IMG/VR virus record: IMGVR_UViG_3300010373_000029
Location: 1-36,880 of that record
DNA from: a virus
Direction: 5' to 3' (one strand)
DNA length: 36,880 nucleotides
Every line of letters begins with the position of its first letter. Position 1 is the stretch's first letter. The position numbers and the translations under genes were made by a program. Below, one piece after another: positions 1-36,880 of the stretch. The notes under the pieces were generated by a model that saw only the letters and a list, made by a program, of their open reading frames with translations, did no database searches and was not told where the DNA came from.

Positions 1-123
1 CAAGATGCTTCTTCAAGTCCACGACGCAATTTTGTTCAAGTTCTATCCCGACGAAGCGCACCTGTTACCGAAGATCGACGAAGCCATGTGCCGGGCGTAC
101 CCCCACCGAGTGCTACCCATGAA
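1..123. repeat. Terminal direct repeat, left copy
   Basis: The first 123 bases are repeated exactly at the right end of the window (36758-36880). The repeat lies inside the DNA polymerase gene and keeps its reading frame, so joining the ends gives one intact gene. This is what a circular contig with an assembly overlap looks like. A genuine 123-bp terminal redundancy is the alternative and cannot be separated from it here. Confidence 0.97.
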
Positions 124-190
124 AACGGATTCGGGATTTTCAAATAAATCTTGGGCGCACTTGCAAGATGAAATTCCGCCTGTAACTTAA
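1..190 (+). CDS. Family A DNA polymerase, C-terminal end (continues from right end)
   Basis: This is the last part of the polymerase gene that begins at 35022 and crosses the contig junction. The reading frame is continuous through the terminal repeat. It carries polymerase motif C, which reads QVHDAIL where most family A enzymes have QVHDE; the metal-binding Asp is kept but the following Glu is Ala. The stop codon TAA at 188-190 lies 4 bases before the start of the VRR-NUC gene, so the two are surely co-transcribed. The other half is described at 35022-36880. Confidence 0.93.
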   Translation, partial: KMLLQVHDAILFKFYPDEAHLLPKIDEAMCRAYPHRVLPMKTDSGFSNKSWAHLQDEIPPVT

Positions 191-194
191 AGGA

Positions 195-500
195 ATGATG
201 CAACTTCCGTTGGAAAAGGATTTTCAGACGGCGTACCTCAAGCGCTTGCGGTTGATTCCGAATTCGTGGTGGACGAAGATCAATGACCGCGTGACTGTCG
301 GTCTTCCCGATCTTTTTGGAAGCGTGGCGGGGTACGCGGTTGTGATCGAATTAAAAACGCGATCGAAAGTGTCGAAGATCCAAGCGTACACGCTGAAGAA
401 GATCGGACAAACCGGCGCACACGCTTTTGTCGTCACGCCCGACAATGCGGACGACGTGTACTCTTTTCTTCTTGAGCTTTCGCAAACGCCGAAGCTATAA
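195..500 (+). CDS. VRR-NUC domain nuclease
   Basis: A 101-residue stand-alone VRR-NUC protein, a small PD-(D/E)XK-type nuclease of the kind phages use on branched or recombination intermediates. Visible motif residues are G36-x-P-D39, then E52-x-K54 in a hydrophobic strand, then Q63 followed by a helix and a second strand, in the family order and at about the usual length. Two in-frame ATGs (195, 198) follow an AGGA at 191-194; either may be used. It follows the DNA polymerase by 4 bases and ends the rightward early operon. Its last 68 bases overlap, on the opposite strand, the 3' end of the O-antigen-ligase-like gene. Substrate and partner are inference; no experiment supports Holliday-junction activity here. 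Confidence 0.85.
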   Translation: MMQLPLEKDFQTAYLKRLRLIPNSWWTKINDRVTVGLPDLFGSVAGYAVVIELKTRSKVSKIQAYTLKKIGQTGAHAFVVTPDNADDVYSFLLELSQTPKL

Positions 501-1422
501 GATACGCACCAAAAAGAGCGGTGAACGGAGTATGAAGCGGAAAGTTTGCAATAGCGAAAAGGCCGTAGCAAAAGAGAGACGTGAAAAGCCGCTCATTCCG
601 ACGTACCTTGAAGAGTGCTTGCGCAATGACTACGAAAGCGGCGGCAAAGCCTATGATTCCTTGCTCAAAAATTTGCTGAAGCCAGTCCGAATGAAGCGTG
701 ACGAAAGCTTGGTGATACTTGTCGGCGGTCAAGAACGGTCCAATTTCATAGAACGTGCCTACGCCCATTCCGGTCCACAGGTTTGCGTGATCACGGAAGA
801 AGTCAAAAGTCAGCTTCCAAAGATCTACGCGGCCTTCGCTATTGAAGAGCGCATGCTTCGACAAAATAGCACCGCAAGCGAAGCTCGCGAAAAATATCAG
901 TACGGTCGTTTTGAAGCGCTTACGCCTGAGAAGCATAAGGCCGAATACGACAAAGAGTAGCGCGATCGGTTGACTCTTCTGAGAAGCCAAGCACGCGGCG
1001 ACTGCGATCATCGAAAGAACGGGATTTTCAAAACACAGCGGAAGAAGGCACGCTTCAAAGCACCCGCTCATAGAGTCGTTTCCCGTGACACCGACTCCGC
1101 CAAGAAGTAGCCACGCGCCGTTGATTGCGGCAATCGCTTGCCACGTCCACGGACGAAGGTGTTTGCCGACAAAGAAGGCAAGGCCGATCAACGCGAGTGC
1201 TGAAGCCGCACCACAGCTCAAGCCCGCATTCCATTCTGGAGACATGTAGGCGTAGGGCGACGTCGGTTGAACGAAGATCCGAAGGGCGCTGAAGGCCGTC
1301 CAAAAAGCTAAAAATCCCGCCGCAAGTGTTGAGCGGCGGGCGATCAGAAGAGATGCAAAAAGAGCGCAGGCAAGCCAAGCGTAATAGGCGAGATCAGCGG
1401 GCCATCCGCTCACCGAAAACAC
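433..1422 (-). CDS. O-antigen ligase / Wzy_C-like polytopic membrane protein
   Basis: 329 residues with about eight to ten hydrophobic segments and a short cationic C-terminus. Between the last segments is a periplasmic-type loop (about 195-250) containing H244, ten residues, then G255 and G258. This is the H-X10-G pattern known from WaaL O-antigen ligases and related Wzy polymerases. Family members move polysaccharide onto lipid A-core or polymerise repeat units at the inner membrane. The start is GTG at 1422, directly after the endolysin stop, so it is translated as part of the lysis block. Its last 22 codons lie antisense to the VRR-NUC gene. In a phage the likely role is changing the host surface (receptor masking or serotype conversion), but that is inference. 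A transport or holin-like role cannot be excluded, though the length argues against a holin. Confidence 0.75.
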   Translation of the reverse strand: MFSVSGWPADLAYYAWLACALFASLLIARRSTLAAGFLAFWTAFSALRIFVQPTSPYAYMSPEWNAGLSCGAASALALIGLAFFVGKHLRPWTWQAIAAINGAWLLLGGVGVTGNDSMSGCFEACLLPLCFENPVLSMIAVAACLASQKSQPIALLFVVFGLMLLRRKRFKTTVLIFFASFACGAILSKHALFNSEGRVDLWKLTFDFFRDHANLWTGMGVGTFYEIGPFLTADKYHQAFVTLHSDWLQQIFEQGIIGFAAAFVVIAQALFKVRRNERLFTSLFCYGLFAIANFPLHTPFTALFGAYLIASAFAKAQEEKSTRRPHCRA

Positions 1423-1968
1423 CTAGTTTCCGCCCTGAAAAACGCGCAAAAACCCTACTTCTGAGAAGGTTTTAGTGCCCCCTTTTGCGCGTTTTTTGGC
1501 ATGTACTCCGCGTCCGGTCCGGTCGATCTCAGCGGAATCGGACGTATTACCTTCGATCGTTTCATAGAGCAGCGAGTCAATCGCCGTGATCAATCCGCAA
1601 TGGCCTTCGGCGGTAGCACCAAGTCGCCATACGATGATATCGCCTCTTTGCGCGGGCTGGACGGCGCTGTACGCCTTCGATCGGTTCCAAGTGTCTAAGA
1701 CGCCTTCACTCGCGACGATCGAGCTTTGGACGCCTTTTACGGCTTCAGCGTAGGCGATGCAGGTTTGCACGAAGTCGTCGCACCAAGCTTCCCCCCACGG
1801 CTTAACGATTGTCGAGCGGATAAGATCAACCTTGGCGGGATCGTCTTGCTCGGTAATACCGATCATCGCTTCAGCGGCTTTCAGCATGACTTCGATGGGC
1901 GTGAGCTGAGAAACGTCGCCAAGTTTTCCGTCGAGATACGCCTTCAGAGTTTCGTTGATTTTTCTCAC
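1423..1968 (-). CDS. Endolysin-like CHAP/NlpC-P60-type cysteine peptidase
   Basis: 181 residues from a GTG start. The papain-like core shows a candidate nucleophile C63 in AWCDDF, the conserved GD-IIVW strand near residues 109-114, H123 in GHCG, and an EGNT turn with N141. This is the Cys-His-Asn order of CHAP/NlpC peptidases that cut peptidoglycan cross-links. The start was chosen because AAGGAG lies 8 bases upstream of the GTG and because GTGA overlaps the stop of the upstream zinc-ribbon gene by 4 bases; a longer frame to 2004 has no such signal. It has no signal peptide, so a holin or other membrane lesion should release it. Neighbouring lipoprotein and small genes fit a lysis module. Cleavage specificity cannot be told from sequence alone. 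Confidence 0.82.
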   Translation of the reverse strand: MRKINETLKAYLDGKLGDVSQLTPIEVMLKAAEAMIGITEQDDPAKVDLIRSTIVKPWGEAWCDDFVQTCIAYAEAVKGVQSSIVASEGVLDTWNRSKAYSAVQPAQRGDIIVWRLGATAEGHCGLITAIDSLLYETIEGNTSDSAEIDRTGRGVHAKKRAKGGTKTFSEVGFLRVFQGGN

Positions 1969-2186
1969 GCAGCTTGCTCCTTGGTTTTGTAGCGAGTGCC
2001 GCAATTCATGCAGCTCAGAAGTCTGGACGTCTCGGTGTCTTGAATCACGTGTGCGATCTCAGCGTGGCACGTAGGGCAAATCACAGAGTTTTGAAAACGG
2101 ATTCGCGCCGTTGCGGGATTACCGTAGGCGTAGTTGATGAGTTGAAGCGAAAGAACGCTTTTTTCAACGGGCTGTGGTGTTGACAT
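1965..2186 (-). CDS. Small zinc-ribbon protein
   Basis: 73 residues. Two Cys pairs, CPTC near residue 37-40 and CMNC near 59-62, form a plausible single zinc ribbon; the N-terminal third is unremarkable. The 3' end overlaps the endolysin start as GTGA, and the 5' end overlaps the lipoprotein gene by 23 bases, so it is in the middle of a tightly packed operon. The ATG at 2186 has only a weak GGAT upstream. Function is unknown; nucleic-acid or protein binding is possible but nothing shows which. Confidence 0.75.
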   Translation of the reverse strand: MSTPQPVEKSVLSLQLINYAYGNPATARIRFQNSVICPTCHAEIAHVIQDTETSRLLSCMNCGTRYKTKEQAA

Positions 2187-2598
2187 TTTTAATCCGGTCT
2201 AAAGCAGTGTTGATTTGCGCGACAGTTTGTTTGAAAGCTTTCATGTCGTCGTCCGACGGAGACTTTGGAGCAATCGCCATGATTGAAGGCGTGACTTGCG
2301 TACACGTGACTTTCGAGCACAGTTGTTCGATCTCGCCTTTGATATCGCCGATCGCATCGGGTGACATGCACGTCATGCCTTCGCGGATCGAATCCCAAGC
2401 GGCCTTGCTGATATCTTGGGACTGCGTTGAGAAAAAATGCGTGATTACTGCGCCGTCCGCGCCGCGATCGGTGTAGAAGTCTTCTTCTTTGATCGGAACG
2501 GCGCAAGAGCTACAAAGAGCCGGGATTAGCAGCGCCGTCCATATGAGTAAGCGCGACCGTAGCTTTGTCGAAGTCTGAAAGTGCTTTTGCGAGTGCAT
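2164..2598 (-). CDS. Lipoprotein-like secreted protein of the lysis block
   Basis: 144 residues. A basic N-terminus is followed by a hydrophobic stretch (about 16-28) ending ALCSSC, a near-lipobox whose Cys would be residue 33. The mature part is acidic and mostly helical, with three further Cys. The start is firm: AGGAG sits 6 bases before ATG 2598. That start lies inside the preceding gene, so about 89 bases are read in two frames, as happens with Rz/Rz1 spanin pairs. It is longer than a typical Rz1 and its partner lacks an obvious membrane segment, so an outer-membrane spanin subunit is only one option; another envelope lipoprotein is equally possible. Confidence 0.7.
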   Translation of the reverse strand: MHSQKHFQTSTKLRSRLLIWTALLIPALCSSCAVPIKEEDFYTDRGADGAVITHFFSTQSQDISKAAWDSIREGMTCMSPDAIGDIKGEIEQLCSKVTCTQVTPSIMAIAPKSPSDDDMKAFKQTVAQINTALDRIKNVNTTAR

Positions 2599-2908
2599 TT
2601 GCGTCTCCTGATTTTTGTGCGGCTTTCAGCGCAATCAGCGCCTTTTTTTGATCGGTGATCTCACCGCCTACTTGGAAGTCAATAATTTCGAACGTCACGA
2701 AGAGCGCGAATTGCTGATATATTTTGTTCGCGACGAATTCAATGATCGCGTTGTCGATCTTTTCAAGGACCGGGTTTCCGAGTACCGGAACTTCCGCCAC
2801 GATTGCGGCTTCGGCGGCTTTCACCGCGACGCCAAACACGCCGTCGATTCCACGGTTGACGACGGTCGCAGTGCTATTTGTCGGAAAGGGTAGGTTTTGC
2901 GTTGGCAT
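2510..2908 (-). CDS. Conserved-looking phage protein of the lysis block, function unknown
   Basis: 132 residues from ATG 2908; the frame can be extended to a TTG at 2959, but that start falls inside a strong hairpin (2935-2977) and has no good Shine-Dalgarno. The middle (about 30-75) has alternating hydrophobic and amphipathic helices with the run VLGNPVLEKIDNAI; the C-terminal third is an Ala/Lys-rich helix ending in a Gly-Ala tail. The last 89 bases also encode the start of the downstream lipoprotein. A membrane-active (holin-like) role is conceivable from its place beside the endolysin, but there is no clear transmembrane helix. I do not recognise a named family. Confidence 0.65.
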   Translation of the reverse strand: MPTQNLPFPTNSTATVVNRGIDGVFGVAVKAAEAAIVAEVPVLGNPVLEKIDNAIIEFVANKIYQQFALFVTFEIIDFQVGGEITDQKKALIALKAAQKSGDANALAKALSDFDKATVALTHMDGAANPGSL

Positions 2909-2910
2909 TT

Positions 2911-3009
2911 GCAAGCTTTCGCTTGTGATAAAGGTGAAGGTGTACGTGCCCGATTGCAATGGCGACGTACACCTTCAAATGATCAAGCAAGTCTAAGAAA
3001 AATTGCTTG
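2911..3009 (-). promoter_or_regulatory. Cluster of three RNA hairpins in an intergenic leader
   Basis: The gap between two leftward genes holds three inverted repeats. A 13-bp perfect stem pairs 2935-2947 with 2965-2977. A 7-bp stem CAAGCAA/TTGCTTG lies just upstream of it (about 2985-3010). A 5-bp stem CAAGC/GCTTG closed by a GAAA tetraloop on the minus strand (2912-2925) ends 4 bases before ATG 2908. There is no clean T-run after the big stem on either strand, so a simple intrinsic terminator is less likely than an RNA-stability, processing or translation-control element. Confidence 0.55.
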
Positions 3010-3267
3010 TTACTCAAGTGCCGCAATCGCTTGGTTAGCGACGCCTTCAACGACCAGCGCGAGAGGCTGAACGGAAGCGGGAAGGTGAGAATTCAAAAGC
3101 GCTTCGCCGAGCTTCAAGCCCATTTCGCCGTCGAGCACGATCGACGCTTGTCCTTGGACAACGCCCGCCGCTGCTCCGCCGCCGACTGATTCGCCGATCG
3201 AAACGGTGACTTTTCCGCCGTCTTCAACCACAGAAATACCGTTTTTAGGTCCATAAATTTGCTTCAT
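3010..3267 (-). CDS. Small acidic phage protein, unknown
   Basis: 85 residues, Gly/Val/Ala-rich with beta-type alternation (KVTVSIGES) in the first third and a C-terminal helix. AAGGAG is placed about 7 bases before ATG 3267, an unusually good canonical site here, suggesting strong translation. It lies between the tail-fibre genes and the lysis block. I see no catalytic motif, signal peptide or membrane helix. A minor virion or tail-fibre assembly role would fit the location but is a guess. Confidence 0.65.
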   Translation of the reverse strand: MKQIYGPKNGISVVEDGGKVTVSIGESVGGGAAAGVVQGQASIVLDGEMGLKLGEALLNSHLPASVQPLALVVEGVANQAIAALE

Positions 3268-3325
3268 AAATATCTCCTTTGTTATGGCCTAAAGGTAAGC
3301 CCGGTCATTGCGTAATGCAAGCGAC

Positions 3326-3865
3326 TTATTGGTAGAACTCTTCGACGATGATTACACCGCTTCCGCCGTTATTACCGACTCTCGCGCCGCCGGTCATTGC
3401 GGAACCGCCTGCACCTATCGCGTATACATAGCTTGGCAAAGGCGTAGGTATTAGGGCGTCGATATATGCTCCAGCACCGCCGCCGTTTCCACTATACTGC
3501 GTACCGCCGCCGTTATCAGACCCCCCCCCCCCGCCGCCGCCGCCGCCAGAATTTGCCGCTGCAGAAGTTCCTGAACTAGAAAGTGTGCCGCCGCTCCCCG
3601 CGCTTCCAAATGGACTTACTCCGCCGTTTCCGCCCGCGCTTCCAAATGGACTTACTCCGCCGTTTCCGCCCGCGCAAATTCCACCGAGTCCGCCAATGAT
3701 CCGGATGCGCCATTTGTCGTCGCGTTGAAGGAGTGCGATGTCCTTCGCGTGCTGATTCGCCTGAGTCACGAGAGGCGCGAGCATCTTCTTGATGTCCTTC
3801 GTCTCTCCGCGGATGAAGACCTGATGCTCTTCTATTCGGGCAAGTCTCACTTCAAGCGATTCCAC
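3326..3865 (-). CDS. Coiled-coil (XhlA-like) head fused to a glycine-rich tail-tip domain
   Basis: 179 residues from GTG 3865 (AAAGGA 5 bases upstream). Residues 1-60 are a charged helical coiled coil ending in WRIRIIGGLGGI. This resembles the start of holin-accessory XhlA-like proteins, which would normally run into a membrane helix. Here, from residue 64, the sequence turns into Gly-rich repeats (two GGVSPFGSA units, then a run of nine Gly). It finishes with a domain matching the C-terminus of the neighbouring tail fibre (AYIDALI...YVYAIGAGG...SGVIIVEEFYQ versus GYIDALI...YVYSVGPGG...SGLIIVEEHYQ). It therefore looks like a partial duplication of the fibre tip attached to another gene. It could be a spare or alternative receptor-binding tip, or a recombination or assembly chimera. 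Confidence 0.7.
   Translation of the reverse strand: MESLEVRLARIEEHQVFIRGETKDIKKMLAPLVTQANQHAKDIALLQRDDKWRIRIIGGLGGICAGGNGGVSPFGSAGGNGGVSPFGSAGSGGTLSSSGTSAAANSGGGGGGGGGSDNGGGTQYSGNGGGAGAYIDALIPTPLPSYVYAIGAGGSAMTGGARVGNNGGSGVIIVEEFYQ
3599..3670 (-). repeat. 36-bp tandem repeat, two perfect copies
   Basis: Positions 3599-3634 and 3635-3670 are identical 36-base units, followed by the first five bases of a third. They encode two copies of a 12-residue Gly-rich unit containing GGVSPFGSA in the fused tip gene. A multiple of three keeps frame, so copy number could change by slippage without breaking the protein. Confidence 0.95.
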
Positions 3866-3883
3866 GAGAATCCTTTCTCGAAG

Positions 3884-6043
3884 TTACTGATAGTGTTCTT
3901 CGACGATGATCAATCCAGATCCTCCTGATCCGCCATTGAAACCACCAGAGCTAATTGCTCCGGCTCCTCCCGGACCGACAGAGTAGACATAGGATGTTCC
4001 TACTGTAGTTATGAGCGCATCGATATATCCTCCCGCCCCTCCGCCCCCTCCCGCGAAAGTGCCGGTATTACTGCCACCCCCCCCGCCTCCACCACCTGTG
4101 TTTGACGGCGCGGCGGAACCTGCGACGGATTGAGCGCCTCCGCCTCCGCCTCCTCCAAATGGAGTCGCGGCCCCATTTCCTCCGAACGTCGCTGTACCGG
4201 ACCCCCCTTGGCCGGACGCTCCGGTAAAAGTGACCGCGGAAAATCCAGTACCGGTTGCATTGGCGGTCCCGCCAGTCCCATTTCCCTCTCCCGATGCGGC
4301 CGTGCCTCCATTCCCAATGAACATAGATGCGCCGAACACTGATGCGCTTCCAGAAGTAGCGGCACTCGATGTACCCGCAGAAGAGGCGCCGCCTCCGCCG
4401 CCGCCTACCATTCGCACCTTCAAATAAAGCGCATCCGTTGGCGGAGTGTACGTTGCAAGGGCTGTCGCCGCTGAAAATGTAATCGAAGAGTCGCCCGTAC
4501 CTGTAGCTTTCGACAGCGTTCCGCTTGTAGCAGGTGCGCCAGTTGAGCTGCAAAACAATGTCGTTGCGCCTGCGATCGTTGCAAGCACCGTAAAAGTTTG
4601 CGTATTATTGGTGTACGTCGCTCCGATCGTAGCGTTGCCGGAAGTAATCGTAAAAACGTAGCCTGTAGTTGTGCCTGTGGAAGTCAAAACAGTTCTTGTA
4701 ATAGGCTTGAACGTCGTCGCGTTTCCTTTGAGCGTGCCCACATAAGACCAATTTGAACTTCCATCGGTCGTAGCAATTCCAAGGCACCGCCACGGGTTGT
4801 GGCGGTTATAGTATCCCTTGAGATCAGGACGATAAAACGGCGGAATGTCGCTGATCATCGTCGCGCCTTGATCGGTGAGATACAAGTAGTAAGTCGAGCT
4901 TGCTGCGAACGTCGAAAAATAATCGGAGCTTGAAGCGTAATTGTTCGTACCGTTCCAAATCGGAAGGTAGTATCCGAAGCCGATATCTTTTCCATTCACG
5001 CTTGTTGATCCGAAAAGACGCTTTGCTTGAATGTTCGTCACTGTAGCGGCAATTTCGAGATCAATCGACGTTTCAGCATTCGTTCCGGCGTAAAAGTCCA
5101 CGGATCTAGCTGCGACGCAGTTCGCACTGTCAACGACGACAAGACCGATCAGTGTGCGGTTGACGATTTGGAAAGTCGATCCGTCGTATCGCTTCCAAAT
5201 TTGATTGACGGTATCGTACCAGTAGTCGCCGGTCGCAGGAGAGCTTGGTGCGCTCGAAGCGTAGGTAGGTTGATTGTACGTGACGTCAACGGTCGTCGCA
5301 TCGTTCGTCATGAACACATAGCCCAAATTCATAAGCGTGATCGTGTCGCCGTTTGAAATGGGTTGTGCGTTGATCGGATTCAAGCCGGAATCGTAGAAGT
5401 ATCCGCGAATCGCGTGTGAAAGAACGGTCGAGCTTTCAACAAGCGCAATGAAATATTCGGTCGAAGCACTGTGGACAAGCTTGAACGCCGCAAATTTTCC
5501 GATCTTATTGGTGATATTCGTACCCGCCGAACTCAGCGTGATTTTGCTTGGCGATCCGACTTCACCCCAAGTGCGTGTCGCCATTTGAGCATTTGCAGTC
5601 GCATCGTTCACCGTCGCGGTATTAGAAGTTGAAGGTGCGGTTGTCAATCCGGTCTTCGTGATATCCGTATTCACCGTAACAGCGACACCGCCGATCGAAA
5701 GAACAAGGTTTGTAGTCGCGCCCGCTATCAGTACGCTTGCAGCGGCACCGTTTGGAGTCAAAAACGCAGGTTGATTTGAGCTTGTACGCGTCTTGCCTGA
5801 AACGACACGGTTTGCAGGCGACACGATTTTAGAAGTGTCGAGCGAAGATCCGTTCAAGTTGATCGAAGCGCAGTACAAAGAACCCCACGGAAGGGCGAGC
5901 GTTCCAAGGTTTTGACCGCTTGTCGGAATCCCTGTAGCTCCGCGTCCGACAAAATCCCCGTCCAAAGCGCTGTGGATATCGTTAAAAAACGTATCCAAAA
6001 TGGTTTGTCCGATCGAACGATTGTTCAGTGTATTTGCGCTCAT
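3884..6043 (-). CDS. Tail fibre with glycine-rich receptor-binding tip
   Basis: 719 residues. The N-terminal 60 residues look like a tail-attachment helix plus an SLYCASINLNGSSLD strand common in fibre proteins. The centre is Ser/Thr/Ala/Asn-rich beta structure with a GDYWYDTVNQIWKRYDGSTF segment seen in many phage fibres. From about residue 545 (LYLKVRMVGGGGGG) the protein becomes extremely Gly-rich with Gly runs of 4-7, ending LIIVEEHYQ. Gly-rich tips of this kind form host-recognition sandwiches in T-even gp38-type adhesins, so receptor binding is the likely role. The start ATG 6043 has GAGGAA 7 bases upstream. It lies 18 bases before the fused tip gene whose C-terminus it resembles. Confidence 0.82.
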   Translation of the reverse strand: MSANTLNNRSIGQTILDTFFNDIHSALDGDFVGRGATGIPTSGQNLGTLALPWGSLYCASINLNGSSLDTSKIVSPANRVVSGKTRTSSNQPAFLTPNGAAASVLIAGATTNLVLSIGGVAVTVNTDITKTGLTTAPSTSNTATVNDATANAQMATRTWGEVGSPSKITLSSAGTNITNKIGKFAAFKLVHSASTEYFIALVESSTVLSHAIRGYFYDSGLNPINAQPISNGDTITLMNLGYVFMTNDATTVDVTYNQPTYASSAPSSPATGDYWYDTVNQIWKRYDGSTFQIVNRTLIGLVVVDSANCVAARSVDFYAGTNAETSIDLEIAATVTNIQAKRLFGSTSVNGKDIGFGYYLPIWNGTNNYASSSDYFSTFAASSTYYLYLTDQGATMISDIPPFYRPDLKGYYNRHNPWRCLGIATTDGSSNWSYVGTLKGNATTFKPITRTVLTSTGTTTGYVFTITSGNATIGATYTNNTQTFTVLATIAGATTLFCSSTGAPATSGTLSKATGTGDSSITFSAATALATYTPPTDALYLKVRMVGGGGGGASSAGTSSAATSGSASVFGASMFIGNGGTAASGEGNGTGGTANATGTGFSAVTFTGASGQGGSGTATFGGNGAATPFGGGGGGGAQSVAGSAAPSNTGGGGGGGGSNTGTFAGGGGGAGGYIDALITTVGTSYVYSVGPGGAGAISSGGFNGGSGGSGLIIVEEHYQ

Positions 6044-6104
6044 GACGTTTCCTCTTTCGCTTGAAGCTAAGCGCGATCGAACAAAGAATCAATCTTAAAA
6101 CTCA

Positions 6105-7484
6105 CTACGCTACTTGTGTCGATCCAACGCGAGCGGCACCGATCACAGAAGGATTCCACTGAGCATCGGTACTACCTGTCCCGCCGATCGCGGCACTTCC
6201 GATCACAGCATAGCCGATGATCGCGCTCGCAGGATTATTGAAGTATCCGTCGGAAAGAGTCGTACCAATTTGACGAAGCTTCAATATCGACGTGAAAGTG
6301 TTCGGATCGTGATCAATTTCGATGATCTTAAAAGCTACGTTTGGAAGCACGTACAGACTTCCATTTTTGTTCGGTATCGGATAACTGGTATTACCAATAA
6401 TAGCCGTCCCGATCACAGGTAGCATTTTGCCGCTTGCGGCGGGCGTAATACGTAAAGGCCAGTTGATAGAAACCAAGTCAAGAAGGTCGTTGCCGCTCAC
6501 AAGCGACGTAGGTACTTCGACTTCAAGCTCAACCTTGGGGGAACTGAATTCCGCCAAGATCGCTTTTCCGACGGTCGCGATATTGCCCGGTGACGTGAGA
6601 AAATTGAATGTCAGCGCCGTTTGGTTGTAGCCGTAGGTTTGCGCAAGCGAGACGTTGTCAAAAACGGTGTCCAGTCCGTTTCCGTCCGTGATCAGTACGC
6701 TTGTGAACATGCGCTGAAGGCCGGTATTGTAGTTCGAAATATTCACCACGTTTTGCCTGCGCAATTCGTCGTAAGGTCCGTACAGTTGGAGTGCCGCCAC
6801 GTTGTTTGCCGCCCGCGATTGTATGGTGACGACTCCGCTGCTAGATATTTTCATTGTCGAATTTGAAGCGACAAGAAGAAGGTTCAACGCATCTTGCGTT
6901 TGCATGTCGTCAAAAGCATCGCCCACGTCGATCGTGAAACTAGTTGACGGGTTGATATTGCCAAGGCTGATCGAAAGAACGCTTGAGATCGCAGCTTGAT
7001 TGAGAAGCGCAAAAATAGCGGTTTTCACGCTCACACCGCTTGCGACGGTTCCGCCCGCTACTTGCGTTGTGCTGATAATGCTGTCGAGCGAAAGAACTCG
7101 GAACGTCGCCGTTTCGTTAAGCGCGTCGATCTTAGTTGCCTTGTCTTGAATCAGGCCGTAGTAGGTAATCACGTCGCCCGCTGTGTTTTCGAACACAACT
7201 CTGCACTTCGTCAAATCTCGGTTGTACGGGAAGATGGATCTAAGATCGCTTGAGTCGTTGAAATAGCCGTTGTCATTCGATCCGATCAACTGTAAATCGC
7301 CGTAGAAGTAAACGCCAATTTCGTAGTCTTGAGAGTCGAGCGCACGCTTGATTTGGTTGATTCCATTGAAAGTAATGTGATCGGTGACTTCGATTTCAGT
7401 ACCGTACACGAATTGCGAGGTACGGGGGGTCATGTAAACGCGGTAGCGCGTGCCGGGTTGAATCGGCGGCGTGAACGTGCCCAC
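6105..7484 (-). CDS. Tail hub / baseplate-like minor tail protein
   Basis: 459 residues from GTG 7484 (CAGGAG 8 bases upstream). Mostly beta-strand sequence with a central helical part. The segment about 30-130 (DHITFNGINQIKRALDSQDYEIG) has the look of a tail-hub N-terminal fold, and the C-terminal 45 residues carry AIIGYAVIGSAAIGGTG-type repeats that may link to the fibre. The order tape measure, distal tail, this gene, fibre is the usual siphophage tail-tip order, where this position holds the gp27/gpJ-like hub. There is no visible peptidase or lysozyme motif. The assignment rests on gene order more than on sequence. Confidence 0.65.
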   Translation of the reverse strand: MGTFTPPIQPGTRYRVYMTPRTSQFVYGTEIEVTDHITFNGINQIKRALDSQDYEIGVYFYGDLQLIGSNDNGYFNDSSDLRSIFPYNRDLTKCRVVFENTAGDVITYYGLIQDKATKIDALNETATFRVLSLDSIISTTQVAGGTVASGVSVKTAIFALLNQAAISSVLSISLGNINPSTSFTIDVGDAFDDMQTQDALNLLLVASNSTMKISSSGVVTIQSRAANNVAALQLYGPYDELRRQNVVNISNYNTGLQRMFTSVLITDGNGLDTVFDNVSLAQTYGYNQTALTFNFLTSPGNIATVGKAILAEFSSPKVELEVEVPTSLVSGNDLLDLVSINWPLRITPAASGKMLPVIGTAIIGNTSYPIPNKNGSLYVLPNVAFKIIEIDHDPNTFTSILKLRQIGTTLSDGYFNNPASAIIGYAVIGSAAIGGTGSTDAQWNPSVIGAARVGSTQVA

Positions 7485-8338
7485 TAGATTGACTCCTGTA
7501 GACTGACTTCAGCGTTGAGCGAATTCTTCGAAATGCTTTGCGTGTAGGCGAGTGCAAGCGCTTTGTCGATTTGCATTTGATAGACGTCTTTCAGCCGATA
7601 ACCTCTCAGCGTGTAGTTGAAGTACGTCGTGCCACGCCTACCGCCACAAAGCCAAACGAGAAAAGGCGCGTCCATATCGTGCAAGGTCATCATGAGATCA
7701 ATATCGACGTTGTACGTGATAGCGGAAGGATAGCTTTTAAAACTGAGCTTAAAAGCCGCCGTTTCGTCGGACTTTTGAATGCTGTAGCGACCGGACAAGG
7801 TCTTTTTGATCTTCGAATTGCGATCAACCGTGACAGCTTGAATCGTAGGATATCCCGCGAGCGTTCCTATCTCAGTCGTTGCAATGCAAGTATTCAGGTA
7901 CTTGTCCGCGTTTGCGACTTGTGTTGTTGTGATCGAAATTTGAATGGACTTCGTCGTGACGGAATCAAATTCATAGTAGGCACTGTTATCGGAAAACGTC
8001 GTTTCACTGATTTTACCGCCCGACATTGCGCCGTTAAGTCCTACGGCATTCGTGAAGTCGGTCCAAGCTCCGCCGCTATTGAGATACTTTGCCGTGAACT
8101 GTTTAAAATTATGGTCAAGAAGAAGAAGGCGCGTGATCGGCACCGACGACGGGAAAACCACTGTGAGCAATTCGGTCGTCGAATCGTTGCTTCCGCTTGT
8201 GTACCAATAGCTATAAGGGTTTCGATCCAAGCAAAAATTACCCGTCGTCGATCCGTTCGACGGTACGCTTGTCGCGGAAGCGCCATTTGCTGCAAGACAG
8301 ACCGAAGTATTGAAGAACTTTACGCCGCCTGTGATCAT
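7484..8338 (-). CDS. Distal-tail-like protein with discoidin-type N-terminal domain
   Basis: 284 residues; start ATG 8338 overlaps the tape-measure stop by 4 bases. Residues 30-150 show the alternating strands of a galactose-binding/F5-8C-like jelly roll (YWYTSGSND...VPITRLLLLDHNF...YLNSGGAWTDF), followed by a second beta region (175-284). Distal tail proteins joining tube and tip often have such a carbohydrate-binding-like insertion. It sits between tape measure and hub-like protein, as a Dit would. A minor tail protein that touches host sugars is the alternative. Confidence 0.65.
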   Translation of the reverse strand: MITGGVKFFNTSVCLAANGASATSVPSNGSTTGNFCLDRNPYSYWYTSGSNDSTTELLTVVFPSSVPITRLLLLDHNFKQFTAKYLNSGGAWTDFTNAVGLNGAMSGGKISETTFSDNSAYYEFDSVTTKSIQISITTTQVANADKYLNTCIATTEIGTLAGYPTIQAVTVDRNSKIKKTLSGRYSIQKSDETAAFKLSFKSYPSAITYNVDIDLMMTLHDMDAPFLVWLCGGRRGTTYFNYTLRGYRLKDVYQMQIDKALALAYTQSISKNSLNAEVSLQESI

Positions 8339-10533
8339 GAGCTTGCCCTATAGGTTCCGATTGCTTTAGCTTCTACGATTTGCGCGGTCAAAACTTGCTG
8401 CGCACTACGTCCGTCAAACCCGATTTGAACGCCTACGTTTTGCGTGCCGCCTTCGCTTCCGTCGTCCTTCGTGTAACCGCGAGATTGCGCCACGCTATCG
8501 ACAACTTCGTTGAAGTTTTGCCTTGGCGCGATCAGCTCGCCCGGTTCTAGCAAGAAGGGTTGACTATCGCCGTAGCCCGGTCCTGCGACCGCACCGCCCG
8601 TTGCCGCTGCACTTACCTTACCTACTTGCTCAGCGCCAAATGCTACCGCCGCCGCCGCGCCTGCGATACCGAGTGCAGGTCCGACGATTGGAATCGTCGA
8701 GAAGCCTGCGTAAATGTTCATGGCGGATTCAGCCGTTTTGATCACGATATTTGCTATCGAAGCAACTTTTCCGATCTCTTTTAAAGTCGAATTGCTTGAA
8801 GTTTGAAGTTGCGCGAGATCACCGAAAGCGGATTTCGTGCCTTGATAAACGGTTGAATGCATGGCTTCGTCGATCGCGGCATAAGCCGTACCGTACTTCA
8901 CTTGCTCTTCTAAGAAGCGATTGTGCTGCGCTTGCTCATACTTAAGGTCGTCTTCGAAGACCTTCTTTTTTGCCTTCTCTTGCGTCTCAGTATTTTTCTT
9001 AATGTCCGCGATCTCTTTTTTATCGGCCTGTGTGCGGATCGTCTCCATTCCAACGCCGTGCTGTTTTGCAGCGGCTTCTTGCTGTTGATCGAACTGCTTT
9101 TGAATTTGCAAATCTTCTTCGTTTTGCGTCTTTTCGTCTTGACGAATTTGAGCAAGGCGCTCTTGAAGAAGCTGCTTTTCTTCGGCGCTTTGCTTCGATC
9201 CAAGCGCTTTCAGAGTTTCAATCTCTTGCTTCTTCAACTCAATTGCGGCTTGCGATGCATTTTGGAGTTGAAGCAACGTGTAATCTTGCTCAGCTTTATC
9301 AAGCGCCCGGCGATTTGCGTCCTGTGCGGCACGATCCGCCGCCGCTTTGTCGGCAAACTTTTTCTTTGTAGCGTCCTGAGTTTCAGCGCCTTTTTCAGTC
9401 GCCTCATTCGCTTCTGTCCACGCCGTCTTTGCGTCGGTTCCGATCTTGGAAAATGCCGCCGCGATATCCGCCAAGCCCTGCTTAATTTTGCTCGCGTCAA
9501 ACGTGAACGCGCCTTGCAGAATAGAGCCTACGCCCTTCGCGACGTTCGCAAGCTGCGCGAGATCGGCGATAAAGCTTTGCACAACCGCCTTCACTTGATT
9601 GAAGTGAAGCACAAGCTCAGTGAGCGCGATCGAGATCAGGCCGATTCCAAGTCCAGCGAGAAGCGCTTGCGTAAGAGTCAACTGCGTATTGAGCGCGATC
9701 ATCGCGGCACGCACGACAAGGAAAGCGTTTGCCATGATCGGAAGCGCTACACCTACGGCTGTAATCGCAAGACCTGCGACAATGAGAGACGCCTTCAAAT
9801 CGACAAGTGAGCTATTTGCGTCTTTCGAAGGCTGTATGAAACTGGTAATCGTTTCTATCACGCTCGCCACAGCGGGCGCAAAGCGCGATCCAAGTTCGAC
9901 TTCACTCTCTTCGAATGCTGTCGCAAGCTTCTTTGTCGCAAGGGTAACAGGGTCAATCGCCGAAGCAGCTCCGCCGTACTTCCCGTTGACGAAGTCAAGA
10001 ACTTGGGCGTAGCGCTGAGCTTCCGTGCTTGTCGCGGATATTTGAAGCCCTTGGCGAAGCAGCATGCCGGTGCCGGTTCCGATCGCCTTGCCTAATTGTT
10101 CGGCGGCGCTTGGAAGCGAAATGCCTTGCGCTTGAGCAAGGTCCGCAATCGCCTGCGTGAGCTGTTTTGTCACCGGAACTTGTCCGAGATACGTTTGCGC
10201 TACGGCCTGCGCCTGCGTAATTTGAGTCGTTGAAATGCCGGTGACAGCCGACACTTCTTCAGCGTAAGCTTTGTACGACTCTTTGAGCTGATCGGTGTAA
10301 ATGCCTTGGTTTTGAAGCGCGTTTGACAGCTCCAAAGAAGCATTGTTTGCGTCGGAAAAAGCTTTCACCGATACGGCGACTTGAGCGCTGAGCGCGGCAA
10401 ACGCGACGCCTGAAACCTTGGCGATCTCAGAGAGTGCGCCTTCTAGGTCTTCGGTCTTCGCCTTGACGTCATCATAAGCTTGTTTGACGTCTTTGGTGTC
10501 CGCACTAATTTTGATTAATAGATCGTCCGACAC
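8335..10533 (-). CDS. Tape measure protein
   Basis: 732 residues. The N-terminus (1-110) is a long helix pattern typical of tape measures (SADTKDVKQAYDDVKAKTED). Hydrophobic membrane-type segments lie roughly at 245-310 and 635-660, with Gln/Lys/Glu-rich coiled coil between about 390 and 540. At the family rate of about 0.15 nm per residue this would give a tail near 110 nm, so a siphovirus-like particle. The 5' end overlaps the chaperone T stop by 29 bases. No lytic transglycosylase or peptidase motif is apparent. The gene is on the minus strand; long plus-strand frames across it are shadows. Confidence 0.9.
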   Translation of the reverse strand: MSDDLLIKISADTKDVKQAYDDVKAKTEDLEGALSEIAKVSGVAFAALSAQVAVSVKAFSDANNASLELSNALQNQGIYTDQLKESYKAYAEEVSAVTGISTTQITQAQAVAQTYLGQVPVTKQLTQAIADLAQAQGISLPSAAEQLGKAIGTGTGMLLRQGLQISATSTEAQRYAQVLDFVNGKYGGAASAIDPVTLATKKLATAFEESEVELGSRFAPAVASVIETITSFIQPSKDANSSLVDLKASLIVAGLAITAVGVALPIMANAFLVVRAAMIALNTQLTLTQALLAGLGIGLISIALTELVLHFNQVKAVVQSFIADLAQLANVAKGVGSILQGAFTFDASKIKQGLADIAAAFSKIGTDAKTAWTEANEATEKGAETQDATKKKFADKAAADRAAQDANRRALDKAEQDYTLLQLQNASQAAIELKKQEIETLKALGSKQSAEEKQLLQERLAQIRQDEKTQNEEDLQIQKQFDQQQEAAAKQHGVGMETIRTQADKKEIADIKKNTETQEKAKKKVFEDDLKYEQAQHNRFLEEQVKYGTAYAAIDEAMHSTVYQGTKSAFGDLAQLQTSSNSTLKEIGKVASIANIVIKTAESAMNIYAGFSTIPIVGPALGIAGAAAAVAFGAEQVGKVSAAATGGAVAGPGYGDSQPFLLEPGELIAPRQNFNEVVDSVAQSRGYTKDDGSEGGTQNVGVQIGFDGRSAQQVLTAQIVEAKAIGTYRASS

Positions 10534-11205
10534 TCGCCGCCTTCTTTCGCTCTTCTAAAAGCGCCAAAGCCCGCGCTTCCATTGCCTTATCGTGTTCTTC
10601 GGTGAACTGAGCTTCTTCGTCTTCAGAAGCTACACCTAAAATTTCGTCGAGGGAAGCGATCTCGGCTTTATGGAGCTTTGCAAAGAAGCTCATACGGTAA
10701 TACTCTTTTTTCGTCGAGCGAACGCGAATGTGCTCAAGGAACGCGACAAGCTGTCGCATCGTCAAATCTAAAAATTCTTCGATCGTGAAGCCGTATTCGC
10801 TTGCGATCAGGTCGAAGATTGCGCCCCAATCAGTTGATTGAGGCTTTCCGCGTTTCCCGTTTCGACGTCCTTCTTGAGCTTGTCCATAACCGGCTGTGAA
10901 ATGCCGATCGTTTTCAGAAGTGCGCCCATCATGGCGACGCGGTCTTGATTCGTGACGATCGCTTCGCGGAGCGCTTCAAGCGACGTGATTACGCTCTTGT
11001 CTTTGAGCAGGAAAAACACGACTTCGCTGATCTCAGCTAAGCGCCTGTTTTCGAAAATACCTTTCACTTGCTCTTGTCCGAAACGCTCATTCATCCAAAG
11101 TTGCGCGTTGAGCGAAAACTTCTTCAGCGTGAACGTCTTGTCAGGGAATTCAGATAACGTGAAAGTTGCTTCTTCAGGCTTCAAATCACTTAGATTCAGT
11201 TTCAT
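10505..11205 (-). CDS. Tail assembly chaperone G-T fusion made by -1 frameshift
   Basis: Reading from ATG 11205, ribosomes that slip back one base at GGGAAAC (10852-10858) leave the G frame and continue in the T frame to 10505, giving a 233-residue product (701 bases plus one re-read base equals 234 codons). After the slip the new frame is open: RGKPQSTDWGAIFDLIASEY, then a helical domain starting EYGFTIEEFLDL. This domain matches the tail chaperone T pattern (a WGxIxxLxxxGxT-like opening). Lambda and many siphophages use the same trick to load tail subunits on the tape measure. The T segment alone has only a TTG start (10765) in the middle of a domain, which argues that it is made by frameshifting. 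Confidence 0.85.
10807..11205 (-). CDS. Tail assembly chaperone G
   Basis: 132 residues, the unshifted product. It is a small mixed alpha/beta protein (TFTLSEFPDKTFTLKKFSLN, then helices) located just before the tape measure, where chaperone G always sits. ATG 11205 is preferred over TTG 11232 because the extra residues are not domain-like, but neither has a clear Shine-Dalgarno. Most ribosomes should end at TGA 10807-10809, with a minority shifting to make G-T. It binds tape measure and tail tube during tail assembly and is absent from the virion in related phages. Confidence 0.82.
   Translation of the reverse strand: MKLNLSDLKPEEATFTLSEFPDKTFTLKKFSLNAQLWMNERFGQEQVKGIFENRRLAEISEVVFFLLKDKSVITSLEALREAIVTNQDRVAMMGALLKTIGISQPVMDKLKKDVETGNAESLNQLIGAQSST
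10852..10858 (-). other. Programmed -1 frameshift slippery site GGGAAAC
   Basis: In the G frame the codons read acG GGA AAC, so the heptamer is in the required X-XXY-YYZ register; lambda uses GGGAAAG at the same place. The -1 frame is open from here to 10505. No obvious downstream pseudoknot was modelled. Confidence 0.85.
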
Positions 11206-11256
11206 AGCATTTTGATAGCACAGACATTTCAATGACTTACAGCGTTAATTTTATGC

Positions 11257-11285
11257 TTGCTTGGTATTACCTTTTATGTAATACT
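11257..11285 (+). promoter_or_regulatory. Promoter with overlapping 21-bp inverted repeat, moron island
   Basis: A -35-like TTGCTT (11257-11262) is followed 16 bases later by TAATAC (11279-11284). Inside it is a perfect inverted repeat GTATTAC-N7-GTAATAC at 11264-11284, placed as an operator would be. It precedes the lipoprotein gene by about 20 bases. A near-copy of the repeat is at 34545-34565. Confidence 0.6.
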
Positions 11286-11304
11286 GTATTCAGAGGTTAC
11301 GGTT

Positions 11305-11745
11305 ATGAAAACGATCTCAATGCTTCTTCTAGCAACTCTTTTAAGCGCCTGTGGCGGAGCACCTAGCGGTTCAGGCGCTTCGGATACCTCCACGGGTACA
11401 GGTTCCGGCGGCGGTAGCGGCGGGGGGTCAGGCGGCGGCGGAGCAGGTCCAGCGACTCACGTCTACGAAATGGACGTCACTTGCCAAGGCACGGACTTTC
11501 AGTACGCGCCTGCGATCTTCGGAGTCGGTGCAAACCAACTCAGTCCCGGTCCGCAAAGCTGTGTCAGCGGTCAAACGCTCACCTACACGTTGACCGATAC
11601 GCAAGCCGATCTTCAAATCACGGGCAACGGCGATCACGAAAACAATCCCGGCTTCTACGTCTCGGTTGTGATCTTAAAAGACGGCGTGCAAGTGCTCAGT
11701 TGGAACGTCGGTACGGGCGTGTCGCAAGATTCGGGGACGCTATGA
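11305..11745 (+). CDS. Moron-type outer-membrane lipoprotein
   Basis: 146 residues. Start ATG 11305 has AGAGGT 7 bases upstream; a longer frame back to 11257 would cross the promoter. The signal peptide is textbook (MKTISMLLLATLLSAC, lipobox LSAC with Cys 16). A Gly/Ser-rich flexible linker follows (about 20-50), then a compact beta domain with two Cys (CQGTDFQY, QSCVSGQTLTYTL). It is the first gene of a plus-strand cluster inserted between minus-strand tail genes, the classic arrangement for an accessory gene expressed independently. Surface exclusion or receptor masking is the usual job of such phage lipoproteins but is not shown here. Confidence 0.75.
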   Translation: MKTISMLLLATLLSACGGAPSGSGASDTSTGTGSGGGSGGGSGGGGAGPATHVYEMDVTCQGTDFQYAPAIFGVGANQLSPGPQSCVSGQTLTYTLTDTQADLQITGNGDHENNPGFYVSVVILKDGVQVLSWNVGTGVSQDSGTL

Positions 11746-11978
11746 ATGGAACACCTAAAACTCTACGCGACGCAATCACAAAGGCGGCGGAAGCGATCAA
11801 TGAATTATCAGCTGAAGCAAAGCTCGATCATCGACTTGGGAATATAGATATCGTTATGCTTGAAACGCACATTAGAGACTTCTTAGCACAAAAGTTTAGT
11901 GCTGCGATCTTGAACGCAGCGGAAACGCCTACGGAAAAGGAATTGAGTGACTTATGGCAAAGTATCTCGGCGGCTTAG
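11742..11978 (+). CDS. Small helical protein, unknown
   Basis: 78 residues. The start ATG overlaps the lipoprotein stop as ATGA, which fixes the start and implies translational coupling. It is predicted to be mostly helical with heptad-like Ala/Leu spacing (AITKAAEAINELSAEAKL). There are no Cys, signal peptide or membrane segment. The longer frame back to 11481 is a shadow of the lipoprotein. Function unknown. Confidence 0.65.
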   Translation: MNGTPKTLRDAITKAAEAINELSAEAKLDHRLGNIDIVMLETHIRDFLAQKFSAAILNAAETPTEKELSDLWQSISAA

Positions 11979-12130
11979 CTATCATCGTGCTATTGACGGT
12001 ATTACCTTGCTGTGGTAAGGCAAAGGGCGATAGCGGCGTGCATGCTGAGATCATCGCTTCGCCGGACGGATCGACTTGCTACGGAATATTCGACGGCGAC
12101 GGAACTTTGAAAGGCGGTAATTGCAAATGA
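11954..12130 (+). CDS. 58-residue secreted/lipoprotein-like micro-gene
   Basis: A hydrophobic stretch (about 5-19: LGGLAIIVLLTVLPCC) after MAKY looks like a short signal peptide or anchor with two Cys at its end, although LPCC is not a standard lipobox. The mature part contains a second Cys pair (STCYG, GNCK) and could form a disulfide-bonded mini-domain. It overlaps the preceding gene by 25 bases in another frame and ends in ATGA shared with the next gene. AAGGA lies 11 bases upstream, a little far. A second envelope-directed product in the same island. Confidence 0.55.
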   Translation: MAKYLGGLAIIVLLTVLPCCGKAKGDSGVHAEIIASPDGSTCYGIFDGDGTLKGGNCK

Positions 12131-12312
12131 ACGAATGGCGATATTTGGGCGACGGAGTTTACGCAAAGTTTGACGGCTTCCACGTCTTGCTTCGTAAGAA
12201 TAGCCACGAAAATGAAGATAGCGAAATTGCTTTGGAGCTGAGCGTTTTCATGGCGCTCATGACCTTCGGCGGAAAAAATTTCAACTTCGAATTTGAGGTT
12301 AAGCATGGCTAA
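12127..12312 (+). CDS. Conserved small phage protein (YLGDGVYA-type)
   Basis: 61 residues starting at the ATG that overlaps the previous stop as ATGA. The motif W-x-YLGDGVYAxFDGF near the N-terminus, followed by HVLLRKN and a helix, is a pattern I recognise from small proteins scattered over many phage and plasmid genomes. Their function is unknown. It is soluble with no Cys. The TTG at 12121 in the same frame is an unlikely start. Confidence 0.65.
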   Translation: MNEWRYLGDGVYAKFDGFHVLLRKNSHENEDSEIALELSVFMALMTFGGKNFNFEFEVKHG

Positions 12313-12502
12313 GAAAAAGCGTAGTCCGCTCAAGATAACTACGATCACCTACGGGCGAACGATTCAAACCGCGCTCGGCGAAAACTGTAAGGTCGAAATG
12401 ACGGCTGAGATTCCACGCTCCATGACGCCAGAATCCGCCACGAATCGGCTTGAAATTCTAGTGAAGAACGAACTCGACAAACGATTTAGAAGGTTCCGAT
12501 GA
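12305..12502 (+). CDS. Small basic protein, unknown
   Basis: 65 residues from ATG 12305, with GAGG 5-6 bases upstream. The first 15 residues are strongly basic (MAKKKRSPLK) and the C-terminus is a basic helix ending RFRRFR; the centre holds two strands. The charge suggests nucleic-acid binding but no fold is recognisable. It overlaps the previous gene by 8 bases and ends in ATGA shared with the next. Confidence 0.6.
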   Translation: MAKKKRSPLKITTITYGRTIQTALGENCKVEMTAEIPRSMTPESATNRLEILVKNELDKRFRRFR

Positions 12503-12690
12503 GCAACCTTAAATCAATCAAAAAACCAAATCCCTACGCCCGCAAGATCGTCGTTCCGTTCAAGGTCAACGCTGACGAAATGCGCGAGCTTCTGAAGAAG
12601 GCGCACCAATACACGAAGGGCAATATCAGCGAATGGGTCCGTTTCGCAGCGCTCAACTTCAAACCGAAAAAAGAGGACTTTGAAAAATGA
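12499..12690 (+). CDS. Putative ribbon-helix-helix-type DNA-binding protein
   Basis: 63 residues. A basic start is followed by a strand-like IVVPFKVNADEMRELL and two helices with NISEWVRFAAL. This strand-helix-helix order with a Ser-Glu-Trp-Val turn resembles MobC/ribbon-helix-helix proteins. It may regulate the island, possibly through the inverted repeat at 11264-11284, but that link is speculative. Start and stop are both in 4-bp ATGA overlaps. Confidence 0.55.
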   Translation: MSNLKSIKKPNPYARKIVVPFKVNADEMRELLKKAHQYTKGNISEWVRFAALNFKPKKEDFEK

Positions 12691-13100
12691 GCAAGCCACA
12701 GCCGACAAAGTACGATCGCAAGGCGGTGTACACCGGGCGTCGTCTTAGTTCAAACGGCAAGGTTTATCATCGCTTCGAGTTGCTACCTGAGCGCGAGTCA
12801 ATGTACTTCACAGGCGTGGTAGGCGTTTGGCTTGGACACACCTACGAATGCACAGATGATAGAATCGCCAAGCGTCCTAAAATGACCGACGATCCGCGAG
12901 AAGACAACGCTGAATGGGAAGCCGCCGACGCCGAAGTAGACGCAAAGAACGCTCAAAAACGCGCTGAAGCTAAGATCAGGGCTTCCACTAAACCTGCTCT
13001 TAAAAAGGCTGTAGAAGCACTTCGCCCGCTTGTGCGCGGCAAGGACTACTTTGCTCGCAAGGCGTTGATCGAATATCTCGCTGAACTATCCAAAAAATAA
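12687..13100 (+). CDS. Last moron-island protein, unknown
   Basis: 137 residues, start overlapping the previous stop as ATGA. The N-terminal half is beta-like (KVYHRFELLPE, MYFTGVVGVWLGHTYECTDD); the C-terminal half is a long charged Ala/Glu/Lys helix (about 75-110) and a final helix. There is no signal peptide or known motif. It ends 2 bases before a strong hairpin. Confidence 0.6.
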   Translation: MSKPQPTKYDRKAVYTGRRLSSNGKVYHRFELLPERESMYFTGVVGVWLGHTYECTDDRIAKRPKMTDDPREDNAEWEAADAEVDAKNAQKRAEAKIRASTKPALKKAVEALRPLVRGKDYFARKALIEYLAELSKK

Positions 13101-13102
13101 AA

Positions 13103-13132
13103 ACGCCGTACCCCCTTTCGAGGATACGGCGT
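13103..13132 (-). terminator. Intrinsic terminator after the tail-tube gene
   Basis: The perfect 8-bp stem ACGCCGTA/TACGGCGT is followed on the minus strand by TTTTTATTTTTT, so it ends leftward transcripts coming from the tail-tube gene. In the plus direction there is no T-run, so it is a poor terminator for the moron island. A second weaker stem AGGCGG/CCGCCT lies at 13143-13163. Confidence 0.75.
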
Positions 13133-13175
13133 CCCGGAGAAAAGGCGGGGAATCACGCCGCCTATGGCCCACCTA

Positions 13176-14069
13176 TCAGGTGAAGGTCGTCGGAATCACA
13201 GACCGGATCTTGAAGACCGCGTCTTGAACCGAGTCATAGATGCATGACACTTTGATCTCGGTTTGGCTGAACGCGAATTCGTCGAACGCGATCGGGAAGC
13301 CGGAAGCGATGCAGTTGAATGCTTCGATTTCGAACATTTCAGCCGTCGCACGCTTCTGAGCAAGAATCACCGCACCGAAAGCCGGAAGCGTGGTGCTTGC
13401 CGATCCGATCGTGATATCGCTCGATCCGTTGTTCACCGGACGTGCCGAGAAAATCGCCGTGTCTCCCGCCACAAGTGCAATCGTTCCCGATCCGCCCGTG
13501 AGAGTCAGACCGAAGTTCGGAATGTCCACGCTCGCGCCGGTCGTGATCGAAAGCGGCGTAGCAGTGACTTTCAGGCCGTCGCTTTGGTACGTACCCGCGT
13601 TGCCGCGAGCAATGTCCACGTCGGACATGAGGTACACGTCAACGTGAGTCGCGTCAGTAGCGACAAGAACGTACTTGCCGAACTTCACGTCGCCTTTGCT
13701 TGCAGTCTTCACAGCGATCGACGCAAGGCCGGTCGTGGCTTGCATGACCGAAGTGCCCTTAACGTTCGTCAATGCTGAAACGCTTGCGTCAGTTTCAGCC
13801 GCGTTGTCCGTGTTCGTTCCTCCCAAAAACTGCGTGAACAAAAATCCCGGATACGCTTTGACCTTACAAGCAAGCTCAGCTTTGATCGTCTTGCTTTCAG
13901 CCGCCCACGAAAACTTTTGAGCGCCGCCGTACAGCTCTTCGAGCGCAGCTTGCATGCTGATATTTGCGGAACCGATCACTTTCAAAATGCCGTATGGCGT
14001 GTGATCGACGCGTGAATACGGCGACAGCGAGTGTACGCCGAAAACAATTCTTGGTGCCGATAAACTCAT
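13176..14069 (-). CDS. Major tail tube protein
   Basis: 297 residues. The first 90 residues have the tube-type pattern GVHSLSPYSRVDHTPYGILKVIGSANISM with strands and one helix. The centre (95-230) is an inserted beta domain with GGSGTIALVAGD, probably Ig-like. The C-terminus closes the tube fold (EIEAFNCIASGFPIAFDEFAFSQTEIKVS). It is followed directly by a terminator, consistent with an abundant protein. Its ribosome site is of the GGGGGA type (14074-14079). Position after tail-terminator genes and before chaperones is standard. Confidence 0.82.
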   Translation of the reverse strand: MSLSAPRIVFGVHSLSPYSRVDHTPYGILKVIGSANISMQAALEELYGGAQKFSWAAESKTIKAELACKVKAYPGFLFTQFLGGTNTDNAAETDASVSALTNVKGTSVMQATTGLASIAVKTASKGDVKFGKYVLVATDATHVDVYLMSDVDIARGNAGTYQSDGLKVTATPLSITTGASVDIPNFGLTLTGGSGTIALVAGDTAIFSARPVNNGSSDITIGSASTTLPAFGAVILAQKRATAEMFEIEAFNCIASGFPIAFDEFAFSQTEIKVSCIYDSVQDAVFKIRSVIPTTFT

Positions 14070-14080
14070 ATCTTCCCCCT

Positions 14081-14602
14081 TTAGGCTATAGCCATCGTTA
14101 GCGAGATGCCGCCTACTCTGATCTCTTCCGATGAATCAGTATCCAACTTAAAGGAAATAGGCCGCACTGTCTCGATTTTTATTTTGTTCGAAGTCACCGG
14201 AAAACGGTCGTAGTTACTTTCAAAAACGTCTTTGATCGCTCGCGAATACCGCGCAAGGCGCTTAAGACCTAACGTGTCGTTGCCGCTATCGGTGTGAATG
14301 ATCTCGACAAACACCTTCATGACCTGCGCCGAAGCCGGTCCAATCCCTTGAGTTTGGATATCTTCCACGCCGTAAAAGATCGCGTCTTTGACGTTCAAGT
14401 TCGCAGGCGACCATGATTGCTCAAAAAGGCCGTTATAGCCCGAAGGATTCGTCGTCGAAGCCGTCAAATCAATGTGCTGAATGCCGGACGCCGGAAGACC
14501 TTGTGCGACCTTCTCAGCTTCTACAGCGTCGATCGCCGCGTTGATATTCGACACGATCAAGGCGTTGACGTCTTTCAAAAGGTTTTCAAGATCGTACTTC
14601 AT
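14081..14602 (-). CDS. Tail terminator-like protein
   Basis: 173 residues. N-terminal helix, then beta hairpins and VFVEIIHTDSGNDTLGLKRLARYSRAIKDVF, ending in strands (EEIRVGGISLTMAIA). This alpha/beta layout and the place between the gpG-like gene and the tail tube fit the tail-terminator or head-tail joining proteins. Its start ATG overlaps the previous stop by 4 bases. The assignment is by position and general form; I see no diagnostic motif. Confidence 0.6.
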   Translation of the reverse strand: MKYDLENLLKDVNALIVSNINAAIDAVEAEKVAQGLPASGIQHIDLTASTTNPSGYNGLFEQSWSPANLNVKDAIFYGVEDIQTQGIGPASAQVMKVFVEIIHTDSGNDTLGLKRLARYSRAIKDVFESNYDRFPVTSNKIKIETVRPISFKLDTDSSEEIRVGGISLTMAIA

Positions 14603-15198
14603 GCGAATGCCCCGCTTCCACGCGACTGCTTCAGCACGTAATCGTTGAGAATATTCATCCAGCGTTCGGGACGGCCTTGCTGATCAGAAGTCGCAAACTG
14701 TGATGCTTCCGGTCCGATGAAAAGGAATTTTCGAAGCGGAATTTTCGAGCGTGGCGCATCCGACTGGTGATAGACGCCGTAAGGAATCGTCGTGCCGATC
14801 GTAAGCTCAGTCGCTCCGATGATCGCCACAGCGCCTTGCGCAGTCGCGCTTAAGAGGGACGCCGACAGCGATCCGGTGCGCACCAATAGCGGGTAGTCGA
14901 AGCCCACCTTCTTGATCTTCTCGCGCTGATATGGGCTTTTGGAGACGTCATAGCCTTGTCCACGCTTGACGTCGTTTCCGAACTTCTTACCGAGTGACGT
15001 CGCCCTTACCGAGTGCTTGAATGGCGGATACTGTCCCGGACCTTTGAGCGCAAAAATAGCCTGCTCAGACTTGTAGAAGTCGGCAAGGATAAGCCCGAAA
15101 GGTACGCGCAAATCGCCGGTCGCGTCCGCTGCTCTTTGAATAGCGTTTCGAAAGCGCCGGTCGTTATCGACTTGGTAGGATGTAAACGCTTCCGCCAC
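14599..15198 (-). CDS. Virion morphogenesis protein (Mu gpG / tail-completion family)
   Basis: 199 residues from GTG 15198, three bases after the DUF1320-like stop. The family pattern is visible: QAIFALKGPGQYPPFK, then SPYQREKIKKVGFDYPLLVRTGSLSASL, then IGTTIPYGVYHQSDAP and RKFLFIGPEA. These are the marks of phage virion morphogenesis proteins needed for tail completion and head-tail joining. The rest of the head module is Mu-like too. No signal or membrane segment. Confidence 0.82.
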   Translation of the reverse strand: MAEAFTSYQVDNDRRFRNAIQRAADATGDLRVPFGLILADFYKSEQAIFALKGPGQYPPFKHSVRATSLGKKFGNDVKRGQGYDVSKSPYQREKIKKVGFDYPLLVRTGSLSASLLSATAQGAVAIIGATELTIGTTIPYGVYHQSDAPRSKIPLRKFLFIGPEASQFATSDQQGRPERWMNILNDYVLKQSRGSGAFA

Positions 15199-15201
15199 AG
15201 C

Positions 15202-15645
15202 TCACCATTGCCTTCGGTTTTTGTTGAAGCGCGGATTGACGCCGTTTTGGTTATTGTTCGAATAGAAGCTTGCATTTTGATTGAGCAGCACGGCATCCGA
15301 AAGAGTCGATACGCCGTCTTTGAGATCGGCAAGCGCCTTCATGACGTCCTTCGTGGCGAAGCCGTCGGACTTCACTTGCTGATTTGCGTCCGTCGCAACT
15401 TGCTGTTTGTTCGCCATGATTCCGCGAATGCGATCGGCGACTAGCGTTCGGCAAAAGAGCGACATGAGCGCTAAGCTCATGGTGCCAGTGATCGGCGTCA
15501 CGTAGCGCGATCCGACGTAAGAGTCAATCAGCGCGGACGCTTCGGTAATGAACTGAGTTACTGCGCTAGACGTAACGAGAGAAGTACCCGTAAATTGGAT
15601 ATTCTTGAAGTCAGATTGTACGTCGGTATAAGCGCAGTAACTCAT
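15202..15645 (-). CDS. Head-tail connector, DUF1320 / Mu gp36-like
   Basis: 147 residues. It begins SYCAYTDVQSDFKNIQF and continues with a helix ITEASALIDSYVGSRYVTPI, the standard signature of gp36/DUF1320-type adaptor proteins, then a long helix (LMSLFCRTLVADRIRGIM). The C-terminus ends in an Asn/Arg-rich tail. AAGGTG is 4 bases before ATG 15645. It should bind the portal ring in the mature head. Confidence 0.82.
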   Translation of the reverse strand: MSYCAYTDVQSDFKNIQFTGTSLVTSSAVTQFITEASALIDSYVGSRYVTPITGTMSLALMSLFCRTLVADRIRGIMANKQQVATDANQQVKSDGFATKDVMKALADLKDGVSTLSDAVLLNQNASFYSNNNQNGVNPRFNKNRRQW

Positions 15646-15653
15646 GATTCACC

Positions 15654-15890
15654 TTACTTCTTGTCGGCCTTGGCTTTTGCTTCCGCTTCAGCCTTGGCTT
15701 TCATTTCAGCTTGCGCCTTCAGCTCGGCGTCGGAAGCCTTGAGCGGTTCACCGGATTTTCCGGCTTCAAGAACCGGCGATACCAAGCCCTTCTTCAGCAT
15801 TTCGCCGTGAAGAGCTTCCGGGCAAAGATCGCCCGTGACAAAGGTTTTTCCGTCGTGAATGACTGCGCTTTTAAACACATGCTTTGACAT
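15654..15890 (-). CDS. Small protein with Ala/Lys/Glu tail, head-tail region
   Basis: 78 residues from ATG 15890, with AGGA 5 and AAGGAG about 10 bases upstream; the frame extends to 16094 but that part is antisense-like shadow. The first 35 residues (SAVIHDGKTFVTGDLCPEALH) are compact and resemble small phage proteins found beside connectors. The last 30 are an Ala-Lys-Glu repeat helix (KAKAEAEAKAKADKK). Function unknown; may be a connector accessory. Confidence 0.65.
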   Translation of the reverse strand: MSKHVFKSAVIHDGKTFVTGDLCPEALHGEMLKKGLVSPVLEAGKSGEPLKASDAELKAQAEMKAKAEAEAKAKADKK

Positions 15891-15904
15891 TTGATTCCTG
15901 CTCC

Positions 15905-16579
15905 TTATTGTCCGGGATAACACCGGAAGTTTTGGACATAGTACATGTCCACTTGGTTCGCACCGTCTTCCGAACCGTTCGGGATAAACGTATTGCTTTC
16001 GATCGCCGTAGCGTTCGCTGCAATCGTTCCGCGAGTCGCTTCGTAAGCTCCGCCGTACACACTCCAATCGTAGTCGCCGGTTTGAGCCATGCAACGACGA
16101 AGTCCTAGTTTCGTTCCGCTTCCGATCGACAACGTCACGCCGGTTCCGCTTGCTTGCGGAAAGACGACAGAAGACACGCTCTTGAAAGCCTTATTTCCAG
16201 TCGTAGCCGTTGACTGCGTCGAGCTGATCGAAAAGTTTTCACTGATCGTCTTGCCGAAAATATTCAGTCCGGTGACTACCGCCGTTCCAGCGGCGACGTT
16301 CGCCGTGGTGCCGGTAGGGGTCAGCGTGATATTTCGAGCGAAGTCAGGCTGTGCAGCAAACGAAGTGATCGTAGTCGCAGCGGTTGAGCTGATCGCAGCG
16401 CCGGACTTAAGCAGCGTTGCGGAAGCAGCGGCGGGATTAACCCACTGATCGTGCTCCATAGCTACTTGAGTCGGAAACTTGTAATCCTGAAAAGAACGAA
16501 TCCAAGGACCGTTTGCGAACGCTGTGTTCGCGGTCAAAACCGCTACAGCGAACGTAAAAACAAAAAGAATCGAACGCAT
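15905..16579 (-). CDS. Virion-like protein with an N-terminal Sec signal peptide
   Basis: 224 residues. The first 22 residues form a clean signal peptide (MRSILFVFTFAVAVLTANTAFA, cleavage after AFA). What follows looks like a phage capsid-surface protein: NITLTPTGTTANVAAGTAVV, TGLNIFGKTISENFSI, AFKSVSSVVFP and a GSGTKLGL strand. Such repeats occur in decoration or head-fibre proteins. It is placed between major capsid and connector genes and has AAGGAG before ATG 16579. Export of a virion protein would be pointless, so either the protein acts outside the cytoplasm or the hydrophobic N-terminus has another use. Both readings are open. Confidence 0.7.
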   Translation of the reverse strand: MRSILFVFTFAVAVLTANTAFANGPWIRSFQDYKFPTQVAMEHDQWVNPAAASATLLKSGAAISSTAATTITSFAAQPDFARNITLTPTGTTANVAAGTAVVTGLNIFGKTISENFSISSTQSTATTGNKAFKSVSSVVFPQASGTGVTLSIGSGTKLGLRRCMAQTGDYDWSVYGGAYEATRGTIAANATAIESNTFIPNGSEDGANQVDMYYVQNFRCYPGQ

Positions 16580-16602
16580 AAATTTTCTCCTTATCGTAAA
16601 AA

Positions 16603-16632
16603 CGGCGTGGCACAGTTTCCCGCGCCACGCCG
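16603..16632 (-). terminator. Intrinsic terminator after the major capsid gene
   Basis: A perfect 9-bp GC-rich stem CGGCGTGGC/GCCACGCCG with a 12-base loop is followed on the minus strand by TTTTTA. It lies 20 bases after the capsid stop. Downstream virion genes on the same strand must be reached by read-through or by other promoters, so it probably lowers their expression relative to capsid. Confidence 0.8.
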
Positions 16633-16651
16633 ATATGATTTAACCCGAACC

Positions 16652-17587
16652 TTACGCCACGGCGGAAGCGATCAGGTAGGCGCAAGAAGCGTCGCTGATC
16701 AGCATGTCGTATTCGTCTTCGACAAGAACCTTCGTCGAACCCGGTGGGTTGAAGTTGGATTCCTTGTAGACCTTACGCGGCTGTCCGCCGACGGGACGTA
16801 CAAGGTAGCCAACGGACTTCTGCATGATCTCGGCTTTGTCAGGCGAGACAGCGAACACGATGCCTTTGCCCCACACGGAAGCGAGGGAAGACGCTTGGCC
16901 TTCTTTCGCGCTTTCGTAGCGAGCGGAACCGAAGAGCACCTGATCGACGCCAAGGGCTTTTGCCATTTCGTCCTGAGACATTCCGCCCGGACGATCCCAT
17001 TTGAATCCGAGCGCGTCGAGAAGCTGCGGATGGTAGCGCAGGACTTTCCAAACGTACACGTCCATAATGCAGAGGTTCGGAAGGACGCCGGTCGCGTTCA
17101 GAATGGTGTTCTGAGCGGTCGTGGTGACTCCGAGCACGTCCGAGTTGGCGTAGTCGTTGAACTGAGAATTGCCGGACAACGTGACGTTCTGAGTGATCAC
17201 CGAAGTGTTGTTCAGAGCATCCGCCAAGGTCTTCTCTTTTTCAAGCCACAGCATCGTCGAGATGCCCATAACTTCGTCGCGCTCAGCATCGAAAGGCTCT
17301 TCCACGTTGGCGTAGTCTTCTTTCGAGACGAAGCCTTCAAGGCCGTGACCTTCGATCAGGTACGAAGTCGTGCTGTACACACGTGTTTCGACTTGGCGAT
17401 ACTTACCGCGTCCGCCTTTCACCGAGTTTTCGATACGAAGATGATTCGTACCGTACTTTCCGAGCAATCCGCTGTACTGCTTGGATTGCACCGTTGGAAG
17501 AACCTGCTCACAGATAAACCCTTTCGGAACGTAAGCGGAACTCACGCCCGTAAGGAGTTTATCAACAATTGCTCTCATTTGAGACAT
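16652..17587 (-). CDS. Major capsid protein
   Basis: 311 residues. The order of elements is HK97-like: N-terminal arm (MRAIVDKLLTGVSSAYVP), an extended beta/E-loop region (RIENSVKGGRGKYRQVETRVYSTTSYLIEGHGLEGFVS), a spine helix (about 100-130), a central domain with PNLCIMDVYVWKVLRYHPQLLDAL, then GKGIVFAVSPDKAEI and the P-domain end. It lies after protease/scaffold and decoration genes and is followed by a strong terminator, fitting the most abundant virion protein. AAGGGG lies about 9 bases before the start. A hairpin leader precedes it (17611-17645). Confidence 0.85.
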   Translation of the reverse strand: MSQMRAIVDKLLTGVSSAYVPKGFICEQVLPTVQSKQYSGLLGKYGTNHLRIENSVKGGRGKYRQVETRVYSTTSYLIEGHGLEGFVSKEDYANVEEPFDAERDEVMGISTMLWLEKEKTLADALNNTSVITQNVTLSGNSQFNDYANSDVLGVTTTAQNTILNATGVLPNLCIMDVYVWKVLRYHPQLLDALGFKWDRPGGMSQDEMAKALGVDQVLFGSARYESAKEGQASSLASVWGKGIVFAVSPDKAEIMQKSVGYLVRPVGGQPRKVYKESNFNPPGSTKVLVEDEYDMLISDASCAYLIASAVA

Positions 17588-17610
17588 ACTTTTAACCCCT
17601 TCTCTTTTGT

Positions 17611-17645
17611 GCTGCTATCGTCATGATAGCAGCGGTTGAACCGCT
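17611..17645 (-). promoter_or_regulatory. Hairpin and palindrome in the major-capsid leader
   Basis: A 9-bp perfect stem GCTGCTATC/GATAGCAGC (17611-17619 with 17625-17633, 5-base loop) abuts a 15-base palindrome AGCGGTT-G-AACCGCT (17631-17645). No T-run follows, so an mRNA-protecting or processing hairpin ahead of the capsid gene is more likely than a terminator. Confidence 0.55.
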
Positions 17646-17658
17646 TACGCCGAAACGC

Positions 17659-18045
17659 TTAGCTTTGCGAAGCGTAGGCGCTGGTGTTGCCTTTCACGAA
17701 GACTTCGAAAATGTCGCCCGCCGATGCGTCGTCCATCGCGATAGCGAATTCGGAGTCACCTTGGCTTGCGACCTTCTGAACGGAACCGCTCGCGTTCACG
17801 CCGAGACGATTGCCTTTCGAGATCGAAGCTTGCGCCAACGCTTTTGCGCCGCCGCCCGGAAGTGCAACTTCAACGAGGTCGCCCACGTTGACAGCCGCAT
17901 TCTGAGCGATGCCGACAACTGCGTCGGTCGTTGCCGATGCCGGAGTCATGCGCTTGTTCGAAGTTCCGAACTTCACAGCCTGTCCCTTCGCAATTGCGGC
18001 GTCGGCTTCATACGTCGCAATATTCGGTTTAACCATTGCACTCAT
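17659..18045 (-). CDS. Capsid decoration / cement protein (DUF2190-like)
   Basis: 128 residues. A short small-domain beta protein with the family signs AAIAKGQAVKFGTS, DAVVGIAQNAAVNVGDLVEVALPG and a GNRLGVNASGSV turn. Proteins of this type sit on the outside of HK97-fold capsids and stabilise them. GGGGGA (18053-18058) lies 7 bases upstream of ATG 18045. It is between scaffold and capsid genes as expected. Confidence 0.82.
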   Translation of the reverse strand: MSAMVKPNIATYEADAAIAKGQAVKFGTSNKRMTPASATTDAVVGIAQNAAVNVGDLVEVALPGGGAKALAQASISKGNRLGVNASGSVQKVASQGDSEFAIAMDDASAGDIFEVFVKGNTSAYASQS

Positions 18046-18090
18046 TTTTCAATCCCCCTTGTGGTTCGTTAAATCAGCGACGTTCGCCGA

Positions 18091-18669
18091 TTATTCTTTG
18101 ATCTCTTTGTTCGCGAGCGAGATTGCGTCGGTCAACTTCAGATTCGGATCGGCTTTCACCTTCTCTTCAGCGAGTTTCAAAACGCGATCTTCACGGTCGC
18201 CCTTGGTGCCTTCCGAGCTTCCTCCGCCGTGTCCTTTTCCGCCGAGATTCACCGGCTCAGAAAGCTTCACGAATTCTTCCATGTCGCCTTTCATGAAAGC
18301 AGCTTCTTGCGCCTTGCAAGCTTTGCCTTCGGTAAGCATGACTTGGAACTTGGCTTTTTTCTCGGACATTTGCTTTGCTTCTTCGGCCTTTTTCGCATTC
18401 TCGGCGTACTCAGCAAGCTTTGCCTTCATGTCCGAAAGCTGCTTCTTGGCGGATTCAAGGTCTTTCGGTTCATCGTCGCCGTCGTCCGAATCATCTTCTT
18501 CGTCATCGTCGCCGTCTTCTTCGTCCATTTCGTCGAGCTTCTTTTGAAGCGCTCCGTGTTTGGCGATCAAGTCGGCGTGCGCCTTCTGAAGATCAGCGTG
18601 CTTCGCTGCGAGATCGGAATTGTCTTCCGCGAGTTTCAAAACCTTTTTTTCCAATTCAGCAAGAGTCAT
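18091..18669 (-). CDS. Scaffold protein from an internal in-frame start (Mu gpZ-like)
   Basis: ATG at 18669 is codon 168 of the protease gene and is preceded 5 bases upstream by GGGGGA (18674-18679), the same ribosome-binding motif used by twelve starts in this genome. The product would be 192 residues: coiled coil, acidic block and a C-terminal capsid-binding helix. Nested scaffolds of exactly this kind are known in Mu (I/Z) and lambda (C/Nu3). This start divides the protease from the helical part precisely, which supports it. Confidence 0.82.
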   Translation of the reverse strand: MTLAELEKKVLKLAEDNSDLAAKHADLQKAHADLIAKHGALQKKLDEMDEEDGDDDEEDDSDDGDDEPKDLESAKKQLSDMKAKLAEYAENAKKAEEAKQMSEKKAKFQVMLTEGKACKAQEAAFMKGDMEEFVKLSEPVNLGGKGHGGGSSEGTKGDREDRVLKLAEEKVKADPNLKLTDAISLANKEIKE

Positions 18670-19170
18670 TGTTTCCCCCTTCTTTTCAGAAGCTACGATA
18701 GCCGCCATGTCCTTAACGAACGGGCGATTAGTTAGACCGCCGCCGAATAGAACATTTTGGTAAGTTTTTTCAGTTTCAGGATCGGTCCATTCAAAAGCAA
18801 AGTCAGGCGAGAAGTAACGAATCTCTCGCTCCGCGAGCATCTTGCGGGCTTTCGGTGTCCATTCCACGACGCCCCAAAGTTCAGTGCCGTCTTCGCTCAA
18901 GAACAATTCTTTCAGCCAGCCGGAAGCTTCTTTATCGGAGTCATGAAAATAATCGAGCGCGATATCAATGCCGCGAATGTTCGCATCGAAGTTTTGCTTC
19001 ATCTCTTCGAGTACAAGCGTGGTGATATCAAACTCACCGTACTTCGGATGATTGAAAGAACCGACGCGCAAAACTTGGACGTTAGGATCAACGCTTGCGG
19101 GCATTCCCTTTTTCACGTCCGATAGTTTAATTTCAGCGCTGAAGTAGCCGCGCTCAATCATCTTAGGCAT
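18091..19170 (-). CDS. Capsid maturation protease with C-terminal scaffold (Mu gpI-like)
   Basis: 359 residues. Residues 30-165 are the Mu-I-type protease: VQVLRVGSFNHPKYGEFDIT, DYFHDSD with H76, ASGWLKELF, GVVEWTPKARKMLAEREIRYFSPDF and FGGGLTNRPFV. Residues 168-359 are a Glu/Lys/Ala coiled coil with an acidic block (DEEDGDDDEEDDSDDGDDEP), a typical scaffold. AGGT lies upstream of ATG 19170. The protease removes scaffold after prohead assembly. The scaffold part is also made separately from an internal start (see 18091-18669). Confidence 0.86.
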   Translation of the reverse strand: MPKMIERGYFSAEIKLSDVKKGMPASVDPNVQVLRVGSFNHPKYGEFDITTLVLEEMKQNFDANIRGIDIALDYFHDSDKEASGWLKELFLSEDGTELWGVVEWTPKARKMLAEREIRYFSPDFAFEWTDPETEKTYQNVLFGGGLTNRPFVKDMAAIVASEKKGETMTLAELEKKVLKLAEDNSDLAAKHADLQKAHADLIAKHGALQKKLDEMDEEDGDDDEEDDSDDGDDEPKDLESAKKQLSDMKAKLAEYAENAKKAEEAKQMSEKKAKFQVMLTEGKACKAQEAAFMKGDMEEFVKLSEPVNLGGKGHGGGSSEGTKGDREDRVLKLAEEKVKADPNLKLTDAISLANKEIKE

Positions 19171-19214
19171 AGATCACAACCTGAACGCGAAAGCGCGTAT
19201 TGTCAAAAAAATTT

Positions 19215-19388
19215 TCAGTCGCCGCCCATGTCTTTTGAAGTCGGTGTATCGGCACTCGGAACCTTCGTCAAATTAGTCGGCGCGTCAGAATTCGACGGCC
19301 ATTTTTCGTCTGACTGTTTGTCGTTGTCGCCGGGGATTAAGTCTTCGTCCAACTCGCAATCATCTTCGTCTCCGCCAAGGTAGTTCAT
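19215..19388 (-). CDS. 57-residue acidic protein in the head operon
   Basis: Very acidic and Asp/Ser/Pro-rich (MNYLGGDEDDCELDEDLIPG start), probably disordered. The start ATG overlaps the portal stop as ATGA, and GGGGGA (19395-19400) lies 6 bases upstream inside the portal gene, so translation is well supported in spite of the small size. It ends 45 bases before the protease start. It could be a prohead accessory or DNA mimic; nothing decides it. Confidence 0.6.
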   Translation of the reverse strand: MNYLGGDEDDCELDEDLIPGDNDKQSDEKWPSNSDAPTNLTKVPSADTPTSKDMGGD

Positions 19389-22102
19389 TTGGAATCCCCC
19401 GCAAGCGACGGATACTTCGCATGAACCGCCTTCTTCACGCGCTCTTCGTACTTAGTGCCCGCCGCACGTGCGAGTGCGTTCCGAGCGTGCGATATATCGT
19501 GAATCGGAAACTTCTTCTCTTCCGGTATCGCAAAGTTTCCGTGTGCAATGTGCTTTCGAGCATTCGCATCTAACTCACCTGCGACGATAGACGTAAGTCG
19601 AACGCGCTCGCTGAGCGTGATCGAATCAAGCGCCTTCTTCGACAAACTCAATCCGCCGTTGGTTTGAGCGTCGCCCGAACCGATCTCGGGATTGTCGTCA
19701 AAGCCCTTTGGATTTGGAACCCAACGCGATTTGCAGTTGTGGTGTAGCGGCGTACAATACTGATCTAAGATCGGATCGCCGGGCGCAACGGTCGTGCCTA
19801 CCATGCTTTGACAAATCTCGCTCACCGGATCTTCGTTGGTGAAGGTGAATGATTCAATGCCGTCCACAACGTCGGCGTCCAAGAAAAAGGACATGGAAGC
19901 TTGCTGCGTGACATGGGCAACGGCGTCGCCCGCCGCAACGTCGATCGACATTCCGTTTTCCGTTGAACCTTCGAGCGAAGGCAATACGTCATTGTCCACG
20001 TCGGACAAAATCGTGTCGATATCATCAGAAGCCGTGGCGGAGCTTGTGAACTGAAAGTAAACCATTTTCTCAATATCAGCGGCTTGGGTTTCCGCCACAA
20101 GGCTTGACTGAACGTCAATGAGCTTGCGCACCTTCGGATCGAGCGCGTCGAATTCGTCTAGCTTCTTACGCTTCGCAGGGATTTGCTTTCGAGCATGCGC
20201 GATGCTTTGTGCGGCAACGCTTGCGAGTTGATCGCGAAGCAATGCCTTGTAGTTTTGAAGTCCTGGCATGTCCATGTTCTTCGCAACTGCGATCTTGTCC
20301 GAACCTTTAGCAGCATTGTACTTTTTTCTAAGCTTGTCTTTGAGCTGCGAATACATCGCGGTCAACTGCGATTGCATGAGCGCTTTCAACTTCGCTTTGT
20401 TCGCATCGAACTGTGCAACGTACTTCTTATCCGCGAGCTGAATGGTCTTAACGTATTCGACAAGCTGTGCTTGCGTAGGCTTCGCGTTGTTTTCTCCGTC
20501 GTCGGTAAGTTGAGAAGGCTGAAACGGTTCAACTTTGTCGGTAACGGGATTTAAGATCGGATCGTTAGGCTTCGGAAAGTTCGCAGCTGCGCCCGCTGGA
20601 ATAACGGGAAGCGGTACAGCTGTCGAGTCATCCGGCTTCGGCATATTGTAAATCTTTCGAATCCATTCCTTGAGCGGCTTGTCTGGATCGAGTGCGCGTC
20701 CGTCTGAAAGAAGTTTGATCGCTTGCGCAAGCTCTTGTCCTGCTTTGTCCGTAATGCCGCTCACTTTAAGCTTAGGGTATCCGGTTTGCTCACCGAAGTT
20801 CAGCTTCACAAGGGATTTAAATAACGAACGATTAATGCAGTCACACACAAGATCAGCATAACTTTGAATGCCGCTAGTGAAGAACTCGCCGAGATTGGAA
20901 CCCAAAGCATACGCACCTCCGCCGCCGTTCATGCCAAGGATTAAGAAGTTGGCGACAAGCGCGTTGACCATTTCAGTGTTTTCAAACGTGAGAAGGTCTT
21001 TCAACTTGCTTGCGTCGAAGTCGCCCTTTTGAATGTCGATCTTCCAACCTTCGGGCACAGTGATATAAGACGATTCGTGCGACGTATAATTTTGCAACGT
21101 CGCTTTGAACTCTTCGTACTCCTTACTTCGTTCTTTGCCTTTCGGAACGGTTCCGATCGGCGTTCCAATGGCGAAGCGCTCAATACCGATCGCGGCGAGC
21201 TTCAAGTAAAGCTCTTTGCGCATGTACGCGCCCACCATTGGACGAAGCGCTGAAATGCCTTCGTAGTTGTCGCCTTCTTTATTGAGTGTAAAGCACAAAA
21301 GGAATTCGCCGGGAATGAATTGGTTTCCGCCGAGATCGCTATACGTGTATTGATTCACACCGAGCAATCGTCCAGTGCCTTGCTCAAGTTGCCAGTTTTC
21401 AATTGTCTTCTGTGAACGAAAGCCAAGGCACTTCAAACCGTTGAATGTACCGAACTTAGGATGATCAATCACGACGTCGTGAATCATCTCGAAAAGAGAA
21501 AAACCAAACTCTAAGCAAGTCAACGCTTCGTGCTTGAATGTATTGAAGTCGATTCGCTCGGTGAGATTGAATTTTACGAAATCAGCATGCTGCTTAAATT
21601 TCGGATCGCTTTCGTCGTAAGCTTCAACGTCCCAATTAGCGGCCTTGATCGGATTCTTGATCGCGTTCATGAGAAGCGAAACTTGCGCTTCGCTTCGCCG
21701 CATTTCATCCCATTGCTTAGCACCGATGCGACCGCGAAGGCGCGACAGATATTCTTCTGAGAAGTATCCGCCGAAGATTTGCGTACCTGAGTTACCGCGT
21801 GCTTGATCTTGCGTCGGAACGTCTTTCACACCTACGCTGAAGCCCGTTGTTTGCGGTTCAGGCGGAGCGACAAGAATACTTGAGTTACCATTCGGTCCGG
21901 CTGAACCCGCGCCAACGGCGGCGGGAAAAGGTGTCTTTGCTTCGGGATAACGTCCGTCGGTTTGAACTGGACGATCATTCGGTGCGCGGAAGTTTGGAGC
22001 AAGGCCGTTATTGTTCGGCATGGGATAAGCTGCGCCCGCCGCCGGATTGCCGGTCTTGGTATCCGCGAGCTTGATTCTTTTTGTGCTCTTTTTCTTTACC
22101 AT
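19385..22102 (-). CDS. Portal protein fused to MuF head-morphogenesis domain
   Basis: 905 residues in three parts. A disordered Pro/Asn-rich lead (1-100) precedes a Mu gp29/DUF935-type portal (about 105-510: SLLMNAIKNPIKAANWDVEAY, ALTCLEFGFSLFEMIHD, GAYALGSNLGEFF). A MuF-type domain follows (about 590-795) ending DPVSEICQSMVGTTV...CTPLHHNCKSRW. The C-terminus (about 850-900) carries HGNFAIP-type and HDISHARNALARAAG motifs seen at the ends of phage head proteins. Portal and MuF are usually separate genes. The dodecameric portal would then carry MuF into the head. GGGGGA (22111-22116) lies upstream of ATG 22102; the 5' end overlaps the large terminase. Confidence 0.86.
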   Translation of the reverse strand: MVKKKSTKRIKLADTKTGNPAAGAAYPMPNNNGLAPNFRAPNDRPVQTDGRYPEAKTPFPAAVGAGSAGPNGNSSILVAPPEPQTTGFSVGVKDVPTQDQARGNSGTQIFGGYFSEEYLSRLRGRIGAKQWDEMRRSEAQVSLLMNAIKNPIKAANWDVEAYDESDPKFKQHADFVKFNLTERIDFNTFKHEALTCLEFGFSLFEMIHDVVIDHPKFGTFNGLKCLGFRSQKTIENWQLEQGTGRLLGVNQYTYSDLGGNQFIPGEFLLCFTLNKEGDNYEGISALRPMVGAYMRKELYLKLAAIGIERFAIGTPIGTVPKGKERSKEYEEFKATLQNYTSHESSYITVPEGWKIDIQKGDFDASKLKDLLTFENTEMVNALVANFLILGMNGGGGAYALGSNLGEFFTSGIQSYADLVCDCINRSLFKSLVKLNFGEQTGYPKLKVSGITDKAGQELAQAIKLLSDGRALDPDKPLKEWIRKIYNMPKPDDSTAVPLPVIPAGAAANFPKPNDPILNPVTDKVEPFQPSQLTDDGENNAKPTQAQLVEYVKTIQLADKKYVAQFDANKAKLKALMQSQLTAMYSQLKDKLRKKYNAAKGSDKIAVAKNMDMPGLQNYKALLRDQLASVAAQSIAHARKQIPAKRKKLDEFDALDPKVRKLIDVQSSLVAETQAADIEKMVYFQFTSSATASDDIDTILSDVDNDVLPSLEGSTENGMSIDVAAGDAVAHVTQQASMSFFLDADVVDGIESFTFTNEDPVSEICQSMVGTTVAPGDPILDQYCTPLHHNCKSRWVPNPKGFDDNPEIGSGDAQTNGGLSLSKKALDSITLSERVRLTSIVAGELDANARKHIAHGNFAIPEEKKFPIHDISHARNALARAAGTKYEERVKKAVHAKYPSLAGDSK

Positions 22103-23718
22103 TGCCTGCTTCCCCCTAAGCTCGCCGCAAACGGCCTTGCGAATCCTGCGCTGTGTCCTTCTTCAAAACTTCCGACGGTCATTTCATCGTAGCGTCCGAA
22201 GTTCGCAAGCGCCAAGCTATCCGCATCGTCGGGCGATCCACGTCCTGTCCGCTTTTTATAATCGTCTTTACTCTCGATCAACATACGGCCTTTCGAATCA
22301 AAGCGGTAGAGAATAGTTGGAAGTTCGTCGGCGTACACGTCTTCGTTGGCGAGACAAAGCCCGTTTTTCAAATCATCGCGAAGCAATCCAAACATTCGCG
22401 CCTTGAGATTCACGTACTTCGCTTTTGAGCACTCCGTATGGCGGCAACTCTCACCGCCGTCGCATTCAACTGCGCCGCCGAACTGAACCGCCCGAATATC
22501 GGTATTACGTAAAAGGTCAAACGCTGGATGATTTGAATCGGTCTTAGCTTCGTTCAACGAATCGACGACACCCCCACCGACTCCTGTTACGTCAACGCAA
22601 ATGACGTCCATGCCGCCTAGCTCGCGAGTGAACGCGATTACTTCGCCCGCAACTTCGGTCGTGCTCTTCTTAACGAGTTGCTTGCGTCCGTTGTGCTTAA
22701 ATCCGTGAAGCGCAGTCAGCACAGTCGAGTCGCTACCGAATCGCGCAACGTCAACGCCCATTGTTCTACGGTCGCCGTCTTTAGGCCAGTACACTCGCAG
22801 CATCGCTTCTTCGATCACGCCGAGCGGAAGCAACGTGCCGTCGCTATCAGAAGGAAACTCGCCGAGCACCTTGCTCACGAATAACGGATGATCGACGCCC
22901 CATTTGCGCGGCAATCCCATGCTCACAACCCATTTGAGCGAAAGAAGATACGGCTTCACGACTTTGTACGACTTCAAACGCAACTGCGCTTCTTCGTCGT
23001 TGAGCTGTCGAACTGTGTCGATCTCACGATTGAGATCCGCAAGAGACGTGATTCCGTTTGCAATCAAGTTAGGGCTATCGAAGCAGTTGAGCTTGACCTT
23101 TGTCCATTCAGGTGAAGAGAAGCACTTATAGAACTCAGATGATCGCGACGTAGGATTTCCGATCGCGACGAACTTCACGCTTGCTGAAGTCAAGATACCT
23201 TCAGCCATTGTCCAAATGTTATGCGGAACGCCCGTCGCTTCGTCGAACACAAGAAGGACGTGCGGTGCGTGGAAGCCTTGAAAGCTCGACTGCGTGCCTT
23301 GTCCTGATTCGCCGCTCAGCTCATTGCGCGGAGTGAATCCGATAGCAAACCAATCGCCTTCGGGCGTGAGTTGCCATTCGGTGAGATTCATCTTACCGCC
23401 GAGCGGAAACTTGCTTCGCGCGTAGGCGCTTCGAATCTCAGACCATAGAATGTTTTTGACTTGGTTGTACGTTGGCGCTGTCGTGATGATCTTCGAGTAC
23501 GGGAAGACGCTCGCGTACCAAAGAACTACGCGGGCGAGTGTCCAGCTCTTACCGACGTCGTGACAAGCTGAAATTGCAACGCGATCATTTGTCGCAATCT
23601 CTTGCAGTACCTTGCACTGGTAAGCTTCAAGAGTTTCGACACCAAGCACTCGCTCGAAGAACAAAGCGGGATTGGATTGGAATTCTTTAAGCGCTTTACG
23701 TTGCTCATTGCTGATCAT
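22096..23718 (-). CDS. Terminase large subunit
   Basis: 540 residues. The ATPase has an unusual Walker A, ACHDVGKSW (51-59), with Asp where Gly is common, and a Walker B LLVFDEATG near 155. The nuclease domain shows MGVDVARFGSDST, VICVDVTGVGGGVVD and a final DDADSLALA, giving the acidic metal site of RNase H-like terminase nucleases. It drives DNA into proheads through the portal and cuts concatemers. The start overlaps the preceding gene by 4 bases. The order small terminase, zinc protein, TerL, portal is compact and standard. Confidence 0.92.
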   Translation of the reverse strand: MISNEQRKALKEFQSNPALFFERVLGVETLEAYQCKVLQEIATNDRVAISACHDVGKSWTLARVVLWYASVFPYSKIITTAPTYNQVKNILWSEIRSAYARSKFPLGGKMNLTEWQLTPEGDWFAIGFTPRNELSGESGQGTQSSFQGFHAPHVLLVFDEATGVPHNIWTMAEGILTSASVKFVAIGNPTSRSSEFYKCFSSPEWTKVKLNCFDSPNLIANGITSLADLNREIDTVRQLNDEEAQLRLKSYKVVKPYLLSLKWVVSMGLPRKWGVDHPLFVSKVLGEFPSDSDGTLLPLGVIEEAMLRVYWPKDGDRRTMGVDVARFGSDSTVLTALHGFKHNGRKQLVKKSTTEVAGEVIAFTRELGGMDVICVDVTGVGGGVVDSLNEAKTDSNHPAFDLLRNTDIRAVQFGGAVECDGGESCRHTECSKAKYVNLKARMFGLLRDDLKNGLCLANEDVYADELPTILYRFDSKGRMLIESKDDYKKRTGRGSPDDADSLALANFGRYDEMTVGSFEEGHSAGFARPFAASLGGSRQW

Positions 23719-24161
23719 GCACGCGCACAGAAGAACGGTCTAACGTAGAAGTAGCCCGGATATTTGAGCTTCATTTTCTTATCGTTGTAAATTTCTATGA
23801 ATCGCTTTTGCTGCTCTTCCGAAAGATGCTGAAAGTAAAACTTGGTGTGCGTTCTCTCTTCAGTAATCCAGTGCGGACACGCTTCAACCTTTTCTGTTAT
23901 CTGATCACTTGTTAAGTTGCGCGGAAACTCACAATTACAATCTTTGCGATATCGTATCTTAAACAACTTAGATCCGACGGTATTGTCCACGTAAATTTTG
24001 TAAGACTTATCTGTCGGTGTCAGCTCAACGTCGCCTGACTCAATACGCTGCATAAGAGTATTGGGATTCAAGCTTCCGCAATAACTGCACGTATCGTCTT
24101 CGCGCCAAGAATCTTCTTTAGGAAGTTTGAACGGTCCTTCAATTCTTCGCGGGCATTTCAT
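23715..24161 (-). CDS. Zinc-binding protein between terminase genes
   Basis: 148 residues. It starts MKCP and has CSYCGSLNP near residue 26, then PTDKSYKIYV, a CNC pair, an ACPHW segment and KFYFQHLSEEQQKRFIEIYN, ending YFYVRPFFC. This arrangement is familiar from proteins found immediately beside terminase genes in many phages; their function is not established. Cys spacing suggests one or two zinc sites. Both ends overlap neighbours by 4 bases. Confidence 0.72.
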   Translation of the reverse strand: MKCPRRIEGPFKLPKEDSWREDDTCSYCGSLNPNTLMQRIESGDVELTPTDKSYKIYVDNTVGSKLFKIRYRKDCNCEFPRNLTSDQITEKVEACPHWITEERTHTKFYFQHLSEEQQKRFIEIYNDKKMKLKYPGYFYVRPFFCARA

Positions 24162-24547
24162 TCTTTGTCGCCTTTCGCGATCTCGCGCACCAAATCGTTG
24201 AACGACTGAAATAGATCGGTGCCTTGTGCGCCGGTAAGCTCAACTGCTTTGCGCTTCGGATAAACGAACTCCATAATGCTCACGGCGGAATCTTTGGCGA
24301 CAGTCATAGCGCCGACAGCGCCGAAGCCGTTGTGATGCAGAAGCCTTTTTTTGTAGAGCTTCGTTGCTTCTGCATGCACTTCGACAAGTGCAGCAACCGG
24401 ATCGAAGTTCTTCGATCGCAGCGTTTCAATAAGATCAAAGCGCAGCTCTTCCGTCTTGCGGTAAGTTGCGCCCTTCTTCGGTCCTGGCTTTTTGCGTTGC
24501 GGTGTACTTTCGTCCATATGTGCTTTGTTCGAAGCTGCTTCGTTCAA
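24158..24547 (-). CDS. Putative small terminase / DNA-binding protein
   Basis: 129 residues from a TTG at 24547, or 119 from the internal ATG (codon 11). A basic AT-hook-like stretch KKPGPKKG is followed by helices (ELRFDLIETLRSKNFDPVAALVEVHAEA) of the kind that open terminase small subunits, then LFQSFNDLVREIAK at the C-terminus. It is the first gene after a large repeat-bearing gap and lies two genes before TerL, the usual TerS place, where it would recognise the packaging site. Sequence evidence alone is modest. Confidence 0.55.
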   Translation of the reverse strand: MNEAASNKAHMDESTPQRKKPGPKKGATYRKTEELRFDLIETLRSKNFDPVAALVEVHAEATKLYKKRLLHHNGFGAVGAMTVAKDSAVSIMEFVYPKRKAVELTGAQGTDLFQSFNDLVREIAKGDKE

Positions 24548-24600
24548 TTCGCAATGTCAAGGCCGTTCGGTTTCCCCCATGAAGACCGACTTTTGCGGTC

Positions 24601-24887
24601 TTCGAAAACGTGTAGGGTGTAGGATAGCTTTCCTATCCTTCTCCCATCTCTCTACAGCCGCCTATTTTCCCCTCTTTTTCTTCTTCTTTTTTTTCTTTGA
24701 GTAGAGAAAGAAAGAAACCTACATTACCCTACATAAACCGACCTAACTTGCCGGAACTTCAAGCGAAGAACGAAGATCGCTGAGCCTACAGCTTCGTACA
24801 TTTGCCTACACTACCCTACACATTAAGCGAAGAACGAAGCCCGACGTGTGTAGGTGCGTGACGGTAACGTGAAGGATTGTGTAGGGT
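24601..24887. other. Intergenic repeat region: candidate origin or packaging site
   Basis: The 340-base gap holds many copies of GTGTAGG or its complement: 24610, 24617, 24805c, 24815c, 24848 and 24879 exact, with CCTACAT at 24718 and 24728 and CCTACAG at 24785. Other features are a 15-base direct repeat AAGCGAAGAACGAAG (24761-24775, 24825-24839), a 7-bp hairpin AGGATAG/CTATCCT (24621-24639) and a pyrimidine tract (about 24653-24700). The gap lies between primase and small terminase genes, so iterons for replication initiation or terminase binding both fit. No gene is seen in it. Confidence 0.6.
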
Positions 24888-27218
24888 CTAAAATTCGACA
24901 GGTCCGACGTTTCCACGTCGAAACTTCATACCAAAATACTCAACGCCTGAATTGGTGCGTCGTTTGCGTTTTGCGACTTCTGGGATTGCGTTGATCCGTT
25001 TGTAGAATTTCAGCTCGGCGTAAGCGTACTGACCGATCGTTTGCTTGTAGGCTTCGTACAATTGTCGTGGCTTCAAACACTCCGTAGTTTCCTTAGCGTC
25101 GAACGAAATGGTTTCAGCAAGCCATTGAGCAGCGGTGCACGAAGAGCTACGAATCTCTTCCATCTCAAGCGCCGATTTATCGCTCTTCGTGAATCCTTCT
25201 TGACGTTCAAGTCGCTTCCAGCCTTCAAAAGCAAAGTTGAAAATACCGGGAAGCTCAGCAAGTAATTTTTTCTTCAAGTTGCGATCTTGCAGCGATTCGT
25301 CGGTCAAATCTTTTTTCCACGGAATAATAATCGGGCGTGACAGCATTCCGGGCGACAAGTCTTTGAGCATCGGCACTTCGTTGTAAGTCATGATCAACTT
25401 TGCGCGAGATCGAAATTTATACGGATCTCCGTACTTCTTTTGCGCGTTCACATCGCCGTCGCCGGTTAGATTTTTGAACTGACTTGAATCCGACAATTCT
25501 TCGGGCGAAGTCTCTTCTGAGAAGTTCGCAATCTTGCCGTCGAGATCAGCGCTTGAAAACTTGTCCTGTGAAATGGCTTTGATCGAAAGAGAAGAGTAGT
25601 TATCAGCGCCGATCAAAGCTTTGAGCACGTCTAAGAATGTCGATTTACCGTTTCGTCCGCTACCCGATAGCCACAGCGCTTTGTGGTACTTGTATTCCCC
25701 CCCGCGCACAACGTAGCCCATGAACTCTTGCAAAATAGCGACAAGGTCTTTGTCACCAAGCATGACGTCGTTTAGCCACCATTCGAACGTCGGGCACAGT
25801 GCATTTGGATCGTAATCATACGGCAATACTCCTCTGAATCCATATTCGGGACTATGAGGGATGAGTCGAGCTGAATTACCGGCACCGTCTTCGAGTTGCA
25901 AAATTCCGTTTCTAAAATTGATCTTATTTTCTGTAGTACGAAGAAAAAAGGATCGGAACTCGATGTTGTTTGCGAAGACTTTGTGGCAGAATTCTTGTCG
26001 CAGTTTTTCTTGCGGCTTAGGTTCGAACGCTTCTTCAGCGAAGCCTTTGATTTCGATCGGTGTGCAGTCTGCATAATGTGTCCCCTTAAAAACGACGACG
26101 CTCTTGGTATCTGCTATCGTCTTGTAAGCGTGCTTCTTCTTGAACTCTTCTAGCAGCGCATTGTAATCCGGTAATAGCTTTCCTTTGTCGCCGACGATGT
26201 AAAAGCGCGTGTCGAAGATATTGACCGGCGAATTGATCTTGCCGTAGAGCGGGCACGACTTACATTCGTCACTGAGTGTCGCGATGTTTTGGCACGTGCG
26301 CGGTGCGGATTCTTTTTCAGCCTGATCAATCTTGTCGTTGCACTGTGAAACCGAGTAGCCGGGATGCCCGATCGAGATCGCATGACACTGCTTACGTCCC
26401 TCTTGAAAGCGTGAGACGATCGAAAGAGCGGCGTACCATTGCGGTTCATTGACCGTCGCAGGCTTCTCTTTACAGCGCTTGAGGAACCCACAGCGCTCAA
26501 ACGCCGCCGTACCAGACGGTGCAAGCCAAGTCTTCTCGATCGTCTTCGTGGGGGAAGCCTTGGGCGTCTCCGCCAAGGTCTTAAGTAGCTGCGTGAGTTT
26601 GTCGAGCGGCGAACGTAGAGCGGTGACCGGAATGTCTAGGCTACCGCGCTTTTCAGCCGTGAGCTTGATTCGTTCAAGATCAATTTCAAGATCACCGAGC
26701 GCGATCTTGTACAGTCCCGTCTTGGGATGCCGAGATCCGAGTGCGCGGAACTTTCGATTTGCGTTGTAAATCGTCGTATCTAAGGATTTATAGGTTGACT
26801 TAAGATGCGTCGCGAGTCGGTTGAGAATCACGCCAAGATCATTCGACGGTTGAAGGCCGAAGCAATCAAACGGCACGCCTACGTGGAATCCTTTCGAACC
26901 TGAATAGCAAATGAAGACGTCGTGAACGCCAAGCCATTCGACGAAGGCGCGAGTGTCGGCAAGGGCTTGAACGCCCGCCGGTATTTTATTTTCTTCGTCG
27001 GCGTGTGAATCAAAATCAAACCACACGTAGCCGAGTGACGGGCGCATAAGGCCGCTATAGCTATTGAAATTTTCTCTCGGTTCTAGGTCAAACGCGCAGT
27101 GATAAGCTTCGCCGCCGTCGTGTGCTTTGATAGTATCGCGCAAGCTTTCAGCCGGAATATGGCCTTCGTATCCGAAAGCCTTGGTGCTGTGAACGAAGTA
27201 GTTAGCCCATTGAGACAT
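24888..27218 (-). CDS. AEP-type primase fused to SF3 helicase
   Basis: 776 residues. Residues 60-180 are an archaeo-eukaryotic primase-like catalytic domain: DFD (68-70) for metals and SGSKGFH (106-112) for nucleotide binding. A cysteine set (C243, C249, C309, C319, C322) may bind zinc or Fe-S. From about 400 comes a D5/P4-type lead, then the helicase with Walker A GSGRNGKS (519-526), SEETSPEEL and a TYNEVP sensor strand. It should unwind the origin and lay primers for the phage polymerase. It starts AAGAGG-ATG within the end of the CsrA-like gene and is therefore the second gene of that operon. Confidence 0.9.
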   Translation of the reverse strand: MSQWANYFVHSTKAFGYEGHIPAESLRDTIKAHDGGEAYHCAFDLEPRENFNSYSGLMRPSLGYVWFDFDSHADEENKIPAGVQALADTRAFVEWLGVHDVFICYSGSKGFHVGVPFDCFGLQPSNDLGVILNRLATHLKSTYKSLDTTIYNANRKFRALGSRHPKTGLYKIALGDLEIDLERIKLTAEKRGSLDIPVTALRSPLDKLTQLLKTLAETPKASPTKTIEKTWLAPSGTAAFERCGFLKRCKEKPATVNEPQWYAALSIVSRFQEGRKQCHAISIGHPGYSVSQCNDKIDQAEKESAPRTCQNIATLSDECKSCPLYGKINSPVNIFDTRFYIVGDKGKLLPDYNALLEEFKKKHAYKTIADTKSVVVFKGTHYADCTPIEIKGFAEEAFEPKPQEKLRQEFCHKVFANNIEFRSFFLRTTENKINFRNGILQLEDGAGNSARLIPHSPEYGFRGVLPYDYDPNALCPTFEWWLNDVMLGDKDLVAILQEFMGYVVRGGEYKYHKALWLSGSGRNGKSTFLDVLKALIGADNYSSLSIKAISQDKFSSADLDGKIANFSEETSPEELSDSSQFKNLTGDGDVNAQKKYGDPYKFRSRAKLIMTYNEVPMLKDLSPGMLSRPIIIPWKKDLTDESLQDRNLKKKLLAELPGIFNFAFEGWKRLERQEGFTKSDKSALEMEEIRSSSCTAAQWLAETISFDAKETTECLKPRQLYEAYKQTIGQYAYAELKFYKRINAIPEVAKRKRRTNSGVEYFGMKFRRGNVGPVEF

Positions 27219-27420
27219 GTGCTACCTCTTCGCGTGCAATTTCAAATTTGCGCTCGCTGTCTTCGAATGCGATCACGACTTGCCAGCCGGAATGAAAAGC
27301 GATCACTTGCAGCACAAGCGTTTCGCCTTGGTGCCTGATCACGATTTTATCGCCGAGCTTTCGCTTAAGTCTTAGACCAGAAGGCACCGCTTGCGGCGGC
27401 ACTTCTTTAAGAACGGACAT
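27202..27420 (-). CDS. csrA-like: CsrA/RsmA-like RNA-binding translational regulator
   Basis: 72 residues: a 15-residue extension, then the CsrA strand order. LRLKRKLGDKIVI (16-28) matches the first strand and GE turn of CsrA; QVVIAF (47-52) matches the central strand; and IAREEV (61-66) holds R63 in the position of the RNA-contacting R44 of E. coli CsrA, with R20/K21 as the partner basic pair. CsrA dimers bind GGA in mRNA leaders near ribosome sites. Its own start reads TTGGATGTC, which fits the known GGAUGU core, just after a GGGGGA (27427-27432), so autoregulation is likely. It lies directly after a good promoter and ahead of the primase. Confidence 0.75.
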   Translation of the reverse strand: MSVLKEVPPQAVPSGLRLKRKLGDKIVIRHQGETLVLQVIAFHSGWQVVIAFEDSERKFEIAREEVAHVSMG

Positions 27421-27449
27421 CCAATATCCCCCACGATTCAGATACGTCC

Positions 27450-27479
27450 GTTGTAAGCCGCACGGTTTTGGATTGTCAA
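27450..27479 (-). promoter_or_regulatory. Sigma70-type promoter for the csrA-like/primase operon
   Basis: On the minus strand a perfect TTGACA (27474-27479) is followed after 18 bases by TACAAC (27450-27455). The start codon at 27420 would leave a leader of only about 20-25 bases holding GGGGGA and GGATG. Confidence 0.65.
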
Positions 27480-27561
27480 ATGCAATTGTCCGTGCAAAAC
27501 AAATAACTATGACGCACGAACCCAGTTGTTTGATCTATCTCTGTACTTGCAAAAATAAAAA

Positions 27562-27588
27562 CGGAGCTACGCCAAAGACGCAGCTCCG
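27562..27588 (-). terminator. Intrinsic terminator of the 27615-27902 gene
   Basis: Stem CGGAGCT/AGCTCCG, then TTTTTATTTTT on the minus strand. It lies 27 bases after the stop codon and separates this gene from the csrA-like promoter. Confidence 0.85.
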
Positions 27589-27614
27589 AATTCTATTGAC
27601 TGAAATTCCGAAGA

Positions 27615-27902
27615 TTACTGAATTGAGTCGGATTCGGTAATGTACAGGTTTCCGGTCGAAGAAGTAATACCGGAAACTTTCCAGCTCCCTTCAACGCCAA
27701 AAACTTGCGGCGTCTTTGCGGGAAGATAGATTTTCGCGTTGGTAGCGACGGGCGTAGCGCCGAACAAAATCCAACAATCGGCGTCGCTCACAACTCGCAC
27801 TGACTTCGTCGTCGAAGCGAAAGCGGAGCTTTCAGCGTGCGTACTTGTTAACGCCAAAACTTGCGGACGAAGTTGCGGCTGAATGGGGTGTTTGTAGCTC
27901 AT
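27615..27902 (-). CDS. Small virion-like beta protein in its own transcription unit
   Basis: 95 residues with alternating strands (SVRVVSDADCWILFGATPVATNAKIYLPA, then QVFGVEGSWKVSGI, GNLYITESD). Proteins of this build, with the AxSxxFAxxT and ADCWILFG-type strands, are common as small capsid-associated or head-fibre proteins, but normally in the head operon. Here the gene stands alone with a promoter region (palindrome 27923-27944) and its own terminator. A canonical AAGAGG is upstream. Role uncertain. Confidence 0.65.
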   Translation of the reverse strand: MSYKHPIQPQLRPQVLALTSTHAESSAFASTTKSVRVVSDADCWILFGATPVATNAKIYLPAKTPQVFGVEGSWKVSGITSSTGNLYITESDSIQ

Positions 27903-27922
27903 AGTCTCTTGCCTCTTTTTAA

Positions 27923-27944
27923 AGTCAGCTCAATTGAACTGACT
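27923..27944. promoter_or_regulatory. 22-bp near-perfect palindrome in the divergent control region
   Basis: Arms AGTCAG and CTGACT flank a TCAATTGA centre with a single mismatched pair (C/A). It lies midway between the divergent starts 27902 (minus) and 27985 (plus), the boundary of the two transcription blocks, so it is a natural operator candidate. I found no clear promoter hexamers next to it. Confidence 0.55.
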
Positions 27945-27984
27945 ATGACTTGTGTCTTTTCAGAATTAAGATAGGTTCAAAACA

Positions 27985-28290
27985 ATGGCTGCGCAAGCAA
28001 AACCGAAAATGGTGTCTCAGCACTCCGTCGATCTCGCAATGCGGATCTTAGGTCCATTCGGTGCAAATCAAGCGTATTACCTTGAATATCTTCTGATCAA
28101 CTTTCCACATGCGCGAGCACTCAAAGGCTTGGAATGGCTGTGCTCCAAAGGCATTCGCGGGAAGCTCTTTGAAGAGTTTGTCCGCGATACCTGCAAAGGT
28201 TCGGCGCTTGAATTCTGCAAACAGGTTTTTCGCGGCATGGAGCGAGACAAGGACGTCAAACCCATTTACGCAAAGGACTTGCTCACATGA
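27985..28290 (+). CDS. Helical protein, first gene of a rightward pair, unknown
   Basis: 101 residues, soluble and helical (SVDLAMRILGPFGANQAYYLEYLL, FEEFVRDTC, LEFCKQVFRGM). AGG lies about 9 bases before ATG 27985. The stop shares ATGA with the next gene, which encodes a membrane protein, so the two probably work together. No recognisable domain. Confidence 0.65.
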   Translation: MAAQAKPKMVSQHSVDLAMRILGPFGANQAYYLEYLLINFPHARALKGLEWLCSKGIRGKLFEEFVRDTCKGSALEFCKQVFRGMERDKDVKPIYAKDLLT

Positions 28291-28547
28291 GCGAAAAACG
28301 AAGCCCGCAAAGCCTAGAAGGCGTGTTCTACATTGTCAGTATCGCCGCAATCGTGCTCGGCGGAATCTTGTGGTTAGTCGCGATCGACAACAAAGCGACG
28401 GCGTCCGTCCAAGGCGTGCAAGAAGTTCAGCACAAGCTTGAAGACGATCGAAAGGCGTTCGAAGAGATTCGCATTCGTCTCACTCATATCGAAGACGCGG
28501 TGAATGCGCCGGAATTTAGATCAGCGCCGAAAGCGCGTAAATTCTAA
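28287..28547 (+). CDS. Single-pass membrane protein with coiled-coil tail
   Basis: 86 residues. One transmembrane helix (about 13-33: GVFYIVSIAAIVLGGILWLV) with the N-terminus probably inside, then a coiled coil with heptads (about 45-72: HKLEDDRKAFEEIRIRL). This fits an inner-membrane spanin (Rz-like) or holin-accessory shape, although the gene is far from the endolysin. Start coupled to the previous stop by ATGA. Confidence 0.65.
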   Translation: MSEKRSPQSLEGVFYIVSIAAIVLGGILWLVAIDNKATASVQGVQEVQHKLEDDRKAFEEIRIRLTHIEDAVNAPEFRSAPKARKF

Positions 28548-28725
28548 TCGCGCAGGGGTTGTGCGCTTTGGAGCGCATTCATCGTTTGAAAAGTATTTGG
28601 ACTTACTCTCAGGCAAGCACCGCCACGTGCGCTTGCATCCGCATTTACAAGTCCGAGTTTCAAGTTTGATCTTTGGCACTATTCTTAGTTTACTATTCAG
28701 CCGCCCGCTGTCAAACTGAATGCAT

Positions 28726-28856
28726 GCCGGGCGCAGCGTTTGGGACGCTTCGGGAATGGTGTGCAGAGCACCTGTGGGGGATTCCTGAAAAGAGTAGGGC
28801 ACCGAAACTCCTTCGCCTGACTCACTCACGGATCGGTTCGAATCCGACGCCCGGCA
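28726..28856 (+). other. tRNA-like element, non-canonical
   Basis: The 3' end has tRNA marks: T-arm ATCGG-TTCGAAT-CCGAC (one A/C mismatch) followed directly by GCCCGGC and A. A perfect 7-base partner GCCGGGC occurs at 28726, and AGCG-TTTGGGA-CGCT next to it resembles a D-arm. The total is 131 bases, about 40-55 too long, and I find no normal anticodon arm; a 7-bp CGGGAAT/ATTCCTG stem lies in the middle. It may be a captured tRNA 3' end (as at attachment sites), a degenerate tRNA with an insertion, or a structured RNA. Confidence 0.45.
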
Positions 28857-29196
28857 CCTTTTCAATCGTCATGCAATGCACATTTCGATAGGAACCGCAC
28901 TTCGCGCAGGGGTTGACGTCGCGCTCTTCAAGCTCGCGAACAATGACCTTCGTGACGTCGTCTTCGTCATAGCAGTTGGAAAGATCGCCGAACTTCTCAG
29001 CGAATCGCCCATAGACTTCTAATCCTTTTTGCAGGTCTTCTTGTCCGCGCTCAAGTGCTCCGATCTTCTCGCGAAGCTCTTCGTTCAATCCCATGAGATC
29101 GCGGCGCGTGGCTTCGAGTGCTACGGCGTATTCTTTGAGACGTTGATTGTCCTTGCGAAGACCTTCCAGCGTTCCGAATTCGTGCTCTATAGACAT
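28822..29196 (-). CDS. Coiled-coil protein with C-terminal zinc-type motif
   Basis: 124 residues. Residues 1-70 form a long coiled coil (LRKDNQRLKEYAVALEATRRDL); then an acidic patch and CAKCGSYRNVHC, a possible zinc site. The last residues, VPGVGFEPIRE, are read from the antisense of the tRNA-like 3' end; GVGFEP is the peptide that antisense tRNA T-arms give, so the gene has grown into that element. It overlaps the HNH gene by 10 bases, with which it shares a short leftward operon. Confidence 0.65.
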   Translation of the reverse strand: MSIEHEFGTLEGLRKDNQRLKEYAVALEATRRDLMGLNEELREKIGALERGQEDLQKGLEVYGRFAEKFGDLSNCYDEDDVTKVIVRELEERDVNPCAKCGSYRNVHCMTIEKVPGVGFEPIRE

Positions 29197-29528
29197 GGCT
29201 CTTCAACCTTCTTCTTTTTCCAGCCGTGACTACGGCGCATGTTTTCTTCTTGCGTAATGATTTCAAGATTGCATTTGCGGTTATCTAGTCCGTCGTCGTT
29301 GAGATGATCGACGACGCGATCAGGGTCAAGGCTTCCCGGCGGAAGGTCGAGCACGAATCGGTGCATGCGGATCTTCACTCGCTTACCGTTCATGGTTTCG
29401 CGCCTAATAGCGTAGTGCTTGGTGCCGCGAGATTCCAAGCTTGCATACCATTTGAACGCGTTTAAGCGCTCAAAGTCTTCGTCGTCCACATGCGCCCACA
29501 AGCCTTTTGATAGTTTGATTTTAGCCAT
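29187..29528 (-). CDS. HNH endonuclease
   Basis: 113 residues. Typical of small free-standing HNH nucleases: a HRFVLD strand (H56), then VVDHLNDDGLDNRKCNLEI with D74-H75, N83 and N87, and TQEENM after it. The N-terminal ITLxxGxxAxVDxED-type region (residues 5-30, with FKWYAS) is common in this class. It may act as a homing nuclease or in packaging; its position is far from terminase, which favours a selfish or accessory role. Confidence 0.85.
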   Translation of the reverse strand: MAKIKLSKGLWAHVDDEDFERLNAFKWYASLESRGTKHYAIRRETMNGKRVKIRMHRFVLDLPPGSLDPDRVVDHLNDDGLDNRKCNLEIITQEENMRRSHGWKKKKVEEPCL

Positions 29529-29601
29529 GAATGTAGAAGCTTCCCACGTAAGCAGCGAACAACGCCGCGTAGCACAATAAAACTGCGATCCCGAATTTCA
29601 T
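29521..29601 (-). CDS. Possible 26-residue membrane microprotein
   Basis: Reads MKFGIAVLLCYAALFAAYVG and six more residues, one hydrophobic helix. Its stop overlaps the HNH start region (frames differ), suggesting coupling. There is no Shine-Dalgarno, so it may not be translated. Confidence 0.3.
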   Translation of the reverse strand: MKFGIAVLLCYAALFAAYVGSFYIHG

Positions 29602-29623
29602 AAAACGCAAGTAACTTTTTTAT

Positions 29624-29651
29624 TTGCAATTCGCAAGTGCGATGATAGCAA
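29624..29651 (+). promoter_or_regulatory. Shared upstream element GCAAG-N5-TGATAGCAA, copy 1
   Basis: Bases GCAAG (29633), five bases, TGATAGCAA (29643-29651), two bases, TGCA also occur with identical spacing at 32414-32438 before another rightward gene group. Both have TTGC 15-16 bases before TGATAGCAA. It precedes the start 29678 by about 26 bases, so a promoter or activator site is likely. Confidence 0.5.
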
Positions 29652-29677
29652 TTTGCACACCGGGGGAATGAATCACC

Positions 29678-29962
29678 ATGATCGACAAGTCACTTCAAGA
29701 CGGCTACCAGAATCTTCTTAAAGAAAACACACGACTTCACGCTGAGAAAAAACAAATCGCCGATGCGGCTGAGAAGGCAATACGCAACGCGGGCGAAGTG
29801 ATCGAAAAGCTCGAAAAGATCATTGATAGCTTAATTGGTAATTGCGTGACGCTTGTGCGCACGCTTCCCGATTCATCGGAGCGTCGTCAAGTTGAGCAGG
29901 ACATTTTGAACCTGACTCCGCTGAGGATTGGTGCCGACGGGCAAGAGAAGGTGAAAAAATGA
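29678..29962 (+). CDS. Coiled-coil early protein, unknown
   Basis: 94 residues. A long helix with heptad spacing (about 10-60: ENTRLHAEKKQIADAAEKAI, GEVIEKLEKIIDSL) and a short ordered end. It opens the main rightward early operon after the shared element at 29624-29651 and a GGGGGA (29662-29667). The stop overlaps the next start as ATGA. No enzymatic motif. Confidence 0.65.
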   Translation: MIDKSLQDGYQNLLKENTRLHAEKKQIADAAEKAIRNAGEVIEKLEKIIDSLIGNCVTLVRTLPDSSERRQVEQDILNLTPLRIGADGQEKVKK

Positions 29963-30117
29963 GAGTATCAAGATTCCTTTTTAATTGGGCGTTTATGCTC
30001 ACGTCGCCGATTTGGGTTTTGCCTGTGTTCGCATTCGTTGCGATTTGGAGCTTGCTTGCTCCGCGCAAGTATCCTGATTTTTTTGACGTTGCGTCCGGCA
30101 AGTCTTGGATTATTTAA
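29959..30117 (+). CDS. 52-residue membrane protein
   Basis: A hydrophobic segment (about 11-34: AFMLTSPIWVLPVFAFVAIW) between a basic N-terminus and a soluble tail ending KSWII. The start is coupled to the previous gene through ATGA. Small early membrane proteins in phages often protect against superinfection or modify host membranes; nothing here decides that. Confidence 0.6.
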   Translation: MRVSRFLFNWAFMLTSPIWVLPVFAFVAIWSLLAPRKYPDFFDVASGKSWII

Positions 30118-30130
30118 ATCGAAAGCCCAT

Positions 30131-30397
30131 ATGAATCAAACAACCTATTTCGAATGTAAGTGCTCTTTCAAAACGAAAGTGAGCTTTAAAAAGCCGCACA
30201 TTGTAGAACCGTCGATCGTGAATATGGAGTGCTGCGAGTGCAAGAGCCGCTACACGCTCAAATTTAAAAAGCATCGCACTGAGAAGGACAAGGTACACGT
30301 CGAGAGTCGTTTGTACCACGTATCGCCTGTGCTTGAAGCGCTCTTAAAAGAAGAAGCCGAATTCAATTCCGAACCCTTGGGGGATTCCGCCACGTGA
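30131..30397 (+). CDS. Small Cys-rich protein, likely zinc binding
   Basis: 88 residues from ATG 30131; the frame back to 30038 is a shadow. FECKCSF (near 7-11) and MECCECKSRYTLKF (near 31-44) give the two Cys clusters of a zinc-ribbon-like fold, and the rest is basic then acidic. The 3' end contains GGGGGA (30379-30384) and overlaps the next start by 4 bases. Function unknown. Confidence 0.6.
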   Translation: MNQTTYFECKCSFKTKVSFKKPHIVEPSIVNMECCECKSRYTLKFKKHRTEKDKVHVESRLYHVSPVLEALLKEEAEFNSEPLGDSAT

Positions 30398-30612
30398 GCA
30401 TTCAAATAACGGCATACGAAGTAACGGTGAAGCAAAATGAGGACCGTACGCAAGGACAAGTCGTTTTGACGGTGAATTTCAACGGACACGTCAAAGAGCG
30501 TTGCGACGCGCTTCTGATGATCTTGGACGCTTGGGATGATTCTATGAAAGAAGCGGGCTTCGATCCGCTCAAGAGTCACGCCGCTTTTCAGCGCGAAGGG
30601 AAGATGAACTAA
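30394..30612 (+). CDS. Small alpha/beta early protein, unknown
   Basis: 72 residues from GTG 30394 (GGGGGA 9 bases upstream). Two strands (SIQITAYEVTV, GQVVLTVNF) and a helix (ERCDALLMILDAWDDSMKEA). The stop and the next start overlap as TAATG. No motif recognised. Confidence 0.6.
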   Translation: MSIQITAYEVTVKQNEDRTQGQVVLTVNFNGHVKERCDALLMILDAWDDSMKEAGFDPLKSHAAFQREGKMN

Positions 30613-30941
30613 TGTCAAACGTCAATCATCCGTCTCATTATAATAGCGGGAAGATCGAAGTCATTGAAGCAATCGAGGATTGGAAGCTTGACTATCATTG
30701 CGGCAACGCTGTGAAGTACGTCGCCCGCGCAGGCAAAAAAGATCCGTCCAAAGAGATTGAAGATTTGGAAAAAGCGACATGGTATCTGAAACGGAAGATC
30801 GAGAAGCTGCGAGCGAAGAACGAAGGACGGGAAGCGACGCGCCCGAACGACATGAATCCGCGTGCCTCTACTTCTGCGACCGTTGCCTTGACTTCCAAAA
30901 AACGCGGACCGCGTCGGGCTACTGCTCGGCATGTACGTTGA
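30612..30941 (+). CDS. DUF3310 protein (nucleotide-kinase-like phage family)
   Basis: 109 residues. Residues 5-70 carry the DUF3310 pattern: NHPSHYNSGKIEVIEAIEDW, then GNAVKYVARAGKKD and EDLEKATWYLKRKIE. Such proteins are common in the replication or nucleotide region of phages; the biochemical role is not settled. The last 35 residues are of a different, low-complexity Arg/Thr/Ala type and are read across another gene (30779-30958) in a second frame. The true protein may be shorter, or the C-terminus may have been exchanged by a frameshift. Confidence 0.78.
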   Translation: MSNVNHPSHYNSGKIEVIEAIEDWKLDYHCGNAVKYVARAGKKDPSKEIEDLEKATWYLKRKIEKLRAKNEGREATRPNDMNPRASTSATVALTSKKRGPRRATARHVR

Positions 30942-30958
30942 GTTATGAAACCTTCTGA
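30779..30958 (+). CDS. Overlapping 59-residue zinc-ribbon protein
   Basis: ATG 30779 opens a frame -1 relative to DUF3310 and runs to TGA 30956-30958, inside the start of the helicase gene. The first half is acidic; the second has YFCDRCLDFQKTRTASGYC and SAC, a neat CxxC-N11-CxxC zinc ribbon. The Cys pattern is unlikely by chance and looks more protein-like than the DUF3310 tail on the other frame. It could be separate or the product of a -1 shift. Confidence 0.5.
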   Translation: MVSETEDREAASEERRTGSDAPERHESACLYFCDRCLDFQKTRTASGYCSACTLSYETF

Positions 30959-32396
30959 AGCTTTATCGTTCAGTCGTCCACTATGGAAACACCAAGCGGA
31001 GTGCTTAGATCGTTTTGCCTACTTACCGGAAGCAGCACTTCTTCATGAAATGGGAACCGGAAAAACGACAACCGCAATCGCGTGGTGTCGAGCAAAGTAC
31101 AACGTCGCAAAGAGCATCTTACCGACATTGATCGTTTCCCCCAAGGTTTCGCTTGAAAACTGGCTTGACGAAATTAAGCGCAACGCACCTGCGAAAGTGT
31201 TTGATAGCGCGGTGATATTGAAGGGTAGCGAGAAGAAGCGAATTGAAATACTGCGCTTTAGTGAAGCGAAAATTTTTATCGTCAATCCCGAAGCGTTTGA
31301 CATGGAAGGATTAGTTGAGCAGCTTCACAAGAAGGCGTTTCAAATCGTACTGATCGACGAAGTGCATCGCTTCAAGAATCCAAAGAGCAAGCGGCTTGGG
31401 AATCTCCTTTATATAACGGATTTTGCTGCAAATCGAATGATCATGACCGGCACGCTGATATTAAACAGCTATCTCGACATTTGGGCGCAATGGCGAATCC
31501 TTGATAAAGGCGCTACTTTCGGGCTTAACTTCTACACGTTTCGCGAGCAATGGTTTCGTGACGCGAATGTCGCTTGGAAAGGGAAGCCCAAATACTTCCC
31601 GAACTACGTTCCAAAGCCCGGCATTGACGGCGAACTGTCAGTCAAGATCGAGCGCAAGGCGTCTCGGAAGACAAAGGCTGAGTGCTTAGACCTTCCCCCC
31701 CTGATCAAACTCATTGAGCACGTCGAGCTTGGCGCTGATCAAGCGAAAGCCTACAAGCAAATGGAAGCGGACTTAATCGCCGAAGTGAAAGCAGGCGTGT
31801 GCGTTGCTACGAATGCCCTTGTGCGCGTCCTTCGCATGCTCCAAATTCTCACAGGCTACGTGCAGGTTGAGCGAGATAACGAGAAGTTTGCTCACCAATT
31901 GAAAGAGAATCCGCGCTTGCAGCGACTCAAAGAACTCCTTGAAGAGATCACGCCCGCGCACAAGGTGATCGTTTGGTGCAACTTCCAAGCAAACTACGCG
32001 TCGATTCGCGATCTTTGTGACGAACTTAACGTCGAGTATGCTGAGATTCACGGCGAGAAGGGCGAGCATCGCAAAGAAGAGATGCGCTTTCAAAACGATC
32101 CGAAGTGCCGTGTCATGATCGCAAACCCCCAAGCGGGCGGAGTTGCAATCAATCTCACGGAAGCGTCGTATGCGATCTATTACAGTCGCGGCTATAGCCT
32201 TGGCGACAGACTTCAATCGGAAGCCCGCTGCCACCGTGGGGGTAGCGAGAAGCACCAAAAGATCACGCTCATTGATCTAGCTGCGCCCGGCACGCTTGAC
32301 GAAGACGTTCTTGCAGCACTCCTTCGCAAGGAAAACTTTAGTGACAACGTATTATCGCGACTTCAAGAGCGTTATATCAGCAAACAAAATGTATAA
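30945..32396 (+). CDS. SNF2-type DEAD/DEAH-like helicase
   Basis: 483 residues. Motif I EMGTGKTTTAIAW (about 36-48), motif Ia LIVSPKVSLENW, motif II DEVH (about 140), motif III MTGT, then the second lobe with VIVWCNFQANY, NPQAGGVAINL and motif VI QSEARCHRGGSEKHQKI. The pattern is the Swi2/Snf2 class of SF2 seen in phage replication clusters. It should use ATP to translocate on DNA, perhaps in fork restart or recombination with the VRR-NUC nuclease. The start overlaps both preceding frames. Confidence 0.92.
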   Translation: MKPSEALSFSRPLWKHQAECLDRFAYLPEAALLHEMGTGKTTTAIAWCRAKYNVAKSILPTLIVSPKVSLENWLDEIKRNAPAKVFDSAVILKGSEKKRIEILRFSEAKIFIVNPEAFDMEGLVEQLHKKAFQIVLIDEVHRFKNPKSKRLGNLLYITDFAANRMIMTGTLILNSYLDIWAQWRILDKGATFGLNFYTFREQWFRDANVAWKGKPKYFPNYVPKPGIDGELSVKIERKASRKTKAECLDLPPLIKLIEHVELGADQAKAYKQMEADLIAEVKAGVCVATNALVRVLRMLQILTGYVQVERDNEKFAHQLKENPRLQRLKELLEEITPAHKVIVWCNFQANYASIRDLCDELNVEYAEIHGEKGEHRKEEMRFQNDPKCRVMIANPQAGGVAINLTEASYAIYYSRGYSLGDRLQSEARCHRGGSEKHQKITLIDLAAPGTLDEDVLAALLRKENFSDNVLSRLQERYISKQNV

Positions 32397-32403
32397 AATA
32401 CGC

Positions 32404-32438
32404 TTGCCGAGCTGCAAGCATAGTGATAGCAAACTGCA
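32404..32438 (+). promoter_or_regulatory. Shared upstream element, copy 2
   Basis: GCAAG (32414-32418), five bases, TGATAGCAA (32424-32432), two bases, TGCA. Spacing is identical to the copy at 29633-29657. It directly precedes ATG 32439, which lacks a Shine-Dalgarno, so this may be a second start point for rightward transcription. Confidence 0.5.
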
Positions 32439-32621
32439 ATGGCACAATCGAGTGAATCAAAGGTTTTAAAAGATTACGCAAATGATCTTTATTTAGCGTC
32501 CGACGCTGTTGGCATGACCGAATGGGAAAAGGACTTTGCGTTTGATATGAGCAATCAAGTGAGCTACAGCGCAAAACAAAGAGACAAGATTCTAGCGCTT
32601 GTCGAGAAGTACGAACTATGA
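32439..32621 (+). CDS. Small helical protein, unknown
   Basis: 60 residues, all helix by composition (KVLKDYANDLYLASDAVGM, SAKQRDKILALVEKYEL). No Shine-Dalgarno is seen before ATG 32439; the regulatory element ends right at the codon. The stop overlaps the next start as ATGA. Confidence 0.55.
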   Translation: MAQSSESKVLKDYANDLYLASDAVGMTEWEKDFAFDMSNQVSYSAKQRDKILALVEKYEL

Positions 32622-32797
32622 ACGAACATACTTCGCTTGCGCTTATGATCTCGACGTGCGTGATCGCGATTTGCACCGCTTCGGTGAAGGGGTGTCAGTC
32701 GGTTTATAACCCGGATTCGATTCGCGCCGATACTGAGCAGCGCGTACAGATTTACAAAATGACAAAGGGGGAATCACATGAGCAGCAAACTCACTGA
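32618..32797 (+). CDS. 59-residue membrane-anchored peptide
   Basis: A hydrophobic stretch (about 6-24: SLALMISTCVIAICTASV) with Cys residues is followed by KGCQSVYNPD and a helical tail. It could be a signal anchor or weak lipoprotein, but no standard lipobox is present. It overlaps the following gene by 20 bases; the GGGGGA of that gene lies within it. Confidence 0.5.
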   Translation: MNEHTSLALMISTCVIAICTASVKGCQSVYNPDSIRADTEQRVQIYKMTKGESHEQQTH

Positions 32798-33236
32798 CAT
32801 TGCGAAGCGCTATAAAGAGCTTCAAGATAAGCACGAAGCGAAGAGCGACGAACTGAAGGCGATCGGTAAGGACTGGACCGCCTGCGAGACTGAGCTTTTA
32901 GAAGCTATGGTTGACGAAGGCGTGAACTCAATCAAGATCGACGGCGTAGGTCTTCTGTCCATGCGCACAAAGAACTACTTGAACGTGAACGCCGCAAACA
33001 AGCCTGAATTTTACAAGTACCTTCAAGAGTCAGGTAACGGCGGACTTCTCAAGCTCGACGTGAATCCGCGCACACTCACTTCGTTCTTAGGTGAGCATCT
33101 TCAAGAGCTGATCAAAGCGAAGGTGCAAGCGGAAGGCAAAGATGAGATCGAAGCGCGGAACGAAGCACTTGAATTCTTGAAATCAAAGGGCGCTGCTTAC
33201 TTCAGCGAGCGCGGCATATCGCTGCGTTCGCAATAA
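32778..33236 (+). CDS. Conserved-type early phage protein with N-terminal coiled coil
   Basis: 152 residues. A coiled coil (1-45: IAKRYKELQDKHEAKSDELK) precedes a small domain with GVNSIKIDGVGLLSMRTKNYLNV, FYKYLQESGNGGLLKLDVNPRTL and a C-terminal helix. The pattern (long helix, G-x-V-G-x-L, VNPRTLTS) is common in proteins beside phage replication genes and has no settled function; single-strand DNA annealing partners are one suggestion. GGGGGA (32767-32772) precedes ATG 32778. Confidence 0.65.
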   Translation: MSSKLTDIAKRYKELQDKHEAKSDELKAIGKDWTACETELLEAMVDEGVNSIKIDGVGLLSMRTKNYLNVNAANKPEFYKYLQESGNGGLLKLDVNPRTLTSFLGEHLQELIKAKVQAEGKDEIEARNEALEFLKSKGAAYFSERGISLRSQ

Positions 33237-33250
33237 CAAGGGGGATTAAA

Positions 33251-34078
33251 ATGGCTACTGCAAAGAAAAAAGAAGCTCCAAAACCTGAAACGAAGGCTGA
33301 GAGTGTTGCTTCAACTGAAGCAACAAAAGCCGTAGCAACTGCGACACAAGGCGCGTTGCCTGCGATCAGCGGAGCAAGTGAGCGCATTAAAGCGGCACTT
33401 GCTGAAGTCGCGGACAATTTGAAGTCGGTTGAAAACTACCGTCTTCCGCGCACGAAGCTCACAAGCGAAGGCTTTGAGCTTTCCGAAGGCGAAGAGCCGG
33501 TTGAAGAGCTTGAAGGCATTCTGATTCACGCGAAGAAAACCAACGTCTATTACGACAAGCCTTACAATGCGTCCGACGTCACGCCGCCAACGTGCTTCAG
33601 TCTTGACGGCGACAAGCCCGACAAGTCGATTCAAAAGCCGATTCACGCGACTTGCAAAGGCTGCCCAATGGCGGAGTTTGGAACGAACGCCATGAAGTCC
33701 GGCAAAGCGTGCCGAAATCTCAAGCCGCTCTTTTTGATTCGTCAAAGTGAGGACGGCATGGCGATCATTCCACGACAAATCACGATCACGCCGACAAGCT
33801 TGAAGTCCGCAAATCAGTACCTCATGGATCTCACCGAGCGCGGAATTGCGTACCGCAAGGTGCTCACGAAGATCACGACGTACAAAGAGAATGCAAAAGA
33901 TCCGTATCGAAAAATGAAATTTTCGATTGCAAAACGCTTGGACGCGCAAGACGTCGCGGACGTCGAGGTATTACGCAAACAATGGCTTCCGATCATGGAC
34001 GCACAAAACGTCGATCAAAATGAAGTTGACAGCGGAGCAGGCGCGGCGGTAGCTGCTGAAGCTTCGGGAGAGTATTGA
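33251..34078 (+). CDS. Phage protein with Cys-rich core, possible ssDNA-binding role
   Basis: 275 residues. A Lys/Ala/Glu-rich disordered lead (1-45) is followed by a core with LIHAKKTNVYYDKPYN, PPTCFSLDG, CKGCPMAEFG and GKACRN, giving four Cys in an order seen in many phage early proteins, then ITITPTSLKSANQYL, a long helix and an acidic tail (DSGAGAAV). The acidic end is suggestive of ssDNA-binding proteins, and it is near helicase and polymerase, but the family has no proven function. GGGGGA lies 5 bases upstream. Confidence 0.65.
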   Translation: MATAKKKEAPKPETKAESVASTEATKAVATATQGALPAISGASERIKAALAEVADNLKSVENYRLPRTKLTSEGFELSEGEEPVEELEGILIHAKKTNVYYDKPYNASDVTPPTCFSLDGDKPDKSIQKPIHATCKGCPMAEFGTNAMKSGKACRNLKPLFLIRQSEDGMAIIPRQITITPTSLKSANQYLMDLTERGIAYRKVLTKITTYKENAKDPYRKMKFSIAKRLDAQDVADVEVLRKQWLPIMDAQNVDQNEVDSGAGAAVAAEASGEY

Positions 34079-34080
34079 AA

Positions 34081-34299
34081 ATGACTGAACCTAAGAAAAC
34101 CATTCTTTATCTGCATGTCAGTGCGAATACGAAACGCTGGCTGAAGCGCCTTTGTGCGCAGCAAGTTGGAACCGTCTCGCAAAGCACTATGGCTGAGCAA
34201 GTTTTTGTCGCCGCGCAAAAACTTGGAATCTTCGATCGCGGCAATAAATCTAGGGGGAAAAATGGCAAGAACAAAGTACAAGCTAGGCACGTTCGTTAA
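34081..34299 (+). CDS. Putative small DNA-binding protein
   Basis: 72 residues from ATG 34081. One strand (TILYLHVSA), a basic helix (NTKRWLKRLCAQQ) and a second helix (SQSTMAEQVFVAAQKL) give a ribbon-helix-helix-like order, then a basic tail. The tail overlaps the next gene. It may regulate the early operon. Fold assignment is by eye. Confidence 0.5.
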   Translation: MTEPKKTILYLHVSANTKRWLKRLCAQQVGTVSQSTMAEQVFVAAQKLGIFDRGNKSRGKNGKNKVQARHVR

Positions 34300-34528
34300 A
34301 ACCGTTGAGACTGAAGACAACAACTCGCATTACGGCGCTGTGGAAGAGATCCGCACGACGGTCGCAGGCACCGAGTACAAGCTTACCGGCCTTGACGAAA
34401 CCGTTCGCGAAGACGATATCGCAGCGGCTTATCGCGAGATCACTCCGCGTGCTCCGAAGTCTCGGACTTCCGCCAAGGGGAAGTCGAAGAAGTCTCGCGC
34501 TGAAACTCAGGCGAACGCAGCGGCCTAA
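34262..34528 (+). CDS. Small basic protein with beta core, unknown
   Basis: 88 residues from ATG 34262 (GGGGGA 3 bases upstream). The first 60 residues have strands (KYKLGTFVKTV, YGAVEEIRTTVAGTEYKLTGL) that resemble KOW/SH3-like small barrels; the last 25 are a Lys/Ser/Arg-rich tail (SAKGKSKKSRAET). It could bind nucleic acid. The frame back to 34154 is a shadow of the preceding gene. Followed by a regulatory region and terminator. Confidence 0.6.
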   Translation: MARTKYKLGTFVKTVETEDNNSHYGAVEEIRTTVAGTEYKLTGLDETVREDDIAAAYREITPRAPKSRTSAKGKSKKSRAETQANAAA

Positions 34529-34544
34529 TATCCTTAGCAACTCC

Positions 34545-34566
34545 GTATAACGTATTTGGTTATACT
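34545..34566 (+). promoter_or_regulatory. Promoter-like site with 21-bp inverted repeat, second copy
   Basis: GTATAAC-N7-GTTATAC (34545-34565) has the same arm and spacer lengths as the repeat at 11264-11284. The right arm plus next T contains TATACT, a good -10 element. No good -35 is seen, so a repressor or activator site is equally likely. Confidence 0.5.
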
Positions 34567-34581
34567 TTTGCGGGATTCACG

Positions 34582-34644
34582 ACGGCGACGTAGGTTTGTA
34601 AATGGACTTTGCTAGCGGGTCCGCCTACGTCGCCGTTTTATTTT
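34582..34644 (+). terminator. Long terminator hairpin with branched loop
   Basis: A perfect 13-bp stem pairs 34582-34594 with 34624-34636, followed by TTTTATTTT. The loop holds a second small stem GGAC/GTCC. It divides the early operon before 34656. Since a promoter-like site ends just 16 bases upstream, a short RNA of about 70 bases or an attenuator is possible. Confidence 0.85.
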
Positions 34645-34655
34645 GAGGGGGAAGT

Positions 34656-34874
34656 ATGGAAAAAGAAGCTGAAGTCGCTGAACAACCCGTTGCCGTCGAA
34701 CTCATGCCGTCGCAGGACCGCGCAAGCATCGTGCTTTTAATGCGCTCCGATCAACCGATTGGACTTGCGACGTTGATTCCGACGCTCGAAAACTTTACGG
34801 ACTTGCTCAAAAAGCAGCTCGAAAAACAACGCTCCAAGATCGACGTCCAAAAGCCCAAAATCATCATACCATGA
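34656..34874 (+). CDS. Small protein upstream of polymerase, unknown
   Basis: 72 residues. Disordered acidic start, a central strand pair (ASIVLLMRSDQ) and a basic helix (DLLKKQLEKQRSK). GGGGGA (34647-34652) lies 3 bases before ATG 34656 and directly after the terminator T-run. The stop shares ATGA with the next gene. Confidence 0.6.
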   Translation: MEKEAEVAEQPVAVELMPSQDRASIVLLMRSDQPIGLATLIPTLENFTDLLKKQLEKQRSKIDVQKPKIIIP

Positions 34875-35107
34875 CGCCTAACCAAATGTGGCTTCTTCGC
34901 GATATCATCGAAGAGATCATTAAAAAACTTCCGCGCGACGGCGGACAACCCACCGACGTAAGGCTTCGTTTCACGACGCCAAACGAGTGCGACTTACACG
35001 AAATATCGAAAGAGTTGAATCATGCTTGTTACAAAAAAGAACTTCGACAAAGCTTTGAAAGAGTTGGCGGAAGCCGCGAACCGAGACAAAGCACTATCGA
35101 CGGATAG
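34871..35107 (+). CDS. Small protein overlapping the polymerase start
   Basis: 78 residues: helix (QMWLLRDIIEEIIKKLPRD) then a strand and a helix. Its last 86 bases overlap the polymerase gene in another frame. The 4-bp overlap with the previous stop makes the start firm. An alternative is that it is read through to regulate the polymerase start. Function unknown. Confidence 0.55.
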   Translation: MTPNQMWLLRDIIEEIIKKLPRDGGQPTDVRLRFTTPNECDLHEISKELNHACYKKELRQSFERVGGSREPRQSTIDG

Positions 35108-36880
35108 CGAAACCTTTTGCCTCAATTGGTGGGATACTCCTTGGTACGATCCGCACGGAATCAAGCCCGGCGTTTTTGCGTGGCAATTCGCGACGAAAGA
35201 CACTGAGTATTATTTCGACTTTCATTATGAAAGCGACAAGCTTAACGACAAGCATTTTGCTATCATCAACCGCGAGCTGTGCGCGAATCCTGAAACCATT
35301 TGGTTTATCGCAAACGCTAAGTTCGATCTTCACCAACTGCGCAACTACGACGTCGATTTTAAAGGCCGCATTCATTGCACGAAGGCCATTGCTCGCGTTG
35401 TGGACAACGTCGAACCGGAATTGCGACTCGACGCCTTGGCGACGAAGTATCTCGGTGAAGGCAAGTTCCTTGACATGGCGGCGATTTGCAAAGAGAAGGG
35501 CTTCGTCACGAAGGTCAAAAAGTTCGGGCATAACGACAAGTACGAAGAAGTCCTGCACTTTGATCGCATTGAAGCCGGTCCGATGATCGAGTACGGTAAG
35601 ATCGACGTTCGCCGCTGCTTTGATTTGGGCGTTTTTCAGGTCAAAAAGGTGCTTGAAATTGACCGCGAAGTTCACGATAAATTGCCGCCACAGCACGACG
35701 GGCGACAAGTGAAGCTTTACGACGTCCTTGTGAATGAGCAAAAATTAACGAAGGTGCTCTTTGAAATGGAGCGCGAAGGAGTTTTGATTGACCGTGCTTA
35801 CACCGAAGAAGCCTACGAACACGAAGTCGCCGAGTACACGCGAATTGAGAGTGAGCTTGATCGAATTGGCAAACCATATAGCGAAACAAAAATCGACTGG
35901 AATTCAGCGAAGCAGCTTAAGCCCATTTTTGACGCTATCGGCGAACCCTACACTTACACCGAAAAAGGAAACGCAAGTTTCGACAAAGACGCCCTTGAAG
36001 ATAGTGAATCCGAGATTGCAAAGCTGATCTTAAAATTCCGCTATCACAACAAACGCGCACACACGTACTTCGAAAATTTCATTTGGCTTGCAGACCGCAA
36101 TAACGTGATTCACGCAGATGCGCAGCAACCCGGCACGCAGTACGCTCGCATGAGCTACTGGCAACCGAATCTTCAAAACGTACCTAAGCGCGGCGACAAG
36201 GACGAAGCGAAGTACAAAGTTCGTCGCTGCTTCATTCCGAAACCCGGTACGCTGCTTTTAGATAAAGATTACAAAGGCGCGGAATACTACATGAGCATGG
36301 ACTACGCTCGACAAATGGACGTCGTCGAAGAGCTGAAAGCAGGTTTAGATCCGCACAAGCGCTTAGGTGCCGAAATGAACCTTGAGCGCGATCCGGCGAA
36401 GACGATGCAATTTCGCATTCTTTACGGCGGCGGCGGGGGGGTTGTCGGTCGAGCACTCGGATACAAAGGCGCTGAAGCGGATCGCATTGGAAAGCAAAAG
36501 AAGAAGGAATATTTTCAGCGAGTGCCGAAGCTTCACCTACTCATTTGCCAAGTCGCAGGCGGCTGGTACAACGGGCGAAAGATCACGGGCGTTGCGGAAT
36601 CTCGCGGCTACGTTTTCAACTGGCTTGGACGCGTTCTTAAGTACCCACCGAATCGCGCCTACGCTGCGTTCAACGGGCTGATTCAATCGGGCGTCGGCGA
36701 CATGACGAAAGTCGCAATGGTGGACATTCACGAAAACGTGCTTAAAGGCCACAAAACCAAGATGCTTCTTCAAGTCCACGACGCAATTTTGTTCAAGTTC
36801 TATCCCGACGAAGCGCACCTGTTACCGAAGATCGACGAAGCCATGTGCCGGGCGTACCCCCACCGAGTGCTACCCATGAA
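35022..36880 (+). CDS. Family A DNA polymerase with 3'-5' exonuclease (continues at 1-190)
   Basis: The complete protein is 641 residues once joined across the contig ends. Exonuclease motifs are D28/E30 (TDSE), N98-x-x-F101-D102, and Y191-x-x-x-D195, so proofreading should be active. Polymerase signs are TQYARMSYWQPNLQNVP (372-388), motif A DYKGAEYY (D416, E421), motif B with K460, F464, Y468 (KTMQFRILYG) and motif C HDA (586-588). Motif A lacks the usual SQI, and motif C lacks its Glu. It replicates the phage genome with the primase-helicase. A weak AGAG is ahead of ATG 35022. Confidence 0.94.
   Translation, partial: MLVTKKNFDKALKELAEAANRDKALSTDSETFCLNWWDTPWYDPHGIKPGVFAWQFATKDTEYYFDFHYESDKLNDKHFAIINRELCANPETIWFIANAKFDLHQLRNYDVDFKGRIHCTKAIARVVDNVEPELRLDALATKYLGEGKFLDMAAICKEKGFVTKVKKFGHNDKYEEVLHFDRIEAGPMIEYGKIDVRRCFDLGVFQVKKVLEIDREVHDKLPPQHDGRQVKLYDVLVNEQKLTKVLFEMEREGVLIDRAYTEEAYEHEVAEYTRIESELDRIGKPYSETKIDWNSAKQLKPIFDAIGEPYTYTEKGNASFDKDALEDSESEIAKLILKFRYHNKRAHTYFENFIWLADRNNVIHADAQQPGTQYARMSYWQPNLQNVPKRGDKDEAKYKVRRCFIPKPGTLLLDKDYKGAEYYMSMDYARQMDVVEELKAGLDPHKRLGAEMNLERDPAKTMQFRILYGGGGGVVGRALGYKGAEADRIGKQKKKEYFQRVPKLHLLICQVAGGWYNGRKITGVAESRGYVFNWLGRVLKYPPNRAYAAFNGLIQSGVGDMTKVAMVDIHENVLKGHKTKMLLQVHDAILFKFYPDEAHLLPKIDEAMCRAYPHRVLPM
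36758..36880. repeat. Terminal direct repeat, right copy
   Basis: Identical to 1-123; see there. The window therefore holds one full genome with the opening cut placed inside the polymerase gene. Confidence 0.97.

Follow-up and report, generated by a model that had tools for sequence, protein, structure and literature searches.

The DNA analysed is an IMG/VR virus record obtained by environmental sequencing, and the window, meaning the whole stretch under analysis, covers its full 36,880 bases. A tailed-phage gene set is present in the window, with genes for terminase, portal, capsid, tape measure and head protease. At the beginning of the window, positions 5-190 on the plus strand resemble the C terminus of a DNA polymerase of family A (with the sequence QVHDAILF; E = 0.012 for Pfam DNA_pol_A), and the record therefore seems to have been cut through the polymerase gene. 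Two adjoining glycine-rich proteins are encoded on the minus strand within 3326-6043 (at 3884-6043 and 3326-3865) and have near-identical ends (SGLIIVEEHYQ and SGVIIVEEFYQ), which are probably paralogous ends of the tail-fibre type. An Rfam search of the window found neither CsrB-like nor other known RNAs. The locus of interest comprises a small reading frame, the primase gene that follows it and the elements around them:

24888..27218, minus strand: P4-type primase/helicase, 776 aa (Pfam DUF5906, 2.1e-20, and D5_N; PHROG 864, 3.5e-76; TIGR01613, 8.6e-59)
27202..27420, minus strand: CsrA-like ORF, 72 aa (ATG at 27420, TAA at 27204-27202; CsrA-like core at residues 16-67)
27225..27231, minus strand: primase Shine-Dalgarno GAAGAGG, read from the sequence, inside the CsrA-like ORF
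27427..27432, minus strand: GGGGGA, in the simplest reading the CsrA-like ORF's Shine-Dalgarno
27450..27479, minus strand: possible promoter TTGACA-18-TACAAC, a consensus match only and absent from the list of a stricter scan
27562..27588, minus strand: strong intrinsic terminator with a 12-bp stem and a T-rich tail, ending the upstream minus-strand gene

The original prediction placed a phage-encoded CsrA homologue at 27202-27420, at the head of the primase operon. This interval proved to be exact, with the reading frame on the minus strand, which the prediction had left unstated; on the plus strand the same interval is interrupted by stops. The encoded protein is MSVLKEVPPQAVPSGLRLKRKLGDKIVIRHQGETLVLQVIAFHSGWQVVIAFEDSERKFEIAREEVAHVSMG. 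It has a hydrophobic strand pattern, and every motif that had been pointed out can be found in it, namely LRLKR (residues 16-20), GDKIVI (23-28), QVVIAF (47-52) and IAREEV with R63. The codon score of this frame is 0.12 bits per codon and is the sole positive score among the six frames over the stretch, indicating that the ORF is most likely a gene. In reference windows of 72 codons, genes scored 0.20±0.18 and off-frame windows -0.23±0.17, and 1.9% of the off-frame windows scored as high as the CsrA-like ORF. The position ahead of the primase was also called correctly, since the ORF directly precedes the gene of the P4-family primase/helicase, whose start sits 17 nt inside the 3' end of the ORF. 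The terminator at 27562..27588 separates the preceding gene from the CsrA-like/primase unit, and the TTGACA-18-TACAAC element (27479-27450) could, judging from its consensus match, mark the start of this unit.

To what extent the protein belongs with CsrA was examined through family searches. Pfam CsrA (PF02599) is the only Pfam match of the 72-aa protein (E = 0.0019, 18.6 bits, profile positions 2-48 of 53; 17.6 bits in the genome search), and its score lies below the curated cut-off of 27 bits. The protein has no match in PHROGs at E ≤ 1, where E. coli CsrA, used as a comparison, matches four PHROGs, and none among NCBIfam and PDB sequences. Neither E. coli nor B. subtilis CsrA could be aligned to it by BLASTP, and hhalign against CsrA gave P = 0.066, which is inside the shuffle range. 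Two custom CsrA profiles were built, the first on eight CsrAs and the second on 66 diverse ones, mostly from viral contigs. Ranked against its own shuffles, the protein was 3rd of 5,001 with the eight-CsrA profile (8.7 bits) and 5th of 20,001 with the 66-CsrA profile (11.8 bits), and this increase in score with a broader profile is the behaviour expected for a remote CsrA member. The custom profile alignment spans nearly the entire CsrA core of the protein; those similar-scoring unrelated ORFs that were inspected matched only fragments of the profile. On these comparisons the similarity to CsrA appears to be above chance and under the curated thresholds, and it is suggestive, not secure.

Eleven positions, in E. 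coli numbering, are near-invariant in CsrA in the sense of being at least 95% conserved in the CsrAs of the custom profile. Seven are kept in the 72-aa protein (L2, L4, R6, G27, Q29, R44 and E46), and the changed positions are G33, A36 and P37, occupied by A51, S55 and E56, together with E10, which is replaced by D. The R/K at CsrA position 31 is lost as well. The RNA-contacting residues L4, R6 and R44 are matched by L18, R20 and R63, and Arg44, the counterpart of R63, is essential to RNA binding in RsmA, as is its equivalent in RsmN (PMC3791407). The two residues next to R63, E64 and E65, are encoded by the primase Shine-Dalgarno GAAGAGG (27231-27225), which the CsrA-like frame divides as GAA-GAG-G, so that both may be there because of that element. 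Masking E64-E65 lowers the score by about 2.5 bits, and masking the LRLKRKLGD block lowers it by 5-7 bits. The C-terminal helix after β5 is almost absent, with just the seven residues VAHVSMG between the E46 equivalent and the end. Because the family score falls below the cut-off and three near-invariant residues are replaced, we label the protein CsrA-like and not a member of CsrA. The predicted CsrA match thus stands in part: CsrA-like is the best available reading and in our judgement a reasonably probable one, but no secure homologue was obtained, given the sub-cut-off Pfam score, the lack of a PHROG and the loss of G33, A36 and P37.

Single-sequence AlphaFold2 gave a monomer model of low confidence (pLDDT 55.7), whose strands at residues 18-22, 25-30, 33-42, 45-54 and 58-61 follow the CsrA order. 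Prediction with 28 viral CsrAs aligned was also of low confidence (pLDDT 54.4), and the MAFFT alignment placed β3 poorly. A Foldseek search with the low-confidence single-sequence model returned nothing significant, and no CsrA was among the matches listed.

A tblastn search of 50,697 phage records and 72,556 plasmids with the 72-aa protein yielded no homologue, only matches at E > 1, of which one in Thermus phage G20c was rejected as antisense to a CDS. Scans for peptide patterns in IMG/VR and in 84,980 GTDB species genomes found no homologue either, and a search of GTDB genomes with the capsid gene found no prophage relatives. As no homologue was found anywhere searched, evolutionary support for the CsrA reading is absent. 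The capsid gene is common to 20 other IMG/VR records (45-84% identity), and none of the 20 contains the CsrA-like gene or any CsrA match, although many of them are fragments, in which a missing gene proves little. A 57-aa ORF in two relatives (G002 and G003) reached 9.1 bits and was discarded, as only 15 profile positions were matched and the ORF is antisense to the terminase. The C-terminal part of the primase is common to two of the capsid-sharing records (54-57%). In one of these relatives, G009, an HTH/YdaS-like gene (L038, 3948-4154, minus strand) lies ahead of the primase in place of the CsrA-like gene. With the gene in none of the 20 relatives and an HTH gene in this last one, the CsrA-like gene seems to be accessory, occupying a variable position and, by the look of the relatives, not belonging to the conserved make-up of the replication operon.

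CsrA proteins encoded by phages have been published (PMC7366521, PMC8450108). Phage and plasmid alleles are catalogued in PMC7366521, and PMC8450108 argues that phage CsrAs manipulate the host, including through lowered CRISPR-Cas expression; in Burkholderia phage JC1 the CsrA protein may even be packaged (PMC9144972). Phage CsrAs are common, being found in 94 phage records and 507 IMG/VR stretches, and the published surveys of them applied a threshold of E ≤ 1e-4. Pseudomonas phages F116 and phi297 and Vibrio phage VvAW1 likewise have a small CsrA-type gene in their genomes, and that of VvAW1 adjoins an exonuclease and is near an SSB gene. The published phage and plasmid CsrAs are near-copies of bacterial CsrA, and the examples aligned or listed are 49-100% identical to each other or to E. 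coli CsrA, with a few weaker, whereas the 72-aa protein cannot be aligned to E. coli CsrA by BLASTP. It shares with E. coli CsrA (PF02599) the predicted strand order, the LxLxR start, the GxQV turn and the equivalents of R44 and E46, but differs in a 14-residue N-terminal extension, about five inserted residues, the loss of G33, A36 and P37, the nearly missing C-terminal helix and the sub-cut-off score. Genuine phage CsrAs are also 1-3 residues longer between β2 and β3. The Pseudomonas aeruginosa protein RsmN (PMC3791407) resembles the 72-aa protein in its length of 71 aa, in having no C-terminal helix and in its essential Arg62, the equivalent of R63, and the helix is therefore not strictly defining for the CsrA family. 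In contrast to the 16-residue helical insertion of RsmN between β2 and β3, the 72-aa protein has about three extra residues there and the N-terminal extension. RsmN, a true family member, does not complement an E. coli csrA mutant for its glycogen phenotype. Two further arrangements were observed in other phage sequences. In Pseudomonas phage vsMR (OR687460.1; L016, ~2.3-2.6 kb), a 92-aa reading contains two CsrA-type stretches (Pfam CsrA, 58 bits) and is possibly a single-chain tandem CsrA, and viral contig L134 has two different CsrA genes, one with A-D replacing the near-invariant A-P.

Our favoured reading, to which we give somewhat better than even chances, is that the ORF encodes a highly diverged RNA-binding translational regulator of the CsrA/RsmA type that is co-expressed with the primase and acts more likely on host mRNAs. 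Such a protein would be made from the primase transcript, with its ORF probably coupled translationally to the primase. Proteins of the CsrA/RsmA family have a five-stranded fold as interlocked dimers and bind GGA in the loops of RNA hairpins. A small β-rich dimer of this kind would attach to ribosome-binding sites that contain GGA, contacting RNA through L18 and R20 in β1 and through R63, the counterpart of Arg44, and the translation of selected mRNAs would be blocked or reprogrammed in the replication phase. Host mRNAs would be the likelier targets purely by analogy with other phage CsrAs, and the phage's own operon might be one. The dimer fold, RNA binding, targets and timing are what we infer for the protein, and any influence on the carbon metabolism or motility of the host is speculation. 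It is rather unlikely, in our view, that this is instead a small phage protein rich in β-strands and unrelated to CsrA, such as one that binds nucleic acids or assists the primase, whose short strand pattern is like that of CsrA by chance. The sub-threshold Pfam score, the empty PHROG search, the non-significant hhalign result, the missing G33, A36 and P37, the low-confidence structure and the absence of CsrA among the Foldseek matches listed would all agree with such a protein, but an alignment that is colinear across almost the entire core and retains L4, R6, G27, Q29, R44 and E46 is unlikely to arise by chance, and no other Pfam family matches. Another idea, that the ORF serves chiefly as a leader for translational coupling to the primase and that the protein it encodes does nothing in its own right, would suit the overlapped primase start, the primase Shine-Dalgarno inside the ORF and the lack of a homologue in any relative. 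We consider it very improbable, as the ORF has 72 codons, longer than coupling needs, with gene-like codon usage and a hydrophobic strand pattern.

A CsrA-like protein might also have a local job, binding its own leader and setting the level of the primase and not acting on host mRNAs, and this we regard as unlikely. The original prediction had drawn attention to GGGGGA and GGATG in the leader and had raised control of the phage's own expression. Both sequences are present (GGATG at 27422-27418, minus strand), and the two GGAs at the start of the CsrA-like ORF give it the top count of all 34 starts examined, at best a weak argument; the 17-nt overlap with the primase and a possible leader hairpin holding the start codon in its stem (-13.9 kcal/mol) would also fit autoregulation. 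However, GGGGGA is found ahead of the genes starting at 14069, 18045, 22102, 30394, 32778 and 33251 in the window as well, and GGGGA-type sites are equally frequent in relatives without CsrA (G002, G004 and G008). Since GGGGGA often serves as a Shine-Dalgarno both in this genome and in those relatives, it does not stand out here, and the autoregulation deduced from the leader is unsupported. Against local control there is also the hairpin itself, as stable in 13 of 200 shuffles (z = -1.45) and with an outer arm that may be upstream of the transcript start. Moreover, the leader GGAs are merely 7 nt apart, which is close for a single CsrA dimer to bridge. Quite improbable, finally, is a distinct phage lineage of CsrA-like proteins too diverged for surveys at E ≤ 1e-4 and dedicated to the phage replication operon, not to mimicry of host CsrA.

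The small gene ahead of the primase thus probably encodes a protein that is related to CsrA, an RNA-binding regulator of bacteria, but has diverged strongly from it. CsrAs encoded by phages are already known; this one is set apart by how far it has diverged and by being an orphan, and would be a modest, putative variant, not a new kind of system. If the relationship is not real, the case would warn that a short ORF rich in β-strands may pass for CsrA by eye, especially when a downstream Shine-Dalgarno writes 'EE' in frame. If it is real, phage regulators of the CsrA type would reach beyond the catalogued near-copies of host CsrA, surveys at ordinary cut-offs would undercount them, and the locus would offer a connection, open to testing, between a phage's primase gene and a regulator that binds RNA.
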